A stretch of 54,366 nucleotides of DNA from IMG/VR virus record IMGVR_UViG_3300009509_000539, positions 1 to 54,366 of that record. One strand, given 5' to 3'. The position numbers and the translations under genes were made by a program. The notes below the pieces were generated by a model. It did no database searches and was not told the origin of the DNA. It saw only the letters and a list, made by a program, of their open reading frames with translations. Positions 1 to 54,366 of the stretch are shown here, piece by piece; the first letter of the stretch is position 1; the number at the start of each line of letters is the position of its first letter. This DNA is from a virus.

Positions 1-112
1 ATCCGACATCATTCCCCTTGAAGATGCAGTAAGACGAGCTACAAAAAATGCCGAGGATATGGGAGATGTCGTTTTGATATGGGATGGTTTTTCTTTTGAG
101 GTGGCAGAATGA
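1..112 (+). CDS. 3' end of a gene cut by the window edge
   Basis: An open frame runs from base 2 to a TGA at 110-112, giving the last 36 residues of a protein that ends in SFEVAE. The stop overlaps the ATG of the next gene (ATGA), the same close coupling seen through the rest of the window, so it is very likely a real gene in the same operon. Too little is visible to name it. Confidence 0.6.
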   Translation, partial: SDIIPLEDAVRRATKNAEDMGDVVLIWDGFSFEVAE

Positions 113-609
113 CTTTGTACTATAAACGACCAAAAGGAAAGAAGCTCAAGCCGCTTGAATGTGACTCCGTAGTAGAAGCTATTGCAGCTTTAAAAGTTCT
201 CGGTGTCAAGACTGATGGTATTGAGTTCTTTACCGAGAAGCAAGCTAAGGAATATCAGGATGCTGCTAAAGAAACACCACCCGAAGAGTTGTTCAAAGCA
301 TTAGCACCGGCTGCAAAGAAGATCTGCCAAGCTCTAGGAATGAATCCCGAGAGTATCTCAAAGGAGTTTATAGGGCAATACGGTTTGAATGAAGACACAG
401 ACAAACCATACTACATTTATTGCTACTGGAACAGTGATGCAAATGGGAGTTTTACGGATGAAGATGGCATAAAAGGTACTGTTATCGAGAAGATTAACTC
501 CTATTGTGATGAGTCTTTTGATTATACCATCTACAAACTTCCGGAGTGTGAGCAGGTAGATGTTGAGGTTGATGTAAAGATTAAGATTGATGATGGAGAG
601 TGGATATGA
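109..609 (+). CDS. Hypothetical protein, 166 aa
   Basis: I do not recognise this protein. It is soluble in appearance, with no membrane segment or signal peptide. It has a basic N-terminus (KRPKGKKLK), a helical middle, an aromatic stretch (YYIYCYW) near residue 105 and an acidic C-terminus. The ATG overlaps the stop of the gene before it, and its own TGA overlaps the ATG of the dNMP kinase gene, so it is translationally coupled on both sides. Context suggests a role in early metabolism or replication, which is only inference. Confidence 0.65.
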   Translation: MTLYYKRPKGKKLKPLECDSVVEAIAALKVLGVKTDGIEFFTEKQAKEYQDAAKETPPEELFKALAPAAKKICQALGMNPESISKEFIGQYGLNEDTDKPYYIYCYWNSDANGSFTDEDGIKGTVIEKINSYCDESFDYTIYKLPECEQVDVEVDVKIKIDDGEWI

Positions 610-1313
610 ACATAATTGGAATCTCCGGGCTAGCCGGTTCAGGTAAAGATACAGTAGCTGATTGGATACTGGAACAGGATGGTTTTATCAAGGTCTCTTT
701 AGCTGATCCTATCAAGCGATTCGCTATGGATTTGTGGGACTTTAGCTATGAACAGCTCTGGGGTGAGTCCAAACATCGTAACGCCCCAGACTATAGGTAT
801 AGAGTTCGCTCTTCGGATTTAGAGGGAGCTGATGTAGATCCTGATGTGTTCCTTACCCCGCGTCATGTTCTTCAGCATATTGGTACCGAGGGGTGCCGGG
901 TTCTTGATCATGATGTCTGGATTCGCTATGCAATTCGTATAGCCACGAAGTTGCTTGAGGCAAAACCTCGGGAGTATTGTTACTCCCAGTCGGGTGGGCT
1001 AGAACCTTACGTTTCTTGTTACCCGCAAGGTGAGTTTGAGACTCTAGAGGATTTTCCTGAGAAGGTCAAGGCCGTTATCATTCCTGATGTTCGATTCAAG
1101 AACGAAGTGGAACAGATTCAAGAAGCCGGTGGAAAGCTAGTGCGTGTTGTACGTCCAGGTGCTGGTCTTGAGGGCAACTTTGCTTTGCACCAGAGTGAAG
1201 CAGAGATGGCTAGCATTCCTGACAGAGATTTTGATGTAGTCATACGGAATACAGGAACGTTGGAAGACCTAAAGCGAGACGTTGAGGATTTCGTCGCGAC
1301 TTTGAAATCATAG
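606..1313 (+). CDS. Deoxynucleoside monophosphate kinase (T4 gp1-like)
   Basis: Probable dNMP kinase, which phosphorylates dNMPs to dNDPs using ATP in the cytoplasm and so supplies DNA precursors. The N-terminus carries a P-loop GLAGSGKD (residues 8-15 from the ATG). Later come PRHVLQHIGTEGCR and IIPDVRFKNEVEQI, followed by GGKLVRVVRPG, which match the layout of the phage dNMP kinase family (LID/NMP-binding region, then a DxRFxNE motif). Length of 235 residues is normal for the family. An in-frame GTG lies at 600, but the ATG at 606 overlaps the upstream stop as ATGA and is the better start. A related P-loop nucleotide kinase of other specificity is the main alternative. Confidence 0.88.
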   Translation: MNIIGISGLAGSGKDTVADWILEQDGFIKVSLADPIKRFAMDLWDFSYEQLWGESKHRNAPDYRYRVRSSDLEGADVDPDVFLTPRHVLQHIGTEGCRVLDHDVWIRYAIRIATKLLEAKPREYCYSQSGGLEPYVSCYPQGEFETLEDFPEKVKAVIIPDVRFKNEVEQIQEAGGKLVRVVRPGAGLEGNFALHQSEAEMASIPDRDFDVVIRNTGTLEDLKRDVEDFVATLKS

Positions 1314-1327
1314 GCATTGGTGGGTAT

Positions 1328-1355
1328 TCAATTGGAGAGTAAGCTTTCCAATTGA
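1328..1355 (+). promoter_or_regulatory. Stem-loop between dNMP kinase and next gene
   Basis: TCAATTGGAGAG (1328-1339) pairs with CTTTCCAATTGA (1344-1355) around a TAAG tetraloop: a 12-bp stem with one G-U pair. There is no T-run after it, so it is not a standard intrinsic terminator. It ends 6 bases before the ATG at 1362, which lacks a visible Shine-Dalgarno sequence, so it could affect translation or mRNA processing. Confidence 0.5.
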
Positions 1356-1361
1356 TGCCCT

Positions 1362-1664
1362 ATGAGAGTATCGACACGTATTCGAGACGAGTACGAAACG
1401 CTGCTCAAGGACGTTGGGGAAAGACGTTTTTATAGTCACGTCATTGGGACTGGCGTTTTAGCTCGCAGACATTTTGAGTATCCGGAGAATATGATACTTG
1501 ATCAGTCGGAAGCTTTCTTCGCTCTGTTCAGGAGCACAGGCAACCGAAACTTCTTCAATATCGGCCGGATTCTTAGGAGAGCTGCGCATAAGCTCTATTG
1601 GCAAAGTCGAAAGACGAATCCCCACTATCCACTGAATGCTCGGTTCCTCCGCTTGGTAAGATGA
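1362..1664 (+). CDS. Hypothetical small basic protein, 100 aa
   Basis: I do not recognise this protein. It is Arg-rich with a strongly basic C-terminal half (NIGRILRRAAHKLYWQSRK) and no Cys pairs, so no zinc site is visible. It could bind nucleic acid but nothing proves this. No ribosome-binding site is evident before the ATG, and a 12-bp hairpin sits directly upstream. Both strands were read here; no better frame exists over this stretch, but confidence is limited by the weak start. Confidence 0.5.
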   Translation: MRVSTRIRDEYETLLKDVGERRFYSHVIGTGVLARRHFEYPENMILDQSEAFFALFRSTGNRNFFNIGRILRRAAHKLYWQSRKTNPHYPLNARFLRLVR

Positions 1665-1693
1665 TGTTCTGGGTATAGTAAAGCATAGATCGT

Positions 1694-2677
1694 ATGGTAA
1701 CTATTACGATTTCTGAGTCTCCGCTACAATTAGTGGATGGAATTCCATCCTATGTAACGCTGACTGCAAGCATCCCTGCCACCATTTTCTATACCTTAGA
1801 TGGGTCGGAACCCACAGTAGCATCCCTGGTTGCTGTTGGTCCTATTAGCATGCCAACAGATACAGCTCATGTTGTGCTCAGTGCATTTGCTACTGATGGT
1901 ATTGAGACGAGTCCAATTGTCACGCAAGAGTATGCTACCAACGTGGTGTCCGCTCGCCATCCACATGATAAAGTTTCAGTAGATTGTGATACCTGCGATA
2001 AGGCCACGTATCCATTTGGAAGTCCCGCCGCAGCTTTCAATGTACCGCATCGTTTTGGTAACACTGGTGGCGTGATTTATGATGATGGCCAAGCTCCTCG
2101 TGTTGCTGGAGCATATGACGGTGCCGATGGCTATGCGGATTATTACACACCGCCAGCATCTCAGTATCAATTTGAATTCTCTGAAACGAATGCAATCGGC
2201 GAGCGAGGTCGCGGCATTGGCACCCTGCCCGCGCGTGTCCTTTCTGTTAAACCCAGAAACGATAACGAACAGGAACAGTCATCGAATGCAGCCGGACCGT
2301 TGTTCGATCCAAGAGCGCTGGTCATTTTTCAGGATTCGAGAGAAGAACAGTACGACCCTGATATTCCGAAAATCAATCGGGCGTATTTCGATTTGGAAGA
2401 CCAGGCTAAGGCAAGGGATGGCAGGTTGCTAACTGTTACTGATGCAATCACGCCACAGGGTGGATTCCTTAAAGCTCATTACAATCCTACGGATAATTCT
2501 CTGACGTATTACTACTATGACAATCGTGTTGCTCGATGGATCATCTCCAAGGAACCGTACTACCCATCTCAGAATCCAACTATCAATCTAGCTGGCATGG
2601 TTACAAGGTCGAGCCGCGGACAAGGTGTGGGTATGATTTTCAAGTGGATACCGTTTAAGTACAGGCGGCTTGTCTAA
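1694..2677 (+). CDS. Probable virion protein with chitobiase-type beta-sandwich N-terminus
   Basis: Residues about 1-80 resemble the chitobiase/beta-hexosaminidase C-terminal domain, a small Ig-like fold common in secreted and phage surface proteins. The core motif is ATIFYTLDGSEPT near residue 30, followed by alternating beta strands (VVLSAFATDG). The remaining 240 residues contain a CDTCDKATYPFG segment, Gly/Asp/Tyr-rich loops (GAYDGADGYADYY) and a Gly/Arg-rich C-terminus. These features suggest an extracellular or virion-surface protein, for example a head or tail decoration protein. The location inside a replication block is unexpected for a structural gene. Function is inferred from fold resemblance only. 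Confidence 0.6.
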   Translation: MVTITISESPLQLVDGIPSYVTLTASIPATIFYTLDGSEPTVASLVAVGPISMPTDTAHVVLSAFATDGIETSPIVTQEYATNVVSARHPHDKVSVDCDTCDKATYPFGSPAAAFNVPHRFGNTGGVIYDDGQAPRVAGAYDGADGYADYYTPPASQYQFEFSETNAIGERGRGIGTLPARVLSVKPRNDNEQEQSSNAAGPLFDPRALVIFQDSREEQYDPDIPKINRAYFDLEDQAKARDGRLLTVTDAITPQGGFLKAHYNPTDNSLTYYYYDNRVARWIISKEPYYPSQNPTINLAGMVTRSSRGQGVGMIFKWIPFKYRRLV

Positions 2678-2687
2678 GGATTAAAGA

Positions 2688-3530
2688 ATGATAATTCAAG
2701 CAACACTCTTGCCTAAGAAGGACGAGAGTAATGTTGATATGACGCTTTCGGTCAGTCGAGCTAAGATGTTTGATGATTGTAAAGCGAAGTTTAAGTTTCG
2801 CTACATCGACAGACTCCCTCGTATCGATCGTGATTTTCTTATCTTTGGAAAGTATCTTCATCAAGTTTTGGAGAACTTCCATCGTGAATTGATTGAAAAA
2901 CCTGAGAGAAAAAATGACTGGCATAATGTCTTGAAGGAATCTTTGAACGCTGCATATAATGAGTATAGTGGTAGTCTCACTGGTTTACAGTGTAAAGAAG
3001 CTCAAGACATAATTGATGAATATGCCGAACTCCTAGAAGAAGATGGTTTACCCGATGTGATTGGTGTCGAGAAACCTTTCTACATCAACTTGAACAATAA
3101 GGTATTGTTAAATGGATTTATCGATCGAGTCCAAATAGACTCTGATGGGATTCTTCATGTGGCAGATTACAAGACTACCAAGGATCCGAAGTATCTTCAG
3201 GATTTTTTTCAGTTAATGACATATTGTTATGCGCTGTGTCTTGAGGACGAGTCGCTCAAGCGGGTCAGAGCTTCTTTCATTTTGTTACGTCATAGTTTCG
3301 ATAGTCTTACGCAAGAATTTACCAGACAGGAAGTTATCTCAGTGGCCGAGAAGTTCTTGCGGTATGCGTATAACATCGAAGAGGAAAAACTCTGGAGACC
3401 AAATCCTCAATTCCTTTGTAAGTACTGTGATTATGTCGAGTATTGCAGAGAGGGTAAGAACTTCTTGGTTAAGAAGGGTCACCTCAAAGATAAACCCAGA
3501 AAGCCATTTGTCGGAATAAGGAAGTGGTAA
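2688..3530 (+). CDS. PD-(D/E)XK nuclease, Cas4/AddB-like with predicted Fe-S cluster
   Basis: Predicted DNA exonuclease of the RecB/Cas4 group. The catalytic pattern is visible: H58 in GKYLH, D146 in GFIDRV, D160-Y-K162 in VADYKT, and the QxxxY motif as QLMTY (175-179). Four cysteines, C31 near the N-terminus and C244, C247 and C253 near the C-terminus (Cx2Cx5C), match the split Cys pattern that holds a 4Fe-4S cluster in Cas4 and AddB proteins. There is no helicase domain and no CRISPR array in the window, so a role in phage recombination or DNA-end processing fits better than adaptation. A good Shine-Dalgarno (AAGGA) precedes the ATG. The next gene starts 2 bases after its stop. Confidence 0.85.
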   Translation: MIIQATLLPKKDESNVDMTLSVSRAKMFDDCKAKFKFRYIDRLPRIDRDFLIFGKYLHQVLENFHRELIEKPERKNDWHNVLKESLNAAYNEYSGSLTGLQCKEAQDIIDEYAELLEEDGLPDVIGVEKPFYINLNNKVLLNGFIDRVQIDSDGILHVADYKTTKDPKYLQDFFQLMTYCYALCLEDESLKRVRASFILLRHSFDSLTQEFTRQEVISVAEKFLRYAYNIEEEKLWRPNPQFLCKYCDYVEYCREGKNFLVKKGHLKDKPRKPFVGIRKW

Positions 3531-3531
3531 T

Positions 3532-4854
3532 ATGCAAACCGATAAGGTTCGTGGACAAACAGAACATGTAGCTTTCCTAGATGACGCTCAGGATATCGAG
3601 TATCCCATTGTCAAGGTGGAAGAGCCAGAATATTGTAAGCTCAAGGTTCATTATGAAGCAGATCCGGAAGTTGTAAAAGGCAAGATAGATGAAGCTGTCG
3701 CAACTTTGCGCAAAGCAAGAGTGCCCGGCTTTCGGCCGGGCAAAGCTCCTGATTATGCCATTAAGGCAAGGCTTCGTCCGCAGATCAACAATTACATTGC
3801 CCGAGAGATGGCTACTCACGCTATCGATGATATCGTGTTCGAAACAGATATGAAGCCGATAGGTTTACCCAGGTTCAGCAATATCTCTGTCAAGAACAAC
3901 AAGTTCAAGTGTGATATCGAACTAAATAGAAAACCAGACTTAGAACTGGGTAATTTCAAATTCGAGATCCCGAAGCCGAGAATCGAAACCGATGCAGAGG
4001 CCCTGGCGGAAAAATCACTTTTCAATTTGCGTCTTCGTGTTGGTGAGAGCGAGCCCTATGAAGAAGATGATGTTGTTGAGTTAGGCGATCAAATTACATT
4101 TTCATTCTACGCTACAGTGGAGATGGATGGAAAGGATGAGCCTTTCGAAGGAAGTGTTGTAGAGGGCGAGCTATATAGTGTTGGTTCAAATCGTTGGGGA
4201 GGATTTGATGATAAGCTTCTTGGTATGAAAGCGGATGAGACAAGAGAATTCAAGTTGACATTTGAGACTGGGCCCCAAGAGCTTCTTGGTAAGACGGCCC
4301 ACTTCACTGTGACAGTTCATATGGGTACGAAGCGAAAGCCACATCCCATCAATGAAGAGTTCTACAAGCTGGTGGGCGTGGAGAATATTGAAGAGTTGAT
4401 GGGTAAATTACGCACCATTTCTAAAGCTTCAATAGATAGAAACGAGAAGGAAACGATTCGTTCCCAGGTGGCTATCAAGCTAGTCGAAAGTCACAAGTTT
4501 GATATTCCGCAATTCATGATTGAAGATGAGGCTAAATCTATTGCTGCAAAACATGGTGTTGATTATAATAGTCTCTTTTCCGAGGAAGAAAAGAAAACGT
4601 TCCTAGAGATGGGCGAAAAGAACGTTCGCTTAACTTTGATTCTGGATTCTATCCGAGATAGTGAGCCAGATTCTGTGTTAAATGATACTGAAGCTCAAAA
4701 TCATTTAGCACAACATTTGGCAGCCCAAGGGCAGGATCCTAAAGCTTTGTTTGAGAACAAGGCTTTCCAACCACAGATGGTGGAATTGATAGCTAATATC
4801 AAGGAAGAATTCACTTTGCAATGGGTGGCCGATCAGGCAACACTCATAGAATAG
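3532..4854 (+). CDS. tig: Trigger factor (ribosome-associated chaperone/peptidyl-prolyl isomerase)
   Basis: A complete trigger factor, 440 residues against about 430 in bacteria. The ribosome-docking signature GFRxGxxP is present as GFRPGKAP (66-73). The N-domain follows the usual pattern, with about 20 extra N-terminal residues. Residues about 170-265 form the FKBP-type PPIase domain (VVELGDQITFSFYATV, then FDDKLLGMKADETREFKLTF). The helical C-terminal arms follow (VENIEELMGKLRTI, then DIPQFMIEDEAKSIA). In bacteria this protein binds ribosomal protein L23 at the exit tunnel and shields nascent chains. Here it lies between a phage nuclease gene and small unknown genes, so it is phage-encoded. 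Intact motifs suggest it can bind host ribosomes. Confidence 0.93.
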   Translation: MQTDKVRGQTEHVAFLDDAQDIEYPIVKVEEPEYCKLKVHYEADPEVVKGKIDEAVATLRKARVPGFRPGKAPDYAIKARLRPQINNYIAREMATHAIDDIVFETDMKPIGLPRFSNISVKNNKFKCDIELNRKPDLELGNFKFEIPKPRIETDAEALAEKSLFNLRLRVGESEPYEEDDVVELGDQITFSFYATVEMDGKDEPFEGSVVEGELYSVGSNRWGGFDDKLLGMKADETREFKLTFETGPQELLGKTAHFTVTVHMGTKRKPHPINEEFYKLVGVENIEELMGKLRTISKASIDRNEKETIRSQVAIKLVESHKFDIPQFMIEDEAKSIAAKHGVDYNSLFSEEEKKTFLEMGEKNVRLTLILDSIRDSEPDSVLNDTEAQNHLAQHLAAQGQDPKALFENKAFQPQMVELIANIKEEFTLQWVADQATLIE

Positions 4855-4862
4855 AGGAAGAT

Positions 4863-5234
4863 ATGCCACGTAAGCAGAAGAAACAGAAATCATCAGCACC
4901 AGATGGTTTCCCAGAGAAATCCTGGGATAAGCTAGGTGATACCTGGAGAACAGCCGCAATGTCCAAGCAAACAGATGAGCTTGAACGGGATATTATCAAA
5001 GCGGTTCGTTGTATGTCAAACACGACATTTGAGATGAAAAAAGACCATATTCTCGAAGCTACTGCCAAGAAAGCTCGTGAGCTGAAGAAATACTATACGG
5101 ATACTATCGCAGAGGAGAAAGCAAAGCTAGATTTCTGTGTGTATCTGATGAACACCCGTGGGGTTAAGGTGTCCACTGATGATTCAGATGACACTGATAC
5201 TGACGAGGTGATGGATGAAGCGGCATCTGGTTAA
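4863..5234 (+). CDS. Hypothetical helical protein, 123 aa
   Basis: I do not recognise this protein. The start at 4863 is set by GAGGAAG just upstream, giving MPRKQKKQK; an ATG at 4821 would lack such a site and overlap trigger factor. The N-terminus is Lys-rich, the middle is a probable coiled coil (ARELKKYYTDTIAEEKAKLDF) and the C-terminus is Asp-rich (DDSDDTDTDEVMDE). It follows trigger factor by 8 bases and overlaps the next gene by 20 bases. Confidence 0.6.
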   Translation: MPRKQKKQKSSAPDGFPEKSWDKLGDTWRTAAMSKQTDELERDIIKAVRCMSNTTFEMKKDHILEATAKKARELKKYYTDTIAEEKAKLDFCVYLMNTRGVKVSTDDSDDTDTDEVMDEAASG

Positions 5235-5520
5235 AGGATGTGGTTGTAGTGGAAAGGGGTACGTCTTCGAATTGGACGGCCCCATTTCCAAACGTGCATT
5301 ACCTGTATTTAAACAGGCTGGTTTCAAGACATCCGACATGTATACTAAGGTTGGTGTCTTCTTTGTAGAGAAGAATGGATTAACCGCTAGCGGGCCGTTT
5401 GGTGGCAGTAAAATGCAAGTGCGTTGTGGTGGGGCTGCGAATTGTCATCAATTGCTGGACCATCTTGAAAATACCTTCAAGATAGCAACGGCTTTACCGG
5501 CCCAGGAACCCGGCAAATGA
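5215..5520 (+). CDS. Hypothetical protein, 101 aa
   Basis: I do not recognise this protein. It starts inside the end of the gene before it, with GAGGTG about 10 bases upstream. A KGCGCSGKGY segment near the N-terminus and CGGAANCHQLLDHLE near residue 75 give several Cys/His residues that might bind a metal. The TGA overlaps the ATG of the next gene. It lies upstream of dnaE but has no obvious replication motif. Confidence 0.6.
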   Translation: MKRHLVKGCGCSGKGYVFELDGPISKRALPVFKQAGFKTSDMYTKVGVFFVEKNGLTASGPFGGSKMQVRCGGAANCHQLLDHLENTFKIATALPAQEPGK

Positions 5521-5921
5521 AGATTAGTTTATATTTAGATGACCTTCTCGAAGACTTAGAGGAGTTTAGACCCGGAAGTCTTAGCGATATCTGTCGTTTT
5601 GTTAAAGGATATGAGCATTACAAACCGATCATTATGCTAGCTAGTAACTCGGATCGATCATCTTTGTATTTGTATGGTTTGGGTATTTGCTTGATACAGG
5701 GTGTATGTTCGAGATCTGACTGGGACATAGCAGATGTTCAGTTAGCGGCTGTGTTAGTTTTAATTGGCGAGACTTATGGTTCTCACCATGTCGATCGGTA
5801 CGACAAGTTGTTGTCGAGCGCCTCGTTGGAGTCGGGTAGGTATCATTGGTCGCGAGCTATGGCGGCCAGCTATCTGCTTCACAGAGAGGTGACTAGTGAG
5901 AGATTATGTCAGTCTGCATAA
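5517..5921 (+). CDS. Hypothetical protein, 134 aa
   Basis: I do not recognise this protein. It starts at an ATGA overlap with the gene before it and ends 26 bases inside dnaE. It looks globular and helical, with a hydrophobic central helix (DVQLAAVLVLIGETYG) that is too polar at its edges to be a clear membrane span. The acidic N-terminus (LDDLLEDLEEF) is notable. Coupling to dnaE suggests expression with the replication genes. Confidence 0.55.
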   Translation: MKISLYLDDLLEDLEEFRPGSLSDICRFVKGYEHYKPIIMLASNSDRSSLYLYGLGICLIQGVCSRSDWDIADVQLAAVLVLIGETYGSHHVDRYDKLLSSASLESGRYHWSRAMAASYLLHREVTSERLCQSA

Positions 5922-8643
5922 CCACACGATAGGTTCCATTGGCGATAGTATCATTTCGCCGAGAGAGATAATCCAAGCTACTAAGGAGGCGGGCCAGTCG
6001 GCTGTAGCTGTTACTGACCATGGTTCGTTTTCTAGGCTTTGGGAAACCTACAAAGTGGCAAAGAAAGCCGGCATCAAGTTAATTGCCGGTTGTGAATGCT
6101 ATTTTGTTGATGATGCAGATGATGAGGATGACGTTGCCTTTCGACATTTGGTTCTGTTAGCGAAGAATCAAAAAGGATATCAAAATCTTCTAACTCTCAA
6201 TAAGCGGGGATTTGACAAACAAGCTGTTGCTTTTAAGCGGGCAGTTCCACGCATCGATTGGAAGATGCTTGAAGAGTTCCATGAGGGTCTGATTTGTACA
6301 TCAGCTTGTGGTAATGGGCTGGTTGCACAATATATAATGCGTGACCAGCTGGAGGAAGCGAAGGAAGCTGCGCTTCGTTTACAAGGAATCTTTGGTGACG
6401 ATTTTTGTTTAGAGCTACAGCCGCATAATCTCCAGCGCCGTGCTTCTGGTTATTCTGGTCCAGTGAACCAGCAGAAGATCAATATGGCGCTGAAGAAGAT
6501 TGGGCAGGAAACTAGTATTCGCTGTATCGTGGCGACGGATGCTCATTACGTCAAGAAAGAGCATCACAAGGGTCATGATGTCTATTTATGTATCGCTTCT
6601 AGCCAGCCTATCAATTCTGGCTCTCGTTTGCGGTACGACAAACATGAATTCTACGTCAAAAATGCAGATGAAGTGTATGGATATTTCACTCGTCATATGA
6701 AAATGTGGGGCGAAGAATTCATAGAATCGCTGTTTGAGAACGCTGTGTACTATGCCAATCAGTGTGAGATGGCTGATTGGATTAATCCAGAGGTAAGTAC
6801 AGGCGAAAAATCCCAGCTCCCTGAGTTTCCGTACAAGGATGAGCCGGATTATGAGGAGTTTCAGTGGTGGCAGAGTAGTAAAAGTGAGTACGACATCAAA
6901 GAATTCAAGAAATCTGACATTCCAGAGGATGCTCAGTTCTATCGATACCGTACTGAGAGGGGTTTGGTCCAGAAGATTGACCAGAATAAAATACCGGTTG
7001 CCGATCTTAACGAGTGTATCCAGCAATCATTGGAGGAATTCGATGTTTTTGAGTATCGTGGGTTCTCATCCTATATGCTTATCACTGCTGACTTCCTCAA
7101 TTGGTGCAGGAGAAACAGCATTGCGATTGGACCTGGCCGTGGATCTGTTGGTGGTAGCCTTACCGCGTATGCAAATGGTATCCATCAAGCCTATCCAAAG
7201 CGATATCAGTTGATTTTTGCTCGCTTCCTTAATAAATACAAAGAAGCTTATCCTGATATCGATAATGACATTGCACCTTCTGGCCGTAATAAGCTACATG
7301 ACTACTTGCGCAGTAAGTATGGTGAGGAGAATGTGGCTCACGTTTCGAATATCAACACTATTACACCGAAGGTTTACGCTCGGGATATCGCACGTATATT
7401 CGAATTTGGGGAAAATGGCCGTAGCGCTGCCGCAGAAATCGGTAATAATATCGCTGATTCTATTCCAGATGATATAAAGACTGTTAAAAAAGCCCTATCT
7501 GATGCTCCTCTGTTCGCTGAATATGCCAAACAGTATCCAGAATTAGCGGAGTTTGCTGAATTGTTGTGTGGAAAGCCAAGAGCTTGGTCTACACATGCTG
7601 GTGGTATCGTTATTTCAAAGCGCCCGTTGGAGGGATTGGTTCCACTGCGCCGTGATACTTCTGGTGCTCTAGTGCTGGAGTACGATAAAGAGCTAGCAGA
7701 AGAAAATGGCCTGGTTAAAATCGATACATTAGGCTTGGAGACTTTGGATATCATCGGCGAAACATATAATCTCGTCAGAGAATCTGGCAAAGAAGTGCCA
7801 CAAGAACCCTTTGATTATGAGATAACTGATGATAAATCATACCAACTCATTGGTGAAGGTGATACTTTTGGTGTTTTCCAGCTAGGATCTACTGCGGTTC
7901 CTGTTTGCAAGAAAGTCAAACCGAGGACCGTAGCGGATATTGCATTGGTTTCTGCTCTAGTGCGCCCCGCGGCAAAGGATACCATTCCCGATCTGCTCAA
8001 GGTTAGGAATGGTGAAGAAGAAATGACACTAATGCATCCCACTTTGCATCGCGCATTTGCGGGAACATATGGTTATGGTTTGTATGAAGAGAGTTTGATG
8101 TACCTTGCGCAGGACGTTGCTGGCTGGGATCTGCACGATGCAGACAAGTTGCGCAAGCTTACCAAGGAGAAAGGTAAGAATCCGGAGAAAGTGAAGCAGT
8201 GGAGAGGTGAGTTTATCGAGGGTGCGGTCAAGAACAAGTCCCTTTCCGAAGAGACAGCAACGAAAATCTGGGATGAGACAATAGCACAGTTCGGCGGTTA
8301 CGGGTTTAACAGGAGTTTGTACTTTTCTGAATCGGTTGATATATTCACTTCAGAAGGAGAGTTCATAGCCTCAAAGCCAATCCAAGATGTTCAGCCTGGA
8401 GAATTCGTTCGGTCAAGAGATGAAGATACGGGCGAGGATATTTACATCGAGGTGATTGGCAAACACGATCATGGAGAGTTGGAGGTGGTTGAGGTAGAGC
8501 TTGAAACTGGAGAAAAGGTACGATGCACAATGAATCACAAATTCAGGACAGTAGAAACAGGAGAGATGTTACCATTACATCAGATTCTCAAGGACGGACT
8601 GTCTATTGTTGTAAGCGATGTCACAAAAACTTCTGGGATCTGA
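5896..8643 (+). CDS. dnaE: DNA polymerase III alpha, N-terminal part fused to split-intein N half
   Basis: Replicative DNA polymerase of the bacterial C family. Residues 1-806 are polymerase and 807-915 are the N half of a split intein. The PHP domain is at the N-terminus with metal ligands retained (H8, H10, D17, D41, H42 and a later TDAHY), so proofreading by PHP is possible. The palm has GPGRGSVGGS, D454 and D456 in PDIDND, and D610 in KIDTLGL, which match the three catalytic Asp. The start is GTG at 5896 after GAGG. The polymerase stops at GYGFNR, and the next residues (Ser-Leu, then SVDIFTSEG) begin an intein. The rest of the polymerase is encoded from 9907, so an active enzyme of about 1256 residues requires protein trans-splicing. 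Confidence 0.93.
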   Translation: MRDYVSLHNHTIGSIGDSIISPREIIQATKEAGQSAVAVTDHGSFSRLWETYKVAKKAGIKLIAGCECYFVDDADDEDDVAFRHLVLLAKNQKGYQNLLTLNKRGFDKQAVAFKRAVPRIDWKMLEEFHEGLICTSACGNGLVAQYIMRDQLEEAKEAALRLQGIFGDDFCLELQPHNLQRRASGYSGPVNQQKINMALKKIGQETSIRCIVATDAHYVKKEHHKGHDVYLCIASSQPINSGSRLRYDKHEFYVKNADEVYGYFTRHMKMWGEEFIESLFENAVYYANQCEMADWINPEVSTGEKSQLPEFPYKDEPDYEEFQWWQSSKSEYDIKEFKKSDIPEDAQFYRYRTERGLVQKIDQNKIPVADLNECIQQSLEEFDVFEYRGFSSYMLITADFLNWCRRNSIAIGPGRGSVGGSLTAYANGIHQAYPKRYQLIFARFLNKYKEAYPDIDNDIAPSGRNKLHDYLRSKYGEENVAHVSNINTITPKVYARDIARIFEFGENGRSAAAEIGNNIADSIPDDIKTVKKALSDAPLFAEYAKQYPELAEFAELLCGKPRAWSTHAGGIVISKRPLEGLVPLRRDTSGALVLEYDKELAEENGLVKIDTLGLETLDIIGETYNLVRESGKEVPQEPFDYEITDDKSYQLIGEGDTFGVFQLGSTAVPVCKKVKPRTVADIALVSALVRPAAKDTIPDLLKVRNGEEEMTLMHPTLHRAFAGTYGYGLYEESLMYLAQDVAGWDLHDADKLRKLTKEKGKNPEKVKQWRGEFIEGAVKNKSLSEETATKIWDETIAQFGGYGFNRSLYFSESVDIFTSEGEFIASKPIQDVQPGEFVRSRDEDTGEDIYIEVIGKHDHGELEVVEVELETGEKVRCTMNHKFRTVETGEMLPLHQILKDGLSIVVSDVTKTSGI
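8314..8643 (+). other. Split intein N-half (IntN) in DnaE
   Basis: Residues 807-915 of the upstream dnaE product. Ser1-Leu2 and SVDIFTSEG correspond to intein block A, and VRCTMNHKF to block B (the usual TxxH, here TMNH). The segment ends near DGLSIVV, typical of the end of an N-intein, and stops at 8643. The first residue is Ser rather than the common Cys. The host site, GYGFNR before and SHATLYS after, lies 4 residues downstream of the Y/CFNKSH site used by the cyanobacterial DnaE split intein. Confidence 0.85.
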
Positions 8644-9569
8644 GCAAGGCCGAAACTCATATAATTGAGTGTAAAGCTAAGTTCGATCAGTTACCAGAAG
8701 GTATTGATTTTGTGGTTTGTAAGATATGTGGGTGGCACGCTAAGAGACTGTCTGGTCATCTACATAAAGAGCATGGGATTGATTCGTCTGAATATAATAA
8801 TCCGGTCCTTTGTGAGACTTCAAAGAAGAAGTACGAGGCAGTTGCTCAAGATAATGGTAATTGGATTGAGAAGGCCAAGGCTCGCGGAGAGGATCTTGCA
8901 GAGTACAGAAAGAAAATGGGTAAGGCTCTTAGTGAGTCAATTATATCCAATCCAGAAGATCGAAAGCGTCGAGCGAAGGTGATGGCTGGCGTGAACAAAT
9001 CGGAAGTTATGCGCAAGAAAGCCTCCGAAACAGCTAAGAAAACATCAGCGCGAGAAGATGTACAGGAGAAACGGGCGGCGCAGTTAAAACGGTGGAGAGA
9101 CGAAAATCCAGATAAGTTTTTCAATCAATGTACAAGCAGGATGCTCAGGCCACACTGGCATAGCAAACCAGAGTCTTTGTTGTATGATGTTGTTAGTGAT
9201 AGAGATAACTACAAATTCAAACAAAATCAGGTGGTAAAGTCGAACACGTTTATTTCTAAATCGAAACGAAAACAGGTAGACATCGGAGATAAATCAAGGC
9301 GTGTGTATATTGAATATGATGGCAAACTACATTTTATTCAAACCCGATTAAACCAACTACAGAAAGTTCAGGAAAAGGATCGTCTGTTAGATGAACATAT
9401 CAAGAAACATAGTTGGGTTTTGATTAGGGTGGGATATGATCAATTTTCGTATCGTAAATCGGATTATGGTTTTAAGAAAAAATGTCTTGATAGAGTATTT
9501 GGTATTCTCGACAACCCAACACCAGGGGTTCATTATATAGGAGAGGTTTATGTTTCAAGAGATAGGTGA
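8523..9569 (+). CDS. Homing endonuclease, Vsr-like/EDxHD type, inside the fractured dnaE
   Basis: Encodes a 348-residue protein between the two halves of dnaE and in a different frame. Two zinc-finger-like parts are near the N-terminus: CKRCHK with later H and C, and CKICGWHAKRLSGHLHKEHG, which resembles MucR-type fingers. A long basic helical linker follows. The C-terminal third looks like a Vsr/PD-(D/E)XK nuclease: PESLLYDVV, KQVDIGDKSRRVYIEYDGKLHF, then KDRLLDEHIKKHSW and VLIRVGYDQF. The ATG at 8523 overlaps the IntN coding by 121 bases, with AAGG just upstream; it overlaps the downstream gene by 20. This fits the 'fractured gene' arrangement in which a free-standing Vsr-like endonuclease spreads a split intein. 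The exact start is uncertain. Confidence 0.82.
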   Translation: MHNESQIQDSRNRRDVTITSDSQGRTVYCCKRCHKNFWDLSKAETHIIECKAKFDQLPEGIDFVVCKICGWHAKRLSGHLHKEHGIDSSEYNNPVLCETSKKKYEAVAQDNGNWIEKAKARGEDLAEYRKKMGKALSESIISNPEDRKRRAKVMAGVNKSEVMRKKASETAKKTSAREDVQEKRAAQLKRWRDENPDKFFNQCTSRMLRPHWHSKPESLLYDVVSDRDNYKFKQNQVVKSNTFISKSKRKQVDIGDKSRRVYIEYDGKLHFIQTRLNQLQKVQEKDRLLDEHIKKHSWVLIRVGYDQFSYRKSDYGFKKKCLDRVFGILDNPTPGVHYIGEVYVSRDR

Positions 9570-9906
9570 ATTACAAGGAGGTTTAGTTCCTGATCCTGAT
9601 AAAGAGATTAGTATAGATTCGTTTGTTGAACAATATAAAGAGCGTGCAAAGGAAGCATGTCAAGAGAAAGGATGGTCAGAAGATGTCTGGAGGACATTAG
9701 CTGAGATTTGGGCACAGACTGATATGGATATTTTTCGTGATGTAGCTTATAGTATCAACGGATCGGTGAGGGATGCTATCATTAAACTGGCAAAAAAATC
9801 CAATATCAAAACGGTGCGTCCAGTTGAAAAAGCACAGACATATGATCTTGAGGTGGCCCACCCAGATCATCAGTATTATCTGTCTAATGGGATGTTAACC
9901 AGTAAT
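9550..9906 (+). other. Split intein C-half (IntC) in DnaE
   Basis: The last 25 or so residues show block F (TYDLEVAHPDHQYYLSN) and block G (GMLTSN followed by Ser). The penultimate residue is Ser, not the common His. The half is about 119 residues, far longer than the usual 35-45, because about 80 helical residues precede the block F region. That extra part does not look like polymerase. Confidence 0.82.
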
Positions 9907-11259
9907 AGTCACGCCACCTTGTATAGCATGATTTCATTCCATACGGCGTACCTCAAAGCGAATTACCCCATTGAATTCCTGGTAGCGAACCTGATGTCCG
10001 AGGTTCGGTCCAATGCTAAGGCTGCTAGGGACAACATAACCAAGATTAAGAACGAGATTAGAGCCAGACGTGTGAAGATTGTGCCCCCAGATGTCAATAA
10101 ATCAGGGCTTTCATGGAAGATTGTGGACGATAGAACGCTCATGACTGGCCTAGATTCCCTGAAATTCATGGGTAAGGATGCTATTCCTGAGCTAATTGAG
10201 AAGCGTCCATTCAGTGATTATCAAGATCTAATCTATAGAACCCATTCTCAGAAAGTTCGGTCCCCTAGTATTCAGGCAATGGCTGCATCTGGCAGTCTAG
10301 ATTCGTTTGGAATGGACCGGAAGATCATGTATCACTACGCATCTGACTATCGCGCAAAGCTGCGTAGTCATATGGCCCGCTTGGACAGGGCTTGGGCTAA
10401 GAAATGGGCTGAAGAAAACGATTATGTCAAGGATTCTGATGAGCTTGGTGACTTCTGGAGAGACAAATTCGGCACTCGTTACGAGCCGCCTCCCCCTCCA
10501 GATGATCGGAAGACTGCCCATTTAGCTGAGTTTCACTATCCTTTCCCGGATGAGACACCGTGGACGGTACAAGAACGATTCGCTCTAGAGGAATATTACA
10601 TGGGCGAAGGTATCTCGGGGGATACTTTTGAGCGATACCCAGACTTCTTTGATAGGAAGAAGTCTGTTCCATTCGCTGCACTACCAGAAGCATTCCCTTG
10701 GAGCCTTCAACATGAGGATGAGCGCACCAATCGCAAAGCAAATACACATTACCTTGCTAATCATAAGATGAGACCAATGGAGGCTGTCATCGTTGGTATG
10801 TTTGTCTTCGTGGTAAAAAACGAGGAGTCGCCTATTTTCGGAAAAGAGATGGCCAGATTTACCATTCAAGATCCTTGGGGTGATGAATCTACATTGCTCG
10901 CTTTCCCAGAGGGCTGGGAGGAGATGAAGAATCGAATTGGGAAAGAGTTATCGAATGGTCAGAAGATTGAGCCGGGACTAGCAATCAGATTTATTGGGCA
11001 GTTTCAATGGGAAACCGAGCACACAACATCTTTTGTGCTGGGTGATATATTGGATTTTAAAGCGCCTCCGAGTCTTCCCGAGGACTATCGATGTTCTAAG
11101 ATGGTAAAGATGCCGAGAACTAAGAAAGTTAAAGCAGAAGAGATAAGTTCATCTACAATGAGCGATGTCTTGGAACAATTAGAAGATGAAATGCTGGATA
11201 ACGGGTTATCTTCTGTAGATGATGAAGATGATGAGGTTGATAGTTACGATTTTAGTTGA
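9550..11259 (+). CDS. dnaE: Split-intein C half fused to DNA polymerase III alpha C-terminal part
   Basis: Residues 1-119 contain the C half of the intein, ending in Asn119. Residues 120-569 are the polymerase from SHATLYSMISFHTAYLKANY onward. The extein carries the finger/tandem HhH-type region (MAASGSLDSFGMDR), an OB-fold segment near residues 415-505 (VIVGMFVFVVKNEESPIFGK) and an acidic tail (DDEDDEVDSYDFS). The start is well marked: AGGAGAGG lies 3 bases before the ATG, so this half is translated independently. Trans-splicing to the 5896-8643 product would join GYGFNR to SHATLYS. The polymerase total of about 1256 residues is normal for DnaE. Confidence 0.92.
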   Translation: MFQEIGELQGGLVPDPDKEISIDSFVEQYKERAKEACQEKGWSEDVWRTLAEIWAQTDMDIFRDVAYSINGSVRDAIIKLAKKSNIKTVRPVEKAQTYDLEVAHPDHQYYLSNGMLTSNSHATLYSMISFHTAYLKANYPIEFLVANLMSEVRSNAKAARDNITKIKNEIRARRVKIVPPDVNKSGLSWKIVDDRTLMTGLDSLKFMGKDAIPELIEKRPFSDYQDLIYRTHSQKVRSPSIQAMAASGSLDSFGMDRKIMYHYASDYRAKLRSHMARLDRAWAKKWAEENDYVKDSDELGDFWRDKFGTRYEPPPPPDDRKTAHLAEFHYPFPDETPWTVQERFALEEYYMGEGISGDTFERYPDFFDRKKSVPFAALPEAFPWSLQHEDERTNRKANTHYLANHKMRPMEAVIVGMFVFVVKNEESPIFGKEMARFTIQDPWGDESTLLAFPEGWEEMKNRIGKELSNGQKIEPGLAIRFIGQFQWETEHTTSFVLGDILDFKAPPSLPEDYRCSKMVKMPRTKKVKAEEISSSTMSDVLEQLEDEMLDNGLSSVDDEDDEVDSYDFS

Positions 11260-11267
11260 GGATTTTT

Positions 11268-12020
11268 ATGAGATGCATGTCTTGTGGTGCAGACATCCCG
11301 CCTGAGTGGGTGAATGCCATACAGCGCAACGAATGTCCCGGATGTGGTGGCGAAATCATGTCTGGTCCGACTCAAGAGCTATTGAAAGATCTTACTGAAG
11401 CTTTGGAGAGAATGCCCAATGATCCGCAGGGTGTGGCTGGTTGGCTTCTATCTAATTATCGGTTTCAAAAAATGGGTTCTGGAGAACCTGTTGAGAAATT
11501 CCATCGCAAGGGTGGTAATTCTCCACGAGATGTTGATGGAAACAATCTCAAAGTTGATCCTACGTATAATGAATTTATCAGACGGAATGAAGCTAGTGGA
11601 TTGGTTGCCCGTGGAGAGGAGCTAGCCAAACTAAAGCATTCTCAGGACGGAAAGCTGGCAGAGTTTGCTTCTATGATTCAGAGCGTGGGCGATCCGTATG
11701 GTGATGATACTGTTTCTAATCAATCTCAAGAAGAAGAAAATGCCAACGCAGATGATCAGAAAGCGTATTTGGAATTGCAGGCGGCGGGATATGATCCATT
11801 TGCCCAAAATAAGACTGGAGGAATTGTTGATTTGTCACAAGCTATCAATCCCCAGGATGTGGTCAATCTCATGACAAAAGGGCAGGAAGCTCCCTTAAAA
11901 GAAGAAGTGATGTTGGCTCAGACTCAAGAAGGTCGCAATTATCTACAGAGAGATCGTTTCAAGAGAATGAAGGCACAGGATGCAATCTCTGGAGGTGGTG
12001 GAGGAGCATTTAGGAGATAA
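11268..12020 (+). CDS. Zinc-ribbon protein of unknown function, 250 aa
   Basis: The N-terminus has a zinc ribbon made of C3-x2-C6 and C23-x2-C26 (CMSCG and CPGCG). The rest is hydrophilic and helical with no recognisable enzyme motif. The C-terminal tail (RFKRMKAQDA, then GGGGGAFRR) closely resembles the tail of the next gene product. The start at 11268 is supported by GAGGA upstream; a TTG at 11256 is possible but weaker. It directly follows dnaE, so an accessory replication or transcription role is likely but not shown. Confidence 0.6.
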   Translation: MRCMSCGADIPPEWVNAIQRNECPGCGGEIMSGPTQELLKDLTEALERMPNDPQGVAGWLLSNYRFQKMGSGEPVEKFHRKGGNSPRDVDGNNLKVDPTYNEFIRRNEASGLVARGEELAKLKHSQDGKLAEFASMIQSVGDPYGDDTVSNQSQEEENANADDQKAYLELQAAGYDPFAQNKTGGIVDLSQAINPQDVVNLMTKGQEAPLKEEVMLAQTQEGRNYLQRDRFKRMKAQDAISGGGGGAFRR

Positions 12021-12021
12021 T

Positions 12022-12267
12022 ATGGTTGTGACAAGATTTAGTCATAGAGGTGAGGACCAAGAGACTCTTGAATGGTTGGAGAAACTTGCCAATCAGAATA
12101 ACGTAACAGATGCAGATGTCGAAGAAGCTCTTGCCGAATATGACAAGCAAGAAGAAGAGAAACGCTCTCTTAATGATTCATACGAGATGAGGCGCGAGCG
12201 ATACAAGCGTGAGAAAGCCAAGGAAGGTCTTGAGTCCGGCACTGGTGGATTCAGGAGGGCCAAATGA
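12022..12267 (+). CDS. Hypothetical small charged protein, 81 aa
   Basis: I do not recognise this protein. It is highly charged and probably helical (DADVEEALAEYDKQEEEKR), ending in RERYKREKAKEGLES and GTGGFRRAK. That tail resembles the end of the preceding protein. AGGAGA sits 5 bases before the ATG at 12022, which is preferred to an ATG at 11980 lying inside the previous gene. Its TGA overlaps the next ATG. Confidence 0.6.
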   Translation: MVVTRFSHRGEDQETLEWLEKLANQNNVTDADVEEALAEYDKQEEEKRSLNDSYEMRRERYKREKAKEGLESGTGGFRRAK

Positions 12268-12953
12268 ATCAGGAAGAACTACAAGAGAGGGTTAACAATG
12301 CGGCTGATGCAATTATCGAAGCATTAACTGATGTTGGTATTCCGCAAGTAAAAGCTAGGAAGTTTGCCGAGAAGTTTACTTTACACTTCATCGAGAAAGC
12401 TGCTTGGACCATACCGAGCATGAAAGAGCTTAGGGATCTAGAGAAAGAGTACATCGGCACAGGAATGGATATCTGGAGTGTGGTTGCTAACGTCTGCAAA
12501 CCTTTATGTCTTAGTTATGCAGAACGAGTTCGTTATTTTCTCAATGAATTTCCAGATAATTTATCAGAAGACGATGCTGCTAAGTTCAAGGAAGATCTCG
12601 AAGCTTTGGAAGAGTTTGAGACGATGTGCAGTGATGGATGTCCAGTTACTGATGAGCATCGTGAGTTGTTGAATGTATTAGCTCAGGGTATTGAGCCCCC
12701 TGCTTTTCCTGGAGTGCGTGGAGTTACACCAGAGGAAGTTGAGCAGTTCAAGGTTCTAGGTAAGAAGTTTGGTCTCTCGGATGAAGAAATTAAACTTCGC
12801 ATTCAGGTTACTGATTATTCTACATATAAGTCTAGGATTGATAGAATACTAGAGGTACAGAAGATTGTCGATGCTCGTAAAGAGAAGAATCTCAAAGCGC
12901 TTGATCGTAAGCAGCATCATGGGATGAACATGAACCGATTCTACAGGGAGTAA
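12264..12953 (+). CDS. Hypothetical helical protein, 229 aa
   Basis: I do not recognise this protein. It is almost entirely helical and acidic in the centre (LSEDDAAKFKEDLEALEEFE), with three Cys residues that do not form a clear metal motif and a basic end (KNLKALDRKQHHGMNMNRF). A segment near residue 155 (TPEEVEQFKVLGKKFGLSDEEI) could be a small helix-turn-helix-like fold. It overlaps the preceding gene as ATGA and leads into genes near recA, so a recombination or replication accessory role is possible. Confidence 0.6.
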   Translation: MNQEELQERVNNAADAIIEALTDVGIPQVKARKFAEKFTLHFIEKAAWTIPSMKELRDLEKEYIGTGMDIWSVVANVCKPLCLSYAERVRYFLNEFPDNLSEDDAAKFKEDLEALEEFETMCSDGCPVTDEHRELLNVLAQGIEPPAFPGVRGVTPEEVEQFKVLGKKFGLSDEEIKLRIQVTDYSTYKSRIDRILEVQKIVDARKEKNLKALDRKQHHGMNMNRFYRE

Positions 12954-12954
12954 G

Positions 12955-13428
12955 ATGGCCAGAGGAAAGCCCATACCTAATATCCGTATCATTGATAACA
13001 AGAAAGTCTGGGTAACTCCAGATGAGTTTCGATACTACGAAGAGATTTGTAAGGGATATGACCGTCCAAACTTCAATGGAAAGGATTTGTTTCAGGATCA
13101 TTTTGAGGTGAATGACGACGGGGTTATCATCTTTGTCAAGCCGCCGCATAAGAAGTATTCATCTATGGAGGTTTACACTTTCCTGATAAGCCTACAGGTG
13201 AACCAGATACTACGTATAATTCAAGAAGAGATAGCCTCCTTGATAAGGGAAGCTGAGGAAAAGTTCAAGGAGAAGGCTGCTGAGATGAATACCGCAATGG
13301 AACGAATGAATTCATTGATAGAAGAAGTCGAGCGTCTGAAGGAGAATGGGTTTAAAACCAACTCCAACAAGGGACGTAAGACCGATGACGGAAGAGTTAA
13401 CGCAGGAACAGAAGGATCAAGTAGCTGA
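12955..13428 (+). CDS. Conserved-looking phage protein with C-terminal coiled coil, 157 aa
   Basis: The first 80 residues contain a globular part with FNGKDLFQDHFEVNDDGVII and FVKPPHKKYSSMEV, a pattern I associate with small uncharacterised phage proteins near recombination genes. From about residue 90 to 130 there is a strong coiled coil (REAEEKFKEKAAEMNTAMER). The C-terminus is Ser/Gly/Asn-rich and looks disordered. It starts 1 base after the stop of the gene before it. No enzyme function is visible. Confidence 0.65.
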   Translation: MARGKPIPNIRIIDNKKVWVTPDEFRYYEEICKGYDRPNFNGKDLFQDHFEVNDDGVIIFVKPPHKKYSSMEVYTFLISLQVNQILRIIQEEIASLIREAEEKFKEKAAEMNTAMERMNSLIEEVERLKENGFKTNSNKGRKTDDGRVNAGTEGSSS

Positions 13429-13837
13429 CCTTCTGGGTAATTACGAGCAGAAATATCATAAGATACTTCTAGAGTTAGATTCATTGTCTCAGGGCACATT
13501 CGATGAGGATGAGTCTTCGAGCCGAGCGGCTATGTGCTTGATAACACAGTCAGCTTTATTATCTGATTTGGCCGCTGCTGATTTACGATCAAGGTCGTTA
13601 AAGCGTGATATAGATTTCGCAAAGGCGAAAGCCTACGCAGAACTTAAGAATAATCCTCCCGATGGGAAGAAGATTACCGAGAGTGCGTTGGCCCAGCTCA
13701 TAGTCACAGATGATGAAGTACAGCGCGTATCCAAAGAGCAAATTGAAGCTGAAAGAGATTACAAATATCTAGCTAACATTCATGCTCTTCTTAAAGAAGC
13801 GCATCTTACTTTTAGGTCTGTTAAAAAAGGAGTATAA
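13385..13837 (+). CDS. Probable recombination mediator, UvsY-like, 150 aa
   Basis: A helical, charged protein directly upstream of the RecA/UvsX gene. T4 UvsY is 137 residues, loads UvsX on gp32-coated ssDNA and has a similar layout: an N-terminal coiled coil, a basic middle (SLKRDIDFAKAKAYAEL), a segment TESALAQLIVTDDEVQRVSK, and a final helix before a short basic tail. The T4 protein has a comparable KSEMKTVLSADKDVL segment. Similarity is by pattern and gene context, not proven. The ATG at 13385 overlaps the gene before it; an ATG at 13346 is the alternative. The stop overlaps the RecA start (TAATG). Confidence 0.5.
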   Translation: MTEELTQEQKDQVADLLGNYEQKYHKILLELDSLSQGTFDEDESSSRAAMCLITQSALLSDLAAADLRSRSLKRDIDFAKAKAYAELKNNPPDGKKITESALAQLIVTDDEVQRVSKEQIEAERDYKYLANIHALLKEAHLTFRSVKKGV

Positions 13838-14796
13838 TGGCTGCTAAGAAAACACAACAGAAGATCAATGTTGCAGAATTAGTAGAGAAAGCTCGTGGCC
13901 GATTCGAAAAGAAGAAGTCTATTATCGGCGCGAGAATGAGGACAGGAAATCAAATCATCCTGTCACAAGATCCAGACGACTACATACATTCCGATCAGAT
14001 TAATAAGTGGTGGACGCCTCTCACGGGCATCATGGGCTATGCCTTTGGTCGTATCTTCCAGATTGCTGGTAAGCCGGATAGTGGCAAGAGCACTGCGGCT
14101 ATGGAAGCAATGAAGGCTGCACAAGATCAGGGTGTACTTGTCGTTTTATGGGATGCCGAAGGTAAGTTTGATTCGGTTCGTTTCCGAGATAAGATAGGCG
14201 GGGATCCTTCACAGATTCCCGTAGCTCCTAGTCGTAACATTCTAGAGGGTGTACAGCAAAGCGTGGCTTACATCAAAGCGGCCAAGGAGATAAATCCCGA
14301 ACAGAAGATATTCTTGGTTTGGGATTCTGTTGGCGCATCACTTAACTCAGCTGAAGATGAAGAGAACGATGATTATAGCAAGCAACCCGGCGTTACAGCC
14401 AAGGAAGTAAGCTGGGCTATTCGACGTTTCAATCAGCTGATGGAGAAATACCGAGATAAGAATGGTAACTATTCCATCGCAATTCTCTGTATTAATCAGG
14501 TGTATGCCAACATCGGTTCGGTGGGATACAAGCAGAAGGGAGGTGCGGAACTCGAATACCTCAGCTCCCTTATTCTAGAAATGTCGAGGAAGGCGACGCT
14601 GACCCGTACAAGGAATAAGCAGAAAGTCAAGTACGGAATTCAGACCATAGCAAGGGTCAAGAAGAACCACCTCTTCGGAGGCGAGGATTGTGTCGCTGAA
14701 TTAGAGCTTGTTGTATCCGCATCGGGTATCGAACTTGCCAATGAAATCAAGAAAAAGTCCCCAGATATCGAGGGGTTAGATGAGGATGACGAATAA
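13837..14796 (+). CDS. RecA/UvsX-family recombinase
   Basis: ATP-dependent strand-exchange protein that forms filaments on ssDNA. Walker A is GKPDSGKST (78-86). Then follow VLVVLWDAEGKFD (Walker B-like region with the catalytic Glu), KIFLVWDSVGAS, and a loop rich in Gly after AILCINQVYANIG (L2-type region). Length of 319 residues is shorter than bacterial RecA (about 350) and shorter than T4 UvsX (about 390), which is common for phage versions. It ends in an acidic tail (EGLDEDDE). GGAG lies 4 bases before the ATG. Neighbours include the UvsY-like and ssDNA-binding genes, so all three would form the pre-synaptic complex. Confidence 0.92.
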   Translation: MAAKKTQQKINVAELVEKARGRFEKKKSIIGARMRTGNQIILSQDPDDYIHSDQINKWWTPLTGIMGYAFGRIFQIAGKPDSGKSTAAMEAMKAAQDQGVLVVLWDAEGKFDSVRFRDKIGGDPSQIPVAPSRNILEGVQQSVAYIKAAKEINPEQKIFLVWDSVGASLNSAEDEENDDYSKQPGVTAKEVSWAIRRFNQLMEKYRDKNGNYSIAILCINQVYANIGSVGYKQKGGAELEYLSSLILEMSRKATLTRTRNKQKVKYGIQTIARVKKNHLFGGEDCVAELELVVSASGIELANEIKKKSPDIEGLDEDDE

Positions 14797-15113
14797 TGTC
14801 AGGGATACCCAGAGTAGTAGATAGATCAACCACTAAACCGATATATCTTGTAGTGGTGGAAGATCCCACTGAGAAGGACGGCATAGCCTTCTACAAGTCT
14901 CAAGATTTGGATGAAGGAAGTGTAACATCTCTCGAATTAAGGGGTTTCCAACTCAATAGAACACAAGCGGGTCAATTAGTAAAAGATCCACGTGCTTCAA
15001 CAACAAGTGCTAAGACGGAAACCAAAGCGGTAAACCGTAAAATTCCGTGGCACAGAATAATTCGCATAGAAAACACAACCTACAAAAAACCGCAAGGAGA
15101 AAATCATGAGTAA
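14796..15113 (+). CDS. Hypothetical protein between RecA and SSB genes, 105 aa
   Basis: I do not recognise this protein. The N-terminal half looks like a small beta-rich fold (KPIYLVVVEDP, then GIAFYKSQDL), and the C-terminal half is basic (KAVNRKIPWHRIIRIEN). It starts within the stop codon of recA and ends 8 bases inside the ssDNA-binding protein gene. Its position suggests a recombination accessory protein. Confidence 0.6.
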   Translation: MSGIPRVVDRSTTKPIYLVVVEDPTEKDGIAFYKSQDLDEGSVTSLELRGFQLNRTQAGQLVKDPRASTTSAKTETKAVNRKIPWHRIIRIENTTYKKPQGENHE

Positions 15114-15876
15114 CGAAACTAAACCATCCGTTGGTATTAGACCATGGGGAACCACCCCTAAGAAGACACGCCAGTTTGATGATGACCTTCCTCGGCTTAA
15201 TTACATGAAGCTCCAGCCAGGTATCAACAATGTGCGTATCGTGACAGGAATCGGAACTTACTATCAGGTTCGATGGAAGGGTCCGAAAAGCAAGCGGCCT
15301 TATGGGGATCGCATCCGCACCTCATGGCCGACATATGAGGATTGCCCAGTCAAGAAGTATCTTGGTCTAGAAGGTAAGGAACGCTACATGGTCGTCTGCA
15401 TCGACCGTGCAGATAAGAAAGACCCCCTGAAGCTTTTGGATGTGAGTCCGCTCACAGCTGAGCAGATCGAGACCAACCTTGAGGTCAAGAACTCGATGCG
15501 TCCCGAAGGACAGAAGGTCACTCCTCGTGACTTCGATATCAGCATCAAGTTCGATCCGAAGGCAAAGAAGGCCACTGGCTTCTATAGCGTTGTCGCTCAT
15601 GACACCATGCCTATGAGCGAAGAGGATCTAGCTCTCGTCGAAGATATCGGTGGAGAGGAAGTGCTAGATAAGATCCTTCACAGGCAGTTGCTCTGCCCGA
15701 AGCCAGAAACCGTTATCAAGCGCCTCAAGGAGGACTTGGGCTGGGATGGCAAATCAATTGTCAAAACGGAAGAGAAAGGTGAGGCCGAATTGGAGGAGCC
15801 TGATGAGGATGATTACGCTTTCAAGGCTCCGGCAGATTCTGAGGATAGCTCGGAAGAAGCCGCAGCTAACGGCTAA
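15106..15876 (+). CDS. Single-stranded DNA-binding protein, T4 gp32-like
   Basis: Coats ssDNA and organises replication and recombination proteins. Residues about 28-160 look like the OB-fold core of phage gp32-type proteins: LPRLNYMKLQPGINNVRIVTG, VRWKGPKSKRP, CPVKKYLG and RYMVVCIDR. The C-terminus is acidic (EELEEPDEDDYAF-like region and DSEDSSEEAAANG), the part that contacts partner proteins in this family. Codons are richer in C-ending forms than in neighbouring genes, consistent with high expression. A terminator begins about 40 bases downstream, making it the last gene of the first block. AAGGAG precedes the ATG. Confidence 0.85.
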   Translation: MSNETKPSVGIRPWGTTPKKTRQFDDDLPRLNYMKLQPGINNVRIVTGIGTYYQVRWKGPKSKRPYGDRIRTSWPTYEDCPVKKYLGLEGKERYMVVCIDRADKKDPLKLLDVSPLTAEQIETNLEVKNSMRPEGQKVTPRDFDISIKFDPKAKKATGFYSVVAHDTMPMSEEDLALVEDIGGEEVLDKILHRQLLCPKPETVIKRLKEDLGWDGKSIVKTEEKGEAELEEPDEDDYAFKAPADSEDSSEEAAANG

Positions 15877-15918
15877 TCATCACGCTGAAGAACTTCACTT
15901 AGACGTTCTTAGCTTTGA

Positions 15919-15958
15919 AGAGGACAGCTTCCATTAAGGAGCTGTCCTTTTCTTTTTG
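15919..15958 (+). terminator. Intrinsic terminator after the SSB gene
   Basis: AGGACAGCT (15921-15929) pairs with AGCTGTCCT (15940-15948) as a perfect 9-bp stem, extendable by two weaker pairs at the base and by pairing inside the loop. It is followed by TTTTCTTTTTG. This is a strong rho-independent terminator and closes the first gene block. Confidence 0.9.
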
Positions 15959-15962
15959 TTAT

Positions 15963-15980
15963 AGTACCATGCATGGTACT
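15963..15980. promoter_or_regulatory. Perfect 18-bp palindrome over the endonuclease VII start
   Basis: AGTACCATGCATGGTACT is its own reverse complement over 18 bases. It covers two ATG triplets (15969 and 15973); only 15973 opens the long frame. There is no Shine-Dalgarno sequence, as the terminator T-run ends just before. A dimeric DNA-binding protein operator, or an RNA structure hiding the start codon, are the plausible roles. Confidence 0.55.
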
Positions 15981-16509
15981 TAAGCAATTGAAATATAAAG
16001 ACTTGCCGGCACTCAAAAAACAATGGCATGAAGATCAAAATTATGAATGTCCACTCTTTGGTAAGAAGTATTCATTAGAAGATGTCGTGGTAGATCATAG
16101 ACACAAGCTGAAGTCTGAGCTTCCCGATGAGTCAGGTAAAGGTATATGTCGCGGCGTTATTCATTTTCAAGGAAATGCGATTGAAGGAAAGATCACTAAT
16201 GCTTTTAAAAGATATGGTGGTGATAAGCACATTACTCTTATTGATTTTCTCAGGAACTTGGCAGATTATCTAGAGAAGAATAGAAGTGATGATGAGGTGA
16301 AATATATACATCCATCGGAGGAACCAAAACAACCCAAGTTGATGAAATCATCATATAACAAGTTGGTGAGAGCTGTGGCGGGCAAGCAGAAAGTTCCCAG
16401 GTACACTGGGAAGTACACCAAACCGCTTCGGAAATTGTACGAGAAGTATGGCATCGAGCCGGTTTTTCAGTCGAGAGTCTCAGGTGAGAGTCATTCTAGG
16501 AAGAGATGA
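15973..16509 (+). CDS. Recombination endonuclease VII-like (Holliday junction resolvase, T4 gp49-like)
   Basis: Predicted to cut four-way and branched DNA before packaging. The His-Me finger core is visible: ECPLFGKKYSLEDVVVDHRHKL with the DHxH motif, then CRGVIHFQGNAIEGKI with the Asn, and the helical FKRYGGDKHITLIDFLRNLADYL that matches the T4 protein region after NAAEGQM. Length of 178 is close to T4 (157). The four zinc cysteines of T4 endonuclease VII are not all present: here CxxC is CPLF and the second pair is absent. The start is ATG 15973 within the 18-bp palindrome. The next gene overlaps by 4 bases. Confidence 0.83.
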   Translation: MVLKQLKYKDLPALKKQWHEDQNYECPLFGKKYSLEDVVVDHRHKLKSELPDESGKGICRGVIHFQGNAIEGKITNAFKRYGGDKHITLIDFLRNLADYLEKNRSDDEVKYIHPSEEPKQPKLMKSSYNKLVRAVAGKQKVPRYTGKYTKPLRKLYEKYGIEPVFQSRVSGESHSRKR

Positions 16510-17516
16510 ATACTCAGCAAGCATGTGATCTACTTGGTATCTCCGTTGGTACCCCAATGGATGAAGTCAAGAAAGCTTTCAAAAAGAAAGCTGCACAATA
16601 TCATCCTGATAGAAACCAGGATGAGGGCGCTGAGGATAAATTCAAAGCGGTTAACGAAGCGTATCAATTGCTGGAGAAGCATGGCACGACTCCAGCTGCC
16701 GCGAACGACGTATCATCTCAGTTTTACAATCACAGCGATGATTTATTTGAAGAGCTGCGCCGACGTATGGATGAAACATTCAATCCGTTCGGAATACCTA
16801 CACACATACGGGGAGAGCCAATCATCGTCAGTGTCGAGATACCTTTTGAAATAGCAGTAACCGGTGGTAGGAAAGAAGTCACTTACGAACGTAGTGTGAA
16901 GTGTACATGTGATAGTGGTAATATTCCTATCAGTGAAAGTAAACAGATGTGTCCAAAGTGTGGGGGACACGGTTATCGCAAGTACGGAAACGGTGAGAAG
17001 AATCTTCCATGTAATATTTGTAAGGGTACTGGATATTTGTCATCTAAAACTAAATGTTCCAAGTGTGGTGGCTCTGGTATTACCCAGAGTGTTGACACTA
17101 TGAAAGTAGCTATTCCTCCGGGAGCAGAGAGTGGTACGCGGTTAATTTTGAAGGAAAAGGGTAATTATCGGAAGAATGCTTATGATAATGTTATCGTTGT
17201 AGTACGTGTGTTACCCGATCATGACATGCAGCTCAGTGGTAAGGATGTTATATCCGTAGTTGAGCTTAGTTTGCTAGAGGCTCTGACGGGGACGAAAAAA
17301 AAACTTCGTACCGTTAAGGGAGAAAAAACGTTAGCATTCAAACCAAAAACACGACACAGAGATACAATTAAGGTTTCAGGTTATGGTGTTCCACCCAACG
17401 GATCACATACATTTATAGTCAACGTCTCTTATCCTGAGGATGTAACTAGGATAATTGAGGTGTTAGAGAATCAAGATGAACCTGAACCAGAGGAAATTTC
17501 TGGAATACAGAGTTAG
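16506..17516 (+). CDS. dnaJ: DnaJ (Hsp40) co-chaperone, type I
   Basis: A full DnaJ: J domain at residues 1-60 with the HPD motif (33-35), a short Phe/Gly-poor linker, a zinc-finger domain with four repeats, and the C-terminal beta domains. The repeats are CTCDSG (133-138), CPKCGGHG (149-156), CNICKGTG (169-176) and CSKCGGSG (184-191). The first is degenerate because it is CxC, not CxxC. The Gly/Phe region is much reduced. DnaJ stimulates the ATPase of DnaK and hands it substrates; no DnaK or GrpE gene lies in the window, so host DnaK is the likely partner. Placement between endonuclease VII and primase suggests a link to replication complexes. Confidence 0.95.
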   Translation: MNTQQACDLLGISVGTPMDEVKKAFKKKAAQYHPDRNQDEGAEDKFKAVNEAYQLLEKHGTTPAAANDVSSQFYNHSDDLFEELRRRMDETFNPFGIPTHIRGEPIIVSVEIPFEIAVTGGRKEVTYERSVKCTCDSGNIPISESKQMCPKCGGHGYRKYGNGEKNLPCNICKGTGYLSSKTKCSKCGGSGITQSVDTMKVAIPPGAESGTRLILKEKGNYRKNAYDNVIVVVRVLPDHDMQLSGKDVISVVELSLLEALTGTKKKLRTVKGEKTLAFKPKTRHRDTIKVSGYGVPPNGSHTFIVNVSYPEDVTRIIEVLENQDEPEPEEISGIQS

Positions 17517-17524
17517 GAGAGAAA

Positions 17525-17881
17525 GTGGATTTTAGATCATTTTGTGATAACAAGGGTTGCAATAAAGAGATGCGACCTGTTGTCGATAAGGATAGTTTAG
17601 TTGCTTATTGCACCGAGTGTGGGAAACCTGTTAACAACATATCTATCTTCATGCGGAGACAGATGGTTTCCCATGGTCAGGTTCGTCGAAATGAAAAGAA
17701 GAAGTTGGCATGGTCTGTTCGCTGCCAACATTGTGATAAGGAGGGTCCACCTGAGCTAGACAAAAAAGGCGAGAAGCTCGTCTGCTCGTTCTGTGGTAAA
17801 GAGTTGGATCATCTTACCAAACCTTTTGCTCAGATGATCAAAGTGAACTTGCAAGCTCAGAGGAGAGCAAATGGAGAATGA
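17525..17881 (+). CDS. Zinc-ribbon protein, 118 aa
   Basis: Contains two Cys4-type sites: CDNKGC with CTECGK, and CQHC with CSFCGK. The middle is basic (QVRRNEKKKLAW). It starts at GTG 17525, well placed after AGGAGAG, and overlaps the primase start by 4 bases. DnaG primases normally carry an N-terminal zinc domain. The Toprim gene that follows lacks one, so this gene could supply the DNA-reading zinc part as a separate protein. The Cys layout is not the classic CHC2 pattern, so that role is inference; a transcription or replication accessory zinc protein is the alternative. Confidence 0.65.
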   Translation: MDFRSFCDNKGCNKEMRPVVDKDSLVAYCTECGKPVNNISIFMRRQMVSHGQVRRNEKKKLAWSVRCQHCDKEGPPELDKKGEKLVCSFCGKELDHLTKPFAQMIKVNLQAQRRANGE

Positions 17882-18681
17882 AGGCTCTAACAGAACATAA
17901 ACAGAAGCAAAAATCTTTGCGGAACGTGGTCCGGGCTTGTCAGCACTTGCTACTCACTTCTGAACAAGCCCGTCCAGCCCGGCGTTATTTGGATTCCCGC
18001 CTGGCAAAAACTGACCAGATTAGTTGGAAGTTTGGGTTTTTTCCTACTGATGACCACCTCTTGGAACTCACTAATCTGGTGAGTAAAGCTGACTTGAAGG
18101 CTTTGAATTTGCACTATCTCAAGTATTTGGGCGGTGGAATGGTACCTCATGGTCACTTTTCAGAACACAATCTGCTTTTGCCATTCCATAATGTATATGG
18201 GGATATTGTGGCCCTATTAGGTAGGTGTCTGCTTACTGAGAAGAAGCGGGAAGACGCTTCACTGCAAAAATATAAGTACAGTAAGGGTTGTCAAAAAGAT
18301 CTGTTTGTCTATGGCTTGGACAAAGCCCGGGAGGCTATTATAGCTAGGAATTGCGTCATTGGTGTAGAGGGACAGTTTGATTGTATTGCCTTACACGCCA
18401 AAGGAATCAAAAACGCTGTAGCTTTTGGTAGTGCCAATTTATCCAAGTACCAAATGTTCCAGATTCATAGATACACCAATAACATCATTCTGATGTTCGA
18501 TAGTGATGATGCGGGGCAGAAAGCCAAGAAAAGAATCAAAGACCGCTATAAGGGTGTGGCCAATATCAAGACAATGGGTATTCCTGAAGGTTTTAAGGAC
18601 ATAGACGAATTTTTCCGAGGCTCCAAAGACACCGACTACATTCAGTATGTTATAGATACTATAAAAGGTTTTGGAGAATGA
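17878..18681 (+). CDS. DNA primase, DnaG-type catalytic (Toprim) core
   Basis: Makes RNA primers for DNA replication. Residues about 95-150 match the DnaG N-subdomain (LLLPFHNVYGDIVALLGR, then KYKYSKGCQKDLFVYGLDKA). The Toprim fold follows, with the metal-binding E164 in GVEGQFD and D208-S-D210 in FDSDDAG. At 267 residues it is much shorter than bacterial DnaG (about 580): no N-terminal zinc domain and no C-terminal helicase-binding domain. A zinc-ribbon gene directly upstream may replace the former. A Toprim protein with another role is the only real alternative, but the DnaG-like segments make primase likely. Confidence 0.85.
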   Translation: MKALTEHKQKQKSLRNVVRACQHLLLTSEQARPARRYLDSRLAKTDQISWKFGFFPTDDHLLELTNLVSKADLKALNLHYLKYLGGGMVPHGHFSEHNLLLPFHNVYGDIVALLGRCLLTEKKREDASLQKYKYSKGCQKDLFVYGLDKAREAIIARNCVIGVEGQFDCIALHAKGIKNAVAFGSANLSKYQMFQIHRYTNNIILMFDSDDAGQKAKKRIKDRYKGVANIKTMGIPEGFKDIDEFFRGSKDTDYIQYVIDTIKGFGE

Positions 18682-19119
18682 ATGGGAAAAAAGGCTAATC
18701 GATCAAACGGATACCAACACTTATTTACAGAACAACCATACTCAAATGAGATGATGGCGGAGTTCTCGGAGGCACAGGGCTTGGTAGAGAATTACAAACC
18801 AGAGGATAGGGAAAGTTTATTAGATCTAAGAATTGATCTCAGGAAGGAGTTCTGGAGGTTAGCTAGGGAGAATCTAACCGCGCGCCAGTTTCAGGTCATT
18901 GAGCTGATGGCAATGGGGTACACTCAGATCGAAATTGCAAAGCAGCTAAATGTCAACCAGAGTTCCATTACGAAGTCGCTGAATGGCAATTGCGATTATC
19001 GGAATGGAAAAAAGATATACGGGGGTGCAAAAAAGAAACTAAAGAGGCTTGCGGACAAGGATCCCAGGATTCAATCAATAATCGGGCAGATAGCTGAGAT
19101 ACATTCTCAATACGAGTGA
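18682..19119 (+). CDS. Sigma-region-4-like helix-turn-helix protein, 145 aa
   Basis: Residues about 70-105 form a helix-turn-helix of the sigma-70 region 4/LuxR type: LTARQFQVIELMAMGYTQIE followed by IAKQLNVNQSSITKSL. No sigma regions 2 or 3 are visible, so it is not a full sigma factor. It could direct host RNA polymerase to late promoters, or be a regulator. The C-terminus is basic then helical. The ATG immediately follows the primase stop. It is the last gene before a strong terminator and before the structural-gene block, a good place for a late-gene activator, which is inference. Confidence 0.75.
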   Translation: MGKKANRSNGYQHLFTEQPYSNEMMAEFSEAQGLVENYKPEDRESLLDLRIDLRKEFWRLARENLTARQFQVIELMAMGYTQIEIAKQLNVNQSSITKSLNGNCDYRNGKKIYGGAKKKLKRLADKDPRIQSIIGQIAEIHSQYE

Positions 19120-19147
19120 AACTCGGCATCTGCGAGGACCGAGCAGG

Positions 19148-19180
19148 AGCCCACGCTTTGCCGTGGGCTTTTGTGTTTTT
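19148..19180 (+). terminator. Intrinsic terminator before the structural block
   Basis: AGCCCACG (19148-19155) pairs with CGTGGGCT (19162-19169) as an 8-bp GC-rich stem with a 6-base loop, followed by TTTTGTGTTTTT. It separates the primase/sigma-like genes from the long structural block. The 70 bases after it hold no gene; a weak TAATAT lies at 19232, but no convincing -35. Confidence 0.88.
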
Positions 19181-19247
19181 GCTTCTATCACTACTTTAGC
19201 ATGGTTTTAGCGTAGTTACAAGCTTGCCATCTAATATGGGAGAACCA

Positions 19248-19841
19248 ATGAATGATAAGTTCACAGTTGACTTTGATCGCTTGGCTCAGACGGTACTTCC
19301 CAAGCGTACCCACCGCCTTGCTGATGTTGAACATCGCCTCGAAAGAGTAGCTTATGATCTAGTCCGATTTCGGGACGACCAAGATATTGACCAGCTCTGG
19401 AAGATTCACGACACCCCAGAGGGTCCTGTAATCGTGGCCTTGTATGATGAAGATGGCAACCCCGTCCGGGAAAAGAAATCGGATTGGGAAGTTATTCCGG
19501 ACAAGAAGGCGATGCACATCTACTACAAAGGCGAGCCGCTAGTCTCTCTTTCTTCAGAACAACTTGGAATTCCAGAGAGTGAATTCAATATCGCACGCCG
19601 CTGGTTGCCCAGGAAGTTGGCAAGTGATGAAAATTTGCAGAGATTATTGCTAGAGAAGGTAGCTTCAACTAACCGCAAGCTTATTGCTCAGCGCTTTCCA
19701 GAACTCACCAAGGTAGCGGATGTTGGTATTGACGAGGATTGGGAAGACGAGTCGGATGAAACCGAAACTGAACGCGCCCAGGAATATCTGGATATCGGTG
19801 CAGAACTACCACCTGATATACTTGAGATGATTGAAGGATAA
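19248..19841 (+). CDS. Hypothetical protein, first gene of the late block, 197 aa
   Basis: I do not recognise this protein. It is charged, with an N-terminal helix (RLADVEHRLERVAYDLVRF), a beta-rich centre (GPVIVALYDEDGNPV) and an acidic end (DEDWEDESDETETE). The ATG at 19248 has GGAGA 5 bases upstream and is preferred to the TTG at 19224. C-ending codons are frequent, as in well expressed phage genes. The next gene begins 10 bases after its stop. Confidence 0.6.
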   Translation: MNDKFTVDFDRLAQTVLPKRTHRLADVEHRLERVAYDLVRFRDDQDIDQLWKIHDTPEGPVIVALYDEDGNPVREKKSDWEVIPDKKAMHIYYKGEPLVSLSSEQLGIPESEFNIARRWLPRKLASDENLQRLLLEKVASTNRKLIAQRFPELTKVADVGIDEDWEDESDETETERAQEYLDIGAELPPDILEMIEG

Positions 19842-19851
19842 GAGGGAACAC

Positions 19852-21378
19852 ATGGACCTAAACGAAATCACTTCTTTGATAACACAAACCGCCAAGGCAA
19901 TTAATGCTAATGAGAAGGTTGCACTTCCCATTATAGCAGCTAAAGCACGTCGGGAAGCTCAGGCCCATCCCACCGACATCCCTTTGGTTAATGCCTCTCA
20001 TGTTCTTACCAAAATGGCGTCGGACAAAACTTTCATTAGCAAGGATGAGCTGCGCGGAATCATTGAGAGATTTAGCGCTAGCCATTCCAAACTTTCCCAG
20101 GTTTTTTCCGAGGAATTAGATAAGCAACCAGAGCGTAAGCCCCAGACCTTCGTTAGGGACTCGAACGAGGGCGCAAGCGTCGATAGAGATTATGCAAGAT
20201 TCGCAGATCCTTTACTGTCGAATGCTTTGGCTGGGGCCTTTGCTCCCGAGCCAACTGAGAAATTGTATTCTCAGCAAGACGCTCAGCGGGCCAAGCGCGC
20301 CGCCCACGCACAACTGGTGGGCATCGGCGTGCAGCCTAAGGACATCAAAACATTTGCCGGTCGCAAAGATATCATCATCTGTCAGGCCGTCCATGAAACT
20401 CCATTAGGACAAGCCAATATTCTCATCCCAGTTGAGCTGAAAGAAGGCAAAGCTGTTCTCCCAACAATGTTTTTCAGCACTGCGGGATTCGAGGACCTGA
20501 AGAAGGGACCATACGTAGCTCAGATGAAAATAGTGGCCGGCAAAGCTTTCCGCGTTGATGGTACTAAATTGCTCGATGTCCTCGAACAGGTCAAGAAGGG
20601 TAGCGATACTATCGCTAGTGAAGTCGAAATGGCCGCCATCAAGGTTGCTTCCGAAGAAGGTACACCAGCTATACACTCTGATAGTATCCTGTATGCTGAA
20701 CTGGAAAATCCAAAGAAAGACGTTGAGATGCTCCAGATTGAGGCTACAGAAGAGAGTAAGTTTGCTGAAACTCTGGGTAAGCCAGATGGCGTAGCTCGTT
20801 TCGTACATGGCGATCGTATGGTGGAAGCTGGACGCTCTATGCTGGTTCGTAAGTTTGCCGACATGGGATATAAAAATGTTCAGGTGAGGGTTGGTGATGT
20901 AGAAGAAGATAAGATTTTCTATTCTGTTGCTATTGGAACAGGCACTGGCCTAAGCATCCCGGTTGAGGTCGTTGGTAAGATGGTTGCTCCTCCAAAGGTT
21001 GTGTTCGCCGAGGGTATGGTTACAGCATTCAGTAAAGAGGCCATTTCTGAGGTTGTCAAGGCGGGAAGTGGCGGCAATAAGCGTGCATTAGCCACTGCTT
21101 CTCCATGCTATGACATGAAGCCAACTGAGCTTTTGGATGTGGTAAAGGAGTCAATCGCTGAGGGTAATTACACCCGGGCTGAAGACGCTATCAACGTTCT
21201 TGGTGAGGTAGATCCTCACGCGCAGCGTGTTGCGATTGCGCACATGATGATGAATATCTATGAGCCTGGCGCGGAGCCGAAGAAGGAAATTGCTGAGATG
21301 CAGCGTGTTGCAAACCAGCCAGTAACTGATACTCCACAGTTCATGACTCATAAGATATTCTTCCCTGAAGGAGCATAA
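19852..21378 (+). CDS. Probable virion protein with an internal repeat, 508 aa
   Basis: Not recognised by family. Two segments look like copies of one fold: one around residues 155-235, with LVGIGVQPKDIKTFAGRKD and then ILIPVELKEGKAVLPTMFF, and one around residues 335-400, with FADMGYKNVQVRVGDVEED and then LSIPVEVVGKMVAPPKVVF. Both have the order GxxxxDIK/NVQV, then a V-T-LG/TGLS stretch, then IPVE. The C-terminus is helical with repeated Ala. Abundant-protein codon use fits a structural or assembly protein, but no known capsid motif is visible. The ATG at 19852 has AGAGGGAA upstream. The stop shares its last base with the next ATG. Confidence 0.6.
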   Translation: MDLNEITSLITQTAKAINANEKVALPIIAAKARREAQAHPTDIPLVNASHVLTKMASDKTFISKDELRGIIERFSASHSKLSQVFSEELDKQPERKPQTFVRDSNEGASVDRDYARFADPLLSNALAGAFAPEPTEKLYSQQDAQRAKRAAHAQLVGIGVQPKDIKTFAGRKDIIICQAVHETPLGQANILIPVELKEGKAVLPTMFFSTAGFEDLKKGPYVAQMKIVAGKAFRVDGTKLLDVLEQVKKGSDTIASEVEMAAIKVASEEGTPAIHSDSILYAELENPKKDVEMLQIEATEESKFAETLGKPDGVARFVHGDRMVEAGRSMLVRKFADMGYKNVQVRVGDVEEDKIFYSVAIGTGTGLSIPVEVVGKMVAPPKVVFAEGMVTAFSKEAISEVVKAGSGGNKRALATASPCYDMKPTELLDVVKESIAEGNYTRAEDAINVLGEVDPHAQRVAIAHMMMNIYEPGAEPKKEIAEMQRVANQPVTDTPQFMTHKIFFPEGA

Positions 21379-24300
21379 TGGCAATTTCAACGGAACTTAG
21401 GGTTCTAGCTCGTAAGCTAGAGAAAAATAGTGACGACCTATTGATTAACGCTTCACATAAGGGCCCGGAGACTTTCGAAAAAGTGGCGACCGCTGTAGCT
21501 GCTGCATCTACTCTTCTTGAGAGTGTTGCTGATGATATGGAAGCTAAAGCTGAATTTAGAATGACCGAACAGCAATTCGATGAGATGGTCGAAACTATCA
21601 AAGCTTTCAATGAGAGCGGCGATGATCTTCTCAAGAAGCAAGCCTCGGTTATGGAAGAGCTACTCCTTTCCATTGCAGCGCCAAAGAACGCAGCACAACA
21701 GGTTCGCAAGGTCACCGAGGATGAAGTCAATCGACTACGCGAAGAGCGTAGGCGTGCTCGTGGCGAAGAAGCCTACATCAAACCCAGACAGGAACATCAC
21801 GACATGTGGAACTCTGCTGCCCAGGCTAAGGCCGTAGAGCAACAGGTGAAGCGTTATGTTCCGCTGGAAGCACCACTTCAGACACGGTATCCACCAGACC
21901 GTCCCGGTGGACAGATGACTCGTATCACTGATCATGTGTACCAGGATATCGTTACCGGCATTATCTATGATTACAAAGCTGGCTATACCACTCAGAAAGG
22001 AAACAAGATTCCTGGAGGATCTGTAGAAAACCAGACACGTCAGCTTGGTGATTATAGGCATCAGAGTAGCGCATTGTTTGAGACTCGTGATTCTCTCATG
22101 GGCCGCTATGCTGCTGACGGAGATCTTCGTCACTTGAAGAAGTACGCTCTGAATAGCGAGATTGCAGAAGCAATTCGGGCGGTGCGCGATGAGGCACCGG
22201 AACTGGTGAATGATGCTATCGATCACGCTTTTGATGATGGCCTCTCTACAAGCGAAGTAGCCAATATCCTGAGCGATGAGATTAAGGCTACCGGCAGTCT
22301 GAAAGATTGCCTTGCCGCAGCCGGCTGGGACGACATCTCCCCAAAAGTACCAACCGATCCTAAGACTAACCGTGAGAGTCTAGTTGCATTGGCTCTGAAT
22401 GCCATCCAGGAACTAGCTCCCCATCTGCTAACAGCTGCTGTTGATAAAGCTCAAAAAGAACTGACTGACCAGCAAATTAAGTCAATTCTAGCTAATGGGT
22501 TCAGTGGTAAGTTTGAAGTCTCTTCGTTCAGTGAGGAGAATGAAATCAAAGTAGCAGAATCATTGCTGCCACATCTGAGAGATCTGGGCTGGAATGATCT
22601 AGCAGATCATCACCTACAAGTGATGGCCAAACTTGGGATCGGAATAGATAAAATACAGAAATTCTCTGGTAAAAAAAAGTCCTCTCATCTACATAAGTTG
22701 AGTAGATTACTCAGAGATGCAGCTCCAGCACGTGCGGTGGAAGTCCCTTTATATGAGACTGAGGAAGAACCGCCTCCTTCGATTTTTTTTCAGGGACAGC
22801 CTGCTGAAATTGAGGAAGCTCCTCCAACTATACGCCAGGTCCCGCAAGGAATGATAGAGGAGCCTGCTCCGGGTTTGTTCTCTGAGTTATTTGGAGAACC
22901 ACCAGTACAAGGCCCCGTTACTCCAATGGATGATCTTGCTGAATGGAATAAGGTCTACGAAGGAGCGAAGCAGGTTGTCTCACAAAATGCTGGCGTTAAA
23001 GAGCAGATGATTGCACTGATTCAGTCTGGCCAAAGAGATGAGGCCGAGAATCAACTTAAACGGCTTATCAACGAAGAGATGAATAGACATGGCTTCGTTG
23101 GCGCTTATGAGACAGATGAAAGCGGAAAAGAATACCTCCTTGTAGCGCGGGATTTAGGTGCTCGACCAACGGCTCCGGAGATGCCCGAGGAAAAAGTCAC
23201 ACCTGGCGCAGCCACAAACCAAGGTAAGGAACTTGGTTGGGAAGAATACCAAGCCAAGAATAAAGTAGTGGTTAGTGATGAGAAAGCCTCCGATATGGAG
23301 AAGAGAATATTCCAGCTTCACAATTCAGTAAAGGGAGGGTTCGATAAGATTTATGTTCAGTATACCTTCCCAGGCTCTGATATCCCTCTATCTATCGAAA
23401 GACTACCCGCGTCCATTAAAAGTAAACTGACACCTATGTACATGCGGGGAGAAACCACTACGGCTATGCTTGATTCAATGAAAGATTGGCTATCAGAGTA
23501 TGTGGAGCCTAAGGCTGATGCACTAACAGATGATAAAATAGTTGAACTTCGTCGCAAATCCGAAGAATTGATGGAGGAAGCTGCTGCTCTTGAGACAAAA
23601 GGGGAAGCAGAAAAAGCCGCCAAGAAGATGGACCAAGCTGCAAGAGAAGAAGCTAAATCTAACAATAGAGAGGTTGTCAGAGATGAAGTAATTTTAGAGC
23701 AAATAGAAAAGCTCATGCCTTCTATTGATGATTTGACAAAGGCTAGAAAGTCTTTGCGTGGTGCTGAGAATAAAGATCAGGCGAAGAGACTGAGGCTAAA
23801 GGCTATTTCTAATGCACTCCAGGCTGCCGCTAATATGGTCCTAGATAGCGAAGGACTTCCACCAATGTTCCCGGGCGGTGAGATTTTAACCAAGCAAGAT
23901 TTTACCAAACAGATGGAAGAACTTGGCAAATCTGAAGGAGCTATTGCTCGTAGCAAGGAAGAGAAACGACAAATGGCCAGAACCAAACGAAAGAGTATTT
24001 TGGTTCATCCAATTCCCGAAAATGCTGAGGGCCAAAGACTTTCTACTATTTGGGAGGAACCCGAAAGGTATATTGAGGGTCTTCGTCAGGCGAAGGCTAA
24101 GTTCCCAATGAAAGGACGGTACATTTCTAGAGAAGAAGATACAAAGAAAAAGTGGGATAAATTCATGGAAGAGCAAGGGTTAGTCCCACCTAGTTACAAG
24201 CTGTTTGGTTCGACGGGTAGTACATTAGCTATGCTCAGGGGTTTTATCAATGATTTGGATAAAGTTGCATTCCCAGATTTTGGTGGCCTCAAGAATCTGT

Positions 24301-24893
24301 TTGATAGTCCTGATGAATATGCACAGCATTATCAGGAAGGCCAAGAGAAGTTTGGAAAAGAATATAATCGAGAAAAACCACCCTTGGAATTCTATAAAAT
24401 CCATGGAGGCGCACCAAATCTGAGCGGTATTCCGATGACAGTCCAGAAATATGTTAAGGTATTATACGAGAAGAAGACGAAGCTCGAAGATGCTGTGGAA
24501 GAGATGCAACAGCATGGTGTTCCGCCGGTTATGGTCAAGAAAGTTTGGGAGAGTTTACAAGAGAGTGGTCAGAAAGTAAGAGGAATGATTCTAGCTAGAT
24601 TGGCTAGAGGTGATGATCCTCGCATAGTCATGGCTAGAGTGGATGAGTATTATCCAGATGCTCATATCCCAGAAGGTGTTATTGAGTTTATGTACAACTT
24701 CATGATGAAGAAGAGGCTACATAATGAAAAGGTTAACGAGCGGTGGAATAAGTGGTCTCAAAGTCTAGGTTTCTATCCACCCCACAAGATTTCGATAGGG
24801 AAAGTTACAGCTCACGATTTGTTGAGGCCATTCTGGGGCCGCCGCGGTGACCCAGATGTTGTTAGTGGCACGCCGATGGCTGAAATGAGCTGA
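21378..24893 (+). CDS. Very large helical protein, probable virion or assembly protein, 1171 aa
   Basis: I do not recognise this protein. It starts with a helical hairpin-like motif (TELRVLARKLEKNSDDLLIN) also seen, with variations, in several other proteins of the block. Residues 1-150 are coiled-coil-like, 250-440 are helical repeats, about 455-520 form a Pro/Glu-rich linker (EEPPPSIFFQGQPAE and similar), and residues 600-900 hold long helices (EELMEEAAALETKGEAEKAA). The C-terminal 250 residues are mixed. No enzyme motif, membrane span or lysozyme signature is visible. Its size suggests an internal head protein, tape measure or injected protein, but none is proven. Confidence 0.6.
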   Translation: MAISTELRVLARKLEKNSDDLLINASHKGPETFEKVATAVAAASTLLESVADDMEAKAEFRMTEQQFDEMVETIKAFNESGDDLLKKQASVMEELLLSIAAPKNAAQQVRKVTEDEVNRLREERRRARGEEAYIKPRQEHHDMWNSAAQAKAVEQQVKRYVPLEAPLQTRYPPDRPGGQMTRITDHVYQDIVTGIIYDYKAGYTTQKGNKIPGGSVENQTRQLGDYRHQSSALFETRDSLMGRYAADGDLRHLKKYALNSEIAEAIRAVRDEAPELVNDAIDHAFDDGLSTSEVANILSDEIKATGSLKDCLAAAGWDDISPKVPTDPKTNRESLVALALNAIQELAPHLLTAAVDKAQKELTDQQIKSILANGFSGKFEVSSFSEENEIKVAESLLPHLRDLGWNDLADHHLQVMAKLGIGIDKIQKFSGKKKSSHLHKLSRLLRDAAPARAVEVPLYETEEEPPPSIFFQGQPAEIEEAPPTIRQVPQGMIEEPAPGLFSELFGEPPVQGPVTPMDDLAEWNKVYEGAKQVVSQNAGVKEQMIALIQSGQRDEAENQLKRLINEEMNRHGFVGAYETDESGKEYLLVARDLGARPTAPEMPEEKVTPGAATNQGKELGWEEYQAKNKVVVSDEKASDMEKRIFQLHNSVKGGFDKIYVQYTFPGSDIPLSIERLPASIKSKLTPMYMRGETTTAMLDSMKDWLSEYVEPKADALTDDKIVELRRKSEELMEEAAALETKGEAEKAAKKMDQAAREEAKSNNREVVRDEVILEQIEKLMPSIDDLTKARKSLRGAENKDQAKRLRLKAISNALQAAANMVLDSEGLPPMFPGGEILTKQDFTKQMEELGKSEGAIARSKEEKRQMARTKRKSILVHPIPENAEGQRLSTIWEEPERYIEGLRQAKAKFPMKGRYISREEDTKKKWDKFMEEQGLVPPSYKLFGSTGSTLAMLRGFINDLDKVAFPDFGGLKNLFDSPDEYAQHYQEGQEKFGKEYNREKPPLEFYKIHGGAPNLSGIPMTVQKYVKVLYEKKTKLEDAVEEMQQHGVPPVMVKKVWESLQESGQKVRGMILARLARGDDPRIVMARVDEYYPDAHIPEGVIEFMYNFMMKKRLHNEKVNERWNKWSQSLGFYPPHKISIGKVTAHDLLRPFWGRRGDPDVVSGTPMAEMS

Positions 24894-24907
24894 GAGGAAG
24901 GCATGAA

Positions 24908-25684
24908 ATGGTTGATTTCACAAAGATCATTGATCACCCCGAGAAAACGACCATAATTTCGAAGCTGGTTAGCGGAGAGAGCCCTAAAGTTGTATCTAAA
25001 TATCTCAAAGATAAATATCCGAAACCTGATGAAGGTCATCTAAGACTCCCAGCAACTCTCTTGCAAGAATTCCATGATACTTACAGCGACCATCACGGAT
25101 ATGTGAAGAAGATTGTCTCGCGAAACGCAGAGAATAAACTGGATAAGAAAATTCACGAGTCTTTGCTTGATACCCGTGCTTGGCGTGAGCGGGTCATTGA
25201 GGGCGTCAATAAAGAGATCAACTATCTAGAAAAACTCGACGCGGTGCTGACTATTCTGGAGACTCGGGCAGAGCAGATATTTGATATGATTCAAAGCGAC
25301 CCTGAGAATACCCGTACGGATTATGTCTTCACTAAGTATATGGAATTGTTGATGCTCGCTATTGAGAAGGGCGATAAAATCCGTAATGATCGTCCGGATG
25401 TGCGTGTGGAGCACACATATACAGTACAGATGGTGGAACAACAATCGGTAGCATTCCAGGAGGCAATCCGCAGGGTACTAGAGCGGTTGGGACCAGAGTA
25501 CACTTCAATCTTTATGGAGTTATTGGGCGAAGAGATGAAGAAAATGACCGCGAAGAGCATAGATACAGCGCCGACTCCGAGAGAATTGGAGCGGGAGAAA
25601 GAAGCTATTGATAAATTAGATGTCCAGGTTCGTGAATTTGATGAGAAACTATTAGAGGAGGCAACAAATGGCGCTGCTGAATAA
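24908..25684 (+). CDS. Hypothetical protein, possible small terminase or packaging factor, 258 aa
   Basis: The N-terminus (HPEKTTIISKLVSGESPKVV then SKYLKDKYP) resembles the short helix-turn-helix that opens several phage packaging proteins. The middle is a long helical region and the C-terminus is an acidic coiled coil (ELEREKEAIDKLDVQVREFD). It lies about 7 kb upstream of TerL, farther than usual for a TerS gene. So small terminase is one idea among others, such as a structural coiled-coil protein. It overlaps the next gene by 17 bases, with AGGAGG inside its end serving that gene. Confidence 0.4.
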   Translation: MVDFTKIIDHPEKTTIISKLVSGESPKVVSKYLKDKYPKPDEGHLRLPATLLQEFHDTYSDHHGYVKKIVSRNAENKLDKKIHESLLDTRAWRERVIEGVNKEINYLEKLDAVLTILETRAEQIFDMIQSDPENTRTDYVFTKYMELLMLAIEKGDKIRNDRPDVRVEHTYTVQMVEQQSVAFQEAIRRVLERLGPEYTSIFMELLGEEMKKMTAKSIDTAPTPRELEREKEAIDKLDVQVREFDEKLLEEATNGAAE

Positions 25685-27659
25685 ACACTTCAAACGTCAA
25701 TTCGACTCCGCTAATTGCTCACTTTTACCGGAGGGCGTTAAGAATGACGTGCTTTCAGATTTCGAAATGATGTCGCATCTCGGCATAGATAATGATGAAG
25801 ATCAAAATCGTTTTTTCTTGGTCAGAAATCACGTTCCCGAAGTACTTCACTTGATTTTCAACAGTAAATTGAATGACAAAACGACACGTGCAGTAACGGC
25901 TGAAGTCTTCAGAAATAGAGAAAAAGTACCTATTGGTACTCTTTTAGAGCTGATAGAAGCCATTGATCTCGCATTAAAGAAGATGGTACCACCAAATCTC
26001 AGACCCAAGATCGCTTATCCTCAGCCAGGAACACGACAGCAATTGCCCCAATATGACATTGGGCGCTGGGTAGATGCTACCCGTAAGATATACAATATGA
26101 TGGTTAAGGGTTATCCAGAAGACAAGGCTACGGAGTCTGTTATTGGTAATTGGCAACGAAGGGAAAAGATGGATTATGAACAATGGCTAAGATTCTATAG
26201 AGAAGGGACGCCTGACAAGTATCCGAAATTAGCATCTGATATTGATTTTTTGCTAGGTGGTTTTCCACTTGGTGCTCTGCGGGGCAGAATTCCAAACCCC
26301 ACCCGTAACGGGCAAGGACACGCTACCAAAGTCTCTCCAGGTCTGCCTCAACACCTCCCTCAGACAGATGTGGATTACGTTCGTGATAAAATCGAGACTC
26401 AGCGTAAAAAGCTAGTCAGTCGTCTCAATGCTGCTGAGAAGATGCTAGCTAGCATGGATGGGCAGTTATTTGCAGGTGATGATCAAGAATTGATGCTCAA
26501 GATGCTTCAGGATCTGAAGCGTCGAATTCAAACGGCAAATAAGCGCACAGTAAAGTCCTCTTTGTTTGAGGACCATATCTACCGCACAGCTAATCAGCTC
26601 AGGTCCCAAGGTAAAGATAAAGCTGCTGGCTTTTTCTACAAGCTCGCGCAGCTTCCCCCTCTCGGTGCGCCGCCTGGTGCACCTCCCACTGAAGACATTG
26701 GTGGGGGCGTGGGAGAAGCTGCTCCTCCACCTACCGGTGAAGGTGATAAAAAAGAAACTCATGATTTACTCAAAGAGTTCTTTGACAACCTCAAGCGTGG
26801 AGTAAGTGATAAGAACGACGAACCAGAAGAACGTCGTATGATCGAGAAAGAAAAGCAAGAACAAAAACGTACCCCACCGCCCGCACCGGCTCCGCCAGCA
26901 CCTCCAGAAGGTGAAACAGCCACAGCAGAAGCAGCTGAAGAATTTGTTCAAATCAAATTGGGCACAGGTGTATGGCAACCACTGGCTGCATTGGCTCAGA
27001 TAGCTCCAGTGCCACCAGCTCCAGCTGGGATTGCACCTCGACCTGCCCCAGCAGCCCGGCCAGCTCCGCCCCCACCTCCTAGAGAGCCGGTTGGAGATAT
27101 AACTCCCGAAACTCCCGAAGAACCCGAGGGCGGTGAGATGCCAAGCGATAACACAGATGATGTTATCGAAGCAGCTTTAAAGAATGTTAACATTGAAGAT
27201 GTTGTGAATCGATTGGAGATGTTGGTTTCAATTTACAATCAACGTGAAATTTCACGCCAGTTGGCCATTCTTGATATCATGATGGATCGAATTGGTTTGG
27301 CCTCTTTCTTCCCACAACTGGGAGAGGCTATGAGCAAGGCGTTGGAGGCTAATCAGTATATCGGAAATCGTCTTCAAGAAGTTCTTGGTAAAGTAAAGGG
27401 ATCTATGGAAGCGCCCGGAGCTTCTGAGTGGATTGAAGTGAGACAGCAAAACACTCCGGAAACCGAGGGAATTCGTCAGCGTCTCGAACAGAAGAACAAA
27501 GAAGAAGAAAAAAGGAGAGAATTAAGGAAGGAGCGCGAGCTTGCTAAGATGGAGGGTAGGGCTCCTGAAACTCCTACTCCTGCAACTCAAATCGGAGATG
27601 CCGCAGATCTACAGAGACCGTCCAGAGTGGAGAAAGCACCCAGGCTAGAAGTGAGGTAA
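25668..27659 (+). CDS. Proline-rich helical protein, 663 aa
   Basis: I do not recognise this protein. The first 220 residues are globular and helical. A helical stretch with FEDHIYRTANQLRSQGKDKA and AGFFYKLAQ near residue 310 matches the recurrent helix motif of the block. Residues about 335-500 are Pro/Ala/Gly/Glu-rich, including KRTPPPAPAPPAPPEGE and RPAPPPPPREPVG. The end is a charged helix (KNKEEEKRRELRKERELAKM). Long disordered proline segments recur in several genes here. A virion assembly role is inferred from neighbours. Confidence 0.6.
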   Translation: MALLNKHFKRQFDSANCSLLPEGVKNDVLSDFEMMSHLGIDNDEDQNRFFLVRNHVPEVLHLIFNSKLNDKTTRAVTAEVFRNREKVPIGTLLELIEAIDLALKKMVPPNLRPKIAYPQPGTRQQLPQYDIGRWVDATRKIYNMMVKGYPEDKATESVIGNWQRREKMDYEQWLRFYREGTPDKYPKLASDIDFLLGGFPLGALRGRIPNPTRNGQGHATKVSPGLPQHLPQTDVDYVRDKIETQRKKLVSRLNAAEKMLASMDGQLFAGDDQELMLKMLQDLKRRIQTANKRTVKSSLFEDHIYRTANQLRSQGKDKAAGFFYKLAQLPPLGAPPGAPPTEDIGGGVGEAAPPPTGEGDKKETHDLLKEFFDNLKRGVSDKNDEPEERRMIEKEKQEQKRTPPPAPAPPAPPEGETATAEAAEEFVQIKLGTGVWQPLAALAQIAPVPPAPAGIAPRPAPAARPAPPPPPREPVGDITPETPEEPEGGEMPSDNTDDVIEAALKNVNIEDVVNRLEMLVSIYNQREISRQLAILDIMMDRIGLASFFPQLGEAMSKALEANQYIGNRLQEVLGKVKGSMEAPGASEWIEVRQQNTPETEGIRQRLEQKNKEEEKRRELRKERELAKMEGRAPETPTPATQIGDAADLQRPSRVEKAPRLEVR

Positions 27660-27663
27660 ACCG

Positions 27664-28407
27664 ATGGCCGGGATCAAAGACATACTGCTTGAATTCAAGC
27701 GGCTAGCCAAAGATAACGGCATTTCAGAACCGTTCATCATTGGTGGTCTTCCCCGTGACAAAATTCTCAATCGATTTCATAAGATTGAAGACGTTGATGT
27801 CACGACCGGGGATGAGTCTGTCTTTAATTTGGCGGAATTAGCAGCTAATCGTTTTAAAGCTGTACCGATGAGATTTGCTGATGGACATTATCAGTTGTAT
27901 ATTGAAGGAATCAAGTTCGATTTTTCTTCGAACTACAACTCTCCTGATGTTGAGTACTTCCTCACTAAAGCGGGCGTACGTAAGCCTAGTGAGATGCAGA
28001 TGGAGCTTTTTAGTCGTGATTTCACGTGCAACACATTGATTATTCCTCTGACGTTAAGAAAGATAATCGACCCTACTGGGCTCGCACTTGATGATATCAA
28101 ACGCAAGATAATTCGAACACCTCTACCACCTCGAATCACATTACGTGATGATACTAAACGTGTAGTTCGCGCCATATACCTAGCTGCTAAGTTAGGTTTT
28201 GAAATAGAGAGAGACATTATTACGTGGAGTCGTTCGCATCATGATAAGATTCGCGAAGAGGTATCTGAGGGATTTTCTAAGCGGAAGCTTGCTAGTGCTG
28301 CGCGGGCTGATCCGGATAGGACAATGAAGTATCTTACTGCCATGGACCTTTGGGGAGTTGTGGGAATTCCAAAGATCCTTATGGGTCAAATAGGAGTTCA
28401 GAGATGA
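27664..28407 (+). CDS. CCA-adding/poly(A) polymerase-type nucleotidyltransferase, 247 aa
   Basis: The nucleotidyltransferase head domain is clear: FIIGGLPRDKIL (GGxxRD, residues 24-35), E42-D43-V-D45 as the catalytic DxD, SRDFTCNTL (117-125, the RRDF-type motif), then IIDPTGLALDDIKRKIIRTPLP and DDTKRVVRAIYLAAKLGF, which match the neck of tRNA nucleotidyltransferases. Such enzymes add CCA to tRNA 3' ends or add A tails to RNA. At 247 residues it lacks most of the C-terminal body of bacterial enzymes (about 400), so it may be minimal. It sits among structural genes, 4 bases after its neighbour. No tRNA gene was seen in the window; specificity is open. Confidence 0.8.
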   Translation: MAGIKDILLEFKRLAKDNGISEPFIIGGLPRDKILNRFHKIEDVDVTTGDESVFNLAELAANRFKAVPMRFADGHYQLYIEGIKFDFSSNYNSPDVEYFLTKAGVRKPSEMQMELFSRDFTCNTLIIPLTLRKIIDPTGLALDDIKRKIIRTPLPPRITLRDDTKRVVRAIYLAAKLGFEIERDIITWSRSHHDKIREEVSEGFSKRKLASAARADPDRTMKYLTAMDLWGVVGIPKILMGQIGVQR

Positions 28408-28736
28408 AACGAGAAGCATATTATCAAGGCACCGCCGATCCTGAAAAGAAGCGAAAGCCAGATAAACTACCAGCAAAGAGGATAGATTTGGATGTCCGTC
28501 ATCCTCATATTTATACTTGGTATCGTAATATGGACTATACTCCCGATCCCGATCCTAATGAGACGGGCATTGGTGGAGGAATGTACCATGGTCCGATGGA
28601 TCGGTTCAAGAGTGTTAAGGAGTTTTTAGATCGTAGGCGCAAGAAGATGAAGGAGCGCAGGCAAAAAGCAGAGAAGCAAGCTCAAAGGATGGGTGCTTTG
28701 GAGGCTCTGGCTAAGCAGTTGTTACAGGAAGAATAA
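28404..28736 (+). CDS. Hypothetical basic protein, 110 aa
   Basis: I do not recognise this protein. The N-terminus (MKREAYYQGTADPEKKRKPD) resembles the AYFQGTEEP start of the internal product of the protease/scaffold gene. The middle has Pro/Asp/Tyr residues (MDYTPDPDPNETG) and the C-terminus is a strongly basic helix (RRRKKMKERRQKAEKQAQRM). The start at 28404 overlaps the nucleotidyltransferase stop (ATGA) and has GGAG upstream. The stop shares its last base with the next start. Confidence 0.55.
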   Translation: MKREAYYQGTADPEKKRKPDKLPAKRIDLDVRHPHIYTWYRNMDYTPDPDPNETGIGGGMYHGPMDRFKSVKEFLDRRRKKMKERRQKAEKQAQRMGALEALAKQLLQEE

Positions 28737-29269
28737 TGACAAAGCATTTGAAGGTACTAGCAAACATTCGCAAGAATGACGACACGCCGTGTCCGTTTGG
28801 CTTACCCATACCGTTTGGTTGTAAGTATGCGGGCAAGCATGTCGAGCGAATGGCTCCTTTCAAAGTGATGGATAATCCGAGTCCTGAAGAACAGGAAATG
28901 ATTGGAGCGGCTAATACTAAATTGTTGGCTTGGGGTCTGCTTCGTGATCCTGAAAAGCCATCGCGGTGTCCGTATGTTGGACATCTGATGGAAGATCATG
29001 ATGCAGTTGAATGTAACTATGAGGATACAGCGCCGGGTCAAGGACCAGCCCAGGCTTTGATGGCTGCGCCATTCTATTCAAAGATCTTCAGTGGAGTACT
29101 CAATGGATTGTACACTTATCCTGTTGGGTACTACTCAGACTACAACGTAAGCCGAAATCTGTATTTTGGCACGTATTCTCTCCAGGGAGCGGAAAGGAGG
29201 CGTGATCTTCTTCGGATGGCAGCGGAGGAGGTTGCTCAGAGGGCTAAAACTACGAATAGTTCGGAATAG
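28736..29269 (+). CDS. Hypothetical Cys-containing protein, 177 aa
   Basis: I do not recognise this protein. It has CPFG (residue 19) and GC (residue 29) near the N-terminus and RCPYVGH with a later ECNYED near residue 80, so four Cys could bind zinc. The C-terminus is helical (RRRDLLRMAAEEVAQRA), like the recurrent helix motif elsewhere in the block. The centre is aromatic and Gly-rich (YTYPVGYYSDYN). Confidence 0.55.
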   Translation: MTKHLKVLANIRKNDDTPCPFGLPIPFGCKYAGKHVERMAPFKVMDNPSPEEQEMIGAANTKLLAWGLLRDPEKPSRCPYVGHLMEDHDAVECNYEDTAPGQGPAQALMAAPFYSKIFSGVLNGLYTYPVGYYSDYNVSRNLYFGTYSLQGAERRRDLLRMAAEEVAQRAKTTNSSE

Positions 29270-29295
29270 GTATTGTAACAACATTGAGGTTGTAA

Positions 29296-30156
29296 ATGGT
29301 TGAAAAACGCGCACAAGAATATGACGTAGACGATTTGAATCTAGGCGATATCTTGATGTCTCCAGTGGGCGGTCAGTTCCCTGGCATCGAGATCGGCGAG
29401 GATATCGAAGTATCTGATGATACACCTGAGGAAGTTGTTTTCATTCTGGATGAAATTCCTGGTGCACCTAATGCCAAGGAGATTTTGGTCAAGGATGATG
29501 ACGAGGATGATATCGAGGTTGAAGCTGATCCTGAAGATTCGAATGCATGGAAGTGGGAACCTTCCGGCTTCCTAAAATGGCTCCAGCGGATGTTTGATGG
29601 TGTTCCGACTCATTCTGGTTATGACAGCACCGGATTGGAGAAGGCTATCTCGTATTTCGAAGCATTGGATCGTGAGATTACCAAGGCAATGCGAACAGAT
29701 TTCAAGAATGAAATCGATTCCGCAAAAGCTGAGAGAGCCCGAGAACAGATTGAGAATGGTATTGAACGGCTCGTTGAGCGTCTTCAGAACGTGAACAAAA
29801 GCAAGTTCAAGAGGAAGGGCAAGAAATCCAAGGCATGGGCAGAAGAGCTTGGTCTTGTCAAGGAGGCTCAAAAGGCCACTAACATTACTGGTATTACCAT
29901 TACCGTACCTTTATTGATTTCCAGAATTGCGCGCGTTTGTATCAACGGTATGGTTTCTGCTGGTCATGACATTGAAGATATGTATAAGCGTCAGGTTGAA
30001 GAATACGAACTAGACAAGAGGGAGCAAGCTGAGCTTGCTCAGTTGTTAGCTGATATGGGTTATCCAATGTTCCAGGATCGTGGCTATCCAGTTGGCGAGC
30101 CGGTTGAGATTTGGAGAAATGATAACTTTGATTGGTCAGCTCAATATAGGGGTTGA
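29296..30156 (+). CDS. Hypothetical acidic/helical protein, 286 aa
   Basis: I do not recognise this protein. It has an acidic N-terminal third (KDDDEDDIEVEADPEDS near residue 70) and a helical central part with basic residues (KSKFKRKGKKSKAW). A short hydrophobic stretch (TNITGITITVPLLISRIA) near residue 200 is probably not a membrane span, and the end is charged. TTGAGG precedes the ATG. Context places it in the assembly block. Confidence 0.55.
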   Translation: MVEKRAQEYDVDDLNLGDILMSPVGGQFPGIEIGEDIEVSDDTPEEVVFILDEIPGAPNAKEILVKDDDEDDIEVEADPEDSNAWKWEPSGFLKWLQRMFDGVPTHSGYDSTGLEKAISYFEALDREITKAMRTDFKNEIDSAKAERAREQIENGIERLVERLQNVNKSKFKRKGKKSKAWAEELGLVKEAQKATNITGITITVPLLISRIARVCINGMVSAGHDIEDMYKRQVEEYELDKREQAELAQLLADMGYPMFQDRGYPVGEPVEIWRNDNFDWSAQYRG

Positions 30157-30159
30157 TTT

Positions 30160-30675
30160 ATGACTTTAAGCGCGCTAGTAAAACAGGGAGTTATAGACCT
30201 GTTATTTTCAAATTGGGTTACACCAGAAGAGCGCGCTATTGTTGAGGAGGGTTGGAGAGAATTCCTTAAATTCTCCAGAAAAAATCTCGATAAGTCTGAA
30301 ACTGATGCCGCTAAGGGAGATTTCAGACTGCATCGAATCATTACTGAAAATGAAGTTTACATAAGTCATATTGGAGATTCGAGACGTGATTGGTTGTTGG
30401 AGGCGTGGGTTCCATTCTGGCGAGAAAAGGGATTTGATAAAATCGCCGATGCTTTACAAGTTAGAGTAGATGAAGCCAGACATGAAGATGAAGAACCTCC
30501 TATGACAGGAAGGGAGACACCAAAAGCGAAAGTGGAGCCTAAAGAAGAGGAAGAAGGTTACGGCCTTTACGAGGGTGTCGAAGAAGAAGAGGAGGAGGCT
30601 CCTCAGACACTAAGAAGCTTGATAGCTAAGACACTACAATACGCAAGATTTTTTGCAAAAGTGGCTAGAGGATAA
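30160..30675 (+). CDS. Hypothetical protein, 171 aa
   Basis: I do not recognise this protein. The N-terminus contains a helix with VEEGWREFLKFSRKN, the middle has aromatic residues (YISHIGDSRRDWLLEAW), and the C-terminal third is Glu-rich and then basic (VEPKEEEEG, then LYEGVEEEEEEAP). It is followed within 1 base by the gene that carries the frameshift signal. The ATG follows GGGGTTGATTT. Confidence 0.5.
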   Translation: MTLSALVKQGVIDLLFSNWVTPEERAIVEEGWREFLKFSRKNLDKSETDAAKGDFRLHRIITENEVYISHIGDSRRDWLLEAWVPFWREKGFDKIADALQVRVDEARHEDEEPPMTGRETPKAKVEPKEEEEGYGLYEGVEEEEEEAPQTLRSLIAKTLQYARFFAKVARG

Positions 30676-30676
30676 C

Positions 30677-32161
30677 ATGAGAAATTACAGTGGTGCATTT
30701 CAAAGAACGGGAGAAATCAGTCGTGAACCTCGCAAGCGTTCCGAATGGTTGGAAGATTTTGCCGAGAAACTAGCCATCGAAGATCAGGCTAAGCGTGGGA
30801 CAGAGGAGCAGCCAGAGAAGGAACAAGTCAAGACAGGCAGGGCTCCAGTGACCGCTGTAGAAGTTGCACGTCAACGTCAGCATGATCAACCATCTATTTT
30901 TGAGATGATGAGTGCAATCGTCTCGGGCAAGCAGCCCAAGTACAGTTCTGTTGAGGAAGCTGTCAAGGATTATCAGCAGCGCACAGGTTTGACTCAGTAT
31001 CTCCAGAGTAAAGCTGAAGATAAAACTGGTTTAGATGACGCAGCCCAGCAAATTGTTGAAGCTGGTTTGATGACGGAGCAAGGTATCGATGATTTAGAAA
31101 CAATTCTCAAATTAGTCCGAGAGAATCCTGATTTCAATGATATTGGAGAGGGTGTTTCTGTTTGGGCACACGATCCTGAAGTAGCTCTTGTTAGAAACGA
31201 GCCGTACGGAGAAAACCCAGTACGTTATGGAAATAGCGGATGGCTAGTTTGGACTAAAGATATTCCAAAAGATACTAGTACCTTGGAGCCTATCCGTATA
31301 CCTGGACCTTCTGGGTTAATGAGAGAACGTGGTATCGATGATTTAGAAACAATTCTCAAATTAGTCCGAGAGAATCCTGATTTCGATGATATTGGAGAAG
31401 GTGTTTCTGTTTGGGCACACGATTCTGATGTAGCTCTTGTTAGAAACGAGCCGTACGGAGAAAACCCAGTACGTTATGGAAATAGCGGATGGCTAGTTTG
31501 GACTAAGGATATCCCAGATATGGGCGGAAACAAAACTGATTTTGGTGATGAGGATTATGCCAAGGACGATGACGACCCAAAAGCCGAGGATAAACCAGAA
31601 GAATGGCTGGCTAAAATTGTAGAACTCTTTGGTAACGGTCCTGATGATGATGGCCCTGGCTCAGGTGGCGGTGGTACTCGTCCTACTTTATTTGAAGTTC
31701 CGGAAGAAGAGGAAGAAGAGGAATGGGAAGAGGCGGCTACAGATGATTTTCCAGGCAGTCTAGATGAATACATGCTTGACGATGAGGAAAGGGTCAGGAA
31801 GATTCTGAGCGGCTCTGAAGCTGAACAGATCGAATTCCTCAAGATGGTTCTAAGGGAAGAGCCTGGGGATATCGAAATTGATGATGATGTTCTCTTGGCG
31901 CTTCTCACAGAGCATGGTGCCTCTGAAAAAGTACGTAAAGCGGCTGAGAAGATTGAAAATATGTATGGGCTAGATTATCCCACACATGCAGAGTTTGAAG
32001 AGGATTACACGCCCCGTGAAGACTATGAACCTCCTAGGGAGCGAGAGAGGATGCGACTCGACTGGGAGGAAGAAGAAGCAGCTTGTGCTGATTGTGCTGA
32101 ACGAGGCCCGGTTGAATTATTTGCTTCCGCATTCAAGGATCTAACAGAAAAAAAAGTCTAG
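30677..32161 (+). CDS. Protein with tandem repeat; 0-frame product of a probable -1 frameshift, 494 aa
   Basis: I do not recognise the family. The start at 30677 follows AGAGGATAAC, so the ATG at 30653 is not needed. Residues about 136-197 and 219-280 are two near-identical copies of one unit (GIDDLETILKLVRENPDF... ending in WLVWTKDIP); the centre is Gly/Asp-rich (DDDGPGSGGGG), followed by an acidic region and a helical acidic C-terminus. The last codons are GAA AAA AAA GTC TAG. The AAA AAA run, a 6-base spacer and a 12-bp stem follow in the order expected for programmed -1 frameshifting, which would add 124 residues in place of the last residue. No enzyme motif is seen. Confidence 0.75.
   Translation: MRNYSGAFQRTGEISREPRKRSEWLEDFAEKLAIEDQAKRGTEEQPEKEQVKTGRAPVTAVEVARQRQHDQPSIFEMMSAIVSGKQPKYSSVEEAVKDYQQRTGLTQYLQSKAEDKTGLDDAAQQIVEAGLMTEQGIDDLETILKLVRENPDFNDIGEGVSVWAHDPEVALVRNEPYGENPVRYGNSGWLVWTKDIPKDTSTLEPIRIPGPSGLMRERGIDDLETILKLVRENPDFDDIGEGVSVWAHDSDVALVRNEPYGENPVRYGNSGWLVWTKDIPDMGGNKTDFGDEDYAKDDDDPKAEDKPEEWLAKIVELFGNGPDDDGPGSGGGGTRPTLFEVPEEEEEEEWEEAATDDFPGSLDEYMLDDEERVRKILSGSEAEQIEFLKMVLREEPGDIEIDDDVLLALLTEHGASEKVRKAAEKIENMYGLDYPTHAEFEEDYTPREDYEPPRERERMRLDWEEEEAACADCAERGPVELFASAFKDLTEKKV
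31082..31516 (+). repeat. Tandem 186-bp duplication inside the 30677 gene
   Basis: Bases 31082-31267 and 31331-31516 match at about 180 of 186 positions, with a 249-base (83-codon) period. Most differences are silent or conservative. Copies are separated by 63 less similar bases; similarity may extend upstream because GLMTEQ precedes the first copy and GLMRER the second. The frame is kept, so this looks like a recent domain duplication. Confidence 0.9.
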
Positions 32162-32196
32162 CTGAGCATCATCACCACGGGGAAGATGATGCTCAG
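32149..32196 (+). promoter_or_regulatory. Probable programmed -1 ribosomal frameshift signal
   Basis: The slippery heptamer A AAA AAA is at 32149-32155, within an 8-A run (32148-32155). The spacer 32156-32161 (GTCTAG) contains the 0-frame stop TAG (32159-32161). A perfect 12-bp stem, CTGAGCATCATC (32162-32173) with GATGATGCTCAG (32185-32196), closes an 11-base loop. A -1 slip continues the protein to 32529. The slippery-site, spacer and stem order matches known signals. A homopolymer-length error in assembly would also fuse the frames and must be excluded. Confidence 0.8.
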
Positions 32197-32529
32197 GAGG
32201 ATGATGAAATCCCTGAGTTAGTTCTTCAGAATCCGGCGATAGAGCATTTTGTCGTCAATATGATTGATACTAGCCACGGAATTCAGATTCCTGCATTGCT
32301 CCAAAGTCTTATAGAGACATTCGGTCGTGATGGCGTAACTCAGGATGTTTTCTCGGACAAAAAGTTATTAAACTGGATCAATAGGCACATGATCGCGAAG
32401 CAGCGTCCCCGCGATGCGATACCAGCACAGATCGGTCGTGGTGTTGGTACTCGTATTGAATATCCCGGTTTCCGTGATCCAAATAGAGATCCTTTCACCC
32501 TCCTGGTACCTAATAAGGGCGTGTTTTAA
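32155..32529 (+). CDS. C-terminal extension read by -1 frameshift, 124 aa
   Basis: In the -1 frame from the slippery site there is no stop until 32529, and the translation looks natural throughout: an acidic stretch (GEDDAQEDDEIPELV) followed by helices (IQIPALLQSLIETFGRDG) and a conserved-looking end (PGFRDPNRDPFTLLVPNKGV). No ATG, GTG or TTG occurs in this frame before 32260. That ATG lacks a Shine-Dalgarno, so independent translation is weaker than frameshifting. Fusion with the upstream gene gives about 617 residues. The alternative is a separate 89-residue protein from ATG 32260. Confidence 0.75.
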   Translation, partial: SLAEHHHHGEDDAQEDDEIPELVLQNPAIEHFVVNMIDTSHGIQIPALLQSLIETFGRDGVTQDVFSDKKLLNWINRHMIAKQRPRDAIPAQIGRGVGTRIEYPGFRDPNRDPFTLLVPNKGVF

Positions 32530-32560
32530 TTGATCTTCTACTCATTAGTCTGCATATATT

Positions 32561-32580
32561 TTAGATATACGCATATCTAA
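32561..32580. promoter_or_regulatory. Inverted repeat upstream of terL
   Basis: TTAGATAT (32561-32568) and ATATCTAA (32573-32580) are perfect inverted repeats around ACGC, in a 69-base AT-rich gap between the frameshifted gene and terL. It could be an operator or part of a late promoter; no T-run follows, so it is not a terminator. No convincing -35/-10 pair was found. Confidence 0.45.
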
Positions 32581-32598
32581 TAGACAAATGAGGATAAG

Positions 32599-35523
32599 AT
32601 GAAACCAGGAGAAATAGGATTCTCCGCACTGTTTGAACAGTTCCGAGATAGCATAATGCGTGTCGATCCTGTGTATTTCTGCGCGAAGTACTTGACGATC
32701 GATGGCGGTAAGCCGCTAGACTTGGAAAAGTCAGGATATAAACCTTTTGCGGACATTTACAGGTATATTGGACTTTCAGCAATTGAACCAAATGCCAAAC
32801 CAATTGTATTAGTTAAGGGCAGGCAGGTAGGTGCAACCACCATGGCCGCTGCCCTTGAATGTTATTTCACTGCATGTGGATTGTTTGGAAATAATCAGCG
32901 CCCACCTATGCGATTGATCCATCTATTTCCCACGTTGTCTTTGGCCGCTGCATACACCAAAGACAAGCTGGACCCGATTCTAGGTGAGGCCAGAGCAGTT
33001 CCAGGTACCATGAAAACCAATGGACTCCCCAAGTCCTACATGGAGAACGTCATGGATCTGGGAAGTCCCAGTAATAACAACATGCATTTCAAGAAATTCT
33101 TGCATGGTAATCAGCTCTGGATTGAATCAACTGGTCTAGATGGTGACCGTATTCGTGGTCGTCAACTTTGCTTAGAAACAGAATTACCAACACCTGATCG
33201 TGGTTTTGTCAAATTGAAGGATTTGAGAGAGGGTGATAGGCTTTTTGATGAAAATGGTAATGTTTGTAACGTCATTAAAGTTCATCCAATTCAATATTCT
33301 CCAGAGTCTTATCGTGTAACATTTGATGATGGAACTCAGATAGATGCTTGTGCAGAACATCTATGGAAAACTCATACTCGTTATGAGCGAAAGAACGGAA
33401 AAACCCTTGGGATTAGGAACACAAAAGAACTCCTTAATACTCTTACAATGTCTGGTGAAAGTAATCATTCAATTCCTGTTTGTGGTCCGGTACACTATCC
33501 CAAGCAAATATTAGATATTGATCCGTATCTTTTAGGTTTGTGGTTGGGTGATGGTGATAGATATGGCAGAATAGAGACCGCAGATGTTGAGGTTTTGGCT
33601 GGTTATGACCACAGATTGATTGCATCTTCTGTAAACCATGAGAGTAATTTCGGCACATCTAAATCAAATTCGTATAGGGTTATTGGCCTTACGACAGCTT
33701 TGACTAAGTTAGGATTGGTTTACAACCCAGGAAAGAAACTAAGAGATGAAGGACGAGGGTATTATAACAAGAGAATTCCCAGGCAATATCTTGAGGCATC
33801 TTTTGAACAAAGACTAGATCTTCTCCAGGGACTTATGGATGCAGATGGTTGCTGCGATAAGGATGGTCGTTGTGAGTTTGTACAATGTGATGATAGAAAA
33901 GAATTGATTAAAGATGTTCAAGAGCTTATTCATTCTCTCGGTATTAAAACATCAATGTACAAAAAAGAGTCTTGGCGGTATAATGTAAAATACCAGGATA
34001 AATGGTCCTTGCAGTTCTATACTACTCTGCCAGTTTTCAAACTTGAGAGAAAGCTTCAAAACATCAAAATTAAACTTACAAAATCGAATAAAAGGTTTAT
34101 CAAATGTATAGAGCCTATTGATCCAAAACCGATGAGGTGCATCACGGTAGACTCCCCATCACATTTATATTTGGTAACTAAGTCGTACATTCCGACTCAT
34201 AATACAGCCGATTGCGCATTGTTTGACGAAGTGCAGGATATGTCTGACGTTGCTATTGGTGCTGTCACCAAGATTCTTGCTCAGTCTCGTTATGGTTCTA
34301 CCGGTGAAGGTGTTCAGGTTTATTTTGGAACACCCAAGACCAAGGCCGGATCTTACTATGAAATGTGGCGGAATTCTAATCAGCAGTACTACCATCTGCG
34401 CTGTGAGAGATGCGGAAAGTATTTCCCTCTGTATCGTCCTGATGTGAACTGGGAAGATATTTGGCTCTATGGAATGACTGTCCGTTGTACAGAGTGTAAT
34501 CACGAGCAGGATAAGTTAGATGCACAAGAAAGAGGCAGATGGATTCCGCTCCAAACAGTGAATGACGATGGTAGGGAACCTGATTACGTGGGGTACCACT
34601 ACAATCAATTACTTATTCCTAAATTCACAAGAGAGGTTATTAATAAGGCCAAACCGGAACGTAGCCCTATCAACACTGAGCGTGTGTACATGAACGAGGT
34701 ACTTGGAGAGTTCTATGATGGCGAAGGCGGTACCATTACCGCCGAAGAGATTCGCGAGAAGTGTATTGAGAAAGGCCGCAAGATGGTGAAGTATATTCAC
34801 CGTGATAGTGGTAAGCGTGTCTATGGTGGTTTTGACTGGGGCCAGAGAGGAATGCTCGATCAAATTGCCGGTCGTGGACGTAAAGGTTCCTACAGCTGTG
34901 CGGTTATTTTAACAGTTGAAGGAAATATATTTAATATCGAGTTTGCCACCCGTTTAATGAAGACCGATCCAGAACACAAAGAGGCGGCGGTTGAAGAGAT
35001 GTTCCGGCGTTACAATTTGACTCTTGCCGTGGGTGATATTGGTGATGCCTACGATCTAACACATAGATTACAAAAAACATATAATGAAAGGTTCTTGGCT
35101 TCTCGTGCTCAGCATAAAGTAATTGGACATGTTAAATACTCCAAAGATGAATGGCCGAAGACAATAGTTTTTGAGAAAGATTATTATATTGGAGAAGTTC
35201 TTGGTCTATTAAAAGAAGGAAGAATTAAGTTCCCAGGAGGACATCATCACAAAATTTCTTGGTTAATTGAGCATTGTTCAAGTATGGACATCAAAGTTAC
35301 CAAGGATAAGTCATTTGAGCCCCGTAAAAGGTATGTTAAGGGAACGGGCGCAAACGACGGTCTGATGGCGTTATTAAACGCCTATTTAGCCTGGAAATTC
35401 GATATAACTCAGCGTTTCTCAATTAAGAATCCAATTCACATGAAATATGAGCTGGCCGAGAATGCTCGTCCCATTCAGGCGGTTGTTGGGTATATTCCTA
35501 GAATGTTCAACGGCCGTGGATGA
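32599..35523 (+). CDS. terL: Terminase large subunit precursor, interrupted by an intein
   Basis: The packaging motor ATPase and nuclease. Walker A-like GRQVGATT is at 74-81 and Walker B CALFDE (539-544 in the precursor) lies right after the intein. The nuclease domain has FDWGQRG, VGDIGDAYD and a final GANDGLMALLNAYLAW. A zinc ribbon (CERCGKYFP and CTECNHEQ) after the ATPase domain is like that in GpA-type terminases. Residues 191-535 are the intein; without it the protein is 629 residues, normal for TerL. The intein sits between RIRGRQL and TADCALFDE, next to Walker B. The portal gene follows 23 bases after the stop. Confidence 0.93.
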   Translation: MKPGEIGFSALFEQFRDSIMRVDPVYFCAKYLTIDGGKPLDLEKSGYKPFADIYRYIGLSAIEPNAKPIVLVKGRQVGATTMAAALECYFTACGLFGNNQRPPMRLIHLFPTLSLAAAYTKDKLDPILGEARAVPGTMKTNGLPKSYMENVMDLGSPSNNNMHFKKFLHGNQLWIESTGLDGDRIRGRQLCLETELPTPDRGFVKLKDLREGDRLFDENGNVCNVIKVHPIQYSPESYRVTFDDGTQIDACAEHLWKTHTRYERKNGKTLGIRNTKELLNTLTMSGESNHSIPVCGPVHYPKQILDIDPYLLGLWLGDGDRYGRIETADVEVLAGYDHRLIASSVNHESNFGTSKSNSYRVIGLTTALTKLGLVYNPGKKLRDEGRGYYNKRIPRQYLEASFEQRLDLLQGLMDADGCCDKDGRCEFVQCDDRKELIKDVQELIHSLGIKTSMYKKESWRYNVKYQDKWSLQFYTTLPVFKLERKLQNIKIKLTKSNKRFIKCIEPIDPKPMRCITVDSPSHLYLVTKSYIPTHNTADCALFDEVQDMSDVAIGAVTKILAQSRYGSTGEGVQVYFGTPKTKAGSYYEMWRNSNQQYYHLRCERCGKYFPLYRPDVNWEDIWLYGMTVRCTECNHEQDKLDAQERGRWIPLQTVNDDGREPDYVGYHYNQLLIPKFTREVINKAKPERSPINTERVYMNEVLGEFYDGEGGTITAEEIREKCIEKGRKMVKYIHRDSGKRVYGGFDWGQRGMLDQIAGRGRKGSYSCAVILTVEGNIFNIEFATRLMKTDPEHKEAAVEEMFRRYNLTLAVGDIGDAYDLTHRLQKTYNERFLASRAQHKVIGHVKYSKDEWPKTIVFEKDYYIGEVLGLLKEGRIKFPGGHHHKISWLIEHCSSMDIKVTKDKSFEPRKRYVKGTGANDGLMALLNAYLAWKFDITQRFSIKNPIHMKYELAENARPIQAVVGYIPRMFNGRG
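33169..34203 (+). mobile_element. Intein with LAGLIDADG homing endonuclease in TerL
   Basis: 345 codons in frame inside terL. It begins with Cys191 (CLETELPTPDRGFVKL), ends in THN before Thr536, and has the penultimate His. Block B-like and block F-like (ITVDSPSHLYLVTKSYI) regions are present. Two LAGLIDADG motifs are visible: LLGLWLGDG (residues 311-319) and LLQGLMDADG (408-417), separated by about 90 residues. It is a full, probably active, self-splicing element with a homing endonuclease. Confidence 0.92.
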
Positions 35524-35546
35524 TATAGAGGCTAGTAAAGGGTAAC

Positions 35547-37538
35547 ATGGTAGAAATCAACAATAACATAACCCGGGCACAGCAGCTTATCGAACAGAAT
35601 CAAGAGAGACGAGCACGTGCGGAAGAATTAATACGCAAACGCGCTGCTATCGCGGGAACACCAGAAGTTACCAATCGCATGGCTCGTAGCATCAGTGATG
35701 AGCGCCGAGAAATCATGGAAATGCAACTCGACGCTGGCGAGTATCGTGAGCAAGGATCTCAATGGGTGCCGACAAATCACGATGGTTTCGGATCGCAAGA
35801 TAGACCAATTAAAATGATTCAAACCCAATTGGGTGTGGTCGCTGGTAGTGGTAAGGGATTGTACAAGATGGCAACAGCAGCCACCCCTACTGGAAATGCG
35901 ATGTCATCTGGTAGTGGTTGGCGAGGTGCTAACAATTCTGGTCGGCAGATTCCCGAAGTTTATTCGCCGTTGTGGCTCAATTCTAATCTCAATCTACCAC
36001 GTGACCGTCCCACCATCAATGCCTGGGCGCGCAGTTTCTTTGCTTTGAATCCTATTGTACATAACGCAATCACACTGCACAGCACGTATCCAATCGCTAA
36101 ACTCAATATCAAAAGCAAGAATCAAAAGGTCGAAAAATTCTTTGGTCAGATGATTGAAGAAATTGATCTGATGAACATGGCTGTACTCGCTGCACAAGAA
36201 TATTGGATTCTTGGTGAGGCGTTCATCTATGGCGAGCTGGATGAAGCGGCCGGTAAGTGGAATCGGCTCATGATTCTCAATCCTGACTACGTACATGTTC
36301 AGCGTAGTGTGATTGCTGCTGAACCAATCATCAGTTTGCGTCCGGATGAAAATCTGAGACGAGTTGTGCATGGAAATCAACAAACGGATATTCAGCAGCG
36401 CCAGCAACTCGATCCAAGTATCATCGAGCATGTTCGCAGAAATGAGAACATTCCACTGAACAATTTCTATGTTCACCATATGGCGCGTAGAATTTCTCCG
36501 TACGAAATCCGTGGAACTGGTCTCATCGTGTCATGTTTCCGCGCTTTGATGTTGTGGGATAAATTGCGTGAATCTAAGTACGCACAAGCGGACAACATGG
36601 TCAACCCCCTCACCTTGGTAAAGATTGGTGATGGTGAGTTCCGCCCATCACCTGTCGATCTTGAGCACTTTCGTAACATTTTTGAGGAAGCGCAATACGA
36701 TAAGGACTTCAAGATCTTCACCCATAATGCTGTCAATGTTGATCGGGTTGGTTATGGCCAGGGTATCTATGATACTTCCAATGATGTTACTCAGCTAATC
36801 AAGGAAATTTATATTGGCTTGATGGTTCCATCCGTAATCATGGACGGTTCGGATACCACTTATGCTACCGGTTCAGTAGCTTTGGATGTATTACGTCAGA
36901 GATACATGCAATTCCGCCAAATGATGACGGGTTGGTTGAAGCGTAAGATTTTCGCTCCTATTGCGCAGATTCAGGATTTTTATGAGTACGTGGATGGAGA
37001 AAAGACGCTGATTGTTCCTGAGGTTGATTGGAATCATATGTCGCTATTTGATATGGATAGCTACATCAATAATATGGTGAGTCTATCTCAGGGTGAAGGG
37101 GCCCAGAAGCGTGTGTCATTACAGACATTGTATCGCAGTCTGGGGTTGGAATACGAAGAAGAGCAAAGAAAAATCAGATACGAAGATATTCAGGATGCAA
37201 TTCGTAATCGCGAGATTCAAGCCTTGGCGCGTTACCCGTTGCATGAACTTAAGTCGCTTGGCCCAGGTGACGAGATTGAAGAAGTTGCAGATGAGCCAGT
37301 TCCTGGTGAAAGTCCATATGAGCCTGTGGCAGAAGCAGTGCCTGGTCAAGCGCCAGGTGGAGCACCTCCATTAGGCGGAGCACCACCTCCATTAGGTGGT
37401 GGCGGACTAAGACCGGGTGGAGCACCTCCTCCAGCTCCAATTGGCGGCGGTGGAGCACCAAGACCACCAGGCGGTGGCGGAGCACCACCTCCTCCTCCGG
37501 GCGGTGGAGCACCACCAGCACCTCCAACTCCACCATAA
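35547..37538 (+). CDS. Portal protein
   Basis: Forms the dodecameric ring at one head vertex through which TerL packages DNA. It follows terL directly. The pattern is typical: ...FFALNPIVHNAITLHSTYPIA, ...AAQEYWILGEAFIYGELDE, ILNPDYVHVQ, then ...SCFRALMLWDKLRESKYAQA, and a C-terminal helical region with FRQMMTGWLKRKIFAPIAQI. Length of 663 includes a remarkable tail of about 70 residues rich in Gly, Pro and Ala (see the repeat entry). Without the tail the protein is about 595 residues. A ring-forming portal is supported by position, motif and size. Confidence 0.88.
   Translation: MVEINNNITRAQQLIEQNQERRARAEELIRKRAAIAGTPEVTNRMARSISDERREIMEMQLDAGEYREQGSQWVPTNHDGFGSQDRPIKMIQTQLGVVAGSGKGLYKMATAATPTGNAMSSGSGWRGANNSGRQIPEVYSPLWLNSNLNLPRDRPTINAWARSFFALNPIVHNAITLHSTYPIAKLNIKSKNQKVEKFFGQMIEEIDLMNMAVLAAQEYWILGEAFIYGELDEAAGKWNRLMILNPDYVHVQRSVIAAEPIISLRPDENLRRVVHGNQQTDIQQRQQLDPSIIEHVRRNENIPLNNFYVHHMARRISPYEIRGTGLIVSCFRALMLWDKLRESKYAQADNMVNPLTLVKIGDGEFRPSPVDLEHFRNIFEEAQYDKDFKIFTHNAVNVDRVGYGQGIYDTSNDVTQLIKEIYIGLMVPSVIMDGSDTTYATGSVALDVLRQRYMQFRQMMTGWLKRKIFAPIAQIQDFYEYVDGEKTLIVPEVDWNHMSLFDMDSYINNMVSLSQGEGAQKRVSLQTLYRSLGLEYEEEQRKIRYEDIQDAIRNREIQALARYPLHELKSLGPGDEIEEVADEPVPGESPYEPVAEAVPGQAPGGAPPLGGAPPPLGGGGLRPGGAPPPAPIGGGGAPRPPGGGGAPPPPPGGGAPPAPPTPP
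37340..37538 (+). repeat. Gly/Pro/Ala-rich low-complexity tail of the portal
   Basis: The last 65 or so codons of the portal encode runs such as APGGAPPLGGAPPPLGGGG and GGGGAPRPPGGGGAPPPPP. At DNA level, variants of GGTGGAGCACC(T/A)CC recur. This tail probably forms a flexible disordered extension. It is in frame and ends with the gene stop. Confidence 0.9.
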
Positions 37539-37586
37539 TAACGGCAGCGCATATTCTGGCTTCTTAGTTAGATGAGTGGAGTCTCT

Positions 37587-38753
37587 ATGAACATGGAAAA
37601 AGAAGCCCAAAGAAGATCAGCTCTTAAATGGTTGGGCCGAAAGCTAAACCCGATGGAGTACGTCAGGTACTATGGGTCTGAGGCGTATCGCCGGGTCTCT
37701 GATACCATTGCCGATATCGATAGTGATATGCGGGAACGAGCCAAGGCGGCTAAGTCTGATATGCGCGCCGATCTTCACGAAGCCCGTATGGCTATGAAGA
37801 ACCGAGAGTATCCCAAGGTCATGTATTACTCATGGAAGTTGATTGATGCTTTGGATGGTTTGTTCAATCGTCTAGGGGAATTAGAACAGCTCAGAGCAGA
37901 TATCATTTCAGAGCATTATCAGTCTGATGTGGGTGGTTTGACAAGTACTCAACTATCTGAGATGCAACAAGAGATAGGAGGGATTCCGGAAAACTTGGCT
38001 CCCGGTTCCGTCACCATGCCTAGTACCGCTGAATTTCGTGGATTATTACATGCGGTTGGCGCACCCGATCCCAATATTACTAAAGAAGCTTTATTTAGTG
38101 AGGCTGGTCCTATTCAGTGGTTAAGGGAGAACATTCCTACATACAAGCAGATGGAAGGTTCTTTGCTAGATCGAATTTTCCGCAACAAAATGGGGAAACA
38201 GAAAGAGGCTGCTCGTGCCGCTTTACGAATGGCAGAAAAGTCTTTCAATGCAATGGGTGGAGTATTTGATAAACTAGATAGTTCTAGAGGCGATTTTAGC
38301 GCTTATTTTGAAGCGGCACAGAACTACAAAAATTCACTACAGACACACAAACAGCATCTATCTTCTTTGTATCGAGAGAATTTTTCACAGACTGTAAATC
38401 AGATGCTTGAGGGACAAGAAGAGGCAGGCGCTCCGGAGACCCCCCCACCCCCAACAGAGCAGGCGGCGCAGGAGCCGCCAGCGCAACCAGAACAGCCAGA
38501 ACAGCCGGAAGCACAGGAACAACCTGAAATACCTGATTTAGAGACGCAACCCGCACCCCAGGAGGAACCAATGCAGGAAGCAGCAGCATATGTGGTTGAT
38601 TTAGTAAAGAGAGCTAAGAAAGCCGCCCATAACGGAGATAAAGGAATAGCCTCAGCCCTTCTGGTAAAGGCATCTGAGATTTGCGATGATAACGATGCCA
38701 CTGAACAGAGTATTGTCTTATTGAGAGCAGCCGAAGAAGTATTGAAGGGATAA
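37587..38753 (+). CDS. Hypothetical helical protein with Pro/Glu/Gln-rich segment, 388 aa
   Basis: I do not recognise this protein. The ATG at 37587 has GGAG 5 bases upstream and is preferred to 37572. The first 270 residues are mostly helical (ARAALRMAEKSFNAM, then QTHKQHLSSLYRENFSQ). Residues about 280-330 are Pro/Glu/Gln-rich (PPAQPEQPEQPEAQEQ). The end (VDLVKRAKKAAHNGDKGIAS, then ALLVKASEICDD) fits the recurrent helix motif of the block. It follows the portal by 48 bases. A head-completion or scaffold-associated role is inferred from position. Confidence 0.6.
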   Translation: MNMEKEAQRRSALKWLGRKLNPMEYVRYYGSEAYRRVSDTIADIDSDMRERAKAAKSDMRADLHEARMAMKNREYPKVMYYSWKLIDALDGLFNRLGELEQLRADIISEHYQSDVGGLTSTQLSEMQQEIGGIPENLAPGSVTMPSTAEFRGLLHAVGAPDPNITKEALFSEAGPIQWLRENIPTYKQMEGSLLDRIFRNKMGKQKEAARAALRMAEKSFNAMGGVFDKLDSSRGDFSAYFEAAQNYKNSLQTHKQHLSSLYRENFSQTVNQMLEGQEEAGAPETPPPPTEQAAQEPPAQPEQPEQPEAQEQPEIPDLETQPAPQEEPMQEAAAYVVDLVKRAKKAAHNGDKGIASALLVKASEICDDNDATEQSIVLLRAAEEVLKG

Positions 38754-40225
38754 TGAATCAGCATGATCTCCAATTGCTACGGCACGCCGCATTAGAGCTA
38801 CAAGAGGATAGCGATGATTTAGTGCGCGTAGCGGGAGTGATCCAACGTATCAAAAACTGGTGGAAAGCACGATTCGATGAGGGTTTCCGCGAGCGTCAAG
38901 AAAAAGTAGAGGATGCCTATGATAACATGAAGGGTCCTCTATCTGATCTAATTAAAGAACTACAAGAACTGGATAAGGCATTCAAGAGCCAGAATCCTGA
39001 TGTAGTTGCTCAGCTTGTGGGTCAGGTTCCTGGTACAATCGCCCGCGTGACTCGTGATATGGGCCATCTCAGTAAAGAGATGCGAGCCGCTGATGCAATG
39101 ATTCCTGTGACGTATGTTGATGAAAAAGGGCAGGAAGTTGCTAGTGGTACCTTAGACTGGACCTCTCAAGGATACAGGCAAAACAAAGATGTGGTGCAGA
39201 AGCTTTGGGAACAGCTTCCAACTGAATTTAAAGAGATTCCTATAGGGCAGAAAGTCAACCGTCCTATCACCGATTTTTCCTGGTTTTCTCGTTATGATCC
39301 CAGCAACATAACCGTATCATCAAAAGTCTATAATCAGACACAAGAACAGTTTAGGCAGGGATTGCGGCGCGCCCAAATTCCTGAAGAGGAGATTGATTCC
39401 ATAATCGAATCTGGCTTTAACGATTTTATGGAGAATCTCAAGAACGCTGTACTGAATGATTCGATTCTTGTTCAGGTTAACTTTCCTGGTGTATCTCAAG
39501 ATATTAAACGCCGACCATCCAATCAGATGGTGATAGATGTCAAGCCGGGTTTTGTAGCGATTCCCGTTTCTGGTTACGAAGTTCCCTTACACATCGGGTT
39601 TGTGAGGTTGAATGATATTGGTGCATCGATGCGGCCCAGGCCAGAAATGACAATGGTAATGGTTCGCACAATTACTATCGATCCTCGTACCGTTACACAG
39701 CTCAAACAAGTCTGGAAAGGAGAAGAGACTGAGGCTGAGTTAACCGAGCCTATGATAGAAGAGCCCGAAGACATTACAGAATTCGCTCTACCAGAAGAAG
39801 AACCAGAGACTATTGCATCCGATGGACCAATTACCAAGCTAGTCAAGCGTGCGTTAATAAGACAAAAATGTCCACTTACATGTGCAGTTGTAAAGATAAG
39901 TGGTCAAACTTTGCATCATAAGGCGCGCTTCGCTAAAGTACTTTCCAGTGCTCTTCGACAAGAAATAGATGCGGAATGTTCACCGAGACATCAAGGCGAT
40001 GAGATAGAGGTACAGGTTAAAGTATATGGCAGCAAATTTGTAAGCATACCGGTAATTTATGGCATCTCTAAGTATGTAGCTGATCAATTTTTAGATGCGA
40101 CCAAGGTTGGTGTCGATATCGAGGTGGAGCCTGGTCTATCGACTTTTGGTTTGATGGAATCTGATTTTCTTGATGAGAGCTTTAGGAAAGTAGCTTTTGA
40201 TTATTGGAGAACTCGTGAGTATTGA
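38753..40225 (+). CDS. Hypothetical structural-block protein, 490 aa
   Basis: I do not recognise this protein. It starts with MNQHDLQLLRHAALELQEDS, a version of the recurring helix motif. Residues about 20-100 are helical (VEDAYDNMKGPLSDLIKELQ), the middle is mixed alpha/beta (VQVNFPGVSQDIKRR, then IPVSGYEVPLHIGFVRL), an acidic linker follows near residue 330, and the C-terminal 120 residues form a beta-rich domain with KCPLTC. It starts inside the previous stop and overlaps the next gene. Confidence 0.6.
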   Translation: MNQHDLQLLRHAALELQEDSDDLVRVAGVIQRIKNWWKARFDEGFRERQEKVEDAYDNMKGPLSDLIKELQELDKAFKSQNPDVVAQLVGQVPGTIARVTRDMGHLSKEMRAADAMIPVTYVDEKGQEVASGTLDWTSQGYRQNKDVVQKLWEQLPTEFKEIPIGQKVNRPITDFSWFSRYDPSNITVSSKVYNQTQEQFRQGLRRAQIPEEEIDSIIESGFNDFMENLKNAVLNDSILVQVNFPGVSQDIKRRPSNQMVIDVKPGFVAIPVSGYEVPLHIGFVRLNDIGASMRPRPEMTMVMVRTITIDPRTVTQLKQVWKGEETEAELTEPMIEEPEDITEFALPEEEPETIASDGPITKLVKRALIRQKCPLTCAVVKISGQTLHHKARFAKVLSSALRQEIDAECSPRHQGDEIEVQVKVYGSKFVSIPVIYGISKYVADQFLDATKVGVDIEVEPGLSTFGLMESDFLDESFRKVAFDYWRTREY

Positions 40226-40529
40226 AAGTGAGCTGGCTAGTATCTGTAAAGATTTGAGAATGCTTGGTGACGATGAGCTTACCAAGAAAGCTCTATGCGC
40301 TTATGCAGCGGCAACGGATACTGAGAATCCTCGGGTTGATCTGAGTTACAGCTACATCATGCGTAAGCTCCGTAAGGGGGATGATGAACGTCGTTTAACA
40401 TTTCAAAGGACCTTCAAAGAGGCTTTTGATCGTGCATTGTACGAAGATGTGGAAGAGCCAGCCAGTCTTGCGTTGATGGTGGCGATGAAGGCGATCGATT
40501 TCAAGGAGGATGAAAAAGAAGATGCCTGA
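40215..40529 (+). CDS. Hypothetical small helical protein, 104 aa
   Basis: I do not recognise this protein. The start is taken as GTG 40215 because GGAG lies 6 bases upstream; a TTG at 40197 would extend it by 6 residues. It is highly charged with a basic middle (YIMRKLRKGDDERRLTFQRT) and an acidic end (FKEDEKEDA). It overlaps the end of the previous gene by 11 bases. Confidence 0.5.
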   Translation: MSIESELASICKDLRMLGDDELTKKALCAYAAATDTENPRVDLSYSYIMRKLRKGDDERRLTFQRTFKEAFDRALYEDVEEPASLALMVAMKAIDFKEDEKEDA

Positions 40530-41571
40530 TAGATTTGCTGAAGTTCAGAGAGGTTTGTATCGGGGCGGACGACCGTCGCCGAAGGAACTTTGTATGCTCA
40601 AAGATCTATGGGGTATCAATAAAATAGTTAGCTTAGATGATGAATCAGGTAAAACTATTCAGCCGATGTGTGCTGATTTGGGATTGAACCAGATTATCTG
40701 GGGATTAGGAGACGGTACAGATCCAAAAGTCGCAGCGCTTAAGAAGAGAATTGTTCCTACACTACTCCTTGGTGGGCCGACGTATGTTCATTGTTATCAT
40801 GGTAAGGATCGTACTGGAATGACCATAGCTATGTTCCGTGTCTATAGTGGATGGCCCATAGGCGAAGCTTTGTCGGAGGCTTTCAAGTTCGGTATGGGGA
40901 AAGGTTTATCGCGGGATGTCCGACAGAGCTACTATGATGCGGTAAAAGAATTTGCCCGAGAGCTTACAGAAGATTCAAACAGTGCCATGGATGTAGTGAC
41001 GTTAACTCGACGCACAAATCCATTTGGTCCTAATGGTACCGGGCTTAATGATGCGACTCTTCCACGCGGAGCGCCAATTGGTCCTCTTCCCCCACATGCC
41101 GACCGTGAATTTAGTTTCCTAAGCAGAACGGCACAAGCTCGCCTATATTGTATGTGCAATTCATCCAAGTTATTAAAACCAAAGACATTTTGGTGGAACA
41201 CAGCTGCGGCAGCGATAGCTAATCCCACTGATTCAGATGGTAATTTATTTTCGGCCGGATTATCAGCTGATACTCATATTGAGCGTTTTGACAACCCATT
41301 AGATAAGAATTTAATACATCATATTCTAACTCGGGACATTGATGTTGCGGCTCTTCGTAATGGGCAATATCTGGTGCTTTACCCTGATAGCTTAGTAAAC
41401 ATACAGGAAGAAGGCGATGTTAATGATAATATAATGCCTGAAGTTGGGACGAGAGATAATTCAACTGATTACACATTTGTATATCCTGGAAGTGGTATGG
41501 GAGTGGGAGGGATGCCCCCATCTGCCTCCGGAGTTGTGCAATTGCCATACTCCGGTCCAGGACAAGTCTGA
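40522..41571 (+). CDS. Tyrosine/dual-specificity phosphatase-like protein with virion-like C-terminal part
   Basis: Residues about 8-150 form a phosphatase-like domain. GLYRGGRPSPKEL, then INKIVSLDDE, then the signature VHCYHGKDRTGM, which fits HCxxGxxR with C91 as nucleophile and R97 for phosphate binding. This looks like the small DSP/Siw14-type fold. The remaining 200 residues are unlike a phosphatase, with LLKPKTFWWNTAAAA, GNLFSAGLSAD and a Gly/Met/Pro-rich end, and may be a virion-attachment part. The intact motif suggests activity, on phosphoproteins or phosphoinositides. The start at 40522 is chosen because AAGGAGG lies directly against the ATG at 40510; 40510 adds 4 residues. Confidence 0.75.
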   Translation: MPDRFAEVQRGLYRGGRPSPKELCMLKDLWGINKIVSLDDESGKTIQPMCADLGLNQIIWGLGDGTDPKVAALKKRIVPTLLLGGPTYVHCYHGKDRTGMTIAMFRVYSGWPIGEALSEAFKFGMGKGLSRDVRQSYYDAVKEFARELTEDSNSAMDVVTLTRRTNPFGPNGTGLNDATLPRGAPIGPLPPHADREFSFLSRTAQARLYCMCNSSKLLKPKTFWWNTAAAAIANPTDSDGNLFSAGLSADTHIERFDNPLDKNLIHHILTRDIDVAALRNGQYLVLYPDSLVNIQEEGDVNDNIMPEVGTRDNSTDYTFVYPGSGMGVGGMPPSASGVVQLPYSGPGQV

Positions 41572-41605
41572 TAGCAATAAGAAGGCATACTGGTTAGGAC
41601 CGAAT

Positions 41606-42241
41606 ATGATTAGTAAAAAAGCTTACTCAGTGCAGATGAATTTCAATGTACCGGAATCTGAAAAGAAGGTTGCGGAAAAGGCTGAGGAGTATTTTGAGCA
41701 GCTTCTGTCTAGGATGGAAGACGTATCCAACTATTTGGATCTTATCTATGTTCCTTTCTCCAAGCATCAGAATTTGGATTCTGAGATGCTTGTTGAGTAT
41801 AGAAGGACATTCCGGCAGTACCGGGATCAAGTCCAGCGGAAATTCAAGGTGATTATGAAGTTGGCATATAGAACCACAGCCTTGATGAACGAATTTAGCA
41901 CAGATTCAGCTACAGAAGAACTAATGAACTCATTTATTGGTTCCGTCCGAGAATTAGAGAAGTATGTTGACACATTTGTGTCAATATTCTCGAATCTAAG
42001 TAGCCCAGAATTTCGAAATCATCTGATTTCTACTGTTGATTCAGTTAAAAAACAGCTAAATCAGATACGCCAGTTAGTCATGGATCGAATTTTGGATCAT
42101 ATAGACAGTAATATTCTGGCAAAGGATTGGGCAAAAGATCTTTCAGATCGGTACGATGAGCCACTTCAAGAACGAGTTCCATTAGTCGTTCAGCTTTATC
42201 GGGAAAGGCAGTTAGCTTTAAAGGAAAGGCCCGAGAGCTAA
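41606..42241 (+). CDS. Coiled-coil protein, 211 aa
   Basis: I do not recognise this protein. It is helical throughout, with stretches such as EKKVAEKAEEYFEQLLSRME and RTFRQYRDQVQRKFKVIMKL. A Shine-Dalgarno (AGGA) 7 bases before the ATG at 41606 marks the start; the frame is open further upstream to 41444 but overlaps the phosphatase gene and gives non-homologous-looking residues. A scaffolding or neck protein is possible. Confidence 0.6.
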   Translation: MISKKAYSVQMNFNVPESEKKVAEKAEEYFEQLLSRMEDVSNYLDLIYVPFSKHQNLDSEMLVEYRRTFRQYRDQVQRKFKVIMKLAYRTTALMNEFSTDSATEELMNSFIGSVRELEKYVDTFVSIFSNLSSPEFRNHLISTVDSVKKQLNQIRQLVMDRILDHIDSNILAKDWAKDLSDRYDEPLQERVPLVVQLYRERQLALKERPES

Positions 42242-42252
42242 TTGGAGAAATC

Positions 42253-42423
42253 ATGTTGGTAAAAACTGGTGATGCAGAAATTGTTGATGTTTATGACTTG
42301 GAAGAGATCGAAGAAGACAAGCGCAAGTCTGTTCTGACTGCTGCGTTGGATAAGGCGAAGGAGCGTATTTCCGACAAGTCCGCATCAAAAGATGAAAAGA
42401 CTGAAACGGCCACGGAGAATTAA
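42253..42423 (+). CDS. Small charged protein, 56 aa
   Basis: A short frame with GGAGA 5 bases upstream of the ATG at 42253 and a stop that overlaps the next start (TAATG). The product is acidic and helical (DVYDLEEIEEDKRKSVLTAA) and ends in a Ser/Lys/Thr-rich tail. It is a likely small assembly or scaffold partner. Clean ribosome-binding site and coupling support it as real. Confidence 0.65.
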   Translation: MLVKTGDAEIVDVYDLEEIEEDKRKSVLTAALDKAKERISDKSASKDEKTETATEN

Positions 42424-45400
42424 TGTTAATCAAGCTAGGAGAGGCGGTCGAGATTAGCCCCCAGAACATCACGTCGATAGATAAATTGACGAGTGACACT
42501 GACTTGGACATTGAAAACCGCATGGCCAAGTTTGCACAGGAATTGAAAGTCATTGCTCCACAAGCAAAAGACTTTTTATATTTCACTTGTGTGATGATGC
42601 ATGCAGCTGAGCGTGCATGCATCAACGATGACGGAACTCCTAAGAAACTATCCACTGGTGAAGACATTGTTGGGAGATGGGAGAAGGTAGGTGAAGATAG
42701 TGTAAAGTGGGTCTGTAACGATCCTACTATCCAACCATACAGGAACAATAATCGTGACATCTTCCCTGAGTCTGAACTAAAGGTAGCTTTCAAGAACTGG
42801 GTGGGTTGCCCACTATGCCTCGATCATCAATCCCAATCGGTTGATAAGATTCGGGGCGTTATTGTAGATACAGTCTATGATGATCTCAGAAAGCGAGTTA
42901 TCGCACTCTGTGCTTTAGACGCAAAGAATTATAGCGACCTTGCAGACAAAGTAAAGACTGGTGTAGCGAATAATGTTTCTATGGGCACGGCAGTGGGTCG
43001 TGCCATTTGTTCTGAATGTCATCGCGTCGCCAGGACCGAAAAGGACTTCTGCCAGCACATGCACGCCAAGAGCTGCTACGGCGAAGTCAACTTGGATTTG
43101 AAGCCTATAGAGCTTTCCTTGGTAGTGTCAGGAGCGGATCCTGGAGCCAAGGTAAAGCAGATTATAGCGAGCGATGTCGCAAGGGCCGCAGAGCTACTTT
43201 CTGATTACTTGCAGCTAAAAGAAGCCGCCAAGGGGGTTTCTACGCAAGATTTGGAATCTATAAAGAAAGACCTGGAGACGCTCACGATGAAAATTTCAAA
43301 TATAGCTCGTGACTCCGGTGAAAAGGATGATGAGAGTGAAGCGGTTGGTCCGACTCACTCTAAGTGGTCAATGGAATCAGAGGTAAGCAATGATCCATCG
43401 ACTGAATTGAACGCTCCTTCGAAGCTTCCAATAACTTCAGAGCTTCAGAGATCAATTATGGGAGCATACACGAAATTGGCTAGCTTACAGGAGAATTTGC
43501 TTAGACTATCTACGAATGAGGAACCAACCATGACAACAAAGAACGCATATTTTCAAGGTACCGAAGAGCCTTCTCCGGGACAGAAGAAGTACCCGGTAGA
43601 TCCATTAAACGAAAAAGCCAGGTTGCAGGACAAGCACCTTCATGGTCCGGCTCCTTTCCCGAATGTCGGCCCAGTAGATGGCTCGTACCCTGGTGACGAA
43701 CAGACCAAGAAGGAACTTCAGCGTCTAGCTGATGAGCAGGAGCGGGCTATGTTCCGTGAAGCTGCTTTGAAGAAGGCCAAGGAACAGCTCCAGGCAAAGG
43801 GCTACTTCCTGGGAACTGAAGACCCGAAGCCAGGCGAGACCACATACACCCCAGATCCTTTGAATGAGAAGGCCCGTATGCAGGATAAGCATATGGTTGG
43901 CGCTCCTCCTTTTGAGGGAGTAGGGGACGTAGAAGGTCTGTATGGCGATGACAAAGCTGAGAAGGAGAAGCTCCTTCGTGCTTCGCTTCGTGCGCGCTTC
44001 GAGAAGGTCGCACAGCCAGATGGTCGCATTGATAAGAATGCCTCTCGCTGGATAGTTCTAGCCAATGAGAAGCCAATTCTGGCGGCCACTGTCGAGCAGA
44101 TTACTAAGGGCAATGCCGATGCCCTTTATGATGCAGTAGCTACCGAGCGTTTCGGTAAGAGTCTACTGAAGAGAATCCAGAACGATGGTTTTCATGCCAC
44201 CGCAGAGGCTCTGCTAAAGAATGCCGCTCCCCCAGCGGCAGCTCCTGAAGCACCGCCTCCGGCACCTCCAGAGGCAGCTCCTGAGGCGGCTCCCCCAGCG
44301 GCAGATGAGCTGGGCGATCTTGAGCCACCTGAGGATGTTGGTGGAGAGGCTGGTGATCCAGCAGAGATTGTCGATGATTTGGGTGCTCTAGTCGAAGAGT
44401 TAACGACCAAGCTGGACGATCTAAAGGGCAAGGTCAGTGGTCCTATTGCTGAAGAAGCAGAGGGACTGGGAGAGGTTATACCTGCCGGTGATGAGGAGTT
44501 CGCACCTCCACCAGCAGCAGAAGGAGCACCTCCCGCACCTAAGACTACTGCTCAATTGCAGTCCATGCGCAAGAGAGTAAACGGAATGTTGCAGGAGAAC
44601 ATCGACGAGATCGTTCCTGCTCTCGCAAAGCACATCCGCGAGCTTCACAGCGCACGCAAGGTCTACAAAGAAGCTTATGCTTCCATGAACGACAAACAGC
44701 GTGAATATCTCAATGGCTTGACTGTTTCCGCAGTCAAAGATGCCAAGGTCATATTAGCTGACACCAACAAGCTGATGGAGGCTGTTGTAAAGTATGCTTA
44801 CGGAACAGCTGAGTTGGAGAAGCGCGCTGCTGCCGAAGCCGAAGAAATCAAGAAGGCTGCTGAGCAGAAGACTGAGGGTGAAGTACAGAAGCAGGCTGAC
44901 ATTCGTGATATCCTGGACGAAATCGAGCGTGAATACGAGTCCAAGGATAAGGGTCCAAGCTTGGCTGAATCTCTTGGTCTTGGTGCCAGTGCCGGCGTAC
45001 TTGAGGACACAGGCGACGTGGAAGTGCCGCTACATGCGGTTGAAACAGGAGCAGGAGGCGAACTCGTGGTTAATACAGATAAACTAGCTAGTAAAGAAGC
45101 ACGAGCTACTGCTCGTGTAAAGCTGGCCCAGCAGGGTCTGCTTGGATTTAACGATCTCAGCAATCAGGCCCACCCAGGTGGAAGCGCTGATGCTGTGAGT
45201 GCAGCCAACCTTGATGTCAAGCCATCAGTCCCGGGTTCTGCATTCCACGTATATAAGGATCTCAAGGATGCTATGATGGAGCTGGCTAATATGCCACCTC
45301 GCGTTCGTAAGCAAGCTGAGGTTATTCAGCAGTTGGTATCCGAAGGCCGTATGAAGGCCGAAGATGTTGATAAGCTTGTTTCTCGCGGCGTCGATCCAGA

Positions 45401-45824
45401 TGCAGTCAAGTACTGGAAGGCAATGTGGGGCGAGGCAAAGGATCAGGAAAGCAAGGAATTTGCCGATAAGCTAACTCAGGAGCATGCCAAGGCCAAGCAG
45501 GCTGAGGAGATGGAAACTCACAAGGCACGCATCAAGAGAGCATACCAGATGGCTAACCAGATGGTTGCTAAGGGATACATCAGTGAGTCACAGGTCGATG
45601 CTCAGGCTAGTGATATCATGAAGTGGAACGATGCAGGCTTCGAGAGTTTCAAGGGCATCTTGGCTAAGCAGCCCGTTGTAAAGCAGGCATCCATCCCGAC
45701 CGTGGGTCTTCTGGATTCTGGTTCGGTAATTCTGCCAGCAGCTCAACCAACCGAGCGGGTTGGTAGCACAGATATCAAGGGCTTCTTCGATGACTACTTC
45801 AACAAGAAGGGACTGAAGTTCTAA
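42423..45824 (+). CDS. Probable prohead protease fused to a long scaffold-like region, 1133 aa
   Basis: The N-terminal 250 residues resemble a phage head maturation protease: NRDIFPESELKVAF, H135 in CLDHQ, S186 in NNVSMGTAVG, a CSEC/CQH metal-like group (196-212), and LSLVVSGADPGAKV. Then comes a long, mostly helical region with Pro/Ala-rich linkers (PPAAAPEAPPPAPPEAAPE) and coiled coils. This resembles the protease-plus-scaffold arrangement of herpesvirus and many phages. Residues about 375-400 and 460-485 repeat (Y-F-x-G-T-E-x-P...DPLNEKAR). A strong internal start at 43530 would give the scaffold alone. The catalytic triad is inferred by pattern. The scaffold could instead include the major capsid protein, which is otherwise not found. 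Confidence 0.65.
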   Translation: MLIKLGEAVEISPQNITSIDKLTSDTDLDIENRMAKFAQELKVIAPQAKDFLYFTCVMMHAAERACINDDGTPKKLSTGEDIVGRWEKVGEDSVKWVCNDPTIQPYRNNNRDIFPESELKVAFKNWVGCPLCLDHQSQSVDKIRGVIVDTVYDDLRKRVIALCALDAKNYSDLADKVKTGVANNVSMGTAVGRAICSECHRVARTEKDFCQHMHAKSCYGEVNLDLKPIELSLVVSGADPGAKVKQIIASDVARAAELLSDYLQLKEAAKGVSTQDLESIKKDLETLTMKISNIARDSGEKDDESEAVGPTHSKWSMESEVSNDPSTELNAPSKLPITSELQRSIMGAYTKLASLQENLLRLSTNEEPTMTTKNAYFQGTEEPSPGQKKYPVDPLNEKARLQDKHLHGPAPFPNVGPVDGSYPGDEQTKKELQRLADEQERAMFREAALKKAKEQLQAKGYFLGTEDPKPGETTYTPDPLNEKARMQDKHMVGAPPFEGVGDVEGLYGDDKAEKEKLLRASLRARFEKVAQPDGRIDKNASRWIVLANEKPILAATVEQITKGNADALYDAVATERFGKSLLKRIQNDGFHATAEALLKNAAPPAAAPEAPPPAPPEAAPEAAPPAADELGDLEPPEDVGGEAGDPAEIVDDLGALVEELTTKLDDLKGKVSGPIAEEAEGLGEVIPAGDEEFAPPPAAEGAPPAPKTTAQLQSMRKRVNGMLQENIDEIVPALAKHIRELHSARKVYKEAYASMNDKQREYLNGLTVSAVKDAKVILADTNKLMEAVVKYAYGTAELEKRAAAEAEEIKKAAEQKTEGEVQKQADIRDILDEIEREYESKDKGPSLAESLGLGASAGVLEDTGDVEVPLHAVETGAGGELVVNTDKLASKEARATARVKLAQQGLLGFNDLSNQAHPGGSADAVSAANLDVKPSVPGSAFHVYKDLKDAMMELANMPPRVRKQAEVIQQLVSEGRMKAEDVDKLVSRGVDPDAVKYWKAMWGEAKDQESKEFADKLTQEHAKAKQAEEMETHKARIKRAYQMANQMVAKGYISESQVDAQASDIMKWNDAGFESFKGILAKQPVVKQASIPTVGLLDSGSVILPAAQPTERVGSTDIKGFFDDYFNKKGLKF
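43515..43532 (+). promoter_or_regulatory. Internal in-frame ribosome-binding site and start in the protease/scaffold gene
   Basis: GAGG near 43518-43521 lies 8 bases before an ATG at 43530 that is in frame with the full gene. It would produce a 764-residue protein starting MTTKNAYFQGTEEP. Codons become richer in C-ending forms from here. This is the same logic as the Nu3 scaffold inside the lambda protease gene. Confidence 0.6.
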
Positions 45825-45837
45825 ATCAACTGAGGAG

Positions 45838-45857
45838 GGCGGGGCTTAGGCCCCGCC
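45838..45857 (+). terminator. GC-rich hairpin after the protease/scaffold gene
   Basis: GGCGGGGC (45838-45845) pairs with GCCCCGCC (45850-45857) around TTAG: a very stable 8-bp stem. No T-run follows, so it may act as a pause, RNA-stability element or weak terminator rather than a full terminator. The next gene starts 20 bases later. Confidence 0.55.
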
Positions 45858-45876
45858 ATACTCATAAGAGGTTATT

Positions 45877-47208
45877 ATGTCTAAGTATGATATTGCTACA
45901 ACAATGAATAGCATCATGTCAAGCCCTGACTATCAGGCTATTTTCTCTAAGCCTCAGTTGACTAAGACCGCAGCCAAGAAGAAGGACGAAGAGGAAAAAG
46001 AAGAGAAGAAGGGTAAGGCTAAAGCTAAGAAAGAAGAAAAAGAAGAGAAGAATGGCAAAAAAGACAAGAAGGAAGATAAGAAGGACAAGAAGGACAAGAA
46101 CGATGCTTGCATGAAGCGTCGTGCTGCTCTTAGGAAGTACCAAGCTTGTGTTCAGGGTCTAGTCAGGATCTCTGAAACTCTTGATCGTGCCGGTCTCGAA
46201 AAAGAGTCCGCACTTGTGATTCTTGCTCTTGAAGGTTTGGTTAAGAAGGCAGGTCCCGTACCCACCGCTCAACAGGCGTGGACTATGGGCGAAGCTGCTG
46301 GTGGTAATGTTTACCGCATGGGCCCAAATCAATATGTTGCCGTTGATCCTTTAACAGATGAAACTTCCTGGCTAGCACCTGAATTGGCCGCACAGTACGA
46401 ACTTAACTGGCAGAGTATGAGAGGACCAGACGTTGGTATGGCTGATGATGGCGATGCTGATGATGCTAAGGATAAGAAGATGCCCCCTTGGCTAAAGGAT
46501 AAGAAGAAGGACGACGATAAGGACGACAAGGAAGAGGACGAGAAGGAAGAGAAGGAAGAGAAGGAAGAGAAGGAAGAGAAAGAGGAAAAAGAGGATAAGG
46601 ACGAAAAAGAGGATAAGGAAGAGAAGAGTGAAGACGACTGTCTAGCCGACGATTCCGCAACTGACGATACTTCTTCTGCCGATGACACTGGTGGTACCTC
46701 AGCAGCTGCTGATATTGGAGCGGCTGATGATGTCGGCGATGTCATGGATGAACTATCAGCTGATGATGAATTCTCATTCCTTTCAGTGCTAAAAGGTGAG
46801 GAAGAGGAGGAGGAAGAAGAGGAAGAAGAGGAGGAAGATGAAGGCGATGCAAATGTAGAAACATATGCAAATAACAAACCATCTCTTCGGAGTGTTTCTT
46901 CAGAATTAAAATCAGCACTTTCTCTGGTTTCTCAGGCAAAGGGAAAAGGTAAAGTTAAGGCTCGGAATAGAGGGACGGTGGTCTTCCCTGCCGAGTCCGG
47001 TTCTGTCAAGGACAATAAGGACCACTTCCCAATCAACAACGAGAATCAAGCTCGTAACGCATTAGCTCGTGCAAGCCAATACAGCTCTTCACCACCTTGG
47101 TATACCGGAAGTCTACAGTCTTTGGTAAGCAAAGTGCGCAGCGCTGTGAAAGGTAAGTACCCCAGCATCAAAGTAACTGAGAAATCCAAGAAGCCAGGAA
47201 AGGGCTAA
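45877..47208 (+). CDS. Lys/Glu/Asp-rich protein, probable assembly protein, 443 aa
   Basis: Strongly charged. Residues about 30-75 are alternating Lys and Glu (KKEEKEEKNGKKDKKEDKK); a helical motif (GLVRISETLDRAGLEKESAL) near residue 95 matches the recurring block motif. Residues about 205-250 are EKE-type repeats and residues about 307-320 are almost pure Glu. The C-terminal 80 residues have a FPINNENQARNALARA segment and WYTGSLQSLVSKVRSAVKG, a pattern seen in some phage-associated domains, ending KGKYPSIKV. Possible roles are internal head protein or scaffold; the charge would suit DNA or capsid binding. AGAGG precedes the ATG. Confidence 0.65.
   Translation: MSKYDIATTMNSIMSSPDYQAIFSKPQLTKTAAKKKDEEEKEEKKGKAKAKKEEKEEKNGKKDKKEDKKDKKDKNDACMKRRAALRKYQACVQGLVRISETLDRAGLEKESALVILALEGLVKKAGPVPTAQQAWTMGEAAGGNVYRMGPNQYVAVDPLTDETSWLAPELAAQYELNWQSMRGPDVGMADDGDADDAKDKKMPPWLKDKKKDDDKDDKEEDEKEEKEEKEEKEEKEEKEDKDEKEDKEEKSEDDCLADDSATDDTSSADDTGGTSAAADIGAADDVGDVMDELSADDEFSFLSVLKGEEEEEEEEEEEEEDEGDANVETYANNKPSLRSVSSELKSALSLVSQAKGKGKVKARNRGTVVFPAESGSVKDNKDHFPINNENQARNALARASQYSSSPPWYTGSLQSLVSKVRSAVKGKYPSIKVTEKSKKPGKG
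46496..46845 (+). repeat. Lys/Glu/Asp repeats in the 45877 gene
   Basis: The 9-base unit GAGAAGGAA (Glu-Lys-Glu) repeats about four times from 46540, within a charged stretch from 46496 to about 46634. A separate run of 13 Glu codons lies at 46798-46836. Such repeats can change in copy number by slippage. Confidence 0.85.
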
Positions 47209-47209
47209 T

Positions 47210-47425
47210 ATGAAAAAGTTTGCAGCGGACATCGAGCGGAACATGGCGTTTCTGATGAGTAAGGATCTGAAAAGGTCTTTGAGTCAGGGTGATGCCGTTG
47301 CGCACTTGCAGAAGGCGAGAAACCTGCTTGAGAATCTAGGGCTCAAAACTCATAGTCAAGCAATCAACACAATTATCAAAAGAGCAACTGAAGTTGATGA
47401 TAGCAATATTGAGGTAACTCTATGA
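47210..47425 (+). CDS. Small helical protein, 71 aa
   Basis: Begins 1 base after the previous stop and ends overlapping the next ATG. The product is helical and carries a helix-hairpin with ARNLLENLGLKTHSQAINTI and then IKRATE, like the recurring motif elsewhere. No other feature is visible. Tight coupling on both sides supports it. Confidence 0.6.
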   Translation: MKKFAADIERNMAFLMSKDLKRSLSQGDAVAHLQKARNLLENLGLKTHSQAINTIIKRATEVDDSNIEVTL

Positions 47426-47739
47426 TTTTCAAGCGGGGATCTTGTGAGCAGGAGCTTTTCGAAGGGATGCAAGAAGCCCAAGTCGAAGCTGTTGCTGAAG
47501 AGAGATATAAAAATCAACAACTATTCCTCGAAGCAATGCAGGAATTAAATGCAGCTGCTGAGAGCTTTGAGAAGGCGGGCCGTGTATCCCGAGCAAAGGA
47601 AGTTACACAAGTAATGATGTCATTAGCAGATGACACAAATGAGACGGATGATTCAGAAAAATCTGATATGGACGAGGTAAAAAAGGTATTTATGTTCTTT
47701 GGATTCGGCCCGGACGATCTCAAAGGGCTAGATGATTAA
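47422..47739 (+). CDS. Small helical protein, 105 aa
   Basis: A helical protein with NAAAESFEKAGRVSRAKEVT near residue 45, another copy of the recurring helix motif, and an acidic end (DDTNETDDSEKSDMDEV). It starts at ATGA, overlapping the gene before it. A small head or tail accessory protein is possible. Confidence 0.6.
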   Translation: MIFKRGSCEQELFEGMQEAQVEAVAEERYKNQQLFLEAMQELNAAAESFEKAGRVSRAKEVTQVMMSLADDTNETDDSEKSDMDEVKKVFMFFGFGPDDLKGLDD

Positions 47740-47756
47740 TCTGGTTGGAGGATAAA

Positions 47757-48197
47757 ATGACTACAGACAGACGAGAGATTGCTAAGAAGGCCGCTAAAGA
47801 AGCCGCTCTAGCTACATACGAAGCAGTTATCAATGCGCCTGTACGCAAGGTCGCTGGAACCAATAATTACAGGAATCCTGATTTCAAGGACGTTGCCAAG
47901 GCTGCTGCTGCCGCTGCTTACAATAGCGTCATAAAGCAGGCTCAAGGACTAGCGGCTGCGCCTCCTCCACCTGATCCCATTGGTGGTGCGGCAAGACCGC
48001 TTGGCATCCGTCTAAGAATGGAGCCGAATCCTAATGCTCCCACTATTGCTACTGCAATGGAGTCACCTGGCACGCCAGTCAATCTAGATGCGGTTGAGGC
48101 CGAATGGCCGAGAGTCACTGCCGCTACTGATCTGTTCAGCCCGGAGGAAATCGCTCAGATGCAAAGGGAGCTGAGGACCGCTGGAGCAAGAGTTTAA
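47757..48197 (+). CDS. Ala-rich protein, 146 aa
   Basis: Ala-rich helices open the protein (AKKAAKEAALATYEAV, then AKAAAAAAYNSVIKQA), followed by a Pro/Gly linker and a short C-terminal part. GGAGG 5 bases before the ATG at 47757 marks the start; the TTG at 47745 is less likely. It is the last gene before a terminator. I do not recognise the family. Confidence 0.6.
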   Translation: MTTDRREIAKKAAKEAALATYEAVINAPVRKVAGTNNYRNPDFKDVAKAAAAAAYNSVIKQAQGLAAAPPPPDPIGGAARPLGIRLRMEPNPNAPTIATAMESPGTPVNLDAVEAEWPRVTAATDLFSPEEIAQMQRELRTAGARV

Positions 48198-48217
48198 AAA
48201 GTCCAATAATTCAGATT

Positions 48218-48246
48218 ACAAAGCCCCGGTTACGCCGGGGCTTTGT
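48218..48246 (+). terminator. Hairpin terminator after the 47757 gene
   Basis: ACAAAGCCCCGG (48218-48229) pairs perfectly with CCGGGGCTTTGT (48235-48246), a 12-bp stem with a 5-base loop. The arms end in A/T runs, so it resembles a bidirectional rho-independent terminator, though the T-run after the stem is short. Confidence 0.75.
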
Positions 48247-48293
48247 GCGTTATATCTACAATTGTATGCGAATACTCTCGCATCGAGGTGGAT

Positions 48294-48986
48294 ATGTCAC
48301 TTAAGATTGTACAAATCGGCAACTCGATTCCAGTCTCCTATCCGGTTGATTCTGTAGCAGAATTTGAGCCCGGCATGATTGCCCAGTTTTATATGCGAGG
48401 CAATCAGATTGTCTGCGGCGTCAGCGATGGTAGAGCACCTTTTGGAATCATAGACGACTTTAAAACGCGAGCTTTTACAGCACCATCTATCGATGAAGAG
48501 GTAATTGCCTCAGCTCCCGCTGTGGATATGAATGGCCAGTTAGTTACTCCGATAGATGTTAAATGGGAATTACGTAACCCAAACGTTATCCCATCAAGCT
48601 TTCTCACATCCCCAGTTGATGTGCATTTAATTCCGCGCAATGGTGTGATTGTTTTTCCCGCCGGAACGCCACTTAACTTCGACCTGGATGGCGATGGTGT
48701 TCCAGATTGTATCAGAACAGTCGTTAGCTATACGTATCAAATTCCTAACGTTTCGGGCGATGATTCTACTGCGGGTAGTGGTAGAATTACTGTTTGGTTC
48801 CAAAGAGGAATTTTCCAAACAGATATGTATGAGACTAATCAACGATATCCATTGAACAGTATTCTGTTTGTATCGGAAAATGGGCGGCTTACTACTTCGC
48901 AACCCACGGATGAATATCCCGGTGTAGCGATGGTAACAGGACCACCAGTCGCAGCATTCAGTACGCTCGAATTTATGTGGTTATAA
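48294..48986 (+). CDS. Capsid decoration or head-surface-type protein, 230 aa
   Basis: Beta-rich, with a likely calcium-binding loop DLDGDGVPDC near residue 125 (thrombospondin type 3-like). The N-terminus has IGNSIPVSYPVDSVAEFEPG and a VCGVSDGRAPFGIIDD segment; the C-terminus has a VTGPP segment and ends FMWL. The sequence resembles phage proteins that I would call head decoration or structural proteins, but I cannot prove the family. It resembles the later 49629 product in its C-terminus (...LxxMWL/ILWL). The start at 48294 has GAGGTGG upstream. A free-standing HNH gene follows. Confidence 0.6.
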   Translation: MSLKIVQIGNSIPVSYPVDSVAEFEPGMIAQFYMRGNQIVCGVSDGRAPFGIIDDFKTRAFTAPSIDEEVIASAPAVDMNGQLVTPIDVKWELRNPNVIPSSFLTSPVDVHLIPRNGVIVFPAGTPLNFDLDGDGVPDCIRTVVSYTYQIPNVSGDDSTAGSGRITVWFQRGIFQTDMYETNQRYPLNSILFVSENGRLTTSQPTDEYPGVAMVTGPPVAAFSTLEFMWL

Positions 48987-49014
48987 AATCCTTAATGATT
49001 ACAAGTATTTAGCT

Positions 49015-49632
49015 ATGAAAGAGTATGATTTTAAGGTAGGAGCGGGGCGAGTTTGCTCAAAATGCAAGGTGTATAAGACATCCAAGTATTTTTGGAAACA
49101 GAGAAGCGCTAAGGATGGGCTCTATTCTTGCTGTATTCTTTGCAAGAAAAATATGGAATCTACGGATGCACGCAAAGCTAATCAGCGAAAATGTAAGAGT
49201 GATTGGGTTAAAAGAAATAACAGGCGCTCTCTGGATAACTGGAATAGATGGGATAAGAAAAAAAGAGCACAAGATCCTGCATACAAACTGCGGCGTAATG
49301 TTAAAAATGCAATTCTAGCTTCCGTGAAAAATAGATCATTCAATTCCAAATTGAAACGGCTCAAGGACACTATTTTTGACCACCTACCTTACTCATCAGT
49401 TGAGTTAAAAGTTTATATTGAATCTTTATGGGAACCATGGATGAATTGGAGCAACCATGGTAGGTATAATCCAAGAAGAAAGACTTGGCAAATTGATCAT
49501 ATCATACCCCAAAGTAAGTTGCCGTTCAGTTTATTTGAGGACGATAATTTTCAAGAGCTGTGGGCGCTAAAAAATCTACGACCACTTGAGACTGTTGCCA
49601 ACATAAAGAAGGGCAACAAGGTGGCATTATGA
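49015..49632 (+). CDS. Free-standing HNH homing endonuclease
   Basis: Cuts DNA at specific sites and so promotes its own spread. An N-terminal Cys motif CSKCKVYKTSKYFWKQRSA, with CCILCKK after it, looks like the zinc part of HNH homing enzymes. The HNH core is WQIDHIIPQSKLPF and then ALKNLRPLE and NIKKGNK, including the His-Asp-Asn/His pattern. It lies between two genes of the late block and ends in the overlap with the next gene. A weak start region (no clear Shine-Dalgarno) fits a recent insertion. Confidence 0.85.
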   Translation: MKEYDFKVGAGRVCSKCKVYKTSKYFWKQRSAKDGLYSCCILCKKNMESTDARKANQRKCKSDWVKRNNRRSLDNWNRWDKKKRAQDPAYKLRRNVKNAILASVKNRSFNSKLKRLKDTIFDHLPYSSVELKVYIESLWEPWMNWSNHGRYNPRRKTWQIDHIIPQSKLPFSLFEDDNFQELWALKNLRPLETVANIKKGNKVAL

Positions 49633-50039
49633 AAGTCAAATTCAGACTGGTAGAGTCTGAGAACCCATTCCCAATGAGATTTCCGGTCAAGCCGGGCGTC
49701 AAGCTTATGCCCGGCGATGTAGTTAAGATTGTCACTTATCAGGATGATCTAGTCGCCGATAAGTGTGATGGATACAATGCTTTAGGACTTCTTGGTAATA
49801 AATGTGTCGGGGATGAGGGGATTGATTACACTATCCAGGCCCAAATCTATCCTCAGCGAATGATAGCTGACGTGGGAAGGTTCGATCGAAAGAACAAAAT
49901 CGGAATTGGGAGTTCATTGTATTGTAATAAGCGTGGTGTTCTCAGTAGTAAGAAGCCGTATCTGGGTGCGATGGTACTAGCAAAAGTGATTACCCCAGCC
50001 AACGAAGAAAAGAGCCATATGCAGATTTTGTGGCTTTAA
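49629..50039 (+). CDS. Probable head decoration-like protein, 136 aa
   Basis: A beta-rich protein with VKPGVKLMPGDVVKIVTYQD and YNALGLLGNK, then IGIGSSLYCNKRGVLS and LGAMVLAKVI, ending ILWL. Its layout resembles the 48294 protein, with a surface loop followed by a similar C-terminus, so it may be a distant paralogue on the capsid. Its start overlaps the end of the HNH gene (ATGA), so the HNH insertion probably separated neighbours. Confidence 0.6.
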   Translation: MKVKFRLVESENPFPMRFPVKPGVKLMPGDVVKIVTYQDDLVADKCDGYNALGLLGNKCVGDEGIDYTIQAQIYPQRMIADVGRFDRKNKIGIGSSLYCNKRGVLSSKKPYLGAMVLAKVITPANEEKSHMQILWL

Positions 50040-50103
50040 ACAACAACGCATAGCAAGGCATAATGATAGACTTTTTGCCATACCCATAGCGAAGGTGTTG
50101 CCC

Positions 50104-50427
50104 ATGATGGACCCGGTTTACAAGGAATTTTTCACCGATCGTCAGACACAGCGAGTTCTCAATAGCTCGGAAGTCTGGCGTAATTACTCACAAGCCGAGT
50201 TGGCTTACGATGAGATTCGTGCCAAACAAGCTGAGGAAGAGCGGCTTGATCGAGAAAATCAATTAATGGCTGATGTGGAGGCGGTCCGCCAGAAGGTGGC
50301 AAGCAACCCAAAGCTAAAGGCGTATCTCAAGAAGGTGGCTAATCTTCTTGAACAGCAACCAGAGCTGAAAGCAAAGGTAGATCCCAATTTCATCAGGGGT
50401 CTAGAGTTGCTTGACCTTGAGGACTAA
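50104..50427 (+). CDS. Hypothetical protein, 107 aa
   Basis: I do not recognise this protein. It is helical, with a tail of charged helices (AELAYDEIRAKQAEEERLDR, then YLKKVANLLEQQPELKAKVD). The start is taken at ATG 50104 after AAGGTG; a GTG at 50095 is possible. It may be a small scaffold or adaptor. It leads into the next gene 1 base later. Confidence 0.5.
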   Translation: MMDPVYKEFFTDRQTQRVLNSSEVWRNYSQAELAYDEIRAKQAEEERLDRENQLMADVEAVRQKVASNPKLKAYLKKVANLLEQQPELKAKVDPNFIRGLELLDLED

Positions 50428-50428
50428 C

Positions 50429-52207
50429 ATGGTGATTGCAAAGTACACAGACAACCTATACGCATCTGAAGTATACCGTGAGCTTGAGCGTCAGGCAGTC
50501 CGCAAGGGACAATTCAAGCCTACTGATGAAGAGTTGGTCAAGCTCGCTGCACAACAGATTAACCAGGAAAAACCAGAACCACCCCTCAGTGCTGAGCCAT
50601 CCGATGATCTAGTACAGGATGTTGCTCGCCTTGCTTATGCCATGCGGCGTAAGGGATTTGTTGCTCAAGCGGAAGATCTTGAGCAGAAACTTCTTTTGTA
50701 CAAGACAGCTGAGTCTGCCCTGTACAATGTCACTCCTGAGTCCAATATGGATTTCGTTCACTTCTCTCATCGGGATGGTGATGTGGAAATCATCGAAGGT
50801 TCTGGAGAGCTTGGAACTGTAGAGACGATTGACAGTCTGGCAAAGAAGATTCGAGATATTGCTGAGAAGGAGCCATCGGGAAAAGCCCCGGGTAAGTCCG
50901 CTTCTTTAGAGGAGCTAGCAGCTTTGATTAAGGAAGCTGCGAGCGAATTTGCAAACGTATATAGAACAATCAATGAAAAGATTGATGCTTTTCCTCTGAT
51001 TAGCGGATTGGGATTGACATTTGCCGGAAAGAATTTCGTCACTGATACGGCTGCCAGAGATTTGTATGTAAAGCTAGCTAAGAAAGATGTGGCTACTGTA
51101 CAGAGGGCCGCAGAGATGTATCGCTGGATGTTATCAAAGGGGTTCAGAGAACTGACTCATCCCGAGTTTCTAGCGTTCATTCAAAAGAACCTTGAAAATG
51201 CCAATCCAGTTAGAGAAGTCGCTAATAAGTTTGGTGTTGAAATCCAATCAATGAATGGCGTCTCGGGTTATACATTTGGTGGTAAAGAAGTATATACACT
51301 TTCGGACTTAACGGCAAAATATCCCGAGCGAGATAACTCCAAACTAGCGCAGTTCAATCCGAATTCAATCTATTTGCAAACTCTTAGACTTTATGGTACC
51401 GCAGATAAGGGAACCAATACTCCTGTTGGATGGATGCTAAATAGTCAAAAAGCATCTGATTATGCAGAAAGGCTCCGTCAGGCATACTACACGAATTTCA
51501 GTGATCCGGCATATGGTGCATATTTTGCCGATTTGAATAAGGCAAATGAGTTAATCAAGGGTCTTCCCGGTCAAATGTACAATAGAGTGAGGGGTGCTAG
51601 GGTAAAAGATCCTGGTAAGGTGAGGGATAGATTTGGAGCTATTGATCTGGATAAAGCCTTAAAACCAGTTTTTGATTCTCAGAAGGCAATCAATAACGCA
51701 CTGAATAGTAACGAAGGAAAATGGACCATTGCAGGTTTGGGAGCATTAGGTTACAAAGAGCATGCAGATACGATTCGTAAATGGGGTGAAGAGATACTAA
51801 CCACTACGTTTCCAGAGGCGCAGACTGCTATTAGCGGTAAAGAAGTAGAGGTAGTAGATATTTCTCCAGCTTTTGCAAAGATGGATGAAGCTATTCGGTT
51901 CTGGAATGAGACTGGCCGTCTTACAAGGGATCCAAATGTAAAAGCAGGGGCTGGGAGAAACATTGATCAAGTAGAAGCACTCCGCACGGCAATCAGTGGC
52001 GTTGGTTTGGAAGGTAGCGCTCGTAAGTCCCGTGACCAGTTGGATAAACAATTGTCTGCTAATGATTATGCCAGTTTCCGTGAGTTACTTGCTGATTTGG
52101 ATACGGTAATAGAGCGAGCCAAAGCTGACAGGGATAAAGCTGTTTACCAACAAGAAGAGGCGAGAGTTAAGCGACAGGTACAAGAAGAAGGTGGTACATG
52201 GAGATGA
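50429..52207 (+). CDS. Large hypothetical protein, 592 aa
   Basis: I do not recognise this protein. The start at 50429 has GAGGA 7 bases upstream. Near residue 65 it has DDLVQDVARLAYAMRRKGFV, then AQAEDLEQKLLLYKTAES, a clear version of the recurring helix motif. The middle is mixed and the C-terminal part has WNETGRLTRDPNV, which is similar to a motif in the next protein (WWGQTGRGSLTHADG). It lies in the late block, so a structural or tail-associated role is likely. Confidence 0.55.
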   Translation: MVIAKYTDNLYASEVYRELERQAVRKGQFKPTDEELVKLAAQQINQEKPEPPLSAEPSDDLVQDVARLAYAMRRKGFVAQAEDLEQKLLLYKTAESALYNVTPESNMDFVHFSHRDGDVEIIEGSGELGTVETIDSLAKKIRDIAEKEPSGKAPGKSASLEELAALIKEAASEFANVYRTINEKIDAFPLISGLGLTFAGKNFVTDTAARDLYVKLAKKDVATVQRAAEMYRWMLSKGFRELTHPEFLAFIQKNLENANPVREVANKFGVEIQSMNGVSGYTFGGKEVYTLSDLTAKYPERDNSKLAQFNPNSIYLQTLRLYGTADKGTNTPVGWMLNSQKASDYAERLRQAYYTNFSDPAYGAYFADLNKANELIKGLPGQMYNRVRGARVKDPGKVRDRFGAIDLDKALKPVFDSQKAINNALNSNEGKWTIAGLGALGYKEHADTIRKWGEEILTTTFPEAQTAISGKEVEVVDISPAFAKMDEAIRFWNETGRLTRDPNVKAGAGRNIDQVEALRTAISGVGLEGSARKSRDQLDKQLSANDYASFRELLADLDTVIERAKADRDKAVYQQEEARVKRQVQEEGGTWR

Positions 52208-54075
52208 AAAAAAGCGCAAAGCTAAGTGATAAGACCCCATCTGCTTTCACTGGAGGAGCACCTGCTCGCCCAGTAACTGGTCCTGGTGCAGCCCGGACTC
52301 GTCCAAGTGGTCGGGGTGGAGTAGCTGCGGCGAAGGCTCGGGGTATCTCTGACAAGCAAGCTAGTACTGTTGCCACTATGCAGAAAGTAATGAGTAAACT
52401 CAATACAGAACTGCAAAATACGAGTAAAGCAGAAAAAGCTCTTCAAGCTATCACACCTGAAGGTGGACAAGCTCCTCAGAATTATCAGAGTGCCAAAGCT
52501 ATTTCGGATGAGGCTCGCTGGTGGGGACAAACTGGCAGGGGAAGTTTGACCCATGCTGATGGTATTTGGGGTCCGAATACTAAGAAAGCTCTCGCGAGAA
52601 TCAAGCAATTTATTGCTGATACAAAGATTCAAGGTGTCCTAATCCAAGAAGGCGAAGGCGAGCGTCCATATGGAGAAATGGATGATGCAGCTATCATCAA
52701 GATGGCTGATGACAATATCGTCAACCTTGGTCGCTTGTTTGATAAACTTGGTATGGATGTACCTGTTGCAGCCAAAGGTCGTGGTGGCTCGGGATTCATT
52801 CTCGATCAGGTTCCCCGCGAATTATCAGCAGAAGCTGCTACTTCTAAGGAGCCATGGCCGACGTTTTGGGGTGAAGTGCCAATCACCGTAGGTGATTTAG
52901 TTAGTTTTGATCGATTCTTCCAATTTCTTGAAGGTCTAACTTATACAGCTTGTAAGCCTTTAGAGGGTCGAGAGCTTGAAGCATTTGATCGTTCCCACAA
53001 AGAGAAAAGAAAGAAGCCAGGCAGGCGGGATTTTGGATTTGCTGACGATGGAGAGATTCAACAGTTAGCTGAAGAGGTTCTCAGTAATTCGATTTGGAAG
53101 TTTGCTGTACCAACTGGTCAGTTAGATATCAATGACGCCGAACCAGAAGCGGAACCAGAGGTAAAGCCGGAAGCAGAACCGGCAGAAGAGAAAAAACCGA
53201 CTATTAAAGAAGAGATGGCAGCTGGTCGAATAAAGGATCCCTGGGCTGGGAAGATAGGGGTTCTTTGTTTCTATACCATCGATGACATGCTCAAATGGTT
53301 CTATAGCCGAGCAAGGATGGTTTATGGTCAGTTGTATACATTGAGTCAAGAATCAGCACCACATCCTGTTCGTAAAGGACCCGGTGGTACACCTGTTGGT
53401 ATCAGTGAACAAGATTTAAGAGCTGCAAATTCTTATTTAGCGGCTGTTGAAAAGTGGCGAAGATTTTGGGGACGTATCAAGCCTCGTATTCTCGAAATGA
53501 TTCAGGATTCAAAACACCCAGTTGTTACGATTGAGATGATTATTGAAGCTGGTGCTGGTGAGCTTGGTGGTGCTGAGCCAGGTGGTCCTGGAGCAGGTCG
53601 TTCTCGTCCAGGTGCGGGCGGAGGAGGAATCACTATTCCTGGCGAGGTAACTTATGATGAGGTTGCAGCCAAGGGACCAGTCGATGAAAATATGCCTTTT
53701 CAGCGTTTGGTTGATATTGGATTCAAATTCAACTCCGAGGGTGATTTAAGATCAAGAACGCTCGGCGGTCGATTACCAGATATCAATCGAAGATCTTGGC
53801 GTCGTAACTGGAAGCATATCGCTTTGGCAAATGTTGCTGGCGATACAGATACTGAGAGACTTCGAAAATTCCCAACCTGGGCAAGGGTAGTTCGTGAGGC
53901 GATTAGAGAATTGTATGCAGATTGGCGTGAACAGTTTGGTTCAGAAACAGATCCTGGCGTCATAGCTCAACAGAACGATCAATGGGCTCAATGGGGAAAT
54001 ACTATCCGGTCGGCGATTTATCGTGCACACAGAGATATGCCGTATGCTTTAGCTGAAGCTGAGGGTAAGGTATAA
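52198..54075 (+). CDS. Protein with peptidoglycan-binding-like motif, 625 aa
   Basis: Residues about 100-145 contain WWGQTGRGSLTHADG and then IWGPNTKKALARIKQF, close to the peptidoglycan-binding type 1 motif (DGxWGxxT, then AL). A Gly/Arg-rich N-terminus precedes it. An acidic Pro/Glu/Ala-rich linker (EPEAEPEVKPEAEPA) lies near residue 310 and a Gly-rich linker near residue 470, followed by helical parts. It has no clear lytic enzyme motif. It could be a tail protein that recognises cell wall, or an internal protein with an unrelated use of that fold. It overlaps the previous gene by 10 bases. Confidence 0.6.
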   Translation: MEMKKSAKLSDKTPSAFTGGAPARPVTGPGAARTRPSGRGGVAAAKARGISDKQASTVATMQKVMSKLNTELQNTSKAEKALQAITPEGGQAPQNYQSAKAISDEARWWGQTGRGSLTHADGIWGPNTKKALARIKQFIADTKIQGVLIQEGEGERPYGEMDDAAIIKMADDNIVNLGRLFDKLGMDVPVAAKGRGGSGFILDQVPRELSAEAATSKEPWPTFWGEVPITVGDLVSFDRFFQFLEGLTYTACKPLEGRELEAFDRSHKEKRKKPGRRDFGFADDGEIQQLAEEVLSNSIWKFAVPTGQLDINDAEPEAEPEVKPEAEPAEEKKPTIKEEMAAGRIKDPWAGKIGVLCFYTIDDMLKWFYSRARMVYGQLYTLSQESAPHPVRKGPGGTPVGISEQDLRAANSYLAAVEKWRRFWGRIKPRILEMIQDSKHPVVTIEMIIEAGAGELGGAEPGGPGAGRSRPGAGGGGITIPGEVTYDEVAAKGPVDENMPFQRLVDIGFKFNSEGDLRSRTLGGRLPDINRRSWRRNWKHIALANVAGDTDTERLRKFPTWARVVREAIRELYADWREQFGSETDPGVIAQQNDQWAQWGNTIRSAIYRAHRDMPYALAEAEGKV

Positions 54076-54085
54076 ACGGAGACAA

Positions 54086-54366
54086 ATGGACGGTGAGATT
54101 CAGTATGTTGCTGATACATTCCTGCTCGAAAGGACTTTTCAGATCCTCGCTGAACTAGAAGAAGGCGATGGTCCTCTGAAGAAGTATGCTTTCGATCTCG
54201 GTTCCGTTCTGAGTAGTATCGGGGATTCAATCAAGACTTTTGTAGGTGGCCAGATTCATGGAAAGGACTCAGGAGGAGTAGCTCGTACAGTTACCAATTT
54301 CTTGGCTCCGGCTATATTTTTCCGCTTACATCCTCTTTTGGGCATCCTAGTAACAGCTGGTCAGCT
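54086..54366 (+). CDS. Start of a gene cut by the window end
   Basis: An ATG at 54086 with GGAGA 4 bases upstream opens a frame that runs through the window end, giving 93 residues with no stop. The visible part is helical with a hydrophobic stretch near the end (FLAPAIFFRLHPLLGILVTA) that could be a membrane or lipid-interacting helix. I cannot name it. Confidence 0.6.
   Translation, partial: MDGEIQYVADTFLLERTFQILAELEEGDGPLKKYAFDLGSVLSSIGDSIKTFVGGQIHGKDSGGVARTVTNFLAPAIFFRLHPLLGILVTAGQ

What the first reader, a model, noticed from the sequence alone, without database searches (positions are those of the whole stretch)
8314..9906. Fractured dnaE: split intein with a nested Vsr-like homing endonuclease gene
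DNA polymerase III alpha is encoded as two separately started genes, each carrying half of an intein, with an endonuclease gene in a different frame in between. The junction GYGFNR/SHATLYS lies only 4 residues past the site used by the classic cyanobacterial DnaE split intein (inserted before CFNKSH). The arrangement matches the fractured genes with split inteins known from metagenomes, but the polymerase site and a Ser1 intein are unusual. The polymerase is only active after trans-splicing, so replication depends on it.
Basis: partly seen in the sequence, partly recalled or inferred. Interest (0 to 1): 0.87.

Follow-up and report, generated by a model that had tools for sequence, protein, structure and literature searches.

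The report
Phage polymerase gene split by intein
A phage's DNA-copying enzyme is made as two separate pieces, each carrying half of a self-splicing protein element that should join them, with a DNA-cutting gene sitting between; the arrangement is a known rarity, but its relatives include unbroken versions that hide the cutter gene in another reading frame, which suggests how such split genes may arise.

Summary
In this tailed-phage contig dnaE is two genes: N-extein + 109-residue IntN (5896-8643) and IntC + C-extein (9550-11259). Between them lies a 348-codon gene in another frame that overlaps IntN by 118 nt. All main splicing residues are present (Ser1, TxxH, terminal Asn, Ser+1). The middle protein has paired zinc-binding motifs and a Vsr/I-Bth0305I (EDxHD) nuclease domain. 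A close relative with the exact empty site (GYGFNR|SHATLYS) and over 40 related split loci at the same site in viral contigs show a mobile, maintained element: a further case of the known 'fractured gene' class. Trans-splicing is inferred, not shown.

Two corrections: Ser1 is the commonest state in this family (29 of 54), and contiguous mini-inteins in Rhodococcus phages use the same site. New here: the window's IntC has an 84-codon N-terminal extension, and in four related lineages the same endonuclease lies out of frame inside an unbroken intein (0 stops where 24-28 are expected). With HEN-less split and cis forms, this makes a series suggesting how split inteins arise. The direction of change is unproven.

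The parts
5896..8313 (+). DnaE N-extein (806 aa; PHP, palm, fingers up to GYGFNR)
   Evidence: Pfam PHP 2.7e-40, DNA_pol3_alpha 9.2e-59, finger 2.3e-33; PDIDND motif intact
8314..8640 (+). IntN, 109 aa, Ser1, block B TMNH; stop 8641-8643
   Evidence: Pfam Hint 3.6e-4 and Intein_splicing 6.7e-4, both below the curated cut-offs; profile vs PDB DnaE inteins 2.3e-8; 53-85% identical to the IntN of nine relatives
8523..9566 (+). Free-standing homing endonuclease gene, 348 aa, frame +2 relative to dnaE; stop 9567-9569
   Evidence: family alignment A4; Vsr / I-Bth0305I fold of residues 213-348
8523..8640 (+). Dual-coding overlap: HEN start codon lies in the IntN block B coding region (cgATGCACAATGAATCAC)
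   Evidence: the same overlap in L010 and L011; chance that the HEN frame is open given IntN is 0.007
8509..8518 (+). Shine-Dalgarno-like ggag...aagg before the HEN start
   Evidence: read from sequence
8610..8774 (+). HEN zinc-binding region: C30 C33 H46 C50 and C66 C69 H79 H84
   Evidence: invariant or nearly so in A4; weak ROS_MUCR match 6e-4
9159..9566 (+). HEN catalytic domain; E217, D253, H270, D286 proposed as the EDxHD set
   Evidence: D253, H270, D286 invariant and E217 nearly invariant; Z 12.0 to Vsr, 10.7 to I-Bth0305I
9539..9543 (+). aggag Shine-Dalgarno-like site before the IntC ORF, within the HEN tail
   Evidence: read from sequence
9550..9801 (+). 84-codon N-terminal extension of IntC, seen only in this genome
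   Evidence: codon usage supports this frame (0.18 vs -0.96 and -0.44); no homologue found; relatives start at M(S/T)NIK where the window reads KSNIK
9802..9906 (+). IntC core (35 aa, ...YDLEVAHPDHQYYLSNGMLTSN), terminal Asn at 9904-9906
   Evidence: 83-89% identical to L010 and L011
9907..11256 (+). DnaE C-extein (450 aa, Ser+1 SHATLYS...; HHH and downstream domains)
   Evidence: Pfam HHH_6 2.3e-15

Best explanation
This is a fractured dnaE. A mobile intein sits at the FNx|SH site in the polymerase III alpha gene and is split at the usual endonuclease loop. A free-standing EDxHD (Vsr-fold) homing endonuclease gene occupies the gap. Three proteins are translated: DnaE-N-IntN, the endonuclease (started inside IntN in another frame) and IntC-DnaE-C. 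IntN and IntC associate, and Ser1 and Ser+1 carry out class 1 trans-splicing, giving the 1256-aa polymerase. The endonuclease cuts intein-free dnaE in co-infecting relatives, and repair copies the whole 1593-bp unit in. Shown here: the anatomy, conserved catalytic residues, an exact empty site, recurrence across many viruses, protein-level constraint on all parts, and the nuclease fold. Inferred: translation of all three ORFs, splicing, cleavage of the empty site, and the need for splicing for polymerase activity.
For: Halves and residues. Recurrence with homologous parts. Exact empty sites in close relatives L012 and L013; the extein tree places them beside the window, and intein presence/absence needs at least 11 changes. 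Synonymous change high to saturated while pN stays 0.06-0.24 in IntN, HEN and IntC. Relatives that are split but have lost the HEN (for example L033, L082, L100) have stops in every frame between the halves, so cannot be read through, yet keep both halves. Nuclease fold. HEN more alike than exteins for window vs L024 (64% vs 57%) but the reverse for window vs L031 (55% vs 73%): as lateral movement predicts. No group I/II intron or other Rfam family.
Against: No expression or splicing data. The penultimate His is Ser (as in 52 of 54 family members), and the IntC has an unusual 84-residue extension that could slow association. The topological test for lateral transfer of the HEN is not significant (AU p 0.24). 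Foldseek E-values for the nuclease alone are modest (7e-3).
Confidence: 0.88

Rival explanations
1. Genes in pieces without splicing: the endonuclease broke dnaE and the two products assemble non-covalently, the intein halves being relics.
For: A phage nrdA split by a homing endonuclease is functional in pieces (Friedrich 2007, cited in PMC10448857). The C-terminal break of DnaE in L026 (5285/5394) has no intein.
Against: IntN and IntC are constrained at the protein level; Ser/Cys/Thr1, TxxH, Asn and Ser+1 are kept across the family, Ser+1 in all 54. Relics would decay. The cut lies in the conserved GYGFNxSH motif.
Confidence: 0.06
2. A single polyprotein made by two programmed frameshifts (IntN to HEN to IntC), spliced in cis.
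For: The three ORFs overlap; cis inteins with an out-of-frame HEN exist in relatives.
Against: It needs two shifts of opposite sign. Shine-Dalgarno-like sites precede both inner starts. In L010 and L011 the HEN and IntC do not overlap, and HEN-less split loci have stops in all frames between the halves.
Confidence: 0.03
3. Decaying element: pseudogenised intein or assembly chimera.
For: The IntC start codon of relatives is lost here (KSNIK instead of MSNIK). One relative has a frameshifted HEN (L069).
Against: All frames are open, codon usage supports the IntC extension, catalytic residues are intact, and constraint is strong. The same structure recurs in L010, L011, L031 and others.
Confidence: 0.03

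Closest known systems
Fractured genes with split inteins and Vsr-like free-standing homing endonucleases (Dassa et al. 2009, gkp095; paper not held, content from my knowledge, citations seen)
   Same: Enzyme gene interrupted by a split intein with a free-standing Vsr/EDxHD endonuclease gene between the halves.
   Different: Whether dnaE at this site was among the published loci could not be checked. Here the HEN starts inside IntN in another frame, and IntC has an 84-codon extension.
Cyanobacterial DnaE split intein (Ssp/Npu DnaE)
   Same: Split intein in DnaE at nearly the same place; the IntN profile matches these structures.
   Different: Insertion 4 residues downstream, Ser1/Ser+1 instead of Cys1/Cys+1, endonuclease gene still present, halves adjacent rather than far apart in the genome (cyanobacterial features from my knowledge).
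Cysteine-less split inteins (Aes123 PolB1, CP21, LCGC14 PolB)
   Same: Ser1 with Ser+1, canonical IntN of about 110 aa, replicative polymerase host.
   Different: DnaE (family C) host rather than PolB; one Cys in IntN outside the catalytic positions; carries its HEN.
I-Bth0305I and the EDxHD homing endonucleases; Vsr endonuclease
   Same: Catalytic domain fold and acidic/His set.
   Different: About 14% identity; N-terminal paired zinc-binding region and helical linker; not intron-encoded.
ShiLan domain: out-of-frame HNH insertion in a phage methylase (PMC11855218)
   Same: A homing endonuclease read in a different frame from an uninterrupted host ORF, as in relatives L034, L068, L111, L126.
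   Different: ShiLan has no intein and is thought to stay in the protein; here the out-of-frame gene lies in the loop of a recognisable intein, and the nuclease is EDxHD.

Membership tests
Split (trans-splicing) class 1 intein | Nucleophile at position 1 and at +1, TxxH block B, terminal Asn | tested here: met
   Ser1, TMNH, Asn, Ser+1 in sequence
Split (trans-splicing) class 1 intein | Hint fold shared by the two halves | tested here: met
   IntN: weak Pfam Hint and PDB DnaE inteins 2e-8. A model of a contiguous homologue (L111) has both halves confident and matches NpuDnaE and SspDnaB inteins; the window halves were not folded together
Split (trans-splicing) class 1 intein | Penultimate His in block G (usual, assisting; not a strict requirement) | tested here: not met
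   Ser in the window and in 52 of 54 members
Split (trans-splicing) class 1 intein | Ligation of exteins in trans | not testable with these tools
   needs co-expression
Fractured genes (Dassa 2009) | Enzyme ORF interrupted by split intein with free-standing endonuclease gene between the halves | tested here: met
Fractured genes (Dassa 2009) | Endonuclease of the Vsr-like family | tested here: met
   Z 12.0 and 11.1 to Vsr, 10.7 to I-Bth0305I, 10.0 to a putative endonuclease-like protein; next rows 8.7 and below
EDxHD homing endonucleases | Conserved E, D, H, D catalytic set | tested here: met
   E217 nearly invariant; D253, H270, D286 invariant in ten homologues; assignment of the four to the set is by alignment and fold, not by mutation
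EDxHD homing endonucleases | Cleavage of the intein-free target | not testable with these tools
   natural empty site L012 identified as substrate
Group I/II intron | Covariance-model match around the insertion | tested here: not met
   no match

The most novel reading that the evidence does not exclude
Fractured genes are one state of a reversible cycle whose other states all survive in this phage dnaE family: a cis mini-intein; an unbroken intein with the endonuclease read out of frame in its loop (0 stops in 273-325 codons in L034/35, L068, L111, L126, where 24-28 are expected); a split intein after a stop arises; a split intein that has lost the endonuclease; and refusion to a cis intein (L102 beside split L052, exteins 89% identical). 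The out-of-frame stage would let an endonuclease gene enter or leave, and an intein split or refuse, without losing the polymerase.
Probability: 0.5. Interest if true: 0.75.

Novelty: new variant of a known kind. Interest (0 to 1): 0.62.

Why it matters
How an essential gene comes to be broken and kept alive by a split intein is an open question in intein evolution. This site offers relatives in every state (empty, cis, cis with out-of-frame endonuclease, split with and without endonuclease), so the steps can be tested directly. Practically, it supplies many natural Ser1/Ser+1 split inteins, a class described as rare (PMC13014065), and a nuclease family with natural targets.

Tried and rejected
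Known-phage search with the HEN and with IntN: no match, so public isolates lack close kin. PHROGs: only weak, uninformative matches. Dassa 2009 and Taylor 2011 are not in the library; literature searches for dnaE-site or phage split-intein papers found nothing on this locus. Intron: rejected. Homology of the 84-aa IntC extension: none in the loci or in phages. Discordance of HEN and DnaE trees as proof of homing: suggestive identities, but AU p 0.24, so not claimed. dS between even the closest relatives is near saturation, so exact dN/dS is not quoted for most parts.
Full report
OBSERVATION. The window (a 54,366-base virus record) encodes a tailed phage: terminase large subunit, portal, head protease, UvsX, primase and exonuclease families. 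dnaE is present as two genes. ORF 5896-8643 carries the PHP, catalytic and finger domains and ends in a Hint domain; ORF 9550-11259 starts with an intein C-terminal piece and continues into the rest of DnaE. Between them, in another frame, is a 348-codon gene (8523-9569).

WHAT IT IS. IntN alone is recognised by Pfam Hint and Intein_splicing, below their cut-offs. A profile of three relatives, which also holds 24 flanking N-extein residues, matches solved DnaE inteins at 2e-8 over intein positions. Blocks A, B (TMNH), F (YDLEVxHPDHQYYLSNG) and G (LTSN|S) are conserved. The middle protein has two zinc-binding motifs, a helical middle and a C-terminal nuclease domain whose predicted structure (mostly pLDDT above 90 there) aligns best with Vsr (Z 12.0) and with the catalytic domain of the homing endonuclease I-Bth0305I (Z 10.7). 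E217, D253, H270 and D286 are kept in the homologues. The mapping of these four to the EDxHD set is my reading of the alignment.

RELATIVES. The closest are L010 and L011 (HEN 68 and 67% identical), both fractured in the same way with the HEN starting inside IntN. Scans with HEN and IntN profiles brought 24 HEN loci and 66 IntN-like loci, with repeats of the same contigs among them. After removing repeats, 54 intein-bearing representatives at the FNx|SH site were placed on a DnaE extein tree with 17 intein-free ones. Position 1 is Ser in 29, Cys in 19, Thr in 6; +1 is always Ser; the penultimate residue is Ser in 52 of 54. Ser1 is thus not odd here. The sample is biased, as the scans used conserved peptides of this family. 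Contiguous mini-inteins with Cys1 and HN occupy the same site in Rhodococcus phages NiceHouse, Weasels2 and Dorin.

MOBILITY. L012 and L013 are intein-free and lie next to the window on the tree; L012 is 83% identical in the exteins and has the exact empty site, with 39 of 40 flanking residues identical. Presence or absence of the intein needs at least 11 changes on the tree. Between the window and L024 the HEN (64%) is more alike than the exteins (57%), while for L031 it is the reverse (55% and 73%). An AU test does not reject the extein-like grouping (p 0.24), so lateral movement rests on the patchy distribution rather than on tree conflict. Other nuclease families sit in the same split site: a second EDxHD/DUF559-type group (L110, L114-L123, L125; not all members were scanned), a 661-aa zinc-finger-like protein (L078) and a LAGLIDADG-like protein (L133) (the last two by eye).

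CONSTRAINT. Between the window, L010, L011 and L024, synonymous sites are heavily changed (pS 0.5-0.9), while pN is 0.06-0.24 in IntN, HEN and IntC, comparable with or lower than in the exteins. The HEN frame in the 118-nt overlap would be open by chance with probability 0.007.

WINDOW-SPECIFIC FEATURE. In relatives IntC starts at M(S/T)NIK or close to it. In the window the same place reads KSNIK and the frame is open 84 codons upstream to an ATG with a good Shine-Dalgarno-like site that lies in the HEN's tail. Codon usage supports this frame, and an open stretch of this length has chance probability of about 0.001. L010, L011 and L031 have short, variable sequences at the same place, with a separate IntC start. 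The extension would be excised with the intein. Its function is unknown, and no homologue was found.

THE SERIES. Five states occur at one site. (1) Empty. (2) Contiguous mini-intein (L102, L112, L121, L124, Rhodococcus phages). (3) Contiguous intein with an intact HEN homologue in the +1 frame inside it (L034/L035, L068, L111, L126). (4) Split with HEN (window and about 28 others). (5) Split without HEN or with HEN remnants (L033, L077, L082, L087, L095, L100, L101, L103). For state 3 the intein frame has no stop across 273-325 HEN codons, whereas synonymous shuffles of the HEN give 24-28 on average with the gene's codon usage, and 12-19 with the HEN's own usage (none of 3000 reached zero), so the unbroken intein frame is kept by selection. 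L111 passes the Pfam intein cut-off across the whole span. Its model has both Hint halves at pLDDT about 90 or more and most of the loop below 50, and matches known inteins. Between L034 and L068 the HEN frame is 48% identical but the intein-frame loop only 24%: the loop looks like a passive reading of the HEN gene. L102 (cis, no HEN) and L052 (split, HEN) have exteins 89% identical, so the states interconvert over short distances. The tree needs at least 5 cis/split changes. The direction is not established because the tree is rooted at its midpoint, and several branches are long.

MECHANISM. Three products are expected. IntN and IntC associate, Ser1 attacks first, Ser+1 forms the branched ester, Asn cyclises, and DnaE is joined. 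The endonuclease would cut empty dnaE in a co-infecting phage. None of these steps was measured.

KNOWN OR NEW. Fractured genes with split inteins and Vsr-like endonucleases were described in 2009 (Dassa; not readable here). The window is a further case of that. An out-of-frame endonuclease in an unbroken ORF has one precedent that I found, the ShiLan domain (PMC11855218), which is not an intein. Its combination with a recognisable intein, as a neighbour state of fractured genes, I did not find described; the library is incomplete, so this is not proof of novelty.

Noticed in passing
window 33169-34203 (+): A second, contiguous intein of 345 aa with a LAGLIDADG domain in the terminase large subunit gene (Cys1, HN, Thr+1).
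   Followed up: partly
L026 668-6182: DnaE fractured twice: N part with Cys1 IntN (ends 2248), middle part with its own IntC (starts 2430) and a second IntN, HEN, then IntC plus C part; the C part is broken once more at 5285/5394 without an intein. Assembly by two different split inteins would be needed.
   Followed up: partly
L034 5064-6194, L068 4478-5635, L111 4965-6248, L126 5001-6338: Unbroken DnaE inteins whose loop encodes the endonuclease in the +1 frame; no stops in the intein frame.
   Followed up: yes
L034, L068, L111, L087, L089, L092: Thr at intein position 1, an unusual first residue.
   Followed up: no
L078 5303-7288; L133 5204-6358; L110, L114-L123, L125: Other nuclease-like genes (661-aa zinc-finger-like protein, LAGLIDADG-like, DUF559-like EDxHD) between the halves of a split intein at the same DnaE site.
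   Followed up: partly
L031 1311-5378; L034 1275-7148: A second, full-length contiguous intein at the GRG|C...HN|SVGGS site upstream in the same DnaE.
   Followed up: no
L070 (MAG contig DITM01000084.1): The same fractured dnaE in a contig binned as a Paracaedibacteraceae bacterium, possibly a phage or prophage contig.
   Followed up: no

Follow-up and report, generated by a model that had tools for sequence, protein, structure and literature searches.

A candidate programmed slippage site in a viral gene directly upstream of terL, predicted to give a short and a long form of one protein

The window analysed here is the whole of IMG/VR virus record IMGVR_UViG_3300009509_000539, 54,366 bases, in which the gene for the large terminase, terL, with a LAGLIDADG intein (32599–35523; this and all features described below for the gene next to it lie on the plus strand), provides the synteny anchor for relatives. 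On its upstream side lies an ORF (30677–32161) for a 494-residue protein comprising an N domain and a linker and ending in ...EKKV-TAG, with ACA GAA AAA AAA GTC TAG as its 3' end. The run of eight A in this segment (A8; 32148–32155) includes the heptamer A_AAA_AAA (32149–32155), which has the X_XXY_YYZ phasing of a −1 frameshift site in the 0 frame, and is followed by a 6-nt spacer, GTCTAG (32156–32161), containing the 0-frame stop TAG (32159–32161). Immediately beyond, at a distance that falls in the range of about 5–9 nt expected of a 3' stimulator, is a perfect 12-bp stem with an 11-nt loop (32162–32196; arms CTGAGCATCATC at 32162–32173 and GATGATGCTCAG at 32185–32196), which we presume to play that role. 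The −1 frame continues through 32155–32529, being open for 124 codons (32155–32526) up to a TAA (32527–32529), with the ATG at 32260 as its earliest ATG, GTG or TTG, and encodes a conserved C domain predicted to be all-helical. A −1 slip on the heptamer would join 493 and 124 residues into a trans-frame product of 617, whose predicted junction peptide includes ...DLTEKKSLAEHHHH.... The initial annotation had described this layout exactly, from A run to 11-base loop, as it had the 124-codon frame without a start before 32260. Another putative element is AAGGA (32135–32139), 9 nt upstream of the heptamer and identical in the relative L002. Frameshifting in E. coli dnaX has a Shine-Dalgarno-like stimulator, and by analogy AAGGA may act likewise in the window and L002.

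The segment 32140–32230 folds more stably than its dinucleotide shuffles (z = −3.05), the 60 nt 3' of the A run give z = −4.2, and a fold as stable as that of the window's stem region arises in only 6 of 2000 synonymous recodings. Perfect 12-bp stems with loops of 3–12 nt occur just four times in the 261 kb of the window and its relatives, and two of the four sit exactly 6 nt past a junction A8, one in the window and the other in the distant relative L094; the same two account for every perfect stem of at least 9 bp within 3–10 nt of a run of seven or more A (2 of 88 runs). In L094 the fold is still more pronounced (z = −6.5), with none of 2000 synonymous recodings as stable. Synonymous recoding thus excludes the stem as a mere by-product of amino-acid coding for the window and L094, not for L002, where the test is weak (83 of 2000 as stable). 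We also rejected an intrinsic terminator on the minus strand, where the stem would lie 6 nt from the T run, the recognisable genes being on the plus strand. Rfam yielded no match. Two further A runs in the window, an A9 at 17295 in a DnaJ-like gene and an A8 at 22671 in a gene for 1171 residues, have no stem.

Using terL as anchor, relatives were gathered from viral contigs, all of them metagenomic, so that the run lengths given below rest on assemblies. Some near-clade contigs reach about 200–390 kb, from which we infer that the window is probably a piece of a large phage genome. Its terL intein is absent from L002, L003 and L008, and terL of L014 has an insert of its own. Profiles of both halves of the protein placed the N and C domains together in one ORF, immediately on the upstream side of terL, in most relatives, the N domain (about residues 1–110) being followed by a long acidic and variable linker and then by the C domain. 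The linker of the window gene contains a duplication of about 60 codons (about 31091–31275 and 31331–31515; GIDDLETILKLVRENPDF...WTKDIP). Since both halves form one ORF in relatives, the −1 part corresponds to the ancestral C-terminal domain of the same gene and not to a second gene; the view in the initial annotation that two late-gene products are fused must consequently be reversed, to one product that is cut short.

The protein family has not been described previously. No Pfam, PHROG or PDB sequence match was found, tblastn against phage records gave nothing usable, and a genome-contig scan disclosed no relatives. Foldseek searches with two AlphaFold models produced no usable match and no PDB fold match, the sole hit being one uncharacterised BFVD protein with a probability of 0.98 but an E value of 0.055; because the models are of only moderate confidence, the lack of a match to a small-terminase fold is weak evidence. 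The side of terL on which the gene lies, in the window as in most relatives, is that expected of the terminase small subunit, and from this position our guess would be that the protein is a small terminase or else a partner in packaging. Phage tail-assembly chaperones of the G/GT type are likewise late-gene products that acquire a C-terminal extension through −1 frameshifting (cited in PMC5009743). Unlike them, the gene considered here lies upstream of terL, neither resembles a chaperone nor precedes a tape measure gene, has no PHROG relation, and gains as its extension an ancestral domain of its own, in agreement with the earlier remark that the protein is unlike known tail chaperones.

The −1 frame is under purifying selection. 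Between the window and L002, its dN is 0.068, with dS 1.4 and dN/dS 0.048, and the 35 codons upstream of the ATG at 32260 give practically the same ratio (0.049), compared to 0.70 and 1.11 for the other two frames. Moreover, that ATG is not conserved, being GTT in L002 and GTC in L003. With selection beginning before the first possible start, and that start not kept, translation must enter the C domain from upstream. This bears on whether re-initiation or coupling past the TAG gives a free-standing C-domain protein. Such an arrangement could draw on the ATG at 32260, or on an overlapping TAATG in L094 (3060–3070) with its ATG in the −1 frame right past the slip site, where re-initiation could supplement frameshifting or take its place. 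Neither the window nor L002 has a usable start close to the stop, however, and given also the selection upstream of 32260 and the fused protein in most relatives, we regard re-initiation as very unlikely. A separate, well-initiated downstream gene lacking a stem, which the initial annotation had named as a refuting observation, was found in none of the relatives, the TAATG of L094 being accompanied by a stem as well.

An A run of 8–11 just before the C domain is present in 19 of the 20 members of the window's clade in the TerL tree. The remaining member, L174, has fused N and C domains and no run, so the slippage signal can be lost. In a set of 19 of these contigs (245 kb), runs of nine or more A occupy 17 of the 19 junctions; elsewhere in the set A9 or longer is encountered three times and A10 or longer never. 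Codon usage points the same way, with lysine within the runs of the 14 fused genes encoded exclusively by AAA (37/37) and outside the runs, in those same genes, by 151 AAA and 112 AAG (57% AAA). Thus, conservation of A9 or more beyond codon need, as expected of transcriptional slippage, is seen in relatives that lack a stem, the window having only A8. Stops crowd around the runs: all 21 are followed within 9 nt by a stop in one alternative frame (background 49%), and both alternative frames are closed within 26 nt in 20 of the 21, counting, for the seven split genes, alternatives relative to the C-domain frame, so that their own 0 frame is one of them. For the 14 fused genes alone the nominal P for a stop within 9 nt is 4e-5, a binomial value that ignores phylogeny. 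A9–A10 runs also occur in another group (L034, L078, L089 and L112), while most of the distant members have none. In a distant clade otherwise without runs, A9 is found near the junction in L138 (3132) and L156 (3131), possibly as an independent gain.

The C domain is in the −1 frame only in the window, L002, L006, L029, L014, L017 and L094, the register of L017 being deduced from a TGA that the C frame contains shortly before the run. Single-base changes in homopolymers are common assembly errors, and the split state of the window could in principle reflect one of these, or else a frameshift mutation that recently inactivated the gene. This is hardly credible: L002, from another sample and at a dS of about 1.4, shares the A8, the GTxTAG motif and the frame, and the same split register recurs in five other relatives. 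The co-occurrence in one clade of in-frame and out-of-frame states, with runs of 8 to 11, might also suggest phase variation at the DNA level, in which the run would be a contingency tract toggling the C domain on and off. Against this, the out-of-frame copies are all in the same −1 register and the A8 copies have a precisely placed stem, making a contingency tract extremely unlikely. Run length is, moreover, identical in every set of near-identical contigs, evidence against both phase variation and assembly error.

Conservation of heptamer and stem, a check proposed in the initial annotation, holds for part of the family. The A8 members are the window, L002 and the distant L094, each with a 3' stem that starts about 6 nt past the run. 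In L002 the stop and frame are as in the window, the spacer is GTATAG, and the stem has lost its outermost pair to a mismatch and contains one G-U. L094, on a 336-kb contig, has the spacer GTATAA and a 12-bp stem (TGACCAATAACG/CGTTATTGGTCA, 9-nt loop) at the same 6-nt spacing as in the window and with no sequence in common with the window stem, and GAGG lies 7 nt before its heptamer. The A9–A11 members have no comparable stem, and their C domain is in frame in some and in the −1 frame in others. Four of them, L006, L029, L014 and L017, would require a shift and yet have no strong stem, that of L006 being moderate (z = −2.0) and not unusual under synonymous recoding. On the TerL tree, at least four switches between split and fused states and at least two changes of the A8-plus-stem arrangement are needed.

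RNA-polymerase slippage is described as efficient at 9 A/T, with an RNA stimulator located 5' of the slip site (PMC5009743), and runs of more than seven A appear among the sequences given for transcriptional realignment (PMC3711429). Considering these properties with the 3' stems of the A8 members, we infer that A8 with a 3' stem is a ribosomal slip site and that A9–A11 probably act through RNA-polymerase slippage. The window pair could also arise from polymerase slippage at its A8, through mRNAs with one extra A and with the stem incidental or modulating, a view with which the length of the run and the stemless A9–A11 relatives would agree. We deem it unlikely, since a stem lies about 6 nt 3' of the run in all A8 members found, no 5' hairpin is apparent (45 nt upstream in the window, z = +0.8), and an unrelated stem at the same spacing in L094 suits a ribosome and not a polymerase. 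The programmed −1 frameshift put forward initially gains strong support, at the level of sequence comparison, from selection on the −1 frame, conservation of run, stop and stem in L002 at a dS of about 1.1–1.4, and the recurrence of the layout with an unrelated stem in L094.

We consider it quite probable that programmed slippage at the A run before the C domain yields N-only and N-plus-C proteins from one gene. The ancestral gene upstream of terL would have encoded N domain, acidic linker and C domain. In the window, ribosomes on GAA AAA AAA GTC TAG would either stop at TAG, giving the 494-residue N-only form, or pause at the 12-bp stem that begins 6 nt past the run, slip by −1 on A_AAA_AAA and read on to the TAA at 32527, giving the 617-residue form that includes the C domain. 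In the stemless A9–A11 relatives the same pair would probably result from RNA-polymerase slippage, whichever form the DNA encodes in frame. The purpose may be a fixed proportion of full and C-less subunits in a protein for packaging or head assembly, which could be the small terminase. The two forms proposed at the outset are therefore retained, without their ranking as major (494) and minor (617).

The closest parallel may be dnaX, whose tau and gamma forms arise by −1 ribosomal frameshifting in E. coli, by polymerase slippage in Thermus thermophilus, which has nearby stops in both non-zero frames, and from split genes of the Chlorobium type (PMC5009743, PMC3711429). As in dnaX, one gene would give a long form and a short form devoid of the C domain, some lineages have an A-rich heptamer with stimulators and others a run (A9–10 in dnaX; PMC5009743, PMC3711429), the long or the short form may be the default one, and stops lie close by in the alternative frames. 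It differs from dnaX in being an unrelated phage protein beside terL, with A_AAA_AAA within A8 as heptamer instead of A_AAA_AAG. T7 gene 10A/10B and the Lactobacillus phage A2 capsid, both in the references of PMC5009743, are also phage morphogenesis genes with two forms by −1 frameshifting; unlike the undescribed terL-adjacent protein, those are major virion proteins. Runs of about nine A or T yield two products in bacterial genes and IS elements (PMC5009743), and the present case is unlike these in that two kinds of slip site appear interchangeable within one orthologous phage gene.

Dual output seems to be the conserved feature, against a changing mechanism and default frame. A wider reading, to which we give about an even chance, is that across this clade of uncultured large phages the terL-adjacent protein almost always comes as two forms, with repeated swaps between ribosomal and polymerase slippage and between long and short default, as a viral counterpart of dnaX in which the output and not the mechanism is selected; A8 with a 3' stem would then belong to at least two separate lineages, and the protein would perhaps be a small terminase or a packaging regulator. 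We found no report, in the open-access literature, of a slippage signal in a terminase-adjacent gene. The gene would add an undescribed viral family to the few with a conserved programmed short/long pair and suggests that a protein of DNA packaging or head assembly requires a partner without the C domain. The relatives offer a natural series (A8 plus stem, A9, A10, A11, no run) on when the ribosome and when the polymerase slips, and gene callers will annotate its split forms either as a pair of genes or as a pseudogene.

Elsewhere in the window, a DnaE-type DNA polymerase III alpha gene, recognised by domain search, is divided between two ORFs (5896–8643 and 9550–11259) with an unassigned further ORF (8523–9569) between them. 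Read by eye, an apparent N part of an intein closes the first DnaE ORF and an apparent C part opens the second, and the locus looks like a fractured-gene split intein.
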